This document shows, piece after piece, positions 1-64,000 of a DNA stretch of 64,000 bases. Source of the stretch: Pseudomonadota bacterium (GTDB taxonomy: Bacteria > Pseudomonadota > Gammaproteobacteria > Burkholderiales > Rhodocyclaceae); contig CAUJIV010000022.1 in the NCBI GenBank assembly GCA_963205435.1, forward strand, positions 1-64,000, given 5' to 3'. A program made the position numbers and the translations under genes. The notes beneath the pieces were generated by a model. That model saw nothing but the letters and a program-made list of their open reading frames with translations. It was not told the DNA's origin and made no database searches. Numbering within the stretch: the stretch's first letter is position 1; each line of letters opens with the position of its first letter.

Positions 1-225
<225 letters not shown>

Positions 226-1386
226 CTACGCTTCCTCCTGAATGGCCTCGGCCTGCCACCTGCCGCCGCGCAGGACCAGTTGCCGGTCGCAGCCGGTCTC
301 GCGCCAGCTGCCTTCGTGTCCGGGCAGCATCTCGACGACGATCTCGCCCCTGGCGCGCAGCGCGCCGATCGCCTCGCGCAGCGCCGCCTCCCCCGATGCC
401 GGCGCGAGGATGCCGCGCGGCTGCCCGTTCGCCGCCGCCAGCCGCGCCAGCACACGCAAGTCCATGCTGAAGCCGGTCGCCGGGCGGCCGCGGCCGAAGG
501 CCTTGCCGACCTCGTCGTAACGGCCGCCGAGGGCGATGGCGCCGGGATGATCCTCGCAGTAGGCGGCGAACACTACCCCGCTGTGGTAGTGGTAGCCGCG
601 CAAGTCGGCAAGGTCGAAGCTGACCGGCAAATCCGCCAGCGCCGAAGCCAGGCGGTGCAGATCGCCGACCGCCTGGGCGATCTCGCCGTCGCCGCGGTTC
701 AGCTCGAGCACCCGCTCCAGCGCCTCCGGCCCGCCATAGCATTCCGGCAGGGCGAGCAGGGAAGAGCGCACCGGCTCGGCGATGCCGCCGACCAGCTCGC
801 GCAGGGCGGGCAGGTCCTTGGCCTGCATCACGGCGAACAGTTCCTGCTCCAGCCCCGCCTCCAGTCCGCCGCGCGCCGCCAGGGCGCGGAAGACGCCGAC
901 ATGGCCGAGATCGATGCGCGTCGCCGCGACGCCGGCCAGCCCGAGCGCGCGGGCCAGCAGGCGGATCACCTCGGCGTCGGCCTCGATGCCGGCATGGCCG
1001 TAGAGTTCCGCGCCGATCTGCAGCGGTTCCCGCGTGGCGGTCAGCCCGGACGGCAGGGCATGCAGCACGCTGCCGCAGTAGCACAGGCGGGCGACGCCCC
1101 GGCGGTTGAGCAGATGGGCGTCGATGCGCGCCACTTGCGGCGTGATGTCGGCGCGCACGCCCATGGTGCGGCCGGACAGCTGGTCGACCAGCTTGAAGGT
1201 GCGCAAATCCATGTCGTGGCCGCTGCCGGTGAGCAGCGATTCGACATACTCCAGCAGCGGCGGCATGACCAGCTCGTAGCCATGCAGGGCGAATTCGTCG
1301 AGCAGGGCGCGCCGCATGGCCTCGATGCGTCCTGCCTCGGCCGGCAGGACGTCCTCGATGGACTCGGGCAGCAGCCAGCGCAGCAT
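226..1386 (-). CDS. hisZ: ATP phosphoribosyltransferase regulatory subunit HisZ
   Basis: [26 protein letters not shown]..., HisRS-like fold ([21 protein letters not shown]), next to purA. Confidence 0.9.
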
Positions 1387-1388
1387 GC

Positions 1389-1574
1389 TCACTTGACGAG
1401 GTAAAGCAGAATGACGCCGGCGCTGATGGAAGCCAGGCCGAGGAAGCGCAGCTGGCCGTCGGCCAGCTCGGTCATGCGGCGGAAGGCTTCCCTCCACGCT
1501 TTCGGCGCAGCGAAGGGCAGCAGGCCCTCGAGCACGAGCATCAGCGCGAACGCCGCCAGCAGCGTGGTGGTCAC
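1389..1574 (-). CDS. DUF2065 (YjeT-like) small membrane protein
   Basis: 61 aa, two hydrophobic segments, located between hflC and hisZ as is common in proteobacteria. Confidence 0.8.
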
Positions 1575-1578
1575 GACG

Positions 1579-2457
1579 TCACTTGGCGTCCCGGCCGGTG
1601 CTCTTCAGGTACTTGAAGAACTCGGTGCCCGGCTCGACCACCAGCAGGTCGCCCTTGTTGCGGAAGCTGGCGCGATAGGCCTCGAGGCTGCGGTAGAAGG
1701 CGTAGAACTCGCTGTTCTGGCCAAAGGCGTTGGCGTAGAGGGCGGTGGCCCGGGCGTCGCCCTCGCCCTTGGTGCGCTGGGCGTCGCGGTAGGCCTCGGC
1801 GATGATGATTTCGCGCTGCTTGTCGGCGTCGGCCTTGATCTTCTCCGCCTCGGCGGCGCCGGTCGAGCGCAGCTCGTTGGCCACCCGCTTGCGCTCGGTC
1901 TCCATGCGGCGATAGACGGACTCGGACACCTCCTGCGGCAGGTCGACGCGCTTCAGCCGCACGTCGACGATCTGCACGCCGATGGCGCGCGTGTCGGCGT
2001 CGGCCTTGGTGCGCACCTCGTCCATGATCTTCTCGCGCTCGCCGGAGACGACGTCGTGCACGCTGCGCTTGGAGAACTCGTCGCGCAGGCCGGCATTCAC
2101 CGTCTGCGACAGGCGGACATGGGCCAGCGCCTCGTCGCCCTGCACCGAGATGTAGTACTGCCGCACGTCGACGATGCGCCACTTGACGAAGGCGTCGACC
2201 AGCACCGGCTTCTTCTCCGAGGTGATGAAGCGCTCCGGCTCCGGCGCGTCATAGGTGAGGATGCGCTTGTCGAAAGAGCGCACGTTCTGGATCAGCGGCC
2301 ACTTGAAATAGAGGCCGGGCTCGGCGATGACGTCCTTGATCTCGCCGAGCTGGAAAACGATGGCGTAGCGCCGCTGGTCGACGGTGTACATCGACATGGC
2401 GGCGGCCGCCAGCAGGGCGAGGACGAAGGCGGCGATGAAGGGCAGGTTGCGTTGCAT
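1579..2457 (-). CDS. hflC: FtsH protease modulator HflC
   Basis: MQRNLPFIAAFVLALLAAAAMSMYTVDQRRYAIVFQLGEIKDV..., SPFH/prohibitin domain, adjacent to hflK. Confidence 0.95.
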   Translation of the reverse strand: MQRNLPFIAAFVLALLAAAAMSMYTVDQRRYAIVFQLGEIKDVIAEPGLYFKWPLIQNVRSFDKRILTYDAPEPERFITSEKKPVLVDAFVKWRIVDVRQYYISVQGDEALAHVRLSQTVNAGLRDEFSKRSVHDVVSGEREKIMDEVRTKADADTRAIGVQIVDVRLKRVDLPQEVSESVYRRMETERKRVANELRSTGAAEAEKIKADADKQREIIIAEAYRDAQRTKGEGDARATALYANAFGQNSEFYAFYRSLEAYRASFRNKGDLLVVEPGTEFFKYLKSTGRDAK

Positions 2458-2458
2458 G

Positions 2459-3670
2459 TCAGCGCTCCCCCCGCTCGCGCGAGCGCAGCGAATCGCGCGA
2501 GCGCAGCGCCGCCTCGCCACGCTCGGCCGGCGCCGGCGCTTCCGCGCCATGGCTGGCGGCGCCCGCGGCCGGCTGGGCGGCCGCGGCGCCGGCGGCAGTC
2601 GCGCCGGCCGCCTGCATCAGCTTGTCGAGCGGCAGGTAGAGCAGATTGCCCGCCCCCTTGGCATCGAGCAGGATCTTGCTGCTGCTGGAGAGCACCTGCT
2701 CGATCGTTTCGAGGTACATGCGCTTGCGTGTCACTTCCGGCGCCTTGCCGTATTCGACCAGCACCTGCTTGAAGCGGCTCGCCTCGCCCTCGGCATTGGC
2801 GATCACCCTGCCCTTGTAGCCGTTGGCTTCCTCGAGCAGGCGGGCCGCGGTGCCGCGGGCGCGGGGAATGACGTCGTTGGCGTAGGCCTGCCCCTCGTTG
2901 ATCTGGCGGTCGCGGTCCTGGCCGGCCTTGACGGCGTCGTCGAAGGCGGCCTGCACCTGCTCGGGCGGCTGCACGTTCTGCAGCTTCAGCTGCGAGACGA
3001 CGATGCCGGTGTCGTAGCGATCGAGGATGTCCTGCATCAGCTTGGTGGCGTGGGCGGCCACCTGCTCGCGGCCCTCGTAGAGGGCGAAGTCCATCTTGCT
3101 CTTGCCGACCACCTCGCGCATGGCGGTTTCCGCCGCCTGCAGCACGGTGTCGTCGGGATTGCGGTTGTTGAACAGATATGCCTGCGGATCCTTGAGGAAC
3201 CACTGCACGGCGAACTGGATGCTGATGATGTTCTCGTCGTCGGTCAGCATCAGCGCTTCCTTCAGCACCCGGTTCTTGTCCGAGCCGCGATAGCCGACCT
3301 CGACGACGCGGACGTCGGTCAGCCGGACGATCTCGTGCGACTGGAACGGATAGGGCAGCCGCCAGCGCAGGCCCGGCTCGGTGGTCTGCGAATATTTGCC
3401 GAAAGTCAGAACGACGCCGCGCTGGCTGGCATCCACGATGTAGAAGCCGCTGGCCAGCCAGACGACGAGGATCAGCACGACCAGCGCGCCGATGCCGCCG
3501 CCGAAGGCCCTGGCATTCAGCGGCGGGCGCGAGCCGTCGCCGCTGCCGCCACCGCGGCCCTTCTTGCCGAACAAGCCGCTCAGGCGGCGGTTGAAGTCGC
3601 GCCACAGTTCCTCGAGGTCGGGCGGCCCCTGCTTGGGCCGGTTGCCCCATTGCGGGTCGTTCAGCGACAT
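2459..3670 (-). CDS. hflK: FtsH protease modulator HflK
   Basis: MSLNDPQWGNRPKQGPPDLEELWRDFNRRL..., SPFH domain. Confidence 0.95.
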   Translation of the reverse strand: MSLNDPQWGNRPKQGPPDLEELWRDFNRRLSGLFGKKGRGGGSGDGSRPPLNARAFGGGIGALVVLILVVWLASGFYIVDASQRGVVLTFGKYSQTTEPGLRWRLPYPFQSHEIVRLTDVRVVEVGYRGSDKNRVLKEALMLTDDENIISIQFAVQWFLKDPQAYLFNNRNPDDTVLQAAETAMREVVGKSKMDFALYEGREQVAAHATKLMQDILDRYDTGIVVSQLKLQNVQPPEQVQAAFDDAVKAGQDRDRQINEGQAYANDVIPRARGTAARLLEEANGYKGRVIANAEGEASRFKQVLVEYGKAPEVTRKRMYLETIEQVLSSSSKILLDAKGAGNLLYLPLDKLMQAAGATAAGAAAAQPAAGAASHGAEAPAPAERGEAALRSRDSLRSRERGER

Positions 3671-3714
3671 GAGAATGCCAGTAATCATCGGGGGAGAAAC
3701 GTCGTTCAGAAAGA

Positions 3715-4833
3715 TTAGGCCGCGTCGATAACGGGCGCAGCCGATCCGGCCTGCGCCGCCTCGGCCAGCGCCTGCCGCAACAAACCCAGCCCGGCGCCCG
3801 TCCTGGCGCTGACCCGGACGCGAAAGATTCTACCATAGGCGTCACGCTCGATCGCCGGCGAGCCGGCCATGGCGTCGACCTTGTTCCAGACGAGAATTTG
3901 CGGCACCCCGGCGGCGCCGATTTCCTCGAGAACCTTGTTGACCGCGGCGATCTGCGCCTCGCGGTCGCGGCTGACGGCATCGACGACGTGGAGCAGCAGG
4001 TCGGCGCTGGCGGTCTCCTCCAGCGTGGCGTGGAAGGCGGCGACGAGCGTGTGCGGCAGGTCGCGAATGAAGCCGACCGTGTCGGAGAGCACGACCTGCC
4101 CGGCGCCTTCCAGCCACAGTCGCCGGGAGGTGGTGTCGAGCGTCGCGAACAACTGGTCCGCCGCGTAGGCGCCGGCCTTGGTCAGGGCATTGAAGAGCGT
4201 CGACTTGCCGGCGTTGGTATAGCCGACGAGCGAGACGGCGAGCACCTCGCGGCGGCTACGCGCCCGCCGCCGGACGGCGCGCTGGCGCTCGAGCTGGGCC
4301 AGGCGCTCCTTGAGCACCTTGACCCGCTTGCCGAGCAGGCGCCGGTCGGTTTCCAGCTGGGTCTCGCCCGGCCCGCGCAGGCCGATGCCGCCCTTCTGCC
4401 GCTCGAGGTGGGTCCAGCCGCGCACCAGCCGGGTGGCCAGGTGCTGCAGCTGCGCCAGTTCCACCTGCAGCTTGCCTTCATGGCTTATCGCGCGCTGGGC
4501 GAAGATGTCGAGGATCAGGCTGCTGCGGTCGACAACGCGGCATTCCAGCGCCTTTTCCAGATTGCGCTGCTGGGCGGCGCTCAATTCGTGGTTGAAGAGG
4601 ACGAGGGTCGCGCTGCACTCGCGCACGGCCTCGGCGATCTCGGCCACCTTGCCCTTGCCGGCGAACAGGGCGGCATCCGGGCGCTCGCGCCGGCCGCCGA
4701 CGACGGCAAGCGGGACGGCTCCGGCCGAGGCGGCGAGCAGCCTGAACTCGTCGAGGCGCTCATCGGCATCGCCCTCGCCGAAGTCCAGCTGGACGAGAAC
4801 GGTCTTCTCGCCGCCTTCAAGGCGTTCAGGCAC
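3715..4833 (-). CDS. hflX: GTPase HflX
   Basis: GLRGPGETQLETDRR and VGYTNAGKSTLFN motifs, adjacent to hfq/hflK. Confidence 0.95.
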   Translation of the reverse strand: MPERLEGGEKTVLVQLDFGEGDADERLDEFRLLAASAGAVPLAVVGGRRERPDAALFAGKGKVAEIAEAVRECSATLVLFNHELSAAQQRNLEKALECRVVDRSSLILDIFAQRAISHEGKLQVELAQLQHLATRLVRGWTHLERQKGGIGLRGPGETQLETDRRLLGKRVKVLKERLAQLERQRAVRRRARSRREVLAVSLVGYTNAGKSTLFNALTKAGAYAADQLFATLDTTSRRLWLEGAGQVVLSDTVGFIRDLPHTLVAAFHATLEETASADLLLHVVDAVSRDREAQIAAVNKVLEEIGAAGVPQILVWNKVDAMAGSPAIERDAYGRIFRVRVSARTGAGLGLLRQALAEAAQAGSAAPVIDAA

Positions 4834-4881
4834 GGGATCGCGATGCCCGGCGGGCGACTGCCCGGCCGGCGCGGTCGTCCA

Positions 4882-5118
4882 TCAATTTTCGCCGGGCTCG
4901 TGCGAGATATTGACCGGGCGCGCCGGAACGACCGTGGAAATGGCGTGTTTGTACACCATCTGCGTCACGGTGTTCTTGAGCAGGACGACGTACTGGTCGA
5001 AGGACTCCACTTGTCCCTGCAGCTTGATGCCGTTCACCAGGTAGATGGAGACCGGGATGTGCTCCCGGCGCAGCGTGTTCAGGAACGGGTCTTGTAACAG
5101 TTGCCCTTTGTTGCTCAT
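4882..5118 (-). CDS. hfq: RNA chaperone Hfq
   Basis: [65 protein letters not shown]. Confidence 0.98.
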
Positions 5119-5207
5119 GGTGTGGCCCCGCGGGAAAAAACATCGATCGGTCAAGCACTTTACCGGATTTTTCCGCTCTCCGCCAGCAGACCGGCGGCCT
5201 GCCGGAA

Positions 5208-6542
5208 TCAGCGCCTTTTATGCGCGAAAGGGTTGCGCGAGTTGCGGAACTCGACGCGCAGCGGGGTGCCTTTCAGCCTGAACGCTTCCATGAAACTGCG
5301 CTCGAGATAGCGCCGGTAGGCATCGCCGACATGCTCGAGGGCATTGCCATGGATGACGATGACGGGCGGGTTGCTGCCGCCCTGGTGGGCGTAGCGCAGC
5401 TTGGGGCGAAAGATGCCATGGCGCGGCGGCGCCTGCTTCTCCACGGCCGCCAGCAGGAGCCGGGTCAGCCGCGGCGTCGGCATCCTCGCCATCGCCGCGG
5501 CATAGGCGGCATCGACCGAGTCCATCAGGGCATCGATGCCCTCGCCCTTCAGCGCGCTGATGAAATGCGTCCTGGCGAAACCGAGGAAGTTCAGCTTGCG
5601 CGCCAGGTCGGCGCGGATGCGCTCGCGGCGGTAGGCATCGGCGCCGTCCCACTTGTTGACCGCCAGCACCATGGCGCGGCCGGCCTCGATACAGAAGCCG
5701 GCGATGTGGGCGTCCTGGTCCGAGACGTCCTGGCTGGCGTCGAGCACCAGGACGACGACGTTGGCCTCCTCGATCGCCTGCAGGGTCTTGATGACGGAGA
5801 ACTTCTCGATGCTCTCGAACACTCTGCCCTTGCGCCGCAGGCCGGCGGTGTCGATCAGCGTGTAATGGCGGCCCTTGCGCTGGAAGGGCACGGCGATGGC
5901 GTCGCGCGTCGTGCCCGGCTGGTCGAAGGCGATCATGCGCTCCTCGCCGAGCAGGGCGTTGACCAGCGTCGACTTACCGGCATTGGGACGGCCGACGACG
6001 GCGACGCGCGGCGACGGCGGGCCCGTCTCCTCGGCTTCCTCCGCCGGCTGCGGGAACGGCGCCAGCGCCTCCTCGACCAGGTCGCGCACGCCGTCGCCAT
6101 GGGCGGCCGAGATCACCAGCGGCTCGCCGCAGGCCAGTTCGTGGAACTCGGCGGCGACGAGGGCGCGATCCATGCCCTCCGCCTTGTTCACCACCAGCCG
6201 CAGCGGACGGCCGCTGCGCCGCAGCCGCTCGGCGATGGTCGCGTCCTGCGCCGTCAGCCCGGCGCGGGCGTCGACCATGAACAGCAGCATGTCCGCCTCG
6301 GCGATGGCCGCCTCGGCCTGCTGCGCCATCTCGGCGAGGATGCCCTGGCGGGCATCCGGCTCGAAGCCGCCGGTGTCGACGACCAGGTAAGGGCGCGCGC
6401 CGACGCGGCCGTGGCCATAGTGGCGGTCGCGCGTCAGCCCGGGCGCATCCGCCACCAGGGCGTCGCGCGAGCGGGTCAGGCGGTTGAACAGCGTGGACTT
6501 GCCGACGTTCGGCCGGCCGACGATGACCAGGGTCGGCTTCAT
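5208..6542 (-). CDS. der: Ribosome-associated GTPase Der (EngA)
   Basis: Two tandem GTPase domains ([26 protein letters not shown]) and KH-like C-terminus. Confidence 0.97.
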
Positions 6543-7144
6543 CGGCTGGCGCCGGCCGGCTTGCGCGCGATGACGGTGGCGAAAACCTTGCGGGTGGCGC
6601 GCGGCGCGGGAAATTCCTCGATGCGCGACAGGCAGGGCCGCCAGCCGGCGAAGCGCGCGGCGATCTCGCCGCGGCCAAACAGGGTGTATTCCTCGTCGCC
6701 GAACATCTCGAGGTAGCTGGTGCCCTCGACGAGGACGTTGACGATGGCGCAGCCGCCGCCGGCGACCGCCGCCTGCAGGGCCTCGAGCAGGGCGAGGGCC
6801 CGCGGCCGCGGCAGGAACATCAGCAGGCCGATGCAATTCACCGTGTCGTATTCGCCCTCGATGGCGTAGTCGCCCAGGTCGGCGGCGACGGCGCGCACGC
6901 GCAGGCCCTCAGCCGCCGCCTCGCGGTTGATGCGGCCAACCGCGCTGGCGCAGGCGTCCACCGCCAGCACCTGGCAGCCGCGGCGACCCGCCGCGAGGGC
7001 GAGATTGCCCAGTCCGCAGCCAAGGTCGAGGACGCGCCCGCGCAGGTAGGGCAGCGCCGCCGCCTCGAAGGGATTGAGGGCGAACTCCCCTGCGGCGAGC
7101 TGGCGGCGGAACTGGCCGTCGAAGAAGGCGAGCGGGCCGGCCAT
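6539..7144 (-). CDS. Class I SAM-dependent methyltransferase
   Basis: [29 protein letters not shown]-binding motif; 201 aa. Confidence 0.8.
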
Positions 7145-7150
7145 GTCGCC

Positions 7151-8308
7151 TCATTCCGCCACGAGCGCGTAGAGGCCGCCGTTGCGCGTCTGCACGAGGA
7201 AGCCGCGCGCCAGCCGCTGCGGCTCGGCGGCGATGCCGCTGCCGTCGGTGGCCAGCCGCGCGGCGAAGGCGCCGCTGTCGCGCGCGAGCAGGTGGACGAC
7301 GCCCTGGTAGTCGCCGACGGCGACGAAACCGCCGAGAGCGAGCGGCCGGCTCAGCCGGCGCATGAAGAGCTTGTCCTGCTTCCACAGCGTCGCGCCGTTG
7401 ATCCGGTCGAGGGCATGCACCGCGCCCTTGTCGTCGACCACGTAGAGGGCGCGCTCGTCCATGTCGAGGCCGGCCGTCGAGGACAGGTCGCGCGACCAGA
7501 GGTGGTTGCCGGATGCCAGATCGAAGCAGGCGACGCGCCCCTGGAAGGCGACGGCGCAGACTTCCCGCTCGCCGGCGACCGGGGTGCTGGTGACATCGGC
7601 GACCCGTTCCAGCTCGGTGGCGCCCTTGGGCAGGGCGACGGTGGCCTCCCACACCGCGGCGCCGTTGTTGAGGGCGATGGCCACCAGCTTGCCGCCGGGG
7701 AAGCCGGCCAGAAGCATCTTGCCGGCAATCGCCACGCCGACATTGCTGCGCAGGGACAGCGCCGGCGTGCTGCGCTGATAGACCCATTTGCGCTTGCCGT
7801 CGGCGGCATCGAAGGCGAAGATGCGGTTGTCGCCGCTGCGCACCAGCACCAGGCCGTCCTCGCTGACCAGCGGCGCCGCCAGCACCTCGGAGCTGACGCG
7901 CGCCGTCCACAGCGCCTTGCCGCTGTCGTCGAAGGCCAGCACCTCGCCCTTCGGCGTCGCCACCGCCACCAGGCGGCCGTTGGCGCCGACGCCGCCGGAA
8001 ATCTTCCTGCCGGCGTCGATGCGCCAGGCCTGGCTGCCGTTGTCGTAGCGCGTCAGCGCGCCGTCATGGCCGGCGGCATACACCGTCGAGCCGACCACGG
8101 CCGGCGTCAGCACGTAGGCGCCGGCGCTGCCCGCCGAGCCTTGCCAGAGCACCGCCAGCCGGGCGCTCGGGCTGATCGGGCCGAGTTCCGCCGGTTTCAC
8201 CTTGGGCGCGCTGGAAAACCAGTTGACCGGATTAAGTTTTTCCATGGTCGAGCAGCCGGCCAATGCAAGCACCGCGACGACCAGACCAAGCGCGGCTCGC
8301 ATCGTCAT
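7151..8308 (-). CDS. bamB: Outer membrane assembly lipoprotein BamB
   Basis: Lipobox LAGC, PQQ-like beta-propeller repeats, flanked by der and hisS/yfgM. Confidence 0.93.
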   Translation of the reverse strand: MTMRAALGLVVAVLALAGCSTMEKLNPVNWFSSAPKVKPAELGPISPSARLAVLWQGSAGSAGAYVLTPAVVGSTVYAAGHDGALTRYDNGSQAWRIDAGRKISGGVGANGRLVAVATPKGEVLAFDDSGKALWTARVSSEVLAAPLVSEDGLVLVRSGDNRIFAFDAADGKRKWVYQRSTPALSLRSNVGVAIAGKMLLAGFPGGKLVAIALNNGAAVWEATVALPKGATELERVADVTSTPVAGEREVCAVAFQGRVACFDLASGNHLWSRDLSSTAGLDMDERALYVVDDKGAVHALDRINGATLWKQDKLFMRRLSRPLALGGFVAVGDYQGVVHLLARDSGAFAARLATDGSGIAAEPQRLARGFLVQTRNGGLYALVAE

Positions 8309-8973
8309 CGTTCTCCGAGGGCGTCCGTCTTGAGTTGCAGCAGGTTGCGGTACTGCACGTCGGCGCCGGCCGGGAGGCTGGCGGTCTTGTCGAGCGCCTC
8401 CTGGCGCGCCAGCGCCGATTGATAGGCGCTACGCGCCTCTTCCCGCTTGCCCTGGCCGAGGAGAATGTCCCCGCGCAACTCGTCGAAGCGCGGCGCGAAT
8501 GCCGGCGCCGGCGCCTCGGCGAGCAGCTTGAGCGCCTCGTCGGCCGCCTGGTCGTCGACGAGGACGTGGGCCAGGCGCAGGCGCGCCAGGTCGCGCAGGT
8601 CGCGGTCGCCGCCCTTCTCCGCCGCCCACTGCAACTGCGCCCGCGCGGTCTTCAGGTCCCCCGCGTCGAACTGCAGGCGCGCCGAAGTCAGGGCCGCCAT
8701 GGCCGCATAGGTCGTGCGCGGGTGCTTCTCGATGAGCTCTCCGGCAACCTCCCTCACTTTCCTGGCGTTGCGCTCCATGACGGCCTGCTCGAGCGCGGCG
8801 TAGAGGCGCGAGGCCGCCGCACCCTGCTGGCGCTGGTAAAAATTCCAGCCCTGCCAGCCGGCGACGGCGAGGGCGGCGGCCAGCAGCAGGCCCGTCACCC
8901 GGTTGCCGTGCATCTTCCACAAGGTTTTCAGCTCCGATATCTGTTCCTGCTCTTCCAGGTCATAGGCTGCCAT
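8305..8973 (-). CDS. YfgM-like tetratricopeptide membrane protein
   Basis: [47 protein letters not shown]..., N-terminal TM, between bamB and hisS. Confidence 0.88.
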
Positions 8974-10264
8974 CGTCGTCGTCCCCAAAAAGAAGGTTGC
9001 CGATTTCATCGGCGAGGGTTTCCAGCGGAATGCGCCGCTGCGGCCGCTCCTCGCGCAGGGTCTTCAGGCTGGCGCAGCCCTCGCGCACCTCGTCGTCGCC
9101 GAGGATCAGCGCCAGCGGCGCGCCGGAGGCGTCGGCGCGCCTCATCTGCGACTTGAAACTGCCGCCGCCGCAATGCAGCAGCACGTCGAGGCCGGCGCCG
9201 CGCAGCGCCTCGGCCGCGGCGAAGGCCGGCCGCAGCGTCGTCTCGCCCTGGTGCACGACGTAGACGTCGGGTGCGCTGCGTGCCGCCTGCCGCGCCGCCT
9301 CGCCCTGTTCCGCTTCGAGCAGGGCGATCAGCCGCTCGACGCCCATGGCGAAGCCGCAGGCCGGCGCCGGCTTGCCACCGAGCTGCCCGATCAGCCCGTC
9401 GAAGCGGCCACCGCCGCAGACCGTGCCCTGGGCGCCGAGCCTGTCCGTGATCCATTCGAAGACGGTCAGGTTGTAGTAGTCGAGGCCGCGCACCAGGCGC
9501 GGATTGATGCGATAAGGGATGCCGGCGTCCTTGAGCAGGGCCTGTACGCCCTCGAAATGGGCGAGTGAGTCCTCGCCGAGGAAATCCATCAGCCTGGGCG
9601 CCGCCTCGACCAGCGCCTGCATCTGCGGGTTCTTGCTGTCGAGGATGCGCAGCGGGTTGCTGTGCAGCCGGCGCCGGGCGTCGGCGTCGAGGGCCTCGCC
9701 CTGGCGCTCCAGGTAGGCGACCAGCTCGGCGCGATGGTGCTGGCGCTCCGCCGGGCTGCCCAGCGAGTTGATCTCCAGCCGGATGCCGCCCAGGCCGAGT
9801 TCCTCCCACAGGCGCGCGCACATGACGATCTGCTCGGCATCGATGTCCGGCCCGGCATAGCCGAAGGCCTCGACGCCGTACTGGTGAAACTGCCGGTAGC
9901 GGCCCTTCTGCGGCCGCTCGTGGCGGAACATCGGGCCGGCGTACCAGAGCCGGCGCGGCCCGCCATGCAGCAGGCTGTGCTGCAGCAGCGCGCGCACGCA
10001 GGAAGCGGTACCCTCCGGGCGCAGCGTCAGCGCCTCGCCGTTCAACGCGTCGACGAAGGAATACATCTCCTTCTCGACGATGTCGGTCACCTCGCCGATG
10101 GCGCGGGCGAACAGCGGCGTCGGCTCGACCAGCGGCAGGCGGATCGGCCGGTAGCCGTAGGCGCGCAGCCAGGCGCGCACCGTCTCGTCGAAGCGCTCCC
10201 ACAGCTCGGCCTCGTCGGGCAGGATGTCGTTCATGCCGCGCACGGCCTGGATCGTCTGGTTCAT
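8960..10264 (-). CDS. hisS: Histidyl-tRNA synthetase
   Basis: [25 protein letters not shown]..., class II aaRS motifs. Confidence 0.97.
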
Positions 10265-10271
10265 TGCCGGC

Positions 10272-11528
10272 TCAGCCCGTCCTTCGGCGCGGATACTTGC
10301 GCGCCACGTAGGCATCGACGATCGCCTTGAATTCGGCGGCGATGCCCTCCCCTTTCAGCGTGACGGCGCGCTCGCCGTCGATGAACACCGGCGCCACCGG
10401 CGTCTCGCCCGTGCCGGGCAGGCTGATGCCGATATCGGCATGCTTGCTCTCGCCCGGGCCGTTCACGACGCAGCCCATCACCGCCAGCGTCATGTTCTCG
10501 ACGCCCTCGTATTCCAGGCGCCACTGCGGCATGCGCTGGCGCACGTGCGCCTGGATGTCTTGCGCCAGTTCCTGGAACACCGTGCTGGTGGTACGCCCGC
10601 AGCCCGGACAGGCCGCCACCAGCGGCACGAAGGCGCGCAGACCCAGGGTCTGCAGGATCTCCTGGGCGACGACCACCTCCTGCGCACGGTCACCGCCGGG
10701 CTGCGGCGTCAGCGAGACGCGGATGGTGTCGCCGATGCCCTCCTGCAGCAGCACCGCCAGCGCCGCCGTCGAGGCGACGATGCCCTTCGAGCCCATGCCG
10801 GCCTCGGTCAGGCCGAGGTGCAGCGGGTAGTCGCAGCGGGCGGCCAGGTCGCGATAGATGGCGATCAGATCCTGCACTCCGCTGACCTTGCACGACAGCA
10901 CGATGGCATCGCCCGGCAGGCCGAGGGCCTCGGCCTGGGCAGCACTTTCCAGCGCCGAGGCGACCATGGCCTCGCGCATCACCTGGGCGGCGCCCTTCGG
11001 CTGCGGCCGCCGCGCGTTCTCGTCCATGACGCGCGCCAGCAGCGCCGGGTCGAGGCTGCCCCAGTTGACGCCGATGCGCACCGGCTTGGCCTGGCGGCAG
11101 GCAATCTCGATGATCTGCGCGAACTGGTCATCCCGCTTGGCGCCGCGGCCAACGTTGCCGGGGTTGATGCGCAGCTTGTCGAGCGCCTCGGCGCAGGCGG
11201 GGGTTTCCGCCAGCAGCTTGTGGCCGTTGAAATGGAAGTCTCCCACCAGCGGCACCGCCACGCCCATGGCCAGCAGGCGCTCGCGGATCTCCGGCACTGC
11301 CCGTGCCGCCTCCCGCGTATTCACCGTGATCCGCACGATCTCCGAGCCGGCGCCGGCGAGCTGCGCCACCTGGGCGGCGGTCGCCGCCGCGTCCGCCGTG
11401 TCGGTATTGGTCATCGACTGCACGACGACCGGATGCGCGCCGCCGATGGCCACGCCGCCGACCCTGACGCTGCGCGCCGGCCGCCGCGGCAGAGGCCCTT
11501 CCCGCTGTTCCACTACCCTGTCCATCAA
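10272..11528 (-). CDS. ispG: 4-hydroxy-3-methylbut-2-enyl diphosphate synthase
   Basis: [22 protein letters not shown]..., CPGCGRT and [10 protein letters not shown] motifs. Confidence 0.97.
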
Positions 11529-11544
11529 GCCGTCCCCGAGCGCC

Positions 11545-12360
11545 TCATTCGAGCGTCAGCCGCGCCACTTCGACGCGGGTATGCGGCGCCAGGTCGACGG
11601 CCTCGCCGTTGTACTGCAGCCGGACGGAAGAAGCGTTGCCGATGACCAGCTGCAAGGGCGGCAGGCCCTGCACCGTTTGCGTCGAGCCCTTTGCGTTCAT
11701 CTGCGAGAAGATGGTCCTGCCGCTCGCGTCCCTCACCTCGACCCAGGAGTTTCCCTCGAAGCTGAAGCGCAGTTCGCCGGCGCCCGCCACCGGCGCCGCC
11801 TCGCCGGCCTGGCCCGGCTTGCTGTCTGCGGCAGGCGCCGCCGCAGGAAGACCGGCCGAGGCATCCGGCTGCACCGGCTGTTCCGCCTGTTGCGCGATCG
11901 CCGGACCCGGCGCATCCTGGCGCCACAGCATCCGCAAGGGATCGATCACGTCGAAGTAAAGCAGCAGGGCGACGGCCAGCAGGGCCAGCGCGGCCAGCGT
12001 TGCGGGCAGCAGACTCTTGCCGTGGCGGACATGGGCAACGGGCATCTTGACGCCGACGTCGGCCGGCGCATTGAGCTCGACCTGCGGCAGGGCCGCCCGC
12101 TCGGCCAGCGCATCGAGCAGGGGGACGGCGTCGATCTTCAGCAGCCGGGCGTAATTGCGGACGAAGCCGCGAACGAAGGTCGGCCCGGACAGGCGCGAGA
12201 ATTCCTCGCTTTCGATCGCCTCGATCTGGCGCGGGCTCATCTTGAGCGCCGCCGCGATTTCCGCGATGGTGGCGCCGCGCGCCTCGCGCGCCATGCGCAG
12301 CACGGCGCCTGGGCCCGGCTCCGCCTGCGGATCGCTTGCGGCAGCTGCGGACTCGTTCAC
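11545..12360 (-). CDS. rodZ: RodZ-like helix-turn-helix / DUF4115 membrane protein
   Basis: N-terminal HTH ([22 protein letters not shown]), single TM, C-terminal beta domain; upstream of ispG. Confidence 0.87.
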
Positions 12361-13141
12361 TCGAAGCTGCCCTTCAGCAAGGCCTGGTACTCGGGAGAAT
12401 CGGCGAACTTGCGGCGCAACTGGGCGGCCAGGCTCGCCTCGGCCTGGCGGTCGCCGAGCTTGCGCTCGATGCGCAAGCCGAGCCAGAGCGTCTCCGCATT
12501 CGGCTCCATCAGCCGGTGCAGCTCGGTCAGAAGTTTTTTCGCGGCGAGGTAATCACCCTTGCGGTATGACAGGCTGGAGAGGTGGTAGAGGGCCTGAGCA
12601 TTCGAGCCGTCGAGCAGCACGGCGCGCTGGAAGTTGGCTTCCGCAGACTTGTCATCCTTGAGCCGCAGATAGCACAGCCCGGCGTTGGTATAGGGGCGGG
12701 TCGGCGTCTTGTAGAGCGGATTTGCGGCGGCCATTTCGAAATACCTGAACGACTCCCGCTCCCGGCCGCTCTGGCAGAGGAACCAGCCGTAGTCGTTGGC
12801 GATCTGCGGGTCGCCGGGCGCCAGCTGGACGGCGCGATCCAGCGCCGCCTGGGCCTGCGCCGTCTCGTTCAAGACCATGTGTGCCATGCCCATCAGGGCG
12901 AAGCCCGGCGCGTAACCCGGATCGATCGCCGTCGCCAGGCGCGCTTCCTCCATGGCGACGGCAAGATTGCCGGCCTGCAGATAGAGCGCGCCCAGCTCGG
13001 TGTGCGTCTTCGCGCTCTTTTCGGCCGCGCCGCTGGCGGTCTGCTCGGACACCGGCGCGGTGGCCTGGCCGGCGCCGCGGTCAAGAGGGCCGCCGGCGCA
13101 AGCCGTCAGGCAGGCGGCAAGAAGAGGCAGGGTGAGCCGGT

Positions 13142-13145
<4 letters not shown>
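12357..13145 (-). CDS. pilW: Type IV pilus biogenesis TPR lipoprotein PilW/PilF
   Basis: Lipobox LTAC, TPR repeats, conserved position rlmN-pilW-rodZ. Confidence 0.87.
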
Positions 13146-14259
<1,114 letters not shown>

Positions 14260-14260
<1 letters not shown>

Positions 14261-14685
14261 CAGCGCGGAAAGACTTCCATGGCCGGGAAGAAATAGGCGA
14301 TTTCGACCGCCGCCGTCTCCGGCGCGTCGGAGCCATGCACGGCATTGGCGTCGATGCTCTGGGCGAAATCGGCGCGGATGGTTCCCGGCGCCGCCTTCTT
14401 CGGATCGGTCGCGCCCATCAGTTCGCGGTTCCTGGCGATCGCGCCCTCGCCCTGCAGCACCTGGATCATGACCGGGCCGGAGATCATGAATTCGACCAGG
14501 TCCTTGAAGAAGGGGCGCTCGCGGTGCACGGCATAGAAGCCCTCGGCCTCCTGGCGGGACAGATGCTTCATGCGGGCGGCGACAATGGTCAGGCCGTTCG
14601 CTTCGAAGCGGGAATAGATCTGGCCAATCACGTTCTTGGCCACGGCATCGGGTTTGATGATCGACAGGGTGCGCTCGAGCGCCAT
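14260..14685 (-). CDS. ndk: Nucleoside diphosphate kinase
   Basis: [32 protein letters not shown]... and NAVHGSD active site. Confidence 0.98.
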
Positions 14686-14739
14686 CTGAATGCTCCAGGA
14701 TCAAAGGGTTGGGAAAGCGGCTGAATCTCAAGTTTAACG

Positions 14740-14769
14740 TGTTATTTTAACAGCAAAATTCGTTGCTGT
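14740..14769. promoter_or_regulatory. Two overlapping perfect palindromes upstream of ndk (TGTTATTTTAACA and ACAGCAAAATTCGTTGCTGT)
   Basis: Read directly: 5-3-5 repeat at 14740-14752 and 7-6-7 repeat at 14750-14769, in a locally AT-rich patch. Confidence 0.45.
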
Positions 14770-14910
14770 CCCCTTGGCCGATCGGTGCGCGAGGCAGCGC
14801 GTGCGCACGGCAGGCGGCCCGGTCGCGGCCGGCTTTCGCGGCGGGGCGGGGAATGCAATGCGGGAGGGGGCCGTTGCCCTGGGGCAGGTTGCCGCCGGCC
14901 CGGCGGGCAT

Positions 14911-14926
14911 GCGGCCCAAAGGCCGC
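14911..14926 (-). terminator. Possible hairpin downstream of the UspA gene (GCGGCC-CAAA-GGCCGC)
   Basis: Perfect 6-bp stem 9 nt past the stop codon; no clear U-tract. Confidence 0.3.
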
Positions 14927-14934
14927 GCGCAACC

Positions 14935-15388
14935 CTATTTGACCAGGGTGACCGGGATGGGAGCGCTGCGCGAGACTTCGCTTGCCACGGAACCGAGCAG
15001 CAGATGGGTCAGCCCGGAACGGCCATGGGTGCCCATGACGATGCGGTCGATGGCGTGTTCCTCGGCAAAGCGCAGGATGGTTTCGGCGATGCGGCCGACG
15101 GCGATGTGCCAGGAATACCGGACACCCGCCGCTTCCAGCTTGTCGCGCGCCGACTTCAGGGCGAGCTGCCCTTCCTCGCGGTGATAGGCATCGATGTCGC
15201 CGCTCGAGACGAACATGCGCGCATGACCCGAGTCCACTGGGATCTGCACGTTGAGCAGGTGCAGATCCAGCGGACCGGCCTCCTTGATTTCGCGCAGCAG
15301 CAGGTCGATCGCGCGATCGGTGTTGGCCGAGCCATCCACCGGCACGAGGATCCTGGGCGCCGCCGGCGTTTCCGTTTTTTCAGACATC
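14935..15388 (-). CDS. Universal stress protein UspA family
   Basis: ILVPVDGSANTDRAIDLLL..., GTHGRSGLTHLLLGSVASEV ATP-binding motif (G-X2-G-X9-G-S/T). Confidence 0.95.
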
Positions 15389-16120
15389 GTCCCGTCCCTC
15401 CGAAGATTCGCCCGACGCCACCCTCTTGACGGTCGCCGGAACCGCCTTGCGCTTCGCCAGCCAGCTGCCGACGACGACGACGAATGCCGCGCCGGCTGCC
15501 GCCATGGCATATTTGAGCCATGCCGGATAGGCTTCGAGATGAGGCCTGAGCACCGCGTCGCCATGCAGCATCTCGCCGGCGATCCAGCCAAGCAGGGCGC
15601 CGCCGAAGGTGATGACGACGGGGAAGCGATCCATCAGCCTGAGCACGAACTTGCTGCCCCAGACGACGATCGGGATGCTGACGAGGATGCCGAAGATCAC
15701 CAGCATCAGGTCGCCCTTGGCCGCCGCTGCGACGGCGATCACGTTGTCCAGGCTCATCACGGCGTCGGCGACGATGATGGTGCGGATCGCCCCGAAGAGA
15801 TGGGTGCTGCCCTCGATCTCGCCCTTGCCGTCCTCGTCCTGCGGCTGCAGCAGCTTGATGCCGATCCACAGCAGCAGCGCGCCGCCGACGACCTTGAGGA
15901 AGGGGATGGCGAGCAGTTGCAGGGCGAAGAAGATGAGAACGATGCGCAGGAGGATGGCGCCGACCACCCCCCAGAAGATGCCCTGGTTGCGCTGCGCCTC
16001 GGGCAGGCGGCGGCAGGCCAGGGCGATGACGATGGCATTGTCGCCGCCCAGCAGGATGTCGATGACGATGATCTGCAGGACCGAAGTCCAGAAAGCCAGA
16101 TGCACGACCTCTTCGAACAT
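15380..16120 (-). CDS. TerC-family (YjbE-type) integral membrane protein
   Basis: IDILLGGDNAIVIALACRRLP and VADAVMSLDNVIAVAAAAKGD motifs. Confidence 0.92.
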   Translation of the reverse strand: MFEEVVHLAFWTSVLQIIVIDILLGGDNAIVIALACRRLPEAQRNQGIFWGVVGAILLRIVLIFFALQLLAIPFLKVVGGALLLWIGIKLLQPQDEDGKGEIEGSTHLFGAIRTIIVADAVMSLDNVIAVAAAAKGDLMLVIFGILVSIPIVVWGSKFVLRLMDRFPVVITFGGALLGWIAGEMLHGDAVLRPHLEAYPAWLKYAMAAAGAAFVVVVGSWLAKRKAVPATVKRVASGESSEGRDDV

Positions 16121-16189
16121 CGACTCAGGTCCTCGCGACGGCCAGGGTCCGGATCGCGGCGCGGCGGGCGGCAGCGGCTCGCGGCGGCG

Positions 16190-17479
16190 TCACGGAACGA
16201 TCATGCCGAGCTTCTGCGGCAGCCACAGCGACAGCGGCGGCCAGTAGGTGACGAGGGCAAGGAACACCAGCATGGTCAGCAGCCACGGCCAGACCGCCTT
16301 GGTCATGTCGGTCAGGCCGAGCTTGCTGATGCCGCTGGCGACGTAGAGGTTGAGCCCGACCGGCGGCGTGATCATGCCGATCTCCATGTTTACCGTGATC
16401 ATGACGCCGAAATGGACCGGGTCGATGCCCAGCTTCATGGCGATGGGAAAGAGGATCGGCGCGGTGATGAGAATGATCGAGGCGGCCTCCATGAAGTTGC
16501 CCATCAGCAGCAGCAGGATGTTCACCGCCAGCAGGAAGCCGATGGTGCCGAGGCCGCTCGAGAGCAGCCACTCGGAAATCGCCTGCGGGATGTTCTCGTG
16601 CGTCAGCAGGAAGGAGAACAGGACGGCGTTGGTGATGATGTAGAGCAGCATCGCGCTCATGTTGGCCGAGGCCAGCAGCGTCTTCGGCACGTCCTTCAGG
16701 CGCATGTCCTTGTAGACGAAGACGGCGACGAAGAAGGCATAGACGGCGCTCATCGCCGCCGCCTCGGTCGGCGTGAACACGCCCGAATAGATGCCGCCCA
16801 TGACGACGACGATCAGCAGCAACCCCCACACCGATTCGCGAAAGGCCGTGATTCGCTCGCTCCAGCCGGCGCGTCTCTCGCGCGGATAGTTGTTCTTCCA
16901 GGCGCGGCGCCAGGTCGTGAACATCAGCATGGCGGCGAGCACGATGCCGGGGATGACACCGGCCATGAAGAGGGCGCCGATCGAACTGTTGGTCGACACC
17001 GCGTACATCACCATGACGATGGAGGGCGGGATGAGGATGCCGAGGCCGCCGGCCGAAGCCACCACGCCGGCGCCGAACTTGAGCGGGTAGCCGGCCTTGA
17101 CCATCGCCGGGATGAGGATCGAGCCGATCGCCACGACGGTGGCCGGGCTGGAGCCCGAGATCGCGGCGAACAGCGAGCAGGCCACCACGGCGCCCAGTCC
17201 CAGCCCGCCCGGCCAGTGGCCGACCAGCGAGGTGGCGAAGCGGATCATGCGCCGCGCCACGCCGCCGTGGGTGAGGAAATTGCCGGCGAGGATGAAGAAC
17301 GGGATGGCCATGATCTCGAATTTCTCGATGCCGGTGAACAGCTTCAGCGCCACGGCCTCGATCGGCACCTGGGTCATGAAGAAGAGAAAGGTCAGCACCG
17401 TCAGGCCGAGGGCGATCGACACCGGCATGCCGATCAGCATGGTCACGGCGAGCAGGGCGAAGATGATGGCGGTATTCAT
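16190..17479 (-). CDS. dctM: TRAP transporter large permease DctM
   Basis: Multi-TM, FAAISGSSPATVVAIGSI, TPTEAAAMSAVYAF motifs. Confidence 0.95.
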   Translation of the reverse strand: MNTAIIFALLAVTMLIGMPVSIALGLTVLTFLFFMTQVPIEAVALKLFTGIEKFEIMAIPFFILAGNFLTHGGVARRMIRFATSLVGHWPGGLGLGAVVACSLFAAISGSSPATVVAIGSILIPAMVKAGYPLKFGAGVVASAGGLGILIPPSIVMVMYAVSTNSSIGALFMAGVIPGIVLAAMLMFTTWRRAWKNNYPRERRAGWSERITAFRESVWGLLLIVVVMGGIYSGVFTPTEAAAMSAVYAFFVAVFVYKDMRLKDVPKTLLASANMSAMLLYIITNAVLFSFLLTHENIPQAISEWLLSSGLGTIGFLLAVNILLLLMGNFMEAASIILITAPILFPIAMKLGIDPVHFGVMITVNMEIGMITPPVGLNLYVASGISKLGLTDMTKAVWPWLLTMLVFLALVTYWPPLSLWLPQKLGMIVP

Positions 17480-18156
17480 GGCCGACCCTCCCCGTCGCCC
17501 GGGCGCGGGTGCAGGTCGTCATCCATGCGATATATGTCGTCCTCCTCGCCGGGCGCCTGGCCGGACGCCCCCATGCCCTCGACATGACCATGGTCATGGT
17601 GCGGCAACTCGCCGTCGCGCACGAACCTGAAGCACACCTGGAGGAAGCGGAAGCACATCAGCCAGGATCCCAGCGGCACCGCCGAGTAGACGGCCCAGGT
17701 CGGCCATTCCAGGTCCGGCGTGGTCGGGCCCTCGAAAAGATTGCCGATGTCGAGGCCGAGGAACTTGAAAATGGCGTAATGGGCGCCGTTCTCCCAGACG
17801 AAGGCGGCGCCAAGCGTGCCGACGATGCCGGTGAACAGCGCGCCGCAAAGCAGTCCGAGAACGATGAATTTCCGGCGCTTGCCCTCGCCCAGGCTGTTGA
17901 TCAGGACATCGACGCCGACGTGGATGCCGGTGCGCACGCCGTAGGCCGCGCCGAACTTGGCCATCCAGACGAACAGGATGATGCACAGCTCCTGCGCCCA
18001 GCCCAGGTCGCGGGCCAGCAGCCAGTCCTGCACGCCGGGAATCGCCAGCCCGGAGGCGTAGCGATGGACGACGGCAATGAAGATGATCAGCGTCGCCGCG
18101 CCCATCAGCAGGGTGACGAACCATTCCTCCAGATGATCCAGCGCTCTCAACAGCAT
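17476..18156 (-). CDS. dctQ: TRAP transporter small permease DctQ
   Basis: MLLRALDHLEEWFVTLLMGAATLIIFIAVVHRY..., four hydrophobic segments, between dctP and dctM. Confidence 0.92.
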   Translation of the reverse strand: MLLRALDHLEEWFVTLLMGAATLIIFIAVVHRYASGLAIPGVQDWLLARDLGWAQELCIILFVWMAKFGAAYGVRTGIHVGVDVLINSLGEGKRRKFIVLGLLCGALFTGIVGTLGAAFVWENGAHYAIFKFLGLDIGNLFEGPTTPDLEWPTWAVYSAVPLGSWLMCFRFLQVCFRFVRDGELPHHDHGHVEGMGASGQAPGEEDDIYRMDDDLHPRPGDGEGRP

Positions 18157-18228
18157 CGTCTCTCCCGGCAAGAAAAAACCGCCACGCCCCGGAACCAAGG
18201 GCGTGGCGGCATGTCGGCTCGCGTCGGC

Positions 18229-19233
18229 TTACAGCTTGCCCGGATCGAAGCCGGTCTCCTTGTACACCGCCTCGATGATCTCCTTGCCGATGCGCGGCTC
18301 CATCTCCTTGTGGGTCTTCAGCATCGCCTTCTTCAGCGCCATGCGCTCGGCCGGCGTCGGCGTGTAGATCTGCGTCCTGCCGGAGGCGCGGACCTTTTCC
18401 AGCGCCTGGTCGTTTTCTTCCTTGGCGATCTTGTTGGCGTAGTCGGTCGCATCGGCGATGGCCTGCTCGAGCTGACCGCGCACGTCGGCCGGCAGACCGT
18501 CCCAGAACTTCTTGTTGGTGATCACCGCATAGCCGAGGTAGCCGTGATTGGTCAGGCTCATGTGCTTCTGCACCTCGTGCATCTTCTGGGTGTAAAGGTT
18601 GGAGTGCGGGTTCTCGGTGCCGTCCACGACGCCGGTCTGCAGCGCCTGGTAGACCTCGGAGAAGGCCATCACCTGGGGAATCGCGCCGACCGAGCGCATC
18701 TGGGATTCCAGCACCTTGGAGGACTGGATGCGCATCTTCAGCCCCCTGTAATCCTCGGGATTCTTCAGCTGCCGGTTGGCCGACATCGACTTGAAGCCGT
18801 TGTCCCAGAAAGCCAGGCCGACGATGCCCTTCGGCTCGAGCTTGGCCATCAGCTGCTTGCCGACCGCCCCCTTGGTGATCTTGTGCAGGTCGTCATAGTT
18901 GTCGAAGATGAAGGGCAGGTCGAAAACCTCGAATTCCTTCGCGCCGAGCGGGCCGAATTTCGCCAGCGAGGGGGCCAGCATCTGCACGGCGCCGATCTGC
19001 AGCGCCTCGACCTCCTCCTTGTCCTTGTAAAGGGTGCTGTTGTGATAGACCTCGAAATTAACCCGGCCCTTGGTCAGCTCCTCGGCCCGCTTCTTCAGGT
19101 ATTCGGCGGCCTTGCCCTTGGGCGTGTCCGCCGCCGCAACGTGGCTGAACTTGATGTTGATCGGCTGCTGGGCCGCCGCGGCCGCCGAGAAGGCCAGCGC
19201 CACGGCGCCGATTATCAGGGAATGCAGTTTCAT
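18229..19233 (-). CDS. dctP: TRAP transporter substrate-binding protein DctP
   Basis: Signal peptide, IKFSHVAAADTPKGKAAEYLKKRAEELTKGRV, DGTENPHSNLYTQKMHEVQK. Confidence 0.95.
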   Translation of the reverse strand: MKLHSLIIGAVALAFSAAAAAQQPINIKFSHVAAADTPKGKAAEYLKKRAEELTKGRVNFEVYHNSTLYKDKEEVEALQIGAVQMLAPSLAKFGPLGAKEFEVFDLPFIFDNYDDLHKITKGAVGKQLMAKLEPKGIVGLAFWDNGFKSMSANRQLKNPEDYRGLKMRIQSSKVLESQMRSVGAIPQVMAFSEVYQALQTGVVDGTENPHSNLYTQKMHEVQKHMSLTNHGYLGYAVITNKKFWDGLPADVRGQLEQAIADATDYANKIAKEENDQALEKVRASGRTQIYTPTPAERMALKKAMLKTHKEMEPRIGKEIIEAVYKETGFDPGKL

Positions 19234-19645
19234 GTTCTTCTCCTTTTCATTCGATCATGCTGAAAGGAAATCGCGGCGTTCCGGCTGTAACGGCCGGTTC
19301 GCTCGGAGAGAAAATCCGGCATGAGCCACGGCCTTGTCTCGCCACACCAGCGGCGCATTTTATAGGAAACCGTTGAAAAAACAAAAGCGATTTTACAATT
19401 TCGGCAGAGGGAAGCGCGGCCTGGCAGCGTTTTCCGCAAAACCGCGGCCGGCCTCTTCCGGGAACGCCGCGAACCGCTGCCTGGCCCCGCCGGGTCAGGC
19501 GGTTGCTGCCACGGCACTCGCCATGCACTGCGCGGGATTGCTAGGCACCGCACTCCTGCGAGGGTTCATTCCGTTCCCGTTCTGCCAGACCCAGCGAAGA
19601 AGCCGGGCGGCGTGGCCATGACGACGGCCACCTCCGGGTACTTGA

Positions 19646-22627
19646 TCAATTCGCCCGCCGCACCCGGCAGAGCAATTGCTTGAGATTCGTCTGGTCCGAG
19701 ACCGGGTCTCTCTGCATCTTGTCGGTGAGGAAATTCACCGAGCGCCACGGGTGGAAGGGCTGGCGCTCGCCCCAGCCGATCGGGATGAAGACCGCGTCGC
19801 GGCGAATGCCGGCATGCACCCAGGCGATCGCCTCGATGGCGCCATGGGCCGTTTCCACCCGCACGCGGTCGCCGTCGGCGATTCCGAGCGCGGCCGCCTT
19901 GTCCGTGTGGATCTGGCAGAAAAGATCCGGCAGCATCTCCTGGGCCTGCCAGAAATAATGAGTCCAGCTGTGGAAGTGGGAAGCCGAGGGCCGGCCGGTG
20001 ACCAGTTCCAGGTCGAAGCCGCGGCGGCGCAGTTGCGCCGCCGGATGCGCCGCGCCGCCGTCGGCGACGATGCGCGCCTGCGCGCTGAACGTTTCCGGGC
20101 TGTTGAACGGCGAAATGACGCCCTCCTCGCCGTCCCCCTGCAGCAATTGGACGTAGGGTAGGTCGACCAGTTGCTCGCGCTCGCTGTAGAACTGAGGCAG
20201 TGCCGAGAGGCCGAGCAGGGCGAATTTGGCCTCCTGCTCCTCGGTCCAGAACTCGAGCTTGCCGGACGCGGTCGGGAAGCGCCGCCCCGGCGCGCCGCCC
20301 GACACCGTCGTGCCTTCGAGATAGAGGGTCTCGATCTCCGGCGCGTCCTCGCTCGCCACTGGCTGGCGCACCCAGCGGTAGGGCACGGAATGCAGGCGCT
20401 TCTGGGTGCAGCCGCGCAGGGCGTCGTTGTCGATGCAGACGCGGTCCCACAGCACGGCCGGGTCCTTGTATTCCTCCTTCATCACGTCGTCGAAGCCGAA
20501 GCGCTTGCCCAGCTCGATCCAGATCCAGCTGTCGGCCCTCGCCTCGCCAGGCGGGTCGATCAGCTTGTCGATCCAGACGACGCGACGGTCGTCGTTGGCG
20601 CGGCTGATGTCGCCCTTTTCGATGCCGCTCGCCGCCGGCAGCACGTAGTCGGCGAAGGCGGATGTCTCGTTGGGGAAAAGCTCGATATGCACGAGCAGGT
20701 CGAGGGCCAGCATGGCCTCGCGGACCTTCGTCTGGTCCGGCCACTGGGCCAGCGGATTGTTGCTGGTGATGAACGCCCGGATCGGATAGGGCTTGCCGGC
20801 AAGCATCGCCTCGGTCCAGCCGGAGGGTGAATGGCGCACGCGCGGGCGCCCGATGCGGGCCTTGCGCCCTTCCGGCACGCGGGCGGTGATCGGCGTGATC
20901 GCGCTCATGTTGAAGTAGGCGCCGCCGCGCCGCCCCCAGTTGCCGGTGATGGCGGCGACGAACATCAGCACGCGGTTGGTCTGGGTGCTGTTGCTGTGCT
21001 GGTTGACGCCGCGGCTGGCGAAGATGACGCAGCCGTCGGCGGCGGCGATCTCCTCGGCCAGACGGCGGATCTCGGCCGCCGGCAGGCTGGTGACGCCTTC
21101 GGCCCATTCCGGGGTGTAGCCCTGCCGCAGGATGTAGTCGCGCCACGTCTCGAAGCCCAGCAGCCAGCGCTCGCAGAAGTCGCGGTCGTGCAGGTCGTTG
21201 GCGAGGATGTGCTGCGCCAGCGCCAGGCCCAGGGCCATGTCGGTGCCGGGGCGGATCGCCAGCCAGCGGTCCGCCTTCGATGCGGTGACGGTCAGGCGGG
21301 GATCGACCACCACCATGCGGGCGCCGCTCTTCAGGCGCCAGTCGTTGATCATGCCGAAATAGACCGGGCGCGTCTCCGCCTGGTTGTCGCCGATGTAGAC
21401 GAAGAGCCGGGCCGCGCCAAGGTCGGTCTCGGTGTAGCTGTTGCCGCTGCCGATGGCGCCCTGGACGAGTTCGAAGGCAACGTTCTTGCCGCTGGCGCAA
21501 AACGGCTCGGTGCCGTCCTTGTTGGGCGTTCCCCACAGGTCGGCGAACATCTTGGTCGTGGCGCGCGAGTCGATGAGCCCGGTGCGCGCGCCGATGTACA
21601 TGGCCAGAGCCTCGCTGCCGTGGGCCTCGCGCACAGCCCTGAGCCGGCCGGCTATCTCGTCCAGGGCCTGGTCCCAGGAGATGCGCTCGAAACGCCCTTC
21701 GCCGCGGGCGCCGACGCGCTTCTGCGGATAGAGCAGGCGCTGGTCGCTGTTGTACATCTGCAGGGTGAGCTGCGACTTGGCGCAGATCCTGCCCTGCAGC
21801 AGCGGATCATCCTCGTTGCCGGTGATCTTCACCAGCCGGTCGCCCTTGAGGTGGAAGTTCAGGCTGCAGCAATTGAAGCAGAGGTTGCAGCCGCCCGGCA
21901 CGACGCGGTCGGCCTTCGCCTCCGCGCGCGGCACGCCATACGGGAAGGCGGCCTCTTGCCCGGCCATCACGGCTTGCGGCGCGGCGGCGTCCAGCAGGGC
22001 CGGCCGCTGCCAGGCGGGCGCCGGCGCGATGCCGTAGTCCGCGCCGCGGGCCGGCTTCAGGTAGACCGTCGCCGGACCCTGCAGGAAGTAATCGTTGTCG
22101 AGCCGCTCGCGCCCCGCCTGTGCCGCCTCGGCCAGCAGGTCTTCGCGCCGCCCGAAGCGGATGGCCCGGGTCGGGCAGACGCTGGCGCAGGCGGTGGTCG
22201 TCGCACCCTCCGCCCGCCGCTCCTCGCACAGGTCGCACTTGACCGCATGGTGGCCCTTGGCGTCATAGCCCATCGCCGAGTAGGGGCAGGCGATGACGCA
22301 TTCGCCGCAGCCGGTGCAGCGCGACTCGACGACGCGCACGATGCCGGTTTCAGGGTCCTTCTCGATCGCCTTGGGATGAACCGGGCAGGCGCGCAGGCAG
22401 GCGGGCCGCTCGCATTGCTGGCAGGGAAGATCGAGGAAGGCCAGCCCCGCCGTCTCGAGTGCGCCGGTCCAGACGACCTTGTTCCGGTACTCGCCCGGCC
22501 CGAGCCGGTTCTCCTGCTTGCAGGCCGCCTCGCAACTCCTGCAGCCGGTGCAGCGCTCGAGATCGATCATCAGCGCCAGTCGGGCGCTGCCGCCTTCCTT
22601 CTCTTCATTTTTCACGACGCTTACCAT
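19646..22627 (-). CDS. Fused [4Fe-4S] electron-transfer / molybdopterin oxidoreductase (DMSO reductase family)
   Basis: N-terminal motifs CTGCRSCEAAC, CQQCERPACLRAC, CTGCGECVIAC and CDLC-X12-CASVC, followed in the same frame by a MopB domain (CNLCFNCC...GRICAKSQ, TEPFCASGKN, VVDPRLTVTASKADRWLAIRPGTDMALGLA). No signal peptide or Tat motif at the chosen start. Confidence 0.92.
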   Translation of the reverse strand: MVSVVKNEEKEGGSARLALMIDLERCTGCRSCEAACKQENRLGPGEYRNKVVWTGALETAGLAFLDLPCQQCERPACLRACPVHPKAIEKDPETGIVRVVESRCTGCGECVIACPYSAMGYDAKGHHAVKCDLCEERRAEGATTTACASVCPTRAIRFGRREDLLAEAAQAGRERLDNDYFLQGPATVYLKPARGADYGIAPAPAWQRPALLDAAAPQAVMAGQEAAFPYGVPRAEAKADRVVPGGCNLCFNCCSLNFHLKGDRLVKITGNEDDPLLQGRICAKSQLTLQMYNSDQRLLYPQKRVGARGEGRFERISWDQALDEIAGRLRAVREAHGSEALAMYIGARTGLIDSRATTKMFADLWGTPNKDGTEPFCASGKNVAFELVQGAIGSGNSYTETDLGAARLFVYIGDNQAETRPVYFGMINDWRLKSGARMVVVDPRLTVTASKADRWLAIRPGTDMALGLALAQHILANDLHDRDFCERWLLGFETWRDYILRQGYTPEWAEGVTSLPAAEIRRLAEEIAAADGCVIFASRGVNQHSNSTQTNRVLMFVAAITGNWGRRGGAYFNMSAITPITARVPEGRKARIGRPRVRHSPSGWTEAMLAGKPYPIRAFITSNNPLAQWPDQTKVREAMLALDLLVHIELFPNETSAFADYVLPAASGIEKGDISRANDDRRVVWIDKLIDPPGEARADSWIWIELGKRFGFDDVMKEEYKDPAVLWDRVCIDNDALRGCTQKRLHSVPYRWVRQPVASEDAPEIETLYLEGTTVSGGAPGRRFPTASGKLEFWTEEQEAKFALLGLSALPQFYSEREQLVDLPYVQLLQGDGEEGVISPFNSPETFSAQARIVADGGAAHPAAQLRRRGFDLELVTGRPSASHFHSWTHYFWQAQEMLPDLFCQIHTDKAAALGIADGDRVRVETAHGAIEAIAWVHAGIRRDAVFIPIGWGERQPFHPWRSVNFLTDKMQRDPVSDQTNLKQLLCRVRRAN

Positions 22628-23397
22628 TCCGCAAGGTGCCACCAGGTGATGGCGCCGCCGTCGGCGACATAGCCGGCGAAGAAAGTCACGGTGACGACAT
22701 GCACCAGCACGCCGAACAGGAAAATCCAGCCAAGCGCCATGTGCAGGGGACGCCACCAGGCCTGGGTCGGCGGCACGGCGGCACGAACGCCGAGCAGCCG
22801 CGCCTCCTGCCGCGCCAGGCGGCGGTAGCGCAGGGCAAGCCGCGGGCTGCGCAGGAAGTGTGGCAGGTCGGCCGAAAACGTCGCCTCATCGGCATCGGGC
22901 GCCAGGCGCGCCAGCAGGGCGCGTTTCTGCCCGATCAGTTCGCGCAACTGCTGGCGTACCGCCGGGTCGGGCGCGGCGAAGCCCGGCGCCTTCCTGCCGA
23001 AGGTGGCGGACATGCGCCGCGAGCCGCGCAGCCGGGCCCAGACGCCGAGGATGACGATGGCGAGGAGCGCCAGCAGCAGCAGGGCAGGCGGGCGGCGCAG
23101 ATAGCCGCCGGAATGCACGGCGATCAGCACCAGGCCGGCGAGCGAGCACAGGACATGGGCGTTGAAACCGCTGCGCGGGCTGGCGCCGCCAGTGCGCTTG
23201 TACAGCGAGTAGAACATCGGCACCAGCAACAGGGCGAAACCGGCGACACCGGCCAGATACAGTTCCGGGCTGCCTGGCTCGCGCCAGGCCGGCGGCAGCC
23301 AGGCGCGCAGCAGGAACCACAGCGCCGTCAAGGCGACAGTGGCGCCGACCGCCAACTGCAGGCGGCTGTCCGAAAGATCAGAAACGGCTCGCGCCAT
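22621..23397 (-). CDS. Predicted bis-heme b transmembrane protein (ferric-reductase-like), partner of the molybdoenzyme
   Basis: About 6 hydrophobic segments with two H-X13-H pairs (HVLCSLAGLVLIAVH, HMALGWIFLFGVLVH); overlaps the start of the molybdoenzyme gene. Confidence 0.7.
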   Translation of the reverse strand: MARAVSDLSDSRLQLAVGATVALTALWFLLRAWLPPAWREPGSPELYLAGVAGFALLLVPMFYSLYKRTGGASPRSGFNAHVLCSLAGLVLIAVHSGGYLRRPPALLLLALLAIVILGVWARLRGSRRMSATFGRKAPGFAAPDPAVRQQLRELIGQKRALLARLAPDADEATFSADLPHFLRSPRLALRYRRLARQEARLLGVRAAVPPTQAWWRPLHMALGWIFLFGVLVHVVTVTFFAGYVADGGAITWWHLAEW

Positions 23398-23621
23398 GGC
23401 TGTTTGGCAAGGCAGGAACTGGGCGGGACATGGCGCTATGAGGGCCGCTTTTGCGATGCGGCACCGCTCGGCGCGAGGCATTCACATCGACTTGATTGGA
23501 CGCCCGGCCAACGCAAGCGCGCCGGGAAGTATTGTCGGCATTCTATCAAACGAAGCTTGCCATTTGAAACGACTTGACCGGCGGCAACCGAAGGAACCTG
23601 GCCCGACAAGAGAGCGACGGT

Positions 23622-24971
23622 TCAAGCCGCGGCGATGCCTTCAATCCGCGGCATGAGGCCCGCCTTGCCCGGTCGGCACTGCCATTCGCTATCGATGCCG
23701 ATACCTGCCACCCAGACCAATTCTTCGCCGCACCACAACAGCGGCAGTCGCCCGCGCGCCCAGGGCGGGATCGCCTGTTCCTGCAGCAGTTTCTTCAGCG
23801 ACCTGCGCGGCCTGCGGAAATCGGGGCGTAAGCGCTCTCCTCCTCGGCGCGGCGCGATCCGGACCTTCTGGCCGGCCAGCCTGTCGAGGCCGATGCCGCG
23901 GCCCTCCACCCGCTCGAAATGCAGGTCGAGGCCGCCCCAGCAAACCCCCGCCTGGCCATGCCATTCCACTTCCTCGACCGGCGCCGCCGCGGTGACCAGC
24001 CAGAGCCGGTTTCGCCAGACATGCGCGGCGCGGTCGCCGAAGTCGAAGCGCGGCTGACTGTCGGGCGCGGCGTGAACGATCTGCCGCAGCATCTCCTCCA
24101 GGTAGGCGCTGTCGGGCAGCCGGACACCTTCGCGCCGCAGGACATGGCGCAGGAGGTTGCGGGCGCGCGCCGGCGCCAGGGCGGCAAGGCGGGAGACGAC
24201 GAGGCGGCCGTCTTCCATCGCCGCCTCGCTGTCGAGCCGCGCCAGGTCATCGAGCAGCGAGCCGGCTTCGGCAAAATGGGCGGCGGCGCGCGAGAGCACG
24301 GCATTGCAGCCCGGGAAACGACCCTCGAGCAGCGGCAGGATGCGGTGCCTGAGGAAATTGCGCGCATGCCGCGGATCGGCGTTGCTTTCATCCTCGATCC
24401 AGTCGAGGCCTTGCGCACGGGCGTGCGCCAGGATCGTCTCCCGCGGCAAATCGAGGAAGGGCCGCAGGATGCGCGGCCCGGCCGCGGGGTTGAAAGGACG
24501 GACCGTCGGCATGGCCGCCGCGCCGGCCACCCCGGCGCCGCGCAGCAGGTTCAGCAGCAGCGTCTCCGCCTGGTCGTCGCGATGGTGGGCAAGGACGAGG
24601 AACTCGGCCTCGCAGGCCGAGAACGCGGCGTAGCGCGCCCGCCGCGCGGCCGCCTCGAGGCCATCGGGATCGTCGCGGCGCACCGAGACCCGCCTCACCG
24701 TCAGCGGAATGCCGCGCGCGTGGCAGAGTTCCTCGCAAAAGGCCTGCCAGCGGTCGGCGTTGGGGCTCAGGCCGTGATGGACATGCAGCGCCGACAGCGC
24801 GCAGCCGAGTTCCTCGGCCAGCCCGTGCAGCAGATGAAGCAGAAGAACCGAATCGACTCCGCCGGACAGGGCGGCGACCAGGCGGTCGCCGGGCCGGACA
24901 TGCGCTTTCAGCTCCGCGACGGCGGCCGCCAGCGGATCAGCGGGCTGATTTCTGTTCCTTGTATTTCCCAT
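23622..24971 (-). CDS. tilS: tRNA(Ile)-lysidine synthetase
   Basis: [20 protein letters not shown]-loop, [20 protein letters not shown]. Confidence 0.95.
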
Positions 24972-25908
24972 AGCCGAGCAGACGCTCGAAGCGCTGCTCG
25001 ATCAGCTCGGCCGGCGACAGGTCGGCGAGCTGGCGCAGAGCGTCCTGCAGCGCCTTCTTCATTGCCTGGGCGGTGGCGCGGTGGTCGCGGTGCGCCCCGC
25101 CCGGCGGCTCGTTGACGACGCGATCGACCAGACCGAGAGTCTTCAGGCGGGACGCCGTGATGCCCATGGTCTCCGCCGCGTCGGGCGCCTTCTCCGCGCT
25201 CTTCCACAGGATCGAGGCGCAACCCTCCGGCGAGATGACCGAATAGGTGGCGTACTGGAGCATGAGGACGGCGTCGCCGACGGCGATCGCCAGCGCGCCG
25301 CCCGAGCCGCCCTCGCCGATGATCGTGCAGATGATCGGCACCTTGAGCTCCGCCATGGCGTAGAGGTTGCGGCCGATCGCCTCGGACTGTCCCCGCTCCT
25401 CGGCATCGATGCCCGGGTAGGCGCCCGGCGTGTCGATGAAGGTGAAGACCGGCAAGCCGAATTTCTCCGCCAGCTGCATCAGCCGCAGGGCCTTGCGATA
25501 GCCCTCCGGCCGCGGCATGCCGAAATTGCGATGGATCTTGTCCTTGGTGTCGCGGCCCTTCTGGTGGCCGATGACCATCACCGGCTGGCCGTTGAAGCGC
25601 GCCAGGCCGCCGACGATGGCATGGTCGTCGGCGAAGCCGCGGTCGCCGTGCAGCTCGTCGAAATCGCTGAAGATGTTCTGGATGTAGTCGAGCGTATAGG
25701 GCCGCTGCGGATGCCGGGCCACCTGGGCGATCTGCCAGGGCGTCAGCTTGGCGTAGATTTCCCGGGTCAGCGCCTGGCTCTTCGTCTCGAGGCGGCGGAT
25801 TTCCTCGGAGATATCCACGGCGGAATCGTCCTGCACATAGCGCAGCTCCTCGATCCTCGCTTCCAGCTCGGCGATCGGCTGCTCGAAATCCAGAAAAACC
25901 GTCTTCAT
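24937..25908 (-). CDS. accA: Acetyl-CoA carboxylase carboxyltransferase subunit alpha
   Basis: [22 protein letters not shown]..., [39 protein letters not shown]. Confidence 0.98.
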
Positions 25909-25940
25909 TCGCGTTGCTTGTCGGCCACAGTCGGCTGATT

Positions 25941-26564
25941 CTACTTGATTGGCTCCCAGCCGGCCTGCCAGACCTCGAGCGGCAGGATGAAGGGCGGCTC
26001 GCTGTTGTCGAGGAACCAGGAGTCCACGGCCCACAGGCGCGGCTCCTCGCCGACCACCGCGGAGTGGCCGCCTTCGGCGATCACCGCGGTGGTATGCGGC
26101 CAGCCGGCAAAGAACCAGCCGCGCGTCGCCGGTGCCTCGACATGGTGATGGCGCATCAGGCCGTAACCCTGCAACATCGCCAGATACGGCGTGGTGTTGG
26201 TCGACTCGTCGATGCAGTCCATCTGCCCCTCGCCGCCATTGAAGGTGCCGCCCTTGTCCTGCCAGGTCCCGATGGCCGCGCCGACCTGCCGCTCGATCAG
26301 CGCGATGGCGCGACGCAGCCTCTCGCGCTCCTCCGCGGCCGTCTTGGCAAGCGGAAAGAAGATCTCCCTGACTTGACGCCACTCTTCGGCCGACAGGCTG
26401 ACATGGCTGAGGCTGGTGCAGCCATTGCCGTGGCAGACGCTGAAGAGTTCCGGCTCGGGATCGCGCCGGATGTCGTCGCGGACGAAGACCTGCGCCGGCG
26501 CCGACGGACAGGCCAGCAAGGCCGTCAGCCCGCCCAGCGCCAGGCAAATGCGAATGATTGGCAT
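25941..26564 (-). CDS. Secreted/periplasmic protein of unknown function
   Basis: Signal peptide [25 protein letters not shown], mature part with VCHGNGC and conserved-looking [43 protein letters not shown]. Confidence 0.75.
26549..26563. promoter_or_regulatory. Candidate Fur box (TGCGAAT-G-ATTGGCA)
   Basis: 7-1-7 near-palindrome matching TGATAAT-N-ATTATCA at 5/7 positions in each half; lies between the divergent fbpA-like gene and the secreted protein gene (overlaps the latter's start). Confidence 0.5.
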
Positions 26565-26618
26565 TTGTATATCGGTTTTGCTAGGATGCGGCATGCCCCC
26601 ACTTCGCGGAGTGTCTTC

Positions 26619-27635
26619 ATGCCCCTGATCAAGCCATCGATCCTCCTGTCCTTCCTCGTCCTCGCCTGGCCGGTGCGAGCGGAGGAACAGGTTCTCAATC
26701 TCTATTCGGCCCGCCATTATCAGACCGACGAGGCCCTGTACGCGAACTTTACCCGCCAGACCGGCATTCGCATCAACCGCATCGAGGGCAAGGAGGACGA
26801 GCTGCTCGAGCGCATCCGCAACGAGGGGGCCAACAGTCCGGCCGACGTGTTCATCACCGTCGATGCCGCGCGGCTGGCGCAGGCCGACGCCCTCGGGCTG
26901 TTCGCGCCGGTGAAATCGAAGCTGCTGCAGGAGCGCATCCCCGAGAACCTGCGGACGCCCGACTGGTTCGCCTTTTCCACCCGCGCGCGCGTCATCATCT
27001 ACAACAAGGCGATGGTCGACCCGGCCGACGTGCAGAATTACGAGGACCTGGCCAACCCGAAGCTGAAGGGCAAGGTCTGCGTGCGCTCGGGCGGCCATCC
27101 CTACAACCTCTCGCTCGGCTCGGCGCTGATCCAGCATCTGGGCGAGCAGAAGACCGAGGAATGGGCGAAGGGGCTGGTGGCGAATTTCGCCCGCGACCCG
27201 AAGGGCGGCGACACCGACCAGATCCGCTCGGTGGCGGCCGGCGAATGCGCCGTCTCGATTTCCAACACCTACTACGTCGTCCGCCTGATGCGCTCGGAGA
27301 AGGCCGCCGACAGGAAGGCCATGGACAGGATCGGCGTCGTCTGGCCGAACCAGAAGAGCTTCGGCACGCACATCAACATCTCCGGCGGCGGCATGCTGAA
27401 GACTGCGCCGCACAAGGAGGCGGCGGTGAAATTCCTCGAATACCTGGCGGGCGACGAGGCGCAGGCCTACTTCGCCGACGGCAACAACGAGTGGCCGGCC
27501 GCCAGGGGTGTCAAGGTGAGGAACCCGGCGCTCGAGGCGCTCGGCCAATTCAAGCCCGACGTGCTCAACGTCGGCCTGCTGGCGAAGAACACCGCCCTGG
27601 CGCAGAAGGTCTTCGACCGCGCCGGCTGGCGCTAG
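26619..27635 (+). CDS. fbpA: Iron(III) ABC transporter periplasmic binding protein (FbpA/FutA-like)
   Basis: Signal peptide, VLNLYSARHYQTDEALYANFTRQTGIRINRIEGKEDELLERI, SNTYYVVRLM. Confidence 0.92.
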   Translation: MPLIKPSILLSFLVLAWPVRAEEQVLNLYSARHYQTDEALYANFTRQTGIRINRIEGKEDELLERIRNEGANSPADVFITVDAARLAQADALGLFAPVKSKLLQERIPENLRTPDWFAFSTRARVIIYNKAMVDPADVQNYEDLANPKLKGKVCVRSGGHPYNLSLGSALIQHLGEQKTEEWAKGLVANFARDPKGGDTDQIRSVAAGECAVSISNTYYVVRLMRSEKAADRKAMDRIGVVWPNQKSFGTHINISGGGMLKTAPHKEAAVKFLEYLAGDEAQAYFADGNNEWPAARGVKVRNPALEALGQFKPDVLNVGLLAKNTALAQKVFDRAGWR

Positions 27636-27645
27636 TATCCGTCCT

Positions 27646-29364
27646 CTAGCCGGCCGCCGCGCGCACCGCGCCGCGGGCGATCTGGCGCGAGACGGCGATC
27701 AGCGGCAGGACGCCGACGCAGACGATGGCCAGCGCGGCGGTCGAGGCTTCGGCCAGCCGCTCGTCCATGGCCAGCACGTAGGCCTGCGTCGCCAGGGTGT
27801 CGAAATTGAAGGGCCGCATCACCAGCGTCGCCGGCAGTTCCTTCATCACGTCGACGAAGACCAGCAGGCCGGCGGTGAGCAGGCTGCCGCGCAGCAGCGG
27901 CAGGTGCACGCGCCTGAGCGCGGCGAGTTGGCCGTGGCCGAGGGAGCGCGCCGCGTCGTCCATGGCAGGCGTGACCTTGGCCAGGCCCGACTCCACGGTT
28001 TGCAGGGCCATCGAGAGAAAGCGCACGAGGTAGGCATAGATGAGGACGGAGATGCCGCCGGTGAGCAGCAGGCCGGGATTGCTTCCCGTCCAGCCGGCGA
28101 TGAGGCCGGCCAGCCAGTTGTCGAGGCGGGTGACCGGTATCAGCACGCCGACGGCGATGACCGTGCCGGGCACGGCATAGCCGAGGCTGACGATGCGGTT
28201 GAGCCAGTGCGGCCAGGCCGCGCGCGACAGCCGCGCCGAGTAGGCCAGCAGCGCCGCCAGGCCCATGCCGAGCAAGGCGCTGGCCGCGGCGAGGGTGAAG
28301 CTGTTGCCCGCCAGCCGCAGGAAGCGCGCGCCGAACTGGGCATCGCCTTCTGTCAATGCCATGTTCAGCAGCACGCCCGCCGGCAGCAGGAAACCGAGGA
28401 ACAGCGGCAGGGCGCAGGCCAGCATCGCCGCCGCGGCCGCCAGGTCGGGCAACCGGCGGCCCGGCGCCGGACGCCTGCGCCCGGTCGTGTCGTGGTAGCG
28501 CGCCCGCCCGCGGCTCGCCCGCTCGAGCAGCAGCACGGCCATGACGAAGCCGAGCAAGGCGACCGAGAGCTGCGCCGCGGCGGCATGGTTGCCGAGCGAG
28601 AACCAGGCGCGGTAGATGCCGGTGGTAAAGGTGGGCACGCCGAAGTAGGCGACGGTGCCGAAGTCCGCCAGGGTCTCCATCAACGCCAGCGCCGTGCCGG
28701 CCACCACCGCCGGACGCGCCAGCGGAAGGGTGATGCGCAAGAAACTTCCCCGGGCCGACAGGCCGAGCGTGCGGCCGGCCTCGAGCATGCCGCTGGCGCC
28801 TTCGATGAAGGCGGCGCGCGCCAGCAGATAGACATAGGGATAGAAGACGCAGGCGAACATGGCCGTCGCGCCTCCGGTCGAGCGCACGTCGGGGAACCAG
28901 TAGTCGCCCTTCTGCCAGCCGAAGGCCTCGCGCAGCCAGCTCTGAACCGGCCCGACGAACTGCAGCAGGTCGGTGTAGGTATAGGCCATGACATAGGCCG
29001 GCACGGCCAGCGGCAGCACCAGCGCCCACTCGAAGAAGCGCCGGCCGGGGAAGTCGTGCAAGGTCACCAGCCAGGCCGTGCCGACACCGATGACGATGAC
29101 GCCCGCGCCGACGCCGAGGCACAGCCACAGGGTATTGGCGACATAGTCGGGCAGCACCGTCGCGGCGAGATGCTGCCAGGTCGCCGCGGTGCCGCCGGCA
29201 AACAGGTAGGAGCCGACGCTGGCGATGGGAACCAGCGCCAGCAGGGCGATCAGGAAAGCCGCCAGAGCGAGCGCGCTCCAGTTGCCGCGGCGCAGGCGCG
29301 AGAGCGAAACGGATGGCAAGGCGAGGTCCAGGGTGGCCGTGCGCCGGCCGGTCGCCTGACGCAT
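27646..29364 (-). CDS. fbpB: Iron(III) ABC transporter permease (FbpB-like, two fused permease halves)
   Basis: MRQATGRRTATLDLALPSVSLSRLRRGNWSALALAAFLIALLALV..., two BPD_transp_1-like halves, about 12 TM. Confidence 0.9.
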   Translation of the reverse strand: MRQATGRRTATLDLALPSVSLSRLRRGNWSALALAAFLIALLALVPIASVGSYLFAGGTAATWQHLAATVLPDYVANTLWLCLGVGAGVIVIGVGTAWLVTLHDFPGRRFFEWALVLPLAVPAYVMAYTYTDLLQFVGPVQSWLREAFGWQKGDYWFPDVRSTGGATAMFACVFYPYVYLLARAAFIEGASGMLEAGRTLGLSARGSFLRITLPLARPAVVAGTALALMETLADFGTVAYFGVPTFTTGIYRAWFSLGNHAAAAQLSVALLGFVMAVLLLERASRGRARYHDTTGRRRPAPGRRLPDLAAAAAMLACALPLFLGFLLPAGVLLNMALTEGDAQFGARFLRLAGNSFTLAAASALLGMGLAALLAYSARLSRAAWPHWLNRIVSLGYAVPGTVIAVGVLIPVTRLDNWLAGLIAGWTGSNPGLLLTGGISVLIYAYLVRFLSMALQTVESGLAKVTPAMDDAARSLGHGQLAALRRVHLPLLRGSLLTAGLLVFVDVMKELPATLVMRPFNFDTLATQAYVLAMDERLAEASTAALAIVCVGVLPLIAVSRQIARGAVRAAAG

Positions 29365-29380
29365 AATGCGAATTGTAATC
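29362..29380. promoter_or_regulatory. Candidate Fur box (CATAATGCGAATTGTAATC)
   Basis: 13/19 matches to GATAATGATAATCATTATC by eye; sits at the divergent fbpB/fbpC starts. Confidence 0.5.
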
Positions 29381-29391
29381 GATTGCACGCC

Positions 29392-30456
29392 ATGCCCCTG
29401 CTCGAACTGCGCAACATATCGCACGCCTACGGCAGCCACGCCGTCGTCAGAAACCTCTCCTGCTCGCTGGAGCGCGGCGCGATCGGCTGCCTGCTCGGCC
29501 CCTCGGGCTGCGGCAAAACGACCGTGCTGCGCGCCATCGCCGGCTTCGAGGTCATTGCGCAAGGCGAGATCCGCCTCGACGGCAGGGTGATCAGCAGCCC
29601 GCTCGACCATGTGTCGCCCGAGCGCCGTCGCATCGGCATGGTCTTCCAGGACTACGCCCTGTTCCCGCATCTGACGGTGGCCGACAACGTCGGCTTCGGC
29701 CTGCGCAAGACGGCGACCGCGGCGCGGCAGGCGCGCGTCGAGGCGCTGCTCGCCACGGTCGGCCTGGCCGGCAGCGGCAGGAAATACCCGCACGAGCTCT
29801 CCGGCGGCCAGCAGCAGCGCGTGGCGCTGGCGCGAGCCCTGGCGCCGCAGCCGGACCTGCTGCTGCTCGACGAGCCCTTCTCCAATCTCGACGTGGATCT
29901 GCGCGAGCGCCTCTCGCACGAGGTGCGGGACATCCTCAAGCAGGCCGGCATCACGGCCATCCTGGTCACCCATGACCAGAACGAGGCGTTCGCCATGGCC
30001 GACGAGATCGGCATCATGAACGAGGGCCGCATCCAGCAATGGGACACGCCTTACAACCTCTACCACCAGCCGGCCAACCGCTTTGTCGCCGATTTCATCG
30101 GCCAGGGCGTTTTTGTCACCGGCGAGGTGCTGGGCCCGCGTCAAGTCCGCATCGAACTGGGCACGCTCAGCGGCGAGCTGCCGGCCGATTGCGTCGCGGC
30201 CTGCCAGCCGGACGGCAGCGGCTGCCGCGTGGCAGTCCTGCTGCGTCCCGACGACCTGGTGCACGACGACACGGCCGCCATGCGGGCCGAGATCGTTTCG
30301 CGCGCTTTTCGCGGCGCCGACTTCCTCTACACGCTGAAGCTGCCGAGCGGGCAGCGCGCCCTGTCGCTGGTGCCGAGCCACCACAACCATGCCATCGGCG
30401 AGAAGATCGGCATCCGCCTCGACGTCGATCACCTGATCGTTTTTCGCGAGGCATGA
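29392..30456 (+). CDS. fbpC: Iron(III) ABC transporter ATP-binding protein (FbpC-like)
   Basis: Walker [10 protein letters not shown], signature [33 protein letters not shown]-terminal TOBE-like region. Confidence 0.93.
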
Positions 30457-31169
30457 TCCCCTGGCTCGAGGGCGATGCCCCCTTCCCGGCGCTGGAGCGG
30501 GCCCTGCGGCGGCCCAACGGCCTGCTCTGCGCCGGCGGCGACCTGTCGCCGCGGCGGCTGCTCGACGCCTACCGCCGCGGCATCTTTCCCTGGTTCTCGC
30601 CCGGCGAACCGATCCTCTGGTGGAGCCCCGACCCGCGCATGGTGCTGCTGCCGCGGGAGGTCAGGATCTCGCGCTCGCTGGCGCGCACGCTGCGGCAGGG
30701 CCGCTACCGGGTCACGCTCGACGCGGCCTTCGCCGAGGTGATCCGTCGCTGCAGTCTGCCGCGCCCGGGTCAGGACGGCAGCTGGATCACGCCGCAGATG
30801 GAGCAGGCCTACGTCCGCCTGCACGATTTCGGACACGCCCATTCGGTCGAGACCTGGATCGACGGCCGGCTCGCCGGCGGGCTGTACGGCGTCGCCATCG
30901 GCCGCGCCTTCTATGGCGAGTCGATGTTTGCTCGCGTCAGCGATGCCTCGAAGATCGCCCTCGCCCACCTGTCGCGCTACCTTGAACAGCGCGATTTCGC
31001 CGTGATAGATTGCCAGATGAAGACGGCGCACCTGGCGTCGCTCGGCGCCCGTGAAATCGGCCGCGGGGAACTGGCCGCGGGACTGGCGGTCTGGACGATC
31101 GAGGGCGACGGCCCCGGCCGCTGGCCGATGGACGCCGCCGCCCCCCTGTTTGCCGCGGATGCCGCATGA
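30453..31169 (+). CDS. aat: Leucyl/phenylalanyl-tRNA--protein transferase
   Basis: [55 protein letters not shown]. Confidence 0.97.
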
Positions 31170-31909
31170 GCCTGCTGAAAGACCTGCCCTTCCCGCTGCT
31201 GCAGTTCTATGCCACGGCGCCCTATGCCTGCTCCTACCTGCCCGATCGCATCGCCCGCTCGCAGGTCGCCACGCCGAGCCACCTGATCGACGCGCGCATC
31301 TACAGCGAGCTGGTGCGCGCCGGCTTCCGCCGCAGCGGCATGTTCACCTACCGGCCCTACTGCGACGCCTGTCGCGCCTGCGTGCCGGTGCGCATTCCCG
31401 TCGCGCGCTTCGCGCCCAGCCGCGCCCAGCGCCGCGCCGGCGCGCGCCACGCCGGGCTGGTGGCGCGCGAGCTGCCGCTCTCCTTCCGCGAGGAGCATTA
31501 CGCGCTCTACCAGCGCTACCAGTCCTCGCGCCATTGCGGCGGCGGCATGGACCAGGACAGCCGCGAGCAGTACTCCCACTTCCTGCTGCAAAGCCATGCG
31601 GACAGCCGCCTGGTCGAATTCCGCGACGGCGACACATTGCGCATGGCCTGCATCATCGATCTGCTCGACGACGGCCTGTCCTCCGTATACACCTTCTTCG
31701 AGCCCGAGGCGGCCGGCGCCAGCTACGGCACCTACTGCATCCTCTGGCAGCTGGAGCGCTGCCGCGATCTCGGCCTGCCCCACCTCTACCTCGGCTACTG
31801 GATCGGCGAGAGCCGCAAAATGGCCTACAAGGCGAACTTCCGTCCCATCGAGGGTCGCGTCGGCGGCAGCTGGCGCGAGCTGGAAGACGCCGACCTGGGA
31901 AAGGGCTGA
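31166..31909 (+). CDS. bpt: Aspartate/glutamate leucyltransferase (Bpt; ATE-family N-degron transferase)
   Basis: [26 protein letters not shown]; adjacent to aat. Confidence 0.93.
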
Positions 31910-31922
31910 CGGCCCGGAAGCG

Positions 31923-32945
31923 ATGCTCTACGACCTGGCCCGGCCGCTGCTTTTCGCCCTCGACGCCGAAACCGCCCACGACCTGGCGCTGGCCGGGCTG
32001 CGCGCCGCCCGCGCGCTGCGCCTGCCCGTCGCCTGCCCGCCGGGCGCGGCGCCGCCGGTGCGCGCGATGGGGCTGGAATTTCCCAATCGCATCGGCCTCG
32101 CCGCCGGGCTGGACAAGAACGGCGAATGCATCGACGGCCTGGCCGCGCTGGGCTTCGGCCACATCGAGGTCGGCACGGTGACGCCGCGGCCGCAGCCGGG
32201 CAATCCGCGGCCGCGCCTGTTCCGCCTGCCCGAGGGCCGCGCCCTGATCAACCGCATGGGCTTCAACAACGGCGGCGTCGATGCGCTGGTCGCCAATGTG
32301 CGGCGGGCCTCCTGGCGCGGCGTCCTCGGCATCAATATCGGCAAGAATTTCGACACGCCGATCGAGCGCGCCGCCGACGACTATCTCGCCTGCCTGCGCA
32401 AGGTCTACCCCCACGCCAGCTACGTGACGGTGAACGTCTCCTCGCCGAACACGCAAGGCCTGCGCCAGCTGCAGGCCGGCGCCGAGCTGGACGGGCTGCT
32501 GGCGGCCCTCAAGCGCGAGCAGTCGGCGCTGGCGCAGCGGCACGGCCGCCACGTGCCGCTGGCGCTGAAGGTGGCGCCGGACCTCGACGAGGCGCAGCTG
32601 TCGGCCCTCGCCGATGCCGTGCGCCGCCATCGCGTCGAAGCCGTCATCGCCACCAACACCACGGTGTCGCGCGAAGGCGTCGAGCACCTGCCGCACGCCG
32701 GCGAGGCCGGCGGTCTCTCGGGCGCACCCGTCTTCGCCCGCGCCACCGGCGTGCTCGGCGCGCTGGCGCGCCGCCTCGGCGGGGAGGTCACGCTGATCGG
32801 CGTCGGCGGCGTGCTGCGGGGCGCCGAGGCGCGCGCCAAGCTCGAGGCCGGCGCCAGCCTGGTGCAACTCTATACCGGCCTCATCTACCGCGGCCCCGCT
32901 CTCGTCGGCGAGGCCATCGCGGCGACGAGGGAGTTCGCCGAATGA
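31923..32945 (+). CDS. pyrD: Dihydroorotate dehydrogenase (quinone)
   Basis: [41 protein letters not shown]. Confidence 0.97.
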
Positions 32946-33049
32946 CGGCCTCACGGGCGGCGCCGCGCCCCGTATCGAGGCCGCCTTATCGATATCATAA
33001 GAAGCCATAATGCATGCGGGGTTGTCTGGCCTGTTGGCGCAAGTGATAA

Positions 33050-33060
33050 TTGGATACCAA
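33050..33060. promoter_or_regulatory. TTGG-ATA-CCAA inverted repeat just upstream of rsxA
   Basis: Perfect 4-3-4 repeat in an AT-rich patch 15 nt before the rsxA ATG. Confidence 0.3.
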
Positions 33061-33074
33061 ACAATTTTGCGGTC

Positions 33075-33659
33075 ATGAGCGGCTACCTTTTCATTCTCAT
33101 CGGCGCGGTCTTCGTCAATAACGTCATCTTCGGCCGCGTCCTCGGCCTGTGCCCGTTCATGGGCGTGTCGAAGAAGCTGGAGACGGCTTTCGGCATGAGC
33201 GCGGCGACGACCTTCGTGCTGACCGTCGCCACCGGCGCCAGCTACCTCATCGACACCTACCTGCTGGTGCCGAATTCGCTCGAGTACCTGCGCACCCTGT
33301 CCTTCATCATCGTCATCGCCGGCCTCGTTCAGCTCACCGAGATGGTGATCCAGAAGGTCAGCCCGGTGCTGCACCAGGTGCTCGGCATCTACCTGCCGCT
33401 GATCACCACCAACTGCGCCGTGCTCGGCGTGCCGCTGCTCAACGTCGCCTACAAGTACAATCTTTTCGAGTCGCTGCTGTTCGGCTTCGGCAGCGCCGTC
33501 GGCTTCTCGCTGGCGCTGGTGCTGTTCGGCAGCCTGCGCGAGCGGCTCGAGGGCGCCGACGTTCCCGTGGCCTTCCGCGGCAACGCCATCGCCATGATCA
33601 CGGCCGGGCTGATGAGCATCGCCTTCATGGGCTTCGCCGGCCTCGACAAGTTCCACTGA
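33075..33659 (+). CDS. rsxA: Electron transport complex subunit RsxA/RnfA
   Basis: [41 protein letters not shown]. Confidence 0.97.
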
Positions 33660-34222
33660 TGCTCGCCGCCCTTCTCGTCATGGCCGGCATCGCGGTGGCG
33701 CTCGGCGCCCTGCTCGGCTATGCCTCGATCCGTTTCAAGGTCAAGGGTGATCCGCTGGTCGTCAAGATCGACGCCATCCTGCCGCAGACCCAGTGCGGCC
33801 AGTGCGGCTTTCCCGGCTGCAAGGCCTATGCCCAGGCCATCGCCAAGGGGGAGGCGGACATCAACCAGTGCCCGCCGGGCGGCGAAGAAGGCATCCGCAA
33901 GCTGGCCGACCTGCTCGGCAAGGAGATCAAGCCGCTCTCGGCCGAGCACGGCGTGGAAAAGCCGAAGCAGGTGGCCTTCATCGACGAGAGCGTCTGCATC
34001 GGCTGCACCCTGTGCACCCAGGCCTGCCCGGTCGATGCCATCGTCGGCGCCGCCAAGCAGATGCACACCATCGTCTCCGACCAATGCACCGGCTGCGAGC
34101 TGTGCGTCGCGCCCTGCCCGGTCGATTGCATCAGCATGGTGCCGGTGGAGGAGACGATCGAGACCTGGAAATGGCGGCATCCGGCGGAACTGGCCCGGCG
34201 CAAGGACAAGGAAACCACCTGA
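33659..34222 (+). CDS. rsxB: Electron transport complex subunit RsxB/RnfB
   Basis: [30 protein letters not shown]; two 4Fe-4S motifs. Confidence 0.97.
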
Positions 34223-35937
34223 TGCTCGCCACCCTGTTCAGGTTCAAGGGCGGCATCAAGCCTGCATCGCACAAGGACGAGTCGTCGCGGGTGCCGATCG
34301 GCCGCGCACCGCTGCCGCCGCGACTGATCGTGCCCCTGCGCCAGAGCGCCGGCGGCACGCCCTTGCCGCTGGTCAGGCCCGGGCAGAAAGTGCTCAAGGG
34401 CGAGCGCATCGGCGCGCCGGAGGGAAATTTCTCCGCCGCCATCCATGCCCCTTCTTCGGGCACCGTGCTGGCCATCGAGGCACGCCCGCTGCCGCATCCC
34501 TCGGAGCTGTCCGCACTCTGTGTCGAAATCGAGACAGACGGCGAAGAACGCTGGATCGAGCGCGCGCCGGTCGATTACCAGACGCAGTCGCCCGACATCC
34601 TGCGCGACCTGCTGCGCGACGCCGGCATCGTCGGCCTCGGCGGCGCCACCTTCCCCAGCCACGTCAAGCTGCGGCCGGGCAGCGCCGGCCGCATCGAGAC
34701 CCTGGTCATCAACGGCGCCGAGTGCGAACCGTGGATCACCTGCGACGACATGCTGATGCGCGAGCGCGCCGCCGATCTCCTGCGCGGCATCGCCATCCTG
34801 CGTCACATCGTCTCGGCCGAACGCGTGCTGGTCGGCATCGAGGACAACAAGCCGCAGGCGATCGCCGCCATGCGCGCCGCCGCCGCGCAGGCGGAGGGTA
34901 TCGAGGTGGTGCCGGTGCCGACGCGCTACCCGGCCGGCGGCGAGAAGCAGCTGATCCGCGTCCTCACCGGCATCGAGATCCCCTACGGCAAGCTGGGGAC
35001 GGAATTCGGCGTGCAGTGCTTCAACGTCGGCACCGCCTACAGCGTGTACCGCGCCATCGAGCTGGGCGAGCCGCTCGTCTCGCGCATCGTCACCCTGGCC
35101 GGCAACATGGAGCGGCCGGCCAACTACGAAGTGCTGATCGGCACGCCGATCGACCAGCTGCTCGAACTGGCGCGACCGAAGCCCGACACCGACCGCTTCA
35201 TCGTCGGCGGCCCGATGATGGGCTTCCGGCTGCCGCGCACCGACCTGCCGGTGACCAAGGGCGCCAACTGCATTCTCGCCGCCAGCCAGGCCCTGTTCCC
35301 CGAGCCGGGCGAGGAAATGCCCTGCATTCGCTGCGGCGCCTGCACCCTGGTCTGCCCGGTCGAGCTGCAGCCGCACGAGCTGTACTGGTTCGCCCGCTCG
35401 AAGAATTTCGGCAAGGCGCAGGAATACCACATCTTCGACTGCATCGAGTGCGGTTGCTGCGCCTACGTCTGCCCCTCGAACATCCGCCTGGTCGATTACT
35501 ACCGCTTCGCCAAGACCTCGATGCGCGCGCTGGAGCGGGACAAGGCGGCGGCGGACACGGCGCGCGAGCGCTACGAATTCCGCAATTACCGCGCCGAGCG
35601 CGAACAGAAGGAGAAGACCGAGCGGCTGGCGGCGAAGACCGCGGCGGCGCGACAGGGCCTGGCCGCCGGCGAGAAGGCGCCGGCGGCGGCAACGGCAGCC
35701 GCCTCTTCCGCCGCCGGCGCCGACGAGCAGGCCCTGCCTCTGCTCGACGAGGCCAAGCGGGCCCTGATCGCCGCCGCCATCGAGCGCACGCAGTCGAAAA
35801 AAGACGGCGGCGACGCGCCAGCGGCGATGCCGGCGCCGCTGCCGGTCGGCGAGACGCCTCAGCGCGAAGTCGAGTTCTACCGCATGCTGGTGCGCGAAAC
35901 GGCGAAGACGTCATCGCCCGAGGATCCGCTCCAGTGA
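34222..35937 (+). CDS. rsxC: Electron transport complex subunit RsxC/RnfC
   Basis: FKGGIKPASHKDESS..., CIRCGACTLVCP and CIECGCCAYVCPS. Confidence 0.97.
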   Translation: MLATLFRFKGGIKPASHKDESSRVPIGRAPLPPRLIVPLRQSAGGTPLPLVRPGQKVLKGERIGAPEGNFSAAIHAPSSGTVLAIEARPLPHPSELSALCVEIETDGEERWIERAPVDYQTQSPDILRDLLRDAGIVGLGGATFPSHVKLRPGSAGRIETLVINGAECEPWITCDDMLMRERAADLLRGIAILRHIVSAERVLVGIEDNKPQAIAAMRAAAAQAEGIEVVPVPTRYPAGGEKQLIRVLTGIEIPYGKLGTEFGVQCFNVGTAYSVYRAIELGEPLVSRIVTLAGNMERPANYEVLIGTPIDQLLELARPKPDTDRFIVGGPMMGFRLPRTDLPVTKGANCILAASQALFPEPGEEMPCIRCGACTLVCPVELQPHELYWFARSKNFGKAQEYHIFDCIECGCCAYVCPSNIRLVDYYRFAKTSMRALERDKAAADTARERYEFRNYRAEREQKEKTERLAAKTAAARQGLAAGEKAPAAATAAASSAAGADEQALPLLDEAKRALIAAAIERTQSKKDGGDAPAAMPAPLPVGETPQREVEFYRMLVRETAKTSSPEDPLQ

Positions 35938-36031
35938 CGGCTTCCGAGCGCCCGAATGCGGTCCTCGTCCTGCCGCGGCCGCATCCCGATGGCGGCCGGC
36001 CGATGAGGCCGGTGCCGTAAGCTGCCCGCAC

Positions 36032-37051
36032 ATGGTCAACTCGCCCCATCTGCACAAGCCGGTCAGCGTCCGCCTCGTCATGGGCAAGGTGCTGCTCGCC
36101 CTCGTCCCCGGCATCGCCATCTACGTCTGGTTCTTCGGCGCGGCGATTCTCGTGCAGATCGCGCTGGCCTCGGCGGCGGCGCTGGCCGGCGAGGCGGCCA
36201 TGCTCAAGGCGCGCGGCAAGCCGCTCGAACTGTACCTCGGCGATGGCAGCGCGCTGGTCACCGCCTGGCTGATTGCGCTGGCCTTCCCGCCGATCGTGCC
36301 CTGGTGGCTCACCGTCAGCGCCACGCTGTTCGCCATCGTCATCGCCAAGCACCTGTTCGGCGGCCTCGGCCAGAACCCGTTCAACCCGGCCATGGTCGCC
36401 TTCGCCGTCTGCATCATCGCCTTCCCGGCGCTGATGGCGAAATGGCCGGCCGCCGGCTTCACCGATTTCGGCGCGCAGATGGCCATCGTCTTCGGCGGCC
36501 AGGCGCCGCTCGACGCCGTCACCCTCGCCACCCCGCTCGATTCGCTGCGCACCCACCTGTCGCTGCCCGAAGCGCATGCCACCGTCGCCAACGTCGCCCG
36601 CAGCGAACCGGGGTTCGGCCATTTCGGCGGCAGGGGCTGGGAATGGGTCGGGCTCGGCTGGCTGCTCGGCGGCCTCTGGCTGCTGCAGCAGCGCGTGTTC
36701 ACCTGGCATGTTCCGCTGGCCTTCCTCGCCGTGCTGGCGCTGATCGCCGGCGGCTTCAGCCTCGCCCAGCCGGAGCGCTTCGCCGGCCCGCTCTACCACC
36801 TCGCCAGCGGCGGCACCCTGCTTGCGGCCTTCTTCATCCTCACCGACCCGGTTTCTGGCGCGACGACGCCGCGCGGCAAGCTGATCTTCGCCGCCGGCGC
36901 CGCGCTGCTCGTCTGGATCATCCGCACCTTCGGCGCCTATCCCGACGGCATCGCCTTCGCCGTCCTGCTGATGAACCTGAGCGTGCCGCTGATCGACATG
37001 GGCACGCAGCCGCCGGTGTTCGGCCACAAGCGCAAGGGAGGCGCGCCATGA
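36032..37051 (+). CDS. rsxD: Electron transport complex subunit RsxD/RnfD
   Basis: MVNSPHLHKPVSVRLVMGKVLLALVPG..., GGLGQNPFNPAMV. Confidence 0.97.
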   Translation: MVNSPHLHKPVSVRLVMGKVLLALVPGIAIYVWFFGAAILVQIALASAAALAGEAAMLKARGKPLELYLGDGSALVTAWLIALAFPPIVPWWLTVSATLFAIVIAKHLFGGLGQNPFNPAMVAFAVCIIAFPALMAKWPAAGFTDFGAQMAIVFGGQAPLDAVTLATPLDSLRTHLSLPEAHATVANVARSEPGFGHFGGRGWEWVGLGWLLGGLWLLQQRVFTWHVPLAFLAVLALIAGGFSLAQPERFAGPLYHLASGGTLLAAFFILTDPVSGATTPRGKLIFAAGAALLVWIIRTFGAYPDGIAFAVLLMNLSVPLIDMGTQPPVFGHKRKGGAP

Positions 37052-37734
37052 CGGAAGCGGGCGCCCTGCGCACCTCGCTGCGCACCGCCGCCATCCTGGC
37101 GGTGTTCACCCTCGTCTTCACGCTGCTCATGGCGAGCACCTACCGCGCCACCAAGCCATCCATCGAGGCCAGCGCCGAGGCGGAGAAAATGAAGCTGGTG
37201 AACGAGGTGCTGCCGCCGGATCTCTATGACAACGCCCCGCTCGGCGACTGGGTCGCCATTCCGCCGAACCGCGAGCTGGGCTACGGCGCCAAGGACGGGC
37301 CGCAGCGCGTGCTGCGCGCGCGCAAGGGCGACGCCCCGGCCGCCCTCGTGCTGGAAGCCGTGGCGCCGGACGGCTACGCCGGCAAGATCCACCTGATCCT
37401 CGGCGTCGATGCCGGCAACCGCCTGCTCGGCGTGCGCGTCGTCAAGCATGCCGAGACGCCCGGCCTCGGCGACTACATCGATCCGAAGAAGGACCGCAAC
37501 AAGGCCTCGCCGTGGATCCGCCAGTTCGACGCCAAGGGCTTCGACCAGGTGGCGGCGACGGAATGGCGGGTGAAGAAGGACGGCGGACGCTTCGACGCCC
37601 GCGCCGGCGCCACCATCAGCGCGCGCGCCGTCACCAACGCCGTGCGCCGCGCGCTGCAGTACGCCACGGACAACCGCGACCGGCTCTACGCGCCGCCGGC
37701 GCAGGCCACGCTGCAAGGAGGAGACCCATCATGA
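37048..37734 (+). CDS. rsxG: Electron transport complex subunit RsxG/RnfG
   Basis: HAETPGLGDYIDPKKD; FARAGATISARAVTNAV flavinylation-type motif. Confidence 0.96.
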   Translation: MTEAGALRTSLRTAAILAVFTLVFTLLMASTYRATKPSIEASAEAEKMKLVNEVLPPDLYDNAPLGDWVAIPPNRELGYGAKDGPQRVLRARKGDAPAALVLEAVAPDGYAGKIHLILGVDAGNRLLGVRVVKHAETPGLGDYIDPKKDRNKASPWIRQFDAKGFDQVAATEWRVKKDGGRFDARAGATISARAVTNAVRRALQYATDNRDRLYAPPAQATLQGGDPS

Positions 37735-38402
37735 GCGCATTCGGGGAGATCGCCCGCAACGGCATCTGGAAGCAGAACACCAGCCTGGTGCAGCTGCTCG
37801 GCCTGTGCCCGCTGCTCGCCGTCAGCACCAGCTTCGTGAACGGCGTCAGCCTCGCCATCGCCACCATTTTCGTCATGGCGCTGGCCAGCGGCGTGGTGGC
37901 CAGCGTGCGCAACCTGATCCCGCACGAGATCCGCATCCCGATCTTCATCCTCATCATCGCCTCGCTGGTCACCATGGTCGACCTGGCGATGAACGCCTGG
38001 CTGCACGAGCTCTACCTGGTGCTCGGCATCTTCATCCCGCTGATCGTGGTAAACTGCATCGTGCTGGCCCGCGTCGAGGCCTTCGCCGCCAAGAACGCGC
38101 CGCTGGCCGCCGCCTGGGACGGCGCCATGATGGGCGTCGGCATGGTTGTCGCCATCGCCGTCCTCGGCGCCGTGCGCGAGCTGGTCGGCACCGGCGCCCT
38201 GTTCGGCGGCATCGACATGATCATTCCCGGCAGCCACCCGCTGCAGGTGCTGCCGCAGGACTATCCCGGCTTCCTCGTCGCCATCCTGCCGCCGGGCGCC
38301 TTCATCGTGCTCGGCCTGCTCATCGCCAGCCGCAACTGGCTCGACGCCCGCTCGCTGGCGCGGCCGCCGCGCCAGGCGCGCATGGCTCCCGCGCAGGCCT
38401 GA
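37731..38402 (+). CDS. rsxE: Electron transport complex subunit RsxE/RnfE
   Basis: NGIWKQNTSLVQLLGLCPLLAVSTSFVNGVSL. Confidence 0.97.
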   Translation: MSAFGEIARNGIWKQNTSLVQLLGLCPLLAVSTSFVNGVSLAIATIFVMALASGVVASVRNLIPHEIRIPIFILIIASLVTMVDLAMNAWLHELYLVLGIFIPLIVVNCIVLARVEAFAAKNAPLAAAWDGAMMGVGMVVAIAVLGAVRELVGTGALFGGIDMIIPGSHPLQVLPQDYPGFLVAILPPGAFIVLGLLIASRNWLDARSLARPPRQARMAPAQA

Positions 38403-38456
38403 CCGGAATCCGGCGGCGCGGCAGCCGGCAGGCGCGATGGCGAGGAGCGGCGGCCG

Positions 38457-39092
38457 ATGAGCCCGCGCAAGGTTCGCGCCCTCTTCGAGCGCTTCGCCCG
38501 GGCCAATCCCGTCCCGCGCAGCGAGCTCGAGTACCGCACGCCCTTCCAGCTGCTGGTGGCGGTGATCCTCTCGGCCCAGGCCACCGACCGCAGCGTGAAC
38601 CTGGCGACGCGCGAGTTGTTCAAGGTGGCGGGCACGCCGCAGCAACTGCTTCGCCTCGGCGAGGACGGCCTGGTTCCCTACATCAGCCGCATTGGCCTGT
38701 TCCGAGCCAAGGCGCGGAATCTCGTCGCCACGGCGCGTATCCTGCTCGAAAAGCACGGCGGCGAAGTGCCGCGCGAGCGCGCCGCGCTGGAGGCGCTGCC
38801 CGGCGTCGGCCGCAAGACGGCGAACGTTGTCCTCAACGTGGTTTTCGGCGAGCCGACCATCGCCGTGGACACCCATGTCTTCCGCCTCGCCAACCGTTGC
38901 GGGCTGGCGCGCGGCAAGAACGTGCAGGAAGTCGAGGCCGGGCTGCTGAAGGCCATCCCGGCCGAATACCGGCTGCACGCCCATCACTGGCTGATCCTGC
39001 ATGGCCGCTACGTCTGCAAGGCGATCAAGCCGGACTGCCCGCGCTGCCTCATCAACGACCTGTGCGAGTGGCCGGAAAAGACGGCGGGCTGA
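38457..39092 (+). CDS. nth: Endonuclease III
   Basis: ILSAQATDRSVN, LPGVGRKTANVVLN, C-terminal FCL cysteines (CKAIKPDCPRCLINDLC). Confidence 0.98.
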   Translation: MSPRKVRALFERFARANPVPRSELEYRTPFQLLVAVILSAQATDRSVNLATRELFKVAGTPQQLLRLGEDGLVPYISRIGLFRAKARNLVATARILLEKHGGEVPRERAALEALPGVGRKTANVVLNVVFGEPTIAVDTHVFRLANRCGLARGKNVQEVEAGLLKAIPAEYRLHAHHWLILHGRYVCKAIKPDCPRCLINDLCEWPEKTAG

Positions 39093-39096
39093 GCGC

Positions 39097-40185
39097 ATGA
39101 GCGTCGCCATCGCCACCGGCCTCGCCGCCGCCGCAACGGCGACGCCGGAGCTGGCCGGCGCCGCCGTCCGCGTCGCGCTCGAGCGCGCTGGCGGCGGCAT
39201 CGCCCGCAGCGTGCTGCTCTTCCTCAGCCCGGAGTTCGCCCATTGCGCCCACGCCGCCGTGCTGGCCGCATCGCGCGCCGCCAACTGCCTGCAGGTCGTC
39301 GGCTGCACCGCGGCGGGCGTGTTCACCGAGGAGGACGGGGCGCTCGACCGACCGGCTGCCGCCGTCATGGCCTTCGCCGGAGAGTGCGAGCTGGCCGCGC
39401 ATGACGAGAGCGGCGCGCCCCGGCTCAGCCTGGCCTTGCCGCAGGGCGCGAGTGACGCCTGGCTGGGCCGCGGCGCCCCGCGTTATGGCCTGATCTCGAC
39501 CGATGCCAGCGCCCATGCGCCCGGCCGCCTCTGGTGCCACGGCAAGACGATCGCGGACGGCTGCTGCGACACGGTGGTCACCGGCGCCCGCGCCGCCATC
39601 GGCGTCTCGCGCGGCATGCGCATCCTCGGCAAGCCGCGCGCCGCCGTCTGCAGGGATCGCGAACTGCTCAAGCTGGGCGACCATGCGGCCCTCGATACCC
39701 TCTTGCGCGAGCTGCCGCCGGAACTGCGCGACGAGGAGAAGCTGCCGGCGCACCTGCTGGCGGCCGGCATCATCAGCGGCAGTTCGTCCAAGGCCGTCGA
39801 GGCGGGCGACTACGCGCTCGTGCCGGTCATCGCGGCAAGCCGCGAGGAGCGATCGGTCAGCCTGGCCCAGCCCCTGGCGCCGGGAGACAGAGCCTTCTGG
39901 GCGCTGCGCCAGGGACTCGCGGCGGAAAACGAGATGCGCCGCCTTGCCGACGGCCTCGCCGGGCAGCTGGGCGGACCGGCCGACTTCGGCCTGCTGTTTT
40001 CCTGCCTCGGCCGCGGCCCCTGGTTTTTTGGCGGCGAAGACCGCGATCTTGCTGTGGTGAAGGAACGCTTCCCCGGCATGCCGCTTCTCGGCGCCTACGG
40101 CGGCGGCCAGATCGCTCCCTTCGGCAACGGCAACCGGCAGGTGCACAACGCCGCCGTCCTCGCCCTGTTCGCCGCCGATGTTTGA
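39097..40185 (+). CDS. FIST-domain sensory protein
   Basis: FIST N/C architecture: VGCTAAGVFTEEDG..., LLFSCLGRGPWFFGGEDRDLAVVKERFPGMPLLGAYGGGQIAPFGN. Confidence 0.85.
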   Translation: MSVAIATGLAAAATATPELAGAAVRVALERAGGGIARSVLLFLSPEFAHCAHAAVLAASRAANCLQVVGCTAAGVFTEEDGALDRPAAAVMAFAGECELAAHDESGAPRLSLALPQGASDAWLGRGAPRYGLISTDASAHAPGRLWCHGKTIADGCCDTVVTGARAAIGVSRGMRILGKPRAAVCRDRELLKLGDHAALDTLLRELPPELRDEEKLPAHLLAAGIISGSSSKAVEAGDYALVPVIAASREERSVSLAQPLAPGDRAFWALRQGLAAENEMRRLADGLAGQLGGPADFGLLFSCLGRGPWFFGGEDRDLAVVKERFPGMPLLGAYGGGQIAPFGNGNRQVHNAAVLALFAADV

Positions 40186-40603
40186 TCCGAGCCGCGAGGA
40201 GGCCCGCCGCTTCTTCATCGAGGCCTGGCGCAAGCAACGGGCCAGGGAACTGGTCTCCCCTCTGGAGGGCCTGGCGATCCGCCTGATCGCGCTGCATCCC
40301 GAGTACCACGAACTGCTGGCGGGCGGCGAGGCGGCGCTGGCGCGCGAATGGACGCCGGAATCCGGCGAGGCCAACCCCTTTCTTCACCTCTCCCTGCACC
40401 TGGCCGTCGAAGAGCAGCTGTCCATCGACCAGCCGCCCGGTCTGCGCGCCGCATTCGAGGCGCTGCTGGCGCGCGCTGGCGAGCGCCACGCCGCCCTGCA
40501 TGGCGTGATGGAATGCCTCGGCGAGGCCCTCTGGCGGGCGCAGCGCGACGGCGGCGCGCCGGACGGCCCGGCCTATGTCGACTGCGTCAGGCGCCGGCGC
40601 TGA
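40178..40603 (+). CDS. DUF1841 family protein
   Basis: MFDPSREEARRFFIEAWRKQRARELVSPLEGLAIRLIALHPEYHELL; family recalled, 141 aa. Confidence 0.8.
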   Translation: MFDPSREEARRFFIEAWRKQRARELVSPLEGLAIRLIALHPEYHELLAGGEAALAREWTPESGEANPFLHLSLHLAVEEQLSIDQPPGLRAAFEALLARAGERHAALHGVMECLGEALWRAQRDGGAPDGPAYVDCVRRRR

Positions 40604-40604
40604 G

Positions 40605-41492
40605 TCAGGCGGCGCGATAGGCCTGGATCTCGCGCAGCTCCGCCTCCAGCGAGCCGGCGAAGCCGCCGATGTCCTCCTCGGCCCAGCCCAGATGGCCGAG
40701 CGCCGCCGCCTTGCCCTGCTGCCACTCGGCATCATCGTCCTGGCCGAGGAAACGCGAGACGATACGGTCGGCAATCAGGCGGATCGCCACCAGCTGGCAA
40801 ACCTCGGGGGTGGCATGCTTGCGCGGCTTGTCGAGCACGGACAAGTCGTGGTGGTAGCGGATCGCCCACACCAGCGGCTCGGACAAGTGCCAGTTGCGCG
40901 CCAGCATGGCGCCGACGACGACATGGTTGGCGTGGTGGCGCGCGTCCTCGATCGCCGTCGTCCGCAGGGGATCTGCCGCGACCTCCTCCAGCGTCTGCTC
41001 GTAGCCTTCGAACTTCCGCAGCATGACGGCGACGCCGGCGTTGTGGAACAGGCCGAAGGTGTAGGCATTGTCGGCCGAAGCGCCCGCCAGGCGCCCGGCC
41101 AGGTGGGCCGCCACCACGGCGTTCAGGTTTGAGCGTTCCCAGAAGCGATCGAGTCCCGGCCGACTCGCCCCGTCAAGGCTTTGCTTGAGGGCGGCGCCGT
41201 AGATGATCTTCAGCAGATTGCGCAGCCCCAGCACCGAGACCGCCTGCTGCACCGACTCGACCTTGCGGCGCAGGGCGAAGAACGGCGAGTTCGCCGATTT
41301 CAGCACCGTCGCCGCCATGGCCACGTCGCCGGTGATCAGGCGCGAAACGCGGATGAAGTCGACATCCTCGCGCTGGGCCTCGTGCAGCAGCTCGAGGATG
41401 ATCTTCGGGCACGACGGCACGTCGAGGTCGCGCAGGGTTTCAAGCGCCAGCTGGTCCGGCAGGTCCGCTTCGAAAAAATCCGTCAGTTCCAT
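40605..41492 (-). CDS. HDOD-domain signalling protein
   Basis: SCPKIILELLHEAQREDVDFIRVSRLITGDVAMAATVLKSANSPFF...HHANHVVVGAMLARNW. Confidence 0.88.
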   Translation of the reverse strand: MELTDFFEADLPDQLALETLRDLDVPSCPKIILELLHEAQREDVDFIRVSRLITGDVAMAATVLKSANSPFFALRRKVESVQQAVSVLGLRNLLKIIYGAALKQSLDGASRPGLDRFWERSNLNAVVAAHLAGRLAGASADNAYTFGLFHNAGVAVMLRKFEGYEQTLEEVAADPLRTTAIEDARHHANHVVVGAMLARNWHLSEPLVWAIRYHHDLSVLDKPRKHATPEVCQLVAIRLIADRIVSRFLGQDDDAEWQQGKAAALGHLGWAEEDIGGFAGSLEAELREIQAYRAA

Positions 41493-41649
41493 TTTTCTCT
41501 CCCCCCATGCAAGAACGCCGCCGCGGCCGGCCTCGGCCCGCTGCCTGCGCGGATTGTAACGGAATGGCCGACGCCGCGCCGTCCGTCCGGACAGGCGCAA
41601 AGCGACGCCAGCCCTTATAATCGGCCTTCCCCACCGACCGGATTTCACC

Positions 41650-42492
41650 ATGCGCTTTGAAGGTTCCGGCGACTACGTCGCCACCCCCGATCTCATGCTG
41701 GCCGTCAATGCCGCGATCACCCTGCAGCGGCCGCTCCTCGTCAAGGGCGAGCCGGGCACCGGCAAGACCATGCTGGCGGAAACCGTCGCCGCCGCGCTCG
41801 GGCTGCCGCTGCTGCAATGGCACATCAAGTCCACCACCAAGGCGCAGCAGGGCCTCTACGAATACGACGCCGTCTCGCGCCTGCGCGATTCGCAGCTCGG
41901 CGACGACCGCGTCCAGGACATCGGCAACTACATCGTCCGCGGCGTGCTCTGGCAGGCCTTCGCCGCCGAGTCGCCGACGGTGATCCTCATCGACGAGATC
42001 GACAAGGCCGACATCGAATTCCCCAACGACCTGCTGCGCGAGCTCGACCGCATGGAGTTCTACGTCTACGAGACGCGCGAGCTGGTCAAGGCCAGGCATC
42101 GCCCGATCGTCTTCATCACCAGCAACAACGAGAAGGAGCTGCCCGACGCCTTCCTGCGCCGCTGCTTCTTCCACTACATCAAGTTCCCCGACAAGGAAAC
42201 GATGCAGAGCATCATCGACGTGCACTTCCCAGGCCTGAAGAAGGCGCTGATCCGCGAAGCCCTCGAGGTCTTCTTCCAGCTGCGCGACATCCCCGGCCTG
42301 AAGAAGAAGCCGTCCACCTCGGAGCTGCTCGACTGGCTCAAGCTGCTGGTCGCCGAGGACATCCCGCCCGAGGCCCTGCAGGCCAAGGACAACAAGGTCG
42401 CCATCCCGCCGCTGCACGGCGCGCTGCTGAAGAACGAGCAGGACGTCCATCTCTTCGAGCGTCTCGTCTTCATGGCGCGACACAACCGCTGA
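41650..42492 (+). CDS. MoxR-family AAA+ ATPase
   Basis: Walker A GEPGTGKTM, Walker B VILIDEIDKA, VFITSNNEKELPDAFLRRCFF. Confidence 0.92.
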   Translation: MRFEGSGDYVATPDLMLAVNAAITLQRPLLVKGEPGTGKTMLAETVAAALGLPLLQWHIKSTTKAQQGLYEYDAVSRLRDSQLGDDRVQDIGNYIVRGVLWQAFAAESPTVILIDEIDKADIEFPNDLLRELDRMEFYVYETRELVKARHRPIVFITSNNEKELPDAFLRRCFFHYIKFPDKETMQSIIDVHFPGLKKALIREALEVFFQLRDIPGLKKKPSTSELLDWLKLLVAEDIPPEALQAKDNKVAIPPLHGALLKNEQDVHLFERLVFMARHNR

Positions 42493-42498
42493 GGGCCG

Positions 42499-43671
42499 AT
42501 GCTGATCGACTTCTTCCATCATCTGAAGGCGAGCAGGCTGCCGGTCTCGACCAAGGAGTTCCTCACCCTGCTCGAGGCGCTGCAGAAGCACGTCGCCGGC
42601 CACAGCATCGACGAGTTCTACTATCTGTCGCGCGCCTGCCTGGTCAAGGACGAATCAAACTACGACAAGTTCGACCGCGCCTTCGGCGAATACTTTCGGG
42701 GCGTCGAGAAGCTCCCCGGCCTGGCGGCCGAGATTCCCGAAGACTGGCTGCGCCTGCTGGCGAAGAAGCACCTGACGCCGGAGGAGAAGGCGAAGCTGCA
42801 GTCTCTCGGCTGGGACAAGCTGATGGAGGAATTCAGGAAGCGCCTGCAGGAGCAGAAGAAGCGCCATGCCGGCGGCAGCAAGTGGATCGGCACCGGCGGC
42901 TCCAGCCCCTTCGGCGCTCACGGCTACCACCCCGAGGGCATCCGCATCGGGCCGGAGTCGGCCGGCAACCGCACGGCAGTCAAGGTGTGGGAGAACCGCG
43001 AGTTCCGCAACCTCGACGACAAGATCGAACTGGGCACGCGCAACATCAAGGTGGCGCTGCGCCGCCTGCGCCGTTTCGCCCGCGAGGGAGCCAGCGAGGA
43101 GCTCGATCTCGACGGCACCATCTCGGCGACGGCGAAGAACGCCGGCTGGCTCGACCTGATGATGCGGCCGGAGCGTCACAACAGGGTGAAAGTGCTGCTG
43201 TTCCTCGACATCGGCGGCTCGATGGACGACCACATCCGCGTCTGCGAGGAGCTGTTCTCGGCGGCGCGCAGCGAATTCAAGCACCTCGAGTACTTCTACT
43301 TCCACAACTGCGTCTACGACCATGTCTGGCGCGACAACCGGCGCCGCCATTCCGAGCGCCTCCCGCTGTGGGACGTGCTGCACAAGTACGGCCCCGACTA
43401 CAAGCTGATCCTGGTCGGCGACGCCACCATGAGCCCCTACGAGATCCTGCAGCCGGGCGGCTCGGTCGAGTACATGAACGAGGAGCCGGGCGCCACCTGG
43501 ATGCGGCGCCTGCTCGACGCCTATCCGCACGCCGCCTGGCTCAATCCGGAGCCGGAACGCCTCTGGCCCTACCGCCAGTCGATCGGCATCCTGCACAGCC
43601 TGATGGCCGGGCGCATGTTTCCGCTGACGCTGGACGGCCTCGAGCGGGCCATGCGCCTGCTCAGCAAATAG
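42499..43671 (+). CDS. VWA-containing CoxE-like protein
   Basis: VLLFLDIGGSMDDHI MIDAS-like region; partner of MoxR ATPase. Confidence 0.88.
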   Translation: MLIDFFHHLKASRLPVSTKEFLTLLEALQKHVAGHSIDEFYYLSRACLVKDESNYDKFDRAFGEYFRGVEKLPGLAAEIPEDWLRLLAKKHLTPEEKAKLQSLGWDKLMEEFRKRLQEQKKRHAGGSKWIGTGGSSPFGAHGYHPEGIRIGPESAGNRTAVKVWENREFRNLDDKIELGTRNIKVALRRLRRFAREGASEELDLDGTISATAKNAGWLDLMMRPERHNRVKVLLFLDIGGSMDDHIRVCEELFSAARSEFKHLEYFYFHNCVYDHVWRDNRRRHSERLPLWDVLHKYGPDYKLILVGDATMSPYEILQPGGSVEYMNEEPGATWMRRLLDAYPHAAWLNPEPERLWPYRQSIGILHSLMAGRMFPLTLDGLERAMRLLSK

Positions 43672-43705
43672 CGGACAATAGCGGTCTTCGCCGGAGAACC
43701 GAAAA

Positions 43706-44398
43706 ATGAATGAACAGGGAATCGACCGCCTCACCCGCCGCAAACTGCTGCTCGGGCTGGCCGCCGCCGGCGCGCTCGGCCCGGGCGGCCTCCTCGGCCT
43801 GGCGCGCGACGCGCTGGCCGCCGGCTCGCTGCCGGCAACGCCGGGCTTTCGCTACATCAAGGGCCCGGTCGGCGTCGACGACATGCGCGCCGGCATCGGC
43901 ATGAACATCAAGCCCGGCCAGACCGTGATGACCGGCGAGGGCGGCGAGGCCATCTATCTCATCGGCGCGGACGGCTTCCTGCAGCGCGAGAAGACCAAGA
44001 TCACTTTCGAGGAAAACGCCGGCGTCCAGGTGATGCGCATCCTCAGCGGCAGCGTCCTCAGCGTCTTCGGCAAGGGTCGCGAGAAGCCGCGCAGCCTGTC
44101 GATCGCCACCGCCACCGCCACCATCGGCATCCGCGGCACCGGCTGCTACATCGAGGCGGAGGCGGCGCGCACCTATTTCTGCCTGTGCTACGGCGAGGCG
44201 ACGGTGGCGCCGCTGGGCGAGCCGAAGCAGAGCGAAAGCTACAGCACCCGCCACCACGAACGCCCCGTCTACATCCTCGCCGCCGGGGAGAAGCGCATCG
44301 TGCCGGCGAAGGTGATCAACCACACCGACGCCGAGCTGACCATGCTGGAAAACGCGCTCGGCCGCTGGCCGCCGTTCGAGGGCGGCTCGCGCTACTGA
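43706..44398 (+). CDS. FecR-like domain protein with twin-arginine-type signal
   Basis: N-terminus RLTRRKLLLGLAAAGALGPGGLLGLARDALAAGS; TATATIGIRGTGCYIE resembles FecR-domain core. Confidence 0.7.
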   Translation: MNEQGIDRLTRRKLLLGLAAAGALGPGGLLGLARDALAAGSLPATPGFRYIKGPVGVDDMRAGIGMNIKPGQTVMTGEGGEAIYLIGADGFLQREKTKITFEENAGVQVMRILSGSVLSVFGKGREKPRSLSIATATATIGIRGTGCYIEAEAARTYFCLCYGEATVAPLGEPKQSESYSTRHHERPVYILAAGEKRIVPAKVINHTDAELTMLENALGRWPPFEGGSRY

Positions 44399-44425
44399 GC
44401 GGGCCGGCCGCCGCCGGCGCCGGCC

Positions 44426-46225
44426 CTACTCGCTTTGCGCCGGCGGCGCCGCCTGCAGCACCTCCTCCAGGGTGGTGAGGCCGGCCGCCACCTTCATGGC
44501 GCCGGAGATGCGCAGCGGCTTCATGCCCTCGCGGTAGGCCAGCTCGCGCAGCCGGGCGATGTCGGTCTGCGGCGTCACCAGCTTGCGCAACTCGGGCGAC
44601 ATCAGCATGATCTCGTAGAGACCGACGCGGCCCATGAAGCCGGTCATGCGGCAGTCGAGGCAGCCGACCGGGTGGTAGAGCTGCTTCGGCCGGCTCGACT
44701 TCCACGGCGCCACCAGCGCTTCCCACAGATCGGCGTCCTCCTTGCGCGTCATCGGCGCGGCCTGCTTGCAGTGCGGGCAGAGCGTGCGCACCAGACGCTG
44801 CGCCATGACGCCGAGCAGCGTGGCGTTGAGCAGGTAGGCCGGCATGCCGAGGTCGAGCAGGCGCGTCACCGCCGTCGGCGCATCGTTGGTGTGCAGGGTC
44901 GACAGCACCAGGTGGCCGGTCAGCGCCGCCTGCACCGCCATGTCGGCCGTCTCGCCGTCGCGGATCTCGCCGACCATGATGATGTCCGGGTCCTGCCGCA
45001 TCAGGGCGCGCACGCCGGCGGCAAAGGTCATGTCGATGTTGGCCTGCACCTGCACCTGGTTGAAGGAGGCTTCGATCATCTCGATCGGGTCCTCGATGGT
45101 GCACACGTTCACCTCCGGCCGCGCCAGTTGCTTCAGCGTCGAGTAGAGGGTGGTGGTCTTGCCCGAGCCGGTCGGCCCGGTGACGAGGATGATGCCGTTC
45201 GGCTTGGCGGTCATCTGCGACCAGCGCGCGCGGTCCTCCTCGCCGAAGCCCAGCTCGGCGAAATCGCGCACCAGCACCTCGGGATCGAAGATGCGCATCA
45301 CCAGCTTCTCGCCGAAGGCCGTCGGCAGGGTGGACAGGCGCAGCTCGATCTCGCCGCCGTCGGCGGTGCGCGTCTTGATGCGGCCGTCCTGCGGGCGGCG
45401 CTTCTCGACGACGTCCATGCGGCCGAGGATCTTGATGCGGCTGGTCATGGCGTTGAGCACCGACATCGGGATCTGGTAGACCTGGTGCAGCACGCCGTCG
45501 ATGCGGAAGCGCACCAGGCCCAGCTCGCGCCGCGGCTCGATGTGGATGTCGCTGGCGCGCTGCTCGAAGGCGTACTGCCACAGCCAGTCGACGATGCTGA
45601 CGATGTGCTGGTCGTTGGCGTCGAACTGGCGGTTGCTGCGGCCGAGCTCGACCAGCTGCTCGAAATTCGTCACGCCGCTGCCGGCCTCGCCCTGCTGCTC
45701 GGCCTTCTTCACCGAGCGCGCCAGCTTGTAGAACTCGACCAGGTAGCGCTCGATGTCCTGCGGGTTGGCGATGACGCGGCGGATGTCCTTGCGCAGGATC
45801 GGCCGCAACTCCGCCTCCCATTCGCGCAGGAACGGCTCGGCGGTGGCGATCGTCACCTCGCGTGTGGTCACCTCCACCGGCAGGATCTTGAAGCGCGCGG
45901 CGTAGGCGTTCGACATGACGTCGGTGACGATGCTGAAGTTGATCTTCAGCGGATCGATGTGCAGGTAGTCGAGGCCGCTGCGCCGGGCCAGCCATTCGGT
46001 GAGGCCCTCCAGGGTCAGGGCCTGGTGCGGCGCCGACAGGCTCTTCCACTTCTGGTCGGCGACGGCGATCAGCGGATGCGTGTCTCCCCTGAAGTAGCGG
46101 CGCTCCTTCTTGAAGTCCTCGCCGACGCCCTTCGGAATGAGGCCGTCGGCGACCAGCCAGTCGACCACTTCTGCCAGGGTCAGGCGATGCTCGCGGACCG
46201 GCGCTTCCTCTCTGGGTTTGTTCAT
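44426..46225 (-). CDS. GspE/PilB-type secretion/pilus ATPase
   Basis: GPTGSGKTTTLYSTLK, RALMRQDPDIIMVGEIRD, Asp/His boxes, C-terminal CPHC/CLDC zinc ligands, N-terminal MshEN-like region. Confidence 0.92.
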   Translation of the reverse strand: MNKPREEAPVREHRLTLAEVVDWLVADGLIPKGVGEDFKKERRYFRGDTHPLIAVADQKWKSLSAPHQALTLEGLTEWLARRSGLDYLHIDPLKINFSIVTDVMSNAYAARFKILPVEVTTREVTIATAEPFLREWEAELRPILRKDIRRVIANPQDIERYLVEFYKLARSVKKAEQQGEAGSGVTNFEQLVELGRSNRQFDANDQHIVSIVDWLWQYAFEQRASDIHIEPRRELGLVRFRIDGVLHQVYQIPMSVLNAMTSRIKILGRMDVVEKRRPQDGRIKTRTADGGEIELRLSTLPTAFGEKLVMRIFDPEVLVRDFAELGFGEEDRARWSQMTAKPNGIILVTGPTGSGKTTTLYSTLKQLARPEVNVCTIEDPIEMIEASFNQVQVQANIDMTFAAGVRALMRQDPDIIMVGEIRDGETADMAVQAALTGHLVLSTLHTNDAPTAVTRLLDLGMPAYLLNATLLGVMAQRLVRTLCPHCKQAAPMTRKEDADLWEALVAPWKSSRPKQLYHPVGCLDCRMTGFMGRVGLYEIMLMSPELRKLVTPQTDIARLRELAYREGMKPLRISGAMKVAAGLTTLEEVLQAAPPAQSE

Positions 46226-46448
46226 GACAGCCGTCGTGGGTGGGCTGGCAGCACTATAGCCGAGTCTCCTGCCCCGCTCAATGGCGGCAAAAGCAGCGGG
46301 CCGGCGCCTCGACACGGCAGGAACGTTTCGCGCGACTGGCGGATCCGCCGAATTCACGAAGGCCGGCTGCCGGCGATCCCGGCCCCCTGCCGGCGCCGGC
46401 GGCAGCCGCATGCGTCCGCTTAAACCTTGGTCCGGGCAGGGTCGAAAC

Positions 46449-46480
46449 ACAGATGGCGCTTGCATCTTTTCGCCATTTGT
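46449..46480 (+). promoter_or_regulatory. Possible 5'UTR hairpin upstream of moaA
   Basis: ACAGATGGCG-N12-CGCCATTTGT: 10-bp stem with one G-U pair, ending 34 nt before the moaA ATG. Confidence 0.4.
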
Positions 46481-46514
46481 CGGAAAGTGGAGGTTCCGCG
46501 AAAGCGATACAGAC

Positions 46515-47597
46515 ATGCGCAACGAATCCCTTCATCAAGAATCAGTTCCGGCCGCGCTGGAAGGCTTCAGGCCGACGACAACTCCCGAGACCTCGCCTCA
46601 CGCCGACGGCACGCTGGTGGACAAGTACGGCCGCCACATCACCTACCTGCGCCTGTCGATCACCGACCGCTGCGACTTCCGCTGCTTCTACTGCATGGCG
46701 GAGGACATGACCTTCCTGCCGCGCGACCAGGTGCTCAGCCTCGAGGAGTGCCTGCGCATCGTGCGCGCCTTCGTCGAGCTCGGCGTCTACAAGGTGCGCA
46801 TCACCGGCGGCGAGCCGCTGGTGCGGCGCGACGCCCTGTGGCTGCTGCGCGAGATCGGCCGCCTGTCCGGCGTGCGCGAGCTGGTGCTGACCACCAACGG
46901 CTCGCAGCTCGAGCACTTCGCCGAGGCGCTGCAGGAAGCCGGCGTCAAGCGCATCAACATCAGCCTCGACACGCTGCGGCCGGAACGCTTCCGCGAAATC
47001 ACCCGCGTCGGCGAGCTGGACAAGGTGCTGCGCGGCATCGACCGGGCGCTCGCCGCCGGCCTCGCCGGCCTCAAGCTCAACACGGTGATGATGCGCGGCG
47101 TGAACGACGACGAGTTCGCCGACCTGGTGCAGTACGCCTTCGACAAGGGCATCGACATCTCCTTCATTGAGGAGATGCCGCTCGGCGCCGTCGACCACTC
47201 GCGCGCCACGACCTTCTTCGGCAGCGACGAGGCGCTCACCCTGCTGCGCCGGCGCTACGACCTGGTCGCCAGCGGCGAGACCACCGGCGGCCCGGCGCGC
47301 TACTGGCGCGTGCCGGGCAACACGCGCAGCAAGGTCGGCTTCATCTCCCCCTACACGCACAATTTCTGCGACAGCTGCAACCGCGTGCGCGTCACCTGCA
47401 AGGGCGAGCTGTTCCCCTGCCTCGGGCAGAACGACGTCCTGCCGCTGATGCCGGTGCTGCGCCAGCACCCGGACGACGATGCGCCGCTGCGCCAGGCGAT
47501 CGTCGCCTCGATGGGCATCAAGCCGAAGGGGCACGACTTCAACGAGCAGATGGAGCGGCCCAAGGTCGTCCGCTTCATGTCGATGACCGGCGGCTGA
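46515..47597 (+). CDS. moaA: GTP 3',8-cyclase MoaA
   Basis: LRLSITDRCDFRCFYCMAEDM and C-terminal FCDSCNRVRVTCKGELFPC. Confidence 0.97.
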   Translation: MRNESLHQESVPAALEGFRPTTTPETSPHADGTLVDKYGRHITYLRLSITDRCDFRCFYCMAEDMTFLPRDQVLSLEECLRIVRAFVELGVYKVRITGGEPLVRRDALWLLREIGRLSGVRELVLTTNGSQLEHFAEALQEAGVKRINISLDTLRPERFREITRVGELDKVLRGIDRALAAGLAGLKLNTVMMRGVNDDEFADLVQYAFDKGIDISFIEEMPLGAVDHSRATTFFGSDEALTLLRRRYDLVASGETTGGPARYWRVPGNTRSKVGFISPYTHNFCDSCNRVRVTCKGELFPCLGQNDVLPLMPVLRQHPDDDAPLRQAIVASMGIKPKGHDFNEQMERPKVVRFMSMTGG

Positions 47598-47625
47598 GCC
47601 GCCAGGATCGCGTGCGGCGGCATCG

Positions 47626-48207
47626 ATGGCGGGCACCGGCGGCATCACCGGCCTGATCCTCGCCGGCGGCCGCGGCCGGCGCATGGGCGGGTGCGACAAG
47701 GGACTGCTGATCTTCCGCGGCCGGCCGCTCGCCGCCCAGGTCGCCGCGCGCCTGGCGCCGCAGGTCGACCGCCTGCTCATCAGCGCCAACCGCAACCTCG
47801 ACGATTATGCCGCCCTCGGCCATGCCGTCGTCCCGGATCGCTTCGGCGGCTTCGCCGGCCCGCTGGCGGGGCTCGAGGCCGGCCTCGCCGCCTGCGGCAC
47901 GCCGCTGCTGCTCGCCGCGCCCTGCGACACGCCGTTCCTGCCCGAAGACCTGGCATCGCGCCTGCGCGCCGCGCTGGAAGCGTCCACCGCCGAGATCGCC
48001 GTGGCGCGCACGCCGGCGCGGGAGCATCCGGCCGTCTGCCTGGTGCGGCGCGAGGCGCTCGCCGGCCTGTCGGCCTTTCTCGCCGCGGGCGGACGCAAGG
48101 TGGCCGGCTGGCAGGCCGGCCTGAAGCGCGCGGCGGCGGATTTCGAAGACGAGGCGGCCTTCGCCAACCTCAACACGCCCGAGGATTTCGGCGCTCGCGA
48201 AGGCTGA
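47626..48207 (+). CDS. mobA: Molybdenum cofactor guanylyltransferase MobA
   Basis: GLILAGGRGRRMGGCDKGLLIFRGRPL. Confidence 0.95.
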   Translation: MAGTGGITGLILAGGRGRRMGGCDKGLLIFRGRPLAAQVAARLAPQVDRLLISANRNLDDYAALGHAVVPDRFGGFAGPLAGLEAGLAACGTPLLLAAPCDTPFLPEDLASRLRAALEASTAEIAVARTPAREHPAVCLVRREALAGLSAFLAAGGRKVAGWQAGLKRAAADFEDEAAFANLNTPEDFGAREG

Positions 48208-48227
48208 GCGAGGAGCGGAAGGGAGCC

Positions 48228-50078
48228 CTAGGAGAAGTAGAAGGGCCGGCCGACGGCGTGGCCCTGGGCGTAGTCCACGTCCATCTCGCGCAGGCTGGCC
48301 AGGGTGCCCTCGGACTCGACGTACTCGGCGATGGTTTGCATGCCGAGCGAATGTGCGATGTTGTTGATGGCCGAGACCACCTCTCGGTTCATCGGCTCGG
48401 ACGACATGTCGCGCACGAAGCTGCCGTCGATCTTGATGTAGTCGACCGGCAGGTGCTTGAGGTAGGCGAAGGAGCACATGCCGGCGCCGAAGTCGTCGAG
48501 GGCGAAGCGCAGGCCGAGCGACTTCAGCTCGCGGATCAGTTCGGAGGCCTTGGCCAGGTTGGAGACGGCCAGGGTCTCGGTGATCTCGAAGCAGAGGGCA
48601 TCGGGCGGCACCTCGTTCAGCGCGATCTGCTCGCGGACGAAGGCCGGGAAGCGGCTGTCGTTGATGCTCTCGGCTGACAGGTTGATGTCGAAGACCGGCC
48701 GGTCGTCCGGCGCCGCCTCGCACTCGCGGCGGATCGCCGGCAGGGCGTTGGCCAGCACCCAGCGGTCGATGGCCTGCATCATGTTGTGCCGCTCGGCCGA
48801 GGGAATGAACACCATCGGCGGCACGATGCGGCCGTCGCGGTCGACCAGGCGCAGCAGCAGCTCGAAATGGCGCCGCCGGGCGTTGGCCGCGCCGATGCCG
48901 GCGATGCGCTGGCGGAACAGGCGGAAGCCGTCGCGCTCGATGGCGTCGTGGATGGTTTCGACGATATTCATGTCGGCGCGCGGCTGAGGCGCGGCGGCCC
49001 TGGCGTGGTAGACGCGGATCTGGTCGCGGCCGGCCTCCTTCGCCGCGTAGCAGGCGGCGTCCGCCTGGGCCATCACCTCGGCGGCGCCGGCCTCGGGATC
49101 GGACAGCACCACCAGGCCGATGCTGGCGCCGACGTGGAAGACCTTCTCGCGCCAGACGAAGCGGAAATTCGAGACGTCCTGGCGGATGGCGTTGGCGATG
49201 CGCAGCGCCTGCTCGACCGGGCAGGCATGCAGCAGCACGGCGAACTCGTCGCCGCCCATGCGCGCCAGCACGTCGCTGGCGCGCACGCGGGCGCGCAGCA
49301 CGGCGGCGATCTGCCGCAGGAACTCGTCGCCGGCGGCATGGCCGCCGCTGTCGTTGATCAGCTTGAAGCGGTCGAGGTCGATGAAGAGCAGCGTGTGCTG
49401 GCGCTCGGCGCCGCCGCCGGCCTCGAGCGCCTTGCCGAGCCGATCCTCGAAGCCGCGCCGGTTGACCAGGCCGGTCAAGGCGTCATGGTTGGCCTGCCAG
49501 AACAGCTCGAGCGAGATGCCCTGTGGGACGGTCACGTCTTCCATGGCGAGGAAGATCAGCTGGCGCCGGCCCTCGCCCTCGCGCGAACAGCTGAGGTCGA
49601 GCACATGCTCGTTGTCGGTGGCATCGCGCAGCACCACGCGCAGGGCGGAAGCGCCGCCGCAGGCTTGCTCCAACTGCTCGAAGCCGACCGCGGAGCCTTC
49701 GGCCGCGTTGTGCAGCGGGAAGGCTTCGCCAAATCCCTGGCCCAGCAGTTCCGTCTGCTCGCGGCCGGTCAGCCGCGCCGCGGCGGCGTTGGCGAAGACG
49801 ACCCGGCCGCGCTCGTCGAGGCCGACGACGGCGACGTCGACGCAGCGGAAGGCGGCATCGACGAGATTCAGCTGCTGGCGCAGGCGGCTCGAGGCGATCG
49901 AGTTCCACGCCAGCCAGCCGCCGAGGGTGCCGGCGCCGCCCAGCCCGGCGAGCCAGGCGAAGGCGAGCGGATGGACCTGCTCGGCAGGGCCGAGAGCCAG
50001 CGCCGCGCCGCCGGCGCCCAGGGCCGCCAGGGCGGCGAGCGCTCGCCAGCCCCTCCGCCGCCAGGCGTCGCGCCTCAT
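48228..50078 (-). CDS. PAS/GGDEF/EAL diguanylate cyclase-phosphodiesterase
   Basis: RASDVLARMGGDEF (I-site plus GGDEF), C-terminal EAL domain FELLLRL...FEITETLAVSN...FALDDFGAGMCSF. Confidence 0.92.
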   Translation of the reverse strand: MRRDAWRRRGWRALAALAALGAGGAALALGPAEQVHPLAFAWLAGLGGAGTLGGWLAWNSIASSRLRQQLNLVDAAFRCVDVAVVGLDERGRVVFANAAAARLTGREQTELLGQGFGEAFPLHNAAEGSAVGFEQLEQACGGASALRVVLRDATDNEHVLDLSCSREGEGRRQLIFLAMEDVTVPQGISLELFWQANHDALTGLVNRRGFEDRLGKALEAGGGAERQHTLLFIDLDRFKLINDSGGHAAGDEFLRQIAAVLRARVRASDVLARMGGDEFAVLLHACPVEQALRIANAIRQDVSNFRFVWREKVFHVGASIGLVVLSDPEAGAAEVMAQADAACYAAKEAGRDQIRVYHARAAAPQPRADMNIVETIHDAIERDGFRLFRQRIAGIGAANARRRHFELLLRLVDRDGRIVPPMVFIPSAERHNMMQAIDRWVLANALPAIRRECEAAPDDRPVFDINLSAESINDSRFPAFVREQIALNEVPPDALCFEITETLAVSNLAKASELIRELKSLGLRFALDDFGAGMCSFAYLKHLPVDYIKIDGSFVRDMSSEPMNREVVSAINNIAHSLGMQTIAEYVESEGTLASLREMDVDYAQGHAVGRPFYFS

Positions 50079-51382
50079 TGCTCGCCCGCCTTGCGCAGGG
50101 GTATCGCCGGCGGCGGCGCGTCGAGGCCGTCGAGCTCGACGCCCTCGATGCGGGCGAACTGGCCGCTGATCTTGCGGCTGCTGATCTGCACGTCCTGCAC
50201 GTCCTTCTGCGCCTGGTCGATGTGGGTGGCCAGCCGCTGCATGCGCTCGTCGAAGCGGGCGAAATCCTTCGACAGCTTGCCCAGCGCGTCCTTGATGATA
50301 TGGATCTGCTGGCGCGTCTCGACGTCCTTCAGCACGGCGCGGGCGGTGTTGAGCACCGCCATCAGCGTCGTCGGCGAGACGATCCAGACGCGCCGCTGCA
50401 GGGCGTGGCCGACCGTCTCCGGATGGTAGGCGTGGATTTCGGCGAAGACGGCCTCGGCCGGCACGAACATCACGGCGCCGTCGGAGGTCTCGTCGGGCAG
50501 GATGTACTTGGCGGCGATGGCATCGATGTGCCGCTTCAGGTCGGCGCGAAACTCGGTCTGCGCGGCGCGGCGCTCGAACTCCGAGGCGCCGGGCGCGAAC
50601 ATGCGATGGTAGTTCTCCAGCGGGAACTTCGAGTCCACCGCCACCATGCCGGTCGGCTCCGGCAGCTTCAGCACGCAGTCGGCGCGGCTGCCGTTGGACA
50701 GGGTGTATTGGAACTCGAAGCTGCCGGGCGGCAGCGCGTTGCGCACGAGGGCTTCCAGTTGCACCTCGCCGAAGGCACCGCGCGCCTTCTTGTCGCCGAG
50801 CAGCTCCTGCAGGCTGACGACGTTGGTGGTGAGGCCGTCGATCTTCTTCTGCGCCTCGTCGATGGTGGCCAGGCGCGCCATGACGCTGGCGAAGGTCTCG
50901 TTGGTCTTCCTGAAGCCTTCGTCGAGACGCTCGTTGACGCGGCCGCTGATCTGTTCGAGCCGCTCGCCGACGACCCGCGTCAGGCTCTCCATGCTGCCGC
51001 CCAGCTGGGCGGACGCCTGCGCCAGCCCGCTTTGCAGCAGCTCGCGGTCGGCGCGCGACTGGCTCGCCAGTTTGAGCAGGATCTGCTCGATGGCCTCGCC
51101 GCGCAGCTGGTCCTGCTTGGCCTGGAAGGAGGCGTTCAGCTCGGCGAGGGATTTGTGCAGGCGCTCGGCGGATTCGGCGCTCTGGCCGAGCAGGCGGTCA
51201 CCGAGGCGATTGAGGCCGTCTTGCAGGTCTGACAACATCGCGCGATGCCTTTCGGCCAGCGCGGATTCGAGCTCTGAAGAAAGTGCTTTCGTCGCCGCCT
51301 GCAAGACGGCGATTCGCCAAAGGACGATGACCACCACCGCGACCGCGGCAAGCACCGCGATCGCCATCGAAAGATCGGGCAT
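50075..51382 (-). CDS. rmuC: DNA recombination protein RmuC
   Basis: RGAFGEVQLEALVRNALPPGSFEFQYTLSNG; VDSKFPLENY. Confidence 0.94.
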   Translation of the reverse strand: MPDLSMAIAVLAAVAVVVIVLWRIAVLQAATKALSSELESALAERHRAMLSDLQDGLNRLGDRLLGQSAESAERLHKSLAELNASFQAKQDQLRGEAIEQILLKLASQSRADRELLQSGLAQASAQLGGSMESLTRVVGERLEQISGRVNERLDEGFRKTNETFASVMARLATIDEAQKKIDGLTTNVVSLQELLGDKKARGAFGEVQLEALVRNALPPGSFEFQYTLSNGSRADCVLKLPEPTGMVAVDSKFPLENYHRMFAPGASEFERRAAQTEFRADLKRHIDAIAAKYILPDETSDGAVMFVPAEAVFAEIHAYHPETVGHALQRRVWIVSPTTLMAVLNTARAVLKDVETRQQIHIIKDALGKLSKDFARFDERMQRLATHIDQAQKDVQDVQISSRKISGQFARIEGVELDGLDAPPPAIPLRKAGEQ

Positions 51383-51534
51383 AACCCCCTCAATCCACTG
51401 TGGAGCCATGGCCTGGCTGCGCGCTCCGGCGCGAAACACATGCCATCACAGTGGGTTGCACTGTATTCTTTAGCGCAAGTATAGCATTCGGCGCTGCCGC
51501 GGGCGATGATTTTCGAAACTCGTCCGAATGGCGC

Positions 51535-54027
51535 TCACGTGAGGGCCCGCAGGCTCTGCAGGGCCGGCTGGCGCAGGATGCGGGCGGTGCCGGCGAGTCC
51601 CGCCAGCGTGATGCCGAGCACGCCGCAGGCAACGCCAACGGGCAGGACCAGCCAGTCTGGCTCGTAGGGGATCTGGAAGACGAAGCGGCCGAGCAGCCAG
51701 CTGATCAGCGCCGAGCCGATGCCGGCCACCACGCCGGAGACAGCGCCCAGCAGGGCGAATTCCGCCGCCAGCGCGGCGCGCAGCTGGCGGTTGCGCGCGC
51801 CGAGCGTGCGCAGCACCGCCAATTCGTACTGGCGCTCGTCGTGGGTGGATTCGAGGGCGGCGTAGAGCACCGCCAGCCCGGCCGCCAGCGAGAAGGCGAA
51901 GACGAACTGCACCGCGCGCGCCAGCTGCGCCATCATCGCCTGGAACTGGCGCAGGATGGCGGCGACGTCGATCACGGTCAGGTTCGGGTAGGCGCCGACC
52001 AGCCGGCCGACGAAGCCGGCTTGCTGTGAGGCCAGGTGGAAGCTGGTGATGTAGCTGATCGGATGCGTTTCCAGCACGCCCGGCGGGGTCAGGACGAAGA
52101 AGTTGACGCGCATCGAATCCCAGTCGAGCTTGCGCAGCGAGGTGATCCTGGCCTCGATGCGCTGACCGGCGATTTCGTAGGTCAGCGCATCGTCGAGTTT
52201 CAGCCCGAGCGTGTCGGCCAACCCCTGCTCGAGAGAGAATTGCGGCTGGCCGGCGTCTGCCGCGGCGAACCAGCGTCCGGCCGTCAGCGAGTTGCCCTCG
52301 GGCAGGCTGTCCGTCCAGGACAGGTTGAATTCCCGCTCGACCAGGCGTTGGGCGCGCTCCTCGGCGTAATCGGCGGGGAACACCGGACGGCCGTTGATGG
52401 CGACCAGACGGCCGCGCACCATCGGCAGCAGTTGCGGCCGCGCCAGGCCCTGCGCGGCGAACAGCTCCTCGACCGGCGCGCGCTGCTCGGGCTGGATGTT
52501 GATGACGAAACGATTGGGCGCGTCGGGCGGCACGCTGCGCTGCCAGGAAGCGAGCAGATCGTCGCGCGCCAGAGTGAGCAGCAGCAGCGCCGTCATGCCG
52601 AGGGCCAGCGCCACCGACTGCACCACGCTGGCGCCGAGGCGCCGGTGCAGCGCGGCAACGCCATGGCGCCAGCCGGCGCCGGCCGCGCCGCGCAAGCGCC
52701 CGGCAATGGAAAGCGCCAGCCGCACCAGCCCGGCGTAGAGGGCGACCGCCAGCGAAAACAGGCCGAGCACCCACAGGCCGAGCTTGAGGTCCGCCGCCAT
52801 CCACAGCATCAGGCCCGCCAGCGCCAAGGCGCCGAGCGCATGGCCCGACCAGGCCAGCGGCTCGACCTCGGCCCATTCGCGCCGCAGCACGCGCACCGTC
52901 GGCACGTTGCGCAGGCGGGCCAGTTGCGGCAGGGCGAAGCCGGCCAGCAGCGCCAGGCCAACGGCGAAGCCATGAACAAGGGGTAGCAGGGACGGCGCCG
53001 GCAGCGTCGTCGTCACCAGGCCGGCCAACAGGCGCTCGAGCGCGTACTGGGCGCCGAAGCCGACGGCGCAGCCCAGCGCCGAGGCCAGCGCGCCGAAGAG
53101 CAGGAACTCGCCGAGATGGATGCGCAGGAGCTGGCCCTCGCGCGCGCCGAGGCAGCGCATCACGGCGCAGCCGTCGAGATGGCGCTGCATGAAGCGGCGC
53201 GCCGCCAGGCCGACGGCGACGGCGGCCAGCACCGTCGCCAGCAAGGCGGCGAGGCGCAGGTATTTCTCGGCGCGATCGAGGGCGTTGCGCACCTCGGGCC
53301 GCGCGTTGTCGAGGGTCTCGATGCGCTGGCCGCGCCCCAGCCGCGCCTCCGCCCACTTGCGGTAGGCCGCCACCGCGCGCGCCTCGCCGGCCAGGTGCAG
53401 GCGCCAGCTCACCCGGCTGCCGGGCTGGATCAGCCCGGTGGCCGGCAGGTCAGCGGCGTTCAGCATCAGGCGCGGCGCCAGGTTGAAGAAATTCACGCCG
53501 CGGTCCGGCTCCACCGTGAGGATCGCCGCCACGGCGAGCTGCGCCGCGCCGAGGTCGACCGTGTCGCCCGGCGCGACGCCCAGCGCGGCCGCCAGCCGCT
53601 CGTCCAGCCACGCCGTGCCGCGCGCCGGGATGTCGTCGGTTTCGGCATCCGGCTGGTTCAAGCCCGGCGCGAAGCGCAGCGCGCCGCGCAGCGGATAGCC
53701 CGGCGTGACCGCCTTCAACTCGGCCAGCTGGCTCTCGCCCCGCGCCGAAGCCATGCTGGGAAAGCCGATGCTGCCGACCACGCGCAAGCCCAGCCTTTCG
53801 GCCTCGGCGCGCCAGGCCGGCTCCCACGGGTGGTCGGAGATCAGCAGCAGGTCGCCGCCAAGCAGCTGATGCGCCTCGCGCGCCAGCGCCCGCGACAGGC
53901 GGTCGGAGAAGAAATTCACGCAGGACAGGCTGGCCACTGCAATCAGCAGCGCCACGCCGAGCAGGCGCAGCTCGCCGGCGCGGAAATCGCGCAGCAGCAT
54001 GCGCCACGACAGGCGCCAGGCGCTCAC
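51535..54027 (-). CDS. FtsX-like ABC transporter permease (YbbP-type)
   Basis: GTG start overlapping radA stop; VSAWRLSWRMLLRDFRAGELRLLGVALLIAVASLSCVNFFSDRL, FtsX-type repeats. Confidence 0.87.
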   Translation of the reverse strand: MSAWRLSWRMLLRDFRAGELRLLGVALLIAVASLSCVNFFSDRLSRALAREAHQLLGGDLLLISDHPWEPAWRAEAERLGLRVVGSIGFPSMASARGESQLAELKAVTPGYPLRGALRFAPGLNQPDAETDDIPARGTAWLDERLAAALGVAPGDTVDLGAAQLAVAAILTVEPDRGVNFFNLAPRLMLNAADLPATGLIQPGSRVSWRLHLAGEARAVAAYRKWAEARLGRGQRIETLDNARPEVRNALDRAEKYLRLAALLATVLAAVAVGLAARRFMQRHLDGCAVMRCLGAREGQLLRIHLGEFLLFGALASALGCAVGFGAQYALERLLAGLVTTTLPAPSLLPLVHGFAVGLALLAGFALPQLARLRNVPTVRVLRREWAEVEPLAWSGHALGALALAGLMLWMAADLKLGLWVLGLFSLAVALYAGLVRLALSIAGRLRGAAGAGWRHGVAALHRRLGASVVQSVALALGMTALLLLTLARDDLLASWQRSVPPDAPNRFVINIQPEQRAPVEELFAAQGLARPQLLPMVRGRLVAINGRPVFPADYAEERAQRLVEREFNLSWTDSLPEGNSLTAGRWFAAADAGQPQFSLEQGLADTLGLKLDDALTYEIAGQRIEARITSLRKLDWDSMRVNFFVLTPPGVLETHPISYITSFHLASQQAGFVGRLVGAYPNLTVIDVAAILRQFQAMMAQLARAVQFVFAFSLAAGLAVLYAALESTHDERQYELAVLRTLGARNRQLRAALAAEFALLGAVSGVVAGIGSALISWLLGRFVFQIPYEPDWLVLPVGVACGVLGITLAGLAGTARILRQPALQSLRALT

Positions 54028-55385
54028 GCCAGCTCCCGCAGCTTGTCCACCGCCTGCTCGACCCGCTCCAGCGGGACCGCCTCGATGCCGCGAATCGGCT
54101 GCTTCGGCGCATTGGCGCGCGGGATCAGGGCGTGGGTGAAGCCGAGCTTGGCCGCCTCGCGCAGCCGCTCCTGGCCGCGCGGAGCCGGCCGGATCTCGCC
54201 GGCCAGGCCAACCTCGCCAAAGGCCACCAGCTTCTGCGGCAGCGGCCGGTTGCGCAGGCTGGAGACGACGGCCAGCAGCACGGCGAGGTCCGCCGCCGGC
54301 TCGCTGATCCTGACGCCGCCGACGGCGTTGACGAAGACGTCCTGGTCGAAGCAGGCGATGCCGACGTGGCGGTGCAGCACCGCCAGCAGCATCGCCAGGC
54401 GGTTCTGCTCGAGGCCGACGCAGAGGCGGCGCGGGCTGGGCGCATGCGCCTCGTCCACCAGCGCCTGGACCTCGACCAGCAGCGGGCGCGTGCCTTCCTG
54501 CGTCACCAGCACGCAGGAGCCGGCCACCTGCTGGCCGTGCTGCGAGAGGAACAGCGCCGAGGGGTTGGCGACGCCGCGCAGGCCGCGGTCGGTCATGGCG
54601 AAGACGCCCAGCTCGTTCACCGCGCCGAAACGGTTCTTGACGGCGCGCACCAGGCGGAAGCTGGAATTCGGGTCGCCCTCGAAGTAGAGCACGGTGTCCA
54701 CCATGTGCTCGAGCACGCGCGGCCCGGCCAGCGCCCCTTCCTTGGTGACGTGGCCGACGAAGACCAGGGACAGGCCGGCCTGCTTGGCATGGCGCGTGAG
54801 CTGCGCCGCGCACTCGCGCACCTGCGCCACCGAGCCGGGCGCCGACTGCAGGGCATCGGAATACAGGGTCTGGATCGAGTCGATGACGGCGACGCCCGGC
54901 GCGTGGCGCGCCAGCGCGGCGAGGATCTTCTCGAGGTGGATCTCCGCCAGCAGCTGCAGGCCGCCGGCCTCGAGCTGCAGGCGCTGCGCGCGCAGCGCCA
55001 CCTGCTCGCCGGACTCCTCGCCCGAGACATACAGGACCGGCAGGCGCGCCGACAGGCTGGCCAGCGCCTGCAGCAGCAGGGTCGACTTGCCGATGCCCGG
55101 ATCGCCGCCGATCAGCACGACGCCGCCGGCCACCAGGCCGCCGCCGAGCACGCGGTCGAATTCCTCGATGCCGCTGGCGATGCGCGCCTCCTGGCGCGGG
55201 CGGATCTCGGCCAGGCGCTGCATTTGCCCGCTGCCGGCCAGCGCCGAGAAGCGGTTGCCGGCCGCGCTGTCCGCCAGCGTTTCGACCAAGGTGTTCCAGG
55301 CGGCGCAGTGCGGGCACTGCCCTTGCCACTTCGGCGAGCTGCCGCCGCACTCGCTGCAGCTGTAGACGGTTTTTTGCTTGGCCAT
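54024..55385 (-). CDS. radA: DNA repair protein RadA
   Basis: Zinc motif CSECGGSSPKWQGQCPHC, GGDPGIGKSTLLLQ, KNRFGAVNELGVF. Confidence 0.97.
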   Translation of the reverse strand: MAKQKTVYSCSECGGSSPKWQGQCPHCAAWNTLVETLADSAAGNRFSALAGSGQMQRLAEIRPRQEARIASGIEEFDRVLGGGLVAGGVVLIGGDPGIGKSTLLLQALASLSARLPVLYVSGEESGEQVALRAQRLQLEAGGLQLLAEIHLEKILAALARHAPGVAVIDSIQTLYSDALQSAPGSVAQVRECAAQLTRHAKQAGLSLVFVGHVTKEGALAGPRVLEHMVDTVLYFEGDPNSSFRLVRAVKNRFGAVNELGVFAMTDRGLRGVANPSALFLSQHGQQVAGSCVLVTQEGTRPLLVEVQALVDEAHAPSPRRLCVGLEQNRLAMLLAVLHRHVGIACFDQDVFVNAVGGVRISEPAADLAVLLAVVSSLRNRPLPQKLVAFGEVGLAGEIRPAPRGQERLREAAKLGFTHALIPRANAPKQPIRGIEAVPLERVEQAVDKLRELA

Positions 55386-55427
55386 GCGGCAAGAATAGCT
55401 GCAGTCGGGCTCACGAGGCGAGCCGGT

Positions 55428-56504
55428 CTACTCCCTCTCGACCACCGGCACCCGCGGCGCCAGCGCGCAGAGCAGCTCGTAGCTGACCGTGCCGGCGGCG
55501 GTGGCAACCTCCTCGACCGGCAGGCCCTCGCCCCACAGCACCACGGGCGAGCCGATGGCCGCCTCGCCAATGCCCTCGAGGTCGACCGTGATCATGTCCA
55601 TCGAGACGCGGCCGACCAGCCGCGCGCGGCGGCCGCAAACGAGGACCGGCGTGCCGTTCGGCGCGTGGCGCGGGTAGCCGTCGGCATAGCCGCAGGCGAC
55701 GGTGCCGACGCGCATCGGTCGCTCGGCGACGAAGGCGCCGCCGTAGCCGATGCGCTCGCCGGCGGCCAGATCGTGCACCGCGATCAGCTCGCTGGCCAGC
55801 GTCATCACCGGGCGCAGGCCGAGCGCGGCGGCGCTCGCTTCCTGCGGAAACGGCGAGGAGCCGTAGAGCATCAGGCCCGGTCGCGCCCAGCCGCGGCGGG
55901 TCTCGCCGTGGCGCAACAGCGCGGCGGAGTTGGCGAGGCTGACCGGATGCGGGCAGCCGCGCGTCGCCGCCTCGAAGCGCGCCATCTGCCAGGCGATGCC
56001 GCGCGGCAGGTCGGCATCGGCGAAGTGGGTCATCAGGGTGATGCCGGCAATGGCGGCGGCCCCCTCCAGCGCCGCCAGCGCCGGCGGCAGGTCCTGCGGC
56101 GCGAGGCCGAGGCGGTTCATGCCGCTGTTGACCTTCAGATAGACCGGCAGGCGGGCTGGCAGGGCGGCGGCGGCCAGCAGGGACACCTGCTCCAGCGTGT
56201 GCACCACCGGCGTCAGGCGGTGCTCGAGGAACAGCGGCAGCTCGGCGGCGCCGAAGAAGCCCTCGAGCATGAGGATCGGCTGGCGCAGGCCGGCCTCGCG
56301 CAGGCAGACGGCATCCTCGAGATCGAGCAAGGCGAAGCCGTCGGCGAGGCCGTCGAGGGCGGCGACGACGCGCGGCAGGCCGTGGCCGTAGGCGTCGGCC
56401 TTGGCCACGGCCCACAGGCGGGCGCCCCCGGCGTTCGCGCGGGCGACGGCGAAATTGCCGCGCAGGGCGGCCAGGTCGATGATGGCGCGGATCGGGCGGG
56501 TCAA
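55428..56504 (-). CDS. alr: Alanine racemase
   Basis: AVAKADAYGHGLPRV, MNRLGL, RVSMDMITVDL. Confidence 0.97.
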   Translation of the reverse strand: MTRPIRAIIDLAALRGNFAVARANAGGARLWAVAKADAYGHGLPRVVAALDGLADGFALLDLEDAVCLREAGLRQPILMLEGFFGAAELPLFLEHRLTPVVHTLEQVSLLAAAALPARLPVYLKVNSGMNRLGLAPQDLPPALAALEGAAAIAGITLMTHFADADLPRGIAWQMARFEAATRGCPHPVSLANSAALLRHGETRRGWARPGLMLYGSSPFPQEASAAALGLRPVMTLASELIAVHDLAAGERIGYGGAFVAERPMRVGTVACGYADGYPRHAPNGTPVLVCGRRARLVGRVSMDMITVDLEGIGEAAIGSPVVLWGEGLPVEEVATAAGTVSYELLCALAPRVPVVERE

Positions 56505-56514
56505 CTTGGCAGCG

Positions 56515-57426
56515 CTATCCCTGGCTTGCGGCGAACTGCCTGAGCTTCAGCGTGGCGAACTCGATGAAGGTGTTGACCAGGCGCGAGCGGAACTTCTCCT
56601 TCGGATAGACCATCGACAGCGTCCGCTTGAGGGGAGGCTGCAGGGGGATCGCCAGCAGGTCGCCGAGGCGCTTTTCCTTGGCGACGGAAGCGCGCGAGAC
56701 GATGGCGAAGCCGATGCCGGTCTCGACCACGCCCTTGATCGCCTCGGGGCTGCCCAGCTCGATGACCACGTTGAGGCTCTCCGGCGCCACGCCGGCGTCG
56801 CGAAAATAGCCGTCGGTCACTTCGCGCGTGCCCGAGCCGGGCTCGCGGCTGACGAAGGGCTGGCCGGCCAGCAGCTGCGGCGTCAGCTCCTTGTGCCGAG
56901 CCAGGGGCGAGCCGCTGGCGCAGATCACCAGCAGCTCGTCCTCGCAGCAGACCTCGCACTGCAGGTTGTTCTGGTGCGAGGGCGCCTCGATCAGGCCGAT
57001 GTCCAGCGTGTGCTCGGCCACGCGCATCTCGATCGATTCGGAGTTGGCGACGATCAGGCGCGGACGAACCTTGGAGTACTGCGACTTGAACTCGCCGAGG
57101 ATGCGCGGCAGCATGAATTCGGCGATGGTGGTGCTGGCGCCGACCAGCAGCGGCCCGCCGATCTGGCCGGTCATCTCGGCCAGGCGGACGTCCAGCTCGG
57201 ACGACAGACCGAGGATGCGCTCGGCGTATTCCAGCACCGTCTCCCCGGCCGGGGTCAGGGAAATGCGGCCGTGGCCGCGGTCGAACAGGCGGGTGTTGAA
57301 ATGCTCCTCCAGCTGCTTGATCTGGAAGGTCACGGCAGGCTGAGTCATGAACAGCACCTCGGCCGCCTTGGTGAAAGACAGCTGCTTGGCGACGGCATGG
57401 AATACCTGAAGCCTTCGATCAGCCAT
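56515..57426 (-). CDS. LysR-family transcriptional regulator
   Basis: LQVFHAVAKQLSFTKAAEVLFMTQPAVTFQIKQLEEHFNTRLFDRGHGRISLTPAGE. Confidence 0.95.
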   Translation of the reverse strand: MADRRLQVFHAVAKQLSFTKAAEVLFMTQPAVTFQIKQLEEHFNTRLFDRGHGRISLTPAGETVLEYAERILGLSSELDVRLAEMTGQIGGPLLVGASTTIAEFMLPRILGEFKSQYSKVRPRLIVANSESIEMRVAEHTLDIGLIEAPSHQNNLQCEVCCEDELLVICASGSPLARHKELTPQLLAGQPFVSREPGSGTREVTDGYFRDAGVAPESLNVVIELGSPEAIKGVVETGIGFAIVSRASVAKEKRLGDLLAIPLQPPLKRTLSMVYPKEKFRSRLVNTFIEFATLKLRQFAASQG

Positions 57427-57870
57427 AATCAGGCCCCTGCTGCGTTCCTTATGGACGCCTATTCAAGCATAAATTGATCGCATAAGATAGCCTGATTCGC
57501 TCGCTCTGCTCGCCATCCCGTGTCGATGGTCATGCCGGCCGCGGCGAAGTCCGCTGGCCCATGCTTTATCAAACAATCTGCGAGGACGAATGGCGATTTC
57601 GTCATCCGGGTGGCGCCTTGCCGCGGCAGGGAAAGCGGTGACAGGCCCTTTCCGCTTCATGGTATAAAGCCGCCTGCCACATTGCACAACGGGGTGCCGG
57701 CCTGGCCCGGCGGCTTTCGAAACGGACATGATCGGCAAGAAGAAGACCCGCCCTGGCGCCGCGGTTGCCATCGCCGCCGCACCTTGCCATGGATCTGGGC
57801 TGGCCGGTCCTTCACGGGCGGCAGCCGGATAGATGACCGCGTCCGCCAGCGCCCTGCCGCGACGCGGCGC

Positions 57871-59193
57871 ATGAATCTCGGCTTCTACATCATCATGGCG
57901 GCGCAGTTCTTTTCTGCGCTGGCCGACAACGCGCTGCTCATCGCCGCCATCGCCATGCTGCGTGACATTCATTCGCCGGCGATGTACGAACCCATGCTGA
58001 AGCTGTTTTTCACGCTCTCCTACGTCGTCCTCGCCGCCTTCGTCGGCGCATTCGCCGACTCGATGGCCAAGGGACGGGTGATGTTCATCAGCAACGCCAT
58101 CAAGATCGCCGGCTGCCTGCTGCTGCTGTTCGCGACGGTGCCGGAGGTCGGCCACCTCGGCATCGACGGCCACGCCGCCGTCCTCCTCGCCTATGCCGTC
58201 GTCGGCCTCGGCGCCGCCGCCTATTCGCCGGCCAAGTACGGCATCCTCACCGAATACCTGCCGCACGACAAGCTGGTGCTCGCCAATGGCTGGATCGAAG
58301 GCCTGACGGTGACCGCCATCATCCTCGGCACGGTGCTCGGCGGCGTGCTGATCAACCCGGTGGTGAGCGGGCACCTGCTGAGGATCGACCTGCCGGGCAT
58401 CGAGACCTCGATCGACACGCCGGCCGAAATGGCGATGCTGGTGATCTCCTTCCTCTATGTCATCGCCGCGATCTTCAACCTCTACATCCCGGACACGGGC
58501 GTCGACCACCGGCCGCTGCACAAGCACCCGCTGTATCTGCTGCGCGAGTTCGGCCACTGCGTCAGGCTGCTCTGGCGCGACAAGCTCGGCCAGATCTCGC
58601 TCGCCGTCACCACCCTGTTCTGGGGCGCCGGCGCCACCCTGCAGTTCATCGTCCTGAAATGGGCGGACAGCGCGCTGGGCCTGTCGCTCGACAAGGCCAC
58701 GGTGCTGCAGGGCGTCGTCGCCATCGGCATCGCCGCCGGCGCCGTCGCCGCCGCCAGGGCGGTCGCGCTCGACAAGTCGGTCAAGGTCCTGCCGGTGGGC
58801 ATCGCCATGGGCCTCGTCGTCATGGGCATGGTCCTCGTCACCCGCCTGCCGCTGGCGCTGCTGATGATGCTGATCGTCGGCGCCCTCGCCGGCTATTTCG
58901 TCGTGCCGATGAACGCCCTGCTGCAGCACCGCGGCCACATCCTGATGGGCGCCGGCCATTCCATCGCCGTGCAGAACTTCAACGAGAACGCCAGCATCCT
59001 CGTCATGCTCGGCGTCTACGCGCTGCTGATCCACCTCGACCTGTCGGTCAACGCCGTGATCCTCCTCTTCGGCGCCTTCGTCAGCCTGACGATGCTGCTG
59101 GTCCGCCTCTGGCACCGGCGCAACATGCGCGAGCACGGCGAGGAACTGGCCTACCTGCTCGAGGCGGCGAAGAGCGTCAACGCCGCCCGCTGA
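57871..59193 (+). CDS. lplT: Lysophospholipid transporter LplT (MFS)
   Basis: MNLGFYIIMAAQFFSALADNALLIAAIAMLRD; about 12 TM. Confidence 0.92.
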   Translation: MNLGFYIIMAAQFFSALADNALLIAAIAMLRDIHSPAMYEPMLKLFFTLSYVVLAAFVGAFADSMAKGRVMFISNAIKIAGCLLLLFATVPEVGHLGIDGHAAVLLAYAVVGLGAAAYSPAKYGILTEYLPHDKLVLANGWIEGLTVTAIILGTVLGGVLINPVVSGHLLRIDLPGIETSIDTPAEMAMLVISFLYVIAAIFNLYIPDTGVDHRPLHKHPLYLLREFGHCVRLLWRDKLGQISLAVTTLFWGAGATLQFIVLKWADSALGLSLDKATVLQGVVAIGIAAGAVAAARAVALDKSVKVLPVGIAMGLVVMGMVLVTRLPLALLMMLIVGALAGYFVVPMNALLQHRGHILMGAGHSIAVQNFNENASILVMLGVYALLIHLDLSVNAVILLFGAFVSLTMLLVRLWHRRNMREHGEELAYLLEAAKSVNAAR

Positions 59194-59694
59194 TCAGAGC
59201 AGCAGCGGCCGGTTGGGCAATTCGTCGGCACCCTCGCCGCCGGGCGGAAAGTGGCGCGCCAGAAGTGCGGTCGCCTCCTCGATGGCGTCGAGAGCGCCCT
59301 CCACGAAGCGGCGCTGCCGGCAGCCTTGCTCGAAGCGCCGGCAGAGGGCGTCCCATTCGTCTTGTCCGACGCGCGCGGCGATGCCGCGGTCGGCGAGGAT
59401 CTCCACCTGGCGGTCGGCCAGCTGCACGTAGATCAGCACCCCGTTGTTGCACGCGGTGTCCCAGACGCGCAGCAGCGAGAACACCTCAAGCGCGCGCTGG
59501 CGCGCCGTCTGGCCGCGCAGCAGCGCCGGCAAGGCCAGCCCGCCTTCGATGGCAAAGCACAGCTCGGCGGCGTGGCGCTTCTCCGAGGCAGCAATCGCCT
59601 GCTCGATCCGTCGCAGGACGGACGGCGGGAAAGCCCGCGAGGCGCACCATTGCGGCAGCAGCAGATGCCTGAGGATGCGGGCGGCTCGCTCCAT
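59194..59694 (-). CDS. TPM-domain protein (short, cytoplasmic-type)
   Basis: IEQAIAASEKRHAAELCFAIEGGL...LLRVWDTACNNGVLIYVQLADRQVEILADRGIAARV. Confidence 0.87.
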   Translation of the reverse strand: MERAARILRHLLLPQWCASRAFPPSVLRRIEQAIAASEKRHAAELCFAIEGGLALPALLRGQTARQRALEVFSLLRVWDTACNNGVLIYVQLADRQVEILADRGIAARVGQDEWDALCRRFEQGCRQRRFVEGALDAIEEATALLARHFPPGGEGADELPNRPLLL

Positions 59695-60560
59695 CACCAG
59701 CGACCCGAGGCGCCGCCGCCGCCGAAGCCGCCACCGCCACCGCTCCAACCACCGCCACCGAAGCCGCCGCTGCCACCCCAGCCTCCGCCCCCCGGCCAGC
59801 GCGTACCGGACGACCAGCCGCCGCCGCGGCCGCTGGCTGCGAAGACGAGGACGTAGATGAAGACCAGGAAGGCGCCGGCCAGGGCCGTCAGGAGGGAGCC
59901 GGTCACCAGCCAGGCGAGGCCGCCGACAGCGCCGGAAGTCAGGGTCGAGCCGGCCAGGCGGCCGAACAGGCGGCTCAAGGTCGCGCCCAGCAGGGTGGCG
60001 ATGACGATGCCGAGGACGAACAGCGACTCCGTATCCGCGCCGCCCGCCCGCCCTCGCGCTCGCGGCGGCGGCAGCGCCTCGCCGGCGATGACCGACGCGA
60101 GCCTGCCGACGCCCGCCTCGAGGCCGCCAAAAAAATCTCCCTGCCTGAAATGCGGCGTGATGTCCTCGTCGATGATGCGCCGAGCGACGGCGTCTGGCAC
60201 GGCGCCTTCGAGGCCGCGGCCGACTTCGATGCGCAGCTGGCGGTCCTCCCTGGCGACGAGGATCAGGATGCCGTCGTCGACGCCCTTGCGGCCGAGCCGC
60301 CAGGCCTCGGCGACGCGGATCGAATAGGCCTCGATCGGCTCGGGCCGCGTGCTCGGCACGAGAAGGATGGCGATCTGGCTGCCACGCTCTTCCTCGAAGC
60401 GGGCCAGCGCCGCCTCGAGCGCCGCCTTCTGGCTGTCGTCGAGCGTGCCGCTCAGGTCGGTGACCCGCGCTGCCAGCGGCGGCACGGCGACGAGGCCGTC
60501 GGCCGCCTGGCCGGCAAGGGCGGCCAGCGCCAGCCAGAGCGCGGCGAGCAGTCGAAGCAT
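59694..60560 (-). CDS. TPM-domain (YgcG-type) membrane protein with Gly-rich C-terminus
   Basis: Signal peptide, VPPLAARVTDLSGTLDDSQKAALEAALARFEEERGSQIAILLVPST, tail GGGWGGSGGFGGGGWSGGGGGFGGGGASGRW. Confidence 0.9.
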   Translation of the reverse strand: MLRLLAALWLALAALAGQAADGLVAVPPLAARVTDLSGTLDDSQKAALEAALARFEEERGSQIAILLVPSTRPEPIEAYSIRVAEAWRLGRKGVDDGILILVAREDRQLRIEVGRGLEGAVPDAVARRIIDEDITPHFRQGDFFGGLEAGVGRLASVIAGEALPPPRARGRAGGADTESLFVLGIVIATLLGATLSRLFGRLAGSTLTSGAVGGLAWLVTGSLLTALAGAFLVFIYVLVFAASGRGGGWSSGTRWPGGGGWGGSGGFGGGGWSGGGGGFGGGGASGRW

Positions 60561-60573
60561 GGCGCCTGCCGGC

Positions 60574-61179
60574 CTACTTGGCAGCGGGCGCCGTGTCGAA
60601 GCGGATCGCCGGCGGCGTCGCCAGCGCCTTCTCGTCCTCGACGCTGAAGCTGGACTTGGTCTTGTAGCCGAACAGCATGGCGGTCAGGTTGCTGGGGAAC
60701 ATCCGCACTGTGACGTTGTAGTCCTGCACCGCCTTGATGTAGCGGTTGCGCGCCACCGCGATGCGGTTCTCCGTGCCCTCCACTTGCGCCTGCAGGTCGC
60801 GGAACGCGCCGTCGGCCTTGAGGTTCGGATAGTTCTCGGCCACCGCCAGCAGCCGTGACAGGGCGCCGGAGAGCTGCGCCTGGGCCGCCTGGAACTTGGC
60901 GAAGGCCTCGGGATCGTTGATCAGCTCGGGCGTGGCCTTGAGGCCGGCGACGCTGGCGCGCGCCTCGGTCACCCTGGTCAGCACCTCCTTTTCATGGGCG
61001 GCGTAGCCCTGCACGACCTGCACCAGGTTCGGGATCAGGTCGGCGCGGCGCTGGTACTGGTTGAGCACCTCGGACCAGGCCGCGGTGACCTGCTCGTCGA
61101 CGGCCTGGATCTGGTTGTAGCCGCAGCCGCCGAGCAGGCCGGCGGCGAGGACCAGCAGGGCGATGAGTCTTGCTTGCAT
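60574..61179 (-). CDS. lemA: LemA family lipoprotein
   Basis: Lipobox LGGC; YQRRADLIPNLVQVVQGYAAHEKEVLTRVTEARA. Confidence 0.95.
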   Translation of the reverse strand: MQARLIALLVLAAGLLGGCGYNQIQAVDEQVTAAWSEVLNQYQRRADLIPNLVQVVQGYAAHEKEVLTRVTEARASVAGLKATPELINDPEAFAKFQAAQAQLSGALSRLLAVAENYPNLKADGAFRDLQAQVEGTENRIAVARNRYIKAVQDYNVTVRMFPSNLTAMLFGYKTKSSFSVEDEKALATPPAIRFDTAPAAK

Positions 61180-61273
61180 CTTGTTCTCCTCGGGTGGTGG
61201 TGACGCGAAAGCGGATATCGGGGCGCCGCGGCGGAATTCAACGCAAGCCGGATTCGGCGGCAGGCCCGCGCCA

Positions 61274-62032
61274 TCATTGCCCGTCGGCGCCGTCCAGCTC
61301 TTTCATGACGCGCCGGGCGAAGCAGAGGTCCTCCCAAGCCTTGGCCTTGTCCGGGAGATTGCGCAGCAGGTAGGCCGGATGGTAGGTGACAACGAGCGGG
61401 ATGCCGCGGCAGTCGAACAGGCGTCCGCGCGAGGCACCGACCCGGACTTCCGTGCCGAGCAGCGTCTCGGCGGCGGGCTTGCCCAGCGCGACGATGAGCT
61501 TCGGCGCGATCAGTTCGATCTGCCGCTGCAGGTAGGGAAAACAGGCCGCCGTCTCGTCAGCCTGCGGCGTGCGGTTGCCCGGCGGGCGGCACTTGACGAC
61601 GTTGGCGATATACACCTTGCGGCCGCGCCGCAGGCCGATCGCCGCCAGCATGGCGTCGAGCAGCTTGCCGGCCTGGCCGACGAAGGGCTCGCCGCGCTCG
61701 TCCTCCTCGGCGCCCGGTCCCTCGCCGACGAAGAGCCAGTCGGCGGCGACATCACCGACGCCGAACACCGCCTGCTTGCGCTGCTCGCACAGCCGGCAAT
61801 CGCGGCAGCCGGCCACCGTCGTCGCCAGCGTCCCCCAGTCCATGGCGGCGATGCGGCGGGCGCGCGCATCCCCTTGCGCGTCTCCCGGCACGGCCGGCGT
61901 GCTGTCCGCCGGCGTCTCGATCGCGTTCCCGTCGGCTGTCACCGCGTCTTCGGCCAGGGCCGGGCGCTGCCGCAGCCGCCACAGCGGCGCCAGGCCCATC
62001 TCCCTCAGGATGCTGTCCCTTCTCGTCGCCAT
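61274..62032 (-). CDS. Uracil-DNA glycosylase, family 4/5 type
   Basis: CRDCRLCEQRKQAVFGVGDVAADWLFVGEGPGAEEDERGEPFVGQAGKLLD. Confidence 0.93.
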   Translation of the reverse strand: MATRRDSILREMGLAPLWRLRQRPALAEDAVTADGNAIETPADSTPAVPGDAQGDARARRIAAMDWGTLATTVAGCRDCRLCEQRKQAVFGVGDVAADWLFVGEGPGAEEDERGEPFVGQAGKLLDAMLAAIGLRRGRKVYIANVVKCRPPGNRTPQADETAACFPYLQRQIELIAPKLIVALGKPAAETLLGTEVRVGASRGRLFDCRGIPLVVTYHPAYLLRNLPDKAKAWEDLCFARRVMKELDGADGQ

Positions 62033-62033
62033 G

Positions 62034-62495
62034 TCACAAGTCCAGCGCCATCACCAGGGCGTCCTCGCGCCCGCCGTCGGCGGGGTAATAGCCGCGGCGG
62101 CGGCCGATCTGCGCGAAGCCGAGCCGGCCGTACAAGGCTTGCGCCGCGGCGTTCGACGGGCGCACCTCGAGGAACAAGCGGCGGGCGCCGCGGCCGCGCG
62201 CCTCGTCGAGCAGGCGGTCCATGACCTGGCGGCCGCAGCCGCGCCCCTGCCATTCGGGCGCCAGCGTCAGGTTGAGCAGGTGCGCCTCGTCGAGCACCAG
62301 CAGCATCACGGCATGGCCGATCAGCGTGCCGTCGCTGCGGCAGCAGAAGGCCAGATAGCCAGCCGCCAGCGCATCGGCGAAATTGGCGCGCGTCCACGGA
62401 AAAGGGTAAGCGCTCTGCTCGATGGCGAGCACCGCGTCGATGTCTTCCGGCCGCATCGGCTCGAGGACCGGCGCCCCGTGCAGGACCGCGCTCAT
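62034..62495 (-). CDS. rimI: Ribosomal protein bS18-alanine N-acetyltransferase RimI
   Basis: GNAT domain; LTLAPEWQGRGCGRQVMDRLLDEARGRGARRLFLEVRPSN; beside tsaB. Confidence 0.92.
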   Translation of the reverse strand: MSAVLHGAPVLEPMRPEDIDAVLAIEQSAYPFPWTRANFADALAAGYLAFCCRSDGTLIGHAVMLLVLDEAHLLNLTLAPEWQGRGCGRQVMDRLLDEARGRGARRLFLEVRPSNAAAQALYGRLGFAQIGRRRGYYPADGGREDALVMALDL

Positions 62496-63184
62496 GCCTT
62501 GCCGCCCAGCGCGACGCGCTCGCGGCTGGTCATCGCCACCTTGTCGCGCACATAGAGCGGCGCCGCCAGCGCCGGGTCGACGCCCTCTCCCCTGGCGAAA
62601 CGCGGCAGGGCCAGCCGGATCAGGCCGGCGGCGCGCGGACGCGCCGCGGCGTCGACGGCGCCGGCTCCGAGTCCCAGGCGGGCGGCGAGCGCCGCGCCAT
62701 GGGCCTGGAAGCCGCTGCCCGCGCCGCGCCAGCCGGCGCCCGGCGGCAGCGGCGCTTGCGCCGGCGCGCAGACACGCGGCGCGATGACGGTGACCACGCT
62801 GTCGCCGCGCACTTCGTAGGCGGCGCAGTACACCTCGTTCATGCGGGCGTCGGTGCAGGCATAGGCACGCCCCTCGCCGAGTTCCAGGGCCAGCGCCTCG
62901 AGGCTGCCGATGCCGAGCAGCGGCAGGCCGGCGGCGACGGCCAGGCCCTGAGCCAGGCTGCAGGCCAGGCGCAGGCTGGTGAACGCCCCCGGACCGGCGC
63001 CGAAGGCGATGCCGTCGAGTTGTTCCAGCCGGGTGCCCGCTTCGGCGAGCAGCGCCTTCACCAGCGGCAGGGCGATTTCAGAATGGGACGCGCCAGGCGC
63101 GCCTTCCCGCCCGGCCGTCGAGCCGTCGAGATGCAGCGCGGCGGAAAAGAGGTCGGAGGAGGATTCCAGGGCGAGCAGCTTCAC
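62492..63184 (-). CDS. tsaB: tRNA threonylcarbamoyladenosine biosynthesis protein TsaB
   Basis: MKLLALESSSDLFSAALHLDG...IAFGAGPGAFTSLRLACSLAQGLA. Confidence 0.95.
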   Translation of the reverse strand: MKLLALESSSDLFSAALHLDGSTAGREGAPGASHSEIALPLVKALLAEAGTRLEQLDGIAFGAGPGAFTSLRLACSLAQGLAVAAGLPLLGIGSLEALALELGEGRAYACTDARMNEVYCAAYEVRGDSVVTVIAPRVCAPAQAPLPPGAGWRGAGSGFQAHGAALAARLGLGAGAVDAAARPRAAGLIRLALPRFARGEGVDPALAAPLYVRDKVAMTSRERVALGGKA

Positions 63185-63206
63185 CGTCGGGATTTTACCC
63201 GACTGC

Positions 63207-63431
63207 TCACTTGATCCGCCGCGTCGCGTACTCCTCCTCGATGTTGTCGCGAAAGTGGTTCCAGGGCGAGGCCGAAGTGCTCAGGCGCCGCCACGCCTCC
63301 TGCGAGACGCCGGCGTATTCGACCACCTTGCCGTCGTCGAACTCGACGCGCAGGACGCGACGGCCGGCGTCGTGGCCGATGGCGCGCAGCTTGCCGGCGC
63401 TGACCCGCTTCATCTCCATGCCGTCACCCAT
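63207..63431 (-). CDS. KTSC-domain small protein
   Basis: LRVEFDDGKVVEYAGVSQEAWRRLSTSASPWNHFRDNIEEEYATRRI. Confidence 0.75.
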   Translation of the reverse strand: MGDGMEMKRVSAGKLRAIGHDAGRRVLRVEFDDGKVVEYAGVSQEAWRRLSTSASPWNHFRDNIEEEYATRRIK

Positions 63432-63456
63432 GACGACAACCGCGGGCCTGGCCGAA

Positions 63457-63726
63457 TCAGAACCGCCGCGAGCGGTCGTGATAGACGTCGCGACCGTACT
63501 GCCGGATGTCGCGGCGCAGTTGCTGACGCTCCTCCCGGCTGAGCCGCTCGCCCTGGCGGCGGGCGCCGGCGGGATCCTCCGCATGGCGCGGCTCCTGCTC
63601 GCGCCTGGGCTCGCGCCGTTGCTGGGCGTCGCGCCAGGCCGGATCACGCCCGTCCGACTGCGCCTGCGCCGGCAGGCCGGACAGCAGCGCCAGGAGAAAA
63701 CCAGCAAGCAAGGCCGAGCGCTTCAT
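63457..63726 (-). CDS. Small secreted Arg/Gln-rich protein of unknown function
   Basis: Signal peptide MKRSALLAGFLLALLSGLPAQAQS followed by a highly charged 65-aa mature part. Confidence 0.6.
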   Translation of the reverse strand: MKRSALLAGFLLALLSGLPAQAQSDGRDPAWRDAQQRREPRREQEPRHAEDPAGARRQGERLSREERQQLRRDIRQYGRDVYHDRSRRF

Positions 63727-64000
63727 TCCGTCACTTTCTCCATGGGGCCGACTGTTCCGCGACAGACACATTGTCCGCCGCGGCCGACGGCTGCAGGGCG
63801 CCATTGTGCCATCCCGTGCGCCGGCGCCGGGCCGCCAGCGCGAGAGGGAGGCGCCGGGCCGGCGAAAGCAGCGCGCCGCTCCCCGGATGCGGACCGTCCG
63901 ATGCCGTATCGTAGCCCGTCTTCGCGACTGCGGCAGGTTCCGCGCCGGGGCATTTGTAACTTTTTGTGTCGGTCGCTGTCGCAGCAACATCCGATTACCA

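Follow-up and report, generated by a model that had tools for sequence, protein, structure and literature searches.

We identified, in a 64,000-nucleotide stretch of DNA from a member of the Rhodocyclaceae (the whole of which we call the window), a gene whose single polypeptide product is a four-[4Fe-4S] ferredoxin domain joined to a Mo-bisPGD (MopB) catalytic domain. The open-access literature that we searched held no description of such fused enzymes, which apparently belong to an undescribed family. On the sequence evidence we lean modestly towards the explanation that the enzyme is a separately evolved cytoplasmic sulfite:quinone oxidoreductase that would work like SoeABC; we infer its substrate, its direction, its hemes and quinone as its acceptor. 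By the tests made here, the fused enzyme is not a SoeABC member. There is perhaps an even chance that the wider account also holds, namely that the family comprises quinone-linked molybdoenzymes with a merged four-cluster and catalytic subunit and a di-heme cytochrome b anchor, and that it represents an independent origin of cytoplasmic sulfite oxidation, replacing SoeABC in the Halomonadaceae and supplementing it in sulfur oxidisers.

Table 1. Positions in the window of the fused gene, its predicted sites and its neighbours.
Feature	Position	Strand	Remarks
Fused ferredoxin-MopB gene	19646..22627	minus	993 aa + stop, intact ORF
N-terminal four-[4Fe-4S] ferredoxin domain, residues 17-160	22148..22579	minus	Four Cys quartets; Pfam Fer4 families
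FS0 [4Fe-4S] cysteines C247, C250, C254, C282, at start of MopB domain	21782..21889	minus	Molybdop_Fe4S4
Cys377, candidate Mo ligand (TEPFCASGK)	21497..21499	minus	Invariance and alignment
Membrane anchor gene	22621..23400	minus	259 aa; ORF can begin at 23481; putative di-heme cytochrome b
Promoter-like site 5' of anchor-fusion pair	23540..23568	minus	Consensus match only; 1 found vs 0.2 expected
TRAP transporter genes dctPQM	16190-19233	minus	0.4 kb from fused gene

A sequence-only reading of the window had placed the frame correctly and described it as uninterrupted, but it missed that the gene lies on the minus strand and gave a length of 994 residues for what are 993 and a stop; the plus-strand frame over the same interval is interrupted by stops. 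The same reading proposed that an N-terminal Fe-S module and a catalytic domain share this frame, and suggested an HMM search to check the domain order. Pfam bears out the proposal, placing from N- to C-terminus a Fer4 dicluster, Molybdop_Fe4S4 (residues 241-291), Molybdopterin (297-709) and Molydop_binding (873-984). The best of the Fer4 dicluster matches is Fer4_11 (residues 64-161), with Fer4_2 matching from residue 19, and the ferredoxin domain matches PsrB, FdnH and DmsB-type chains. Scores above the Pfam cut-offs for PF00384, PF01568 and PF04879 (160.6, 78.7 and 30.7 bits) place the protein in the MopB (DMSO reductase) superfamily, as do its predicted cofactor sites, the FS0 cysteines and a Mo-ligand residue.

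The cysteines that had been picked out from the single sequence as four ferredoxin motifs, an FS0 set and a candidate Mo ligand are conserved throughout the family. All 16 ferredoxin cysteines (C26/29/32/36, C69/72/77/81, C104/107/110/114 and C131/134/147/151), the four of FS0 and C377 are invariant, gaps apart, among 74 full-length fused homologues, and likewise in a 46-row alignment. Cys377 aligns with the ligand cysteine of NapA, PhsA and SoeA, and the residue that follows it in the fused rows gives CA, CD, CS or CG. We looked for a signal peptide or a transmembrane helix at the start of the protein and found neither, which supports the earlier suggestion that a Tat or Sec signal is absent and that the catalytic side is cytoplasmic. 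An AlphaFold2 model of the fused protein (46 sequences) reached a pLDDT of 85.7 and a pTM of 0.89, and in Foldseek it matched formate dehydrogenases, Nap, PsrA and ArrA through their catalytic chains.

Scanning one genome per species, we found 78 loci with the fused gene (52-77% identity), nearly all of them full-length fusions where the contig allows. The carriers are betaproteobacteria, gammaproteobacteria (including Halomonas, Vreelandella, Modicisalibacter, Spiribacter and the Olavius algarvensis Gamma 3 symbiont), alphaproteobacteria and Nitrospinota, and a further fused copy lies on a Pseudohalocynthiibacter plasmid. Isolate genomes with the fusion include those of Halomonas elongata, H. 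almeriensis, Vreelandella arcis and Tritonibacter multivorans; recurrence of the same fusion in independent contigs and in isolates rules out a frameshift or assembly artefact. The family is nevertheless rare: we found it in 2 of 368 further genomes sampled evenly across the class, in 0 of 15 congeners of the window's organism and in 0 of 44 other genomes of its family, the Rhodocyclaceae. One locus (L117, G120:C10:27790-28203) holds a second, broken C-terminal copy of the fused gene, with 72% identity and one internal TAG.

The true partner of the fused gene, overlooked in the sequence-only reading, is the anchor gene directly upstream, an arrangement that recurs in about 70 of 80 loci. The ATG of the fused gene overlaps the anchor stop codon (ATGGTAA, 22627-22621), and the two genes look like a single transcription unit. 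Two histidine pairs, each spaced 14 residues and carried on two helices, are the pattern of a di-heme cytochrome b. The anchor has this pattern in H82 and H96 (predicted helix 75-96) and H220 and H234 (predicted helix 211-240), all four of them invariant, and we infer that it is such a cytochrome. Pfam reports weak DUF4405 or cytochrome b561 similarity for the anchor, and not DmsC; profile and fold searches found no solved homologue. SoeC from two genomes that also carry the fused gene is of the DmsC type. In 14 betaproteobacterial loci (including L012, 3-2750), the anchor gene is itself preceded, on its own strand, by a gene of about 915 aa resembling ADP-forming acetate-CoA ligase.

A phylogeny of MopB domains, which had been suggested along with the HMM search, recovers the fused domains as one clade (SH-aLRT 100), apart from the SoeA, PhsA, Dms, Nap and Fdh rows. 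The SoeA rows were picked by operon context (xsc, pta and soeABC in a Roseovarius and Tritonibacter); E. coli FdnG and FdhF are cut at the Sec codon, and FdnG was left out. Named ArrA, ArxA and TtrA sequences are not part of the tree, and its deep placement is limited by long branches. With ArrA model NF041714, we found no true ArrA in 229 class genomes, and the model gave the fused protein 138 of 1600 bits. A common clade of the fused domains and SoeA is rejected (AU p=0.0003), whereas one with PhsA is disfavoured (AU p=0.015), which is only moderate evidence because the PhsA rows have long branches. The tree and the AU test thus rule out that the protein is a SoeA-SoeB fusion. The likeness to SoeABC drawn in the earlier reading does not extend to kinship past the superfamily: the MopB domain falls outside the SoeA clade, the anchor is not of the DmsC type, and a canonical SoeABC is present elsewhere in the genome. 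Sister to the fused clade (SH-aLRT 99) are plasmid-encoded MopB proteins of Nostoc (L010, 8085-10601) and Streptomyces (L011, 7746-10271), each about 840 aa long, which have neither the ferredoxin domain nor an adjoining anchor gene and are joined to the fused clade by long branches. The Streptomyces plasmid gene adjoins the arsenic genes ACR3, ArsO and ArsC.

Set beside known systems, the fused enzyme shares with SoeABC of Allochromatium vinosum and Ruegeria pomeroyi a Cys-ligated MopB subunit, a four-cluster ferredoxin domain, a membrane anchor, a cytoplasmic location and a sulfonate or sulfur-oxidation context. The two differ in that SoeA and SoeB are separate products of a three-gene system, whereas the fused system has two genes, and in that SoeC, like DmsC, is heme-free, whereas the fused system's anchor is a putative di-heme cytochrome b. 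PsrABC/PhsABC offer a match to the ferredoxin domain in PsrB, but they are exported and reductive and keep the two subunits separate. ActB of alternative complex III, like the fused enzyme, is a single chain that combines MopB with a DmsB/ArrB-like Fe-S domain. ActB has neither the Mo cofactor nor three of the [4Fe-4S] clusters any longer (PMC10100899). Its MopB domain precedes its Fe-S domain, whereas the fused enzyme has the Fe-S domain at the N-terminus and retains all ligands, that of Mo included, which sets it outside ActB. The formate dehydrogenase alpha subunits FdsA, FdhA of Methylorubrum and ForC/YjgC, which are top fold matches, also have an Fe-S domain before MopB in one polypeptide. 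Their N-terminal domain is of the iron-hydrogenase or complex I type (PMC10100899) rather than a DmsB-type four-cluster ferredoxin, and their partners are soluble, whereas the fused enzyme has a cytochrome b anchor.

The genes that accompany the fusion tie it to sulfonate metabolism in several lineages. Xsc (sulfoacetaldehyde acetyltransferase) frees sulfite from sulfoacetaldehyde, and xsc scores above the model cut-off in 34 of 50 carriers, a non-random sample with many related members, as against 20 of 369 class genomes. Restricted to gammaproteobacteria and betaproteobacteria, the counts are 29 of 36 carriers and 18 of 366 genomes (Fisher p 2e-25, uncorrected for kinship). In Halomonas elongata, the fused gene and its anchor share about 22 kb with xsc, pta, tauE, a TauXY-like pair, a MocR regulator, TRAP genes and a YeiH sulfate exporter. 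Downstream of the fused gene in betaproteobacterium L075 come a taurine-type ABC transporter (slightly below the curated cut-offs), phosphate acetyltransferase (pta) and xsc. A Spiribacter island combines the fused pair with xsc, SoeABC, a SulP permease, two TRAP systems, a GMC dehydrogenase and TauXY-like genes, so that in Spiribacter salilacus (L160, L161, L074) two candidate sulfite dehydrogenases occupy one island. Strain PBA was dropped as a possible sulfonate degrader, as the paper names it a helper strain.

SoeABC itself is found in comparable settings. It adjoins xsc and pta in Roseovarius and Tritonibacter, and the Ruegeria pomeroyi soeABC lies beside pta and tauR (PMC4334477). Rhodobacterales TauR regulons include bisC/hybA/dmsC (PMC5320631), which are Soe-like genes, and one would therefore expect clusters of this kind to include a sulfite dehydrogenase. 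SoeA is widespread in the class, in 105 of 369 genomes, and 31 of 50 carriers of the fused enzyme also have SoeABC. Nine carriers have xsc and lack SoeA, and the four Halomonadaceae carriers that we checked have xsc and the fused gene without SoeA. Both xsc and SoeA are missing from 10 of 50 carriers, mostly Nitrospinota. In Nitrospinota and likely relatives (L027, L041, L043, L087), the fused pair is intact and xsc, dsrA and SoeA are absent.

In the mechanism that we propose, the two-gene unit would yield a membrane-bound, cytoplasm-facing iron-sulfur molybdoenzyme whose Mo-bisPGD centre, with its Cys ligand, would convert sulfite into sulfate. From there electrons would pass through FS0 to the four [4Fe-4S] clusters of the N-terminal domain, which would take the place of the SoeB, PsrB or DmsB subunit of other systems, and on through the two b-hemes of the anchor to quinone. 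An enzyme of another MopB lineage would thus do the work of SoeABC, using one chain for two of its subunits and a heme anchor where SoeABC has a DmsC anchor. In the Halomonadaceae, the enzyme would oxidise the sulfite that Xsc frees from taurine, and may supply the sulfite dehydrogenase that taurine catabolism lacks in that group; in the window's organism, a probable reverse-Dsr sulfur oxidiser, its role would be that of an additional sulfite dehydrogenase alongside SoeABC. Organosulfonate breakdown and lithotrophic sulfur oxidation alike end in sulfite oxidation, which genome surveys assign to SoeABC, SorAB or Apr/Sat; such surveys would overlook or misannotate a separate fused family. Five Fe-S clusters and a Mo site in one polypeptide would also make a compact system for the study of electron transfer.

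Sulfur oxyanions, which the sequence-only reading had raised as one possibility, are the likeliest substrate class. Sulfite is favoured by the invariant cofactor ligands, the missing export signal, the enrichment and clustering of xsc, the xsc-bearing Halomonadaceae carriers without SoeA, the occurrence of soeABC in such clusters, and a ligand cysteine that is not followed by histidine as it is in formate dehydrogenase rows. It is weakened by the window's genome, which has SoeABC and no detected xsc, by the carriers with neither gene and the Spiribacter island with both enzymes, and by a MopB domain that is not near SoeA in the tree. Some of these points would suit oxidation of another reduced sulfur compound of the same pathways, such as sulfinate (hypotaurine) or thiosulfate, with quinone as acceptor: the frequent presence of SoeABC, including in the Spiribacter island and the window's genome, fits a division of labour, and so does a MopB lineage separate from that of SoeA. 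We regard this as possible though unlikely, as no gene for producing or consuming such a compound turned up as a steady neighbour, and it would leave the Halomonadaceae without any Soe-type sulfite dehydrogenase beside Xsc.

That the enzyme runs in reverse, as a quinol-fed reductase of thiosulfate, polysulfide or another oxyanion, we consider improbable. The closest solved chain in a single-sequence PDB search is the polysulfide/thiosulfate reductase PsrA, the CASGK motif resembles the CPAGK of PhsA, and PhsABC likewise has a cytochrome b anchor, PhsC; yet PhsA and PsrA are exported and the fused protein is not, the AU test speaks against a PhsA clade, and the culturable carriers, Halomonas among them, are mostly aerobes that hold the gene among those for taurine dissimilation. 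A variant of membrane-bound formate dehydrogenase or nitrate reductase is very unlikely. Formate dehydrogenase alpha is the best NCBIfam model by E-value, and FdhF and Nap chains rank high in profile and fold searches, but TIGR01591 gives 309 of 666 bits, far under its curated cut-off, the Cys-His motif of formate dehydrogenase rows is absent, formate or nitrate genes are absent nearby, and the fused clade stands apart. We give hardly any credence to the view that the enzyme and the neighbouring TRAP transporter act together on an organic compound taken up from outside. The two are close on one strand, and Halomonas and Spiribacter likewise have TRAP genes in the vicinity of the fused gene, but Halomonas DctM is 31% identical to the window's and Halomonas DctP gave no match, and the gene order of congeners largely refutes the idea. 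The window's dctP is present in 14 of 16 genus genomes, where it follows tilS directly or a kinase/response-regulator pair, while the congeners lack the fused gene.

The usual order in the genus (L197-L204) is tilS, a divergent pair of PAS kinase and LuxR-type regulator genes, and dctPQM; in two congeners tilS directly precedes dctP. In the window the kinase/regulator pair is missing and the anchor-fusion pair occupies its place. Because the congeners keep tilS-dctPQM without the anchor-fusion pair, the latter is an accessory acquisition of the species, independent of the TRAP genes.

Elsewhere in the window's genome, which is 85% complete, xsc was not found. Other contigs carry a canonical SoeABC (L164, 5175-9979) and a Dsr cluster (L165, 7855-14087) that includes dsrA, dsrE and dsrK, the presence of dsrE indicating the oxidative (reverse) type. 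The organism is therefore probably a sulfur oxidiser with two Soe-like enzymes. Within the window, Rfam gave no match at 14-28 kb, and rnfA, rnfC and rnfD of an Rnf/Rsx electron transport complex, apparently unlinked to the fused gene, lie at 33075-37051.
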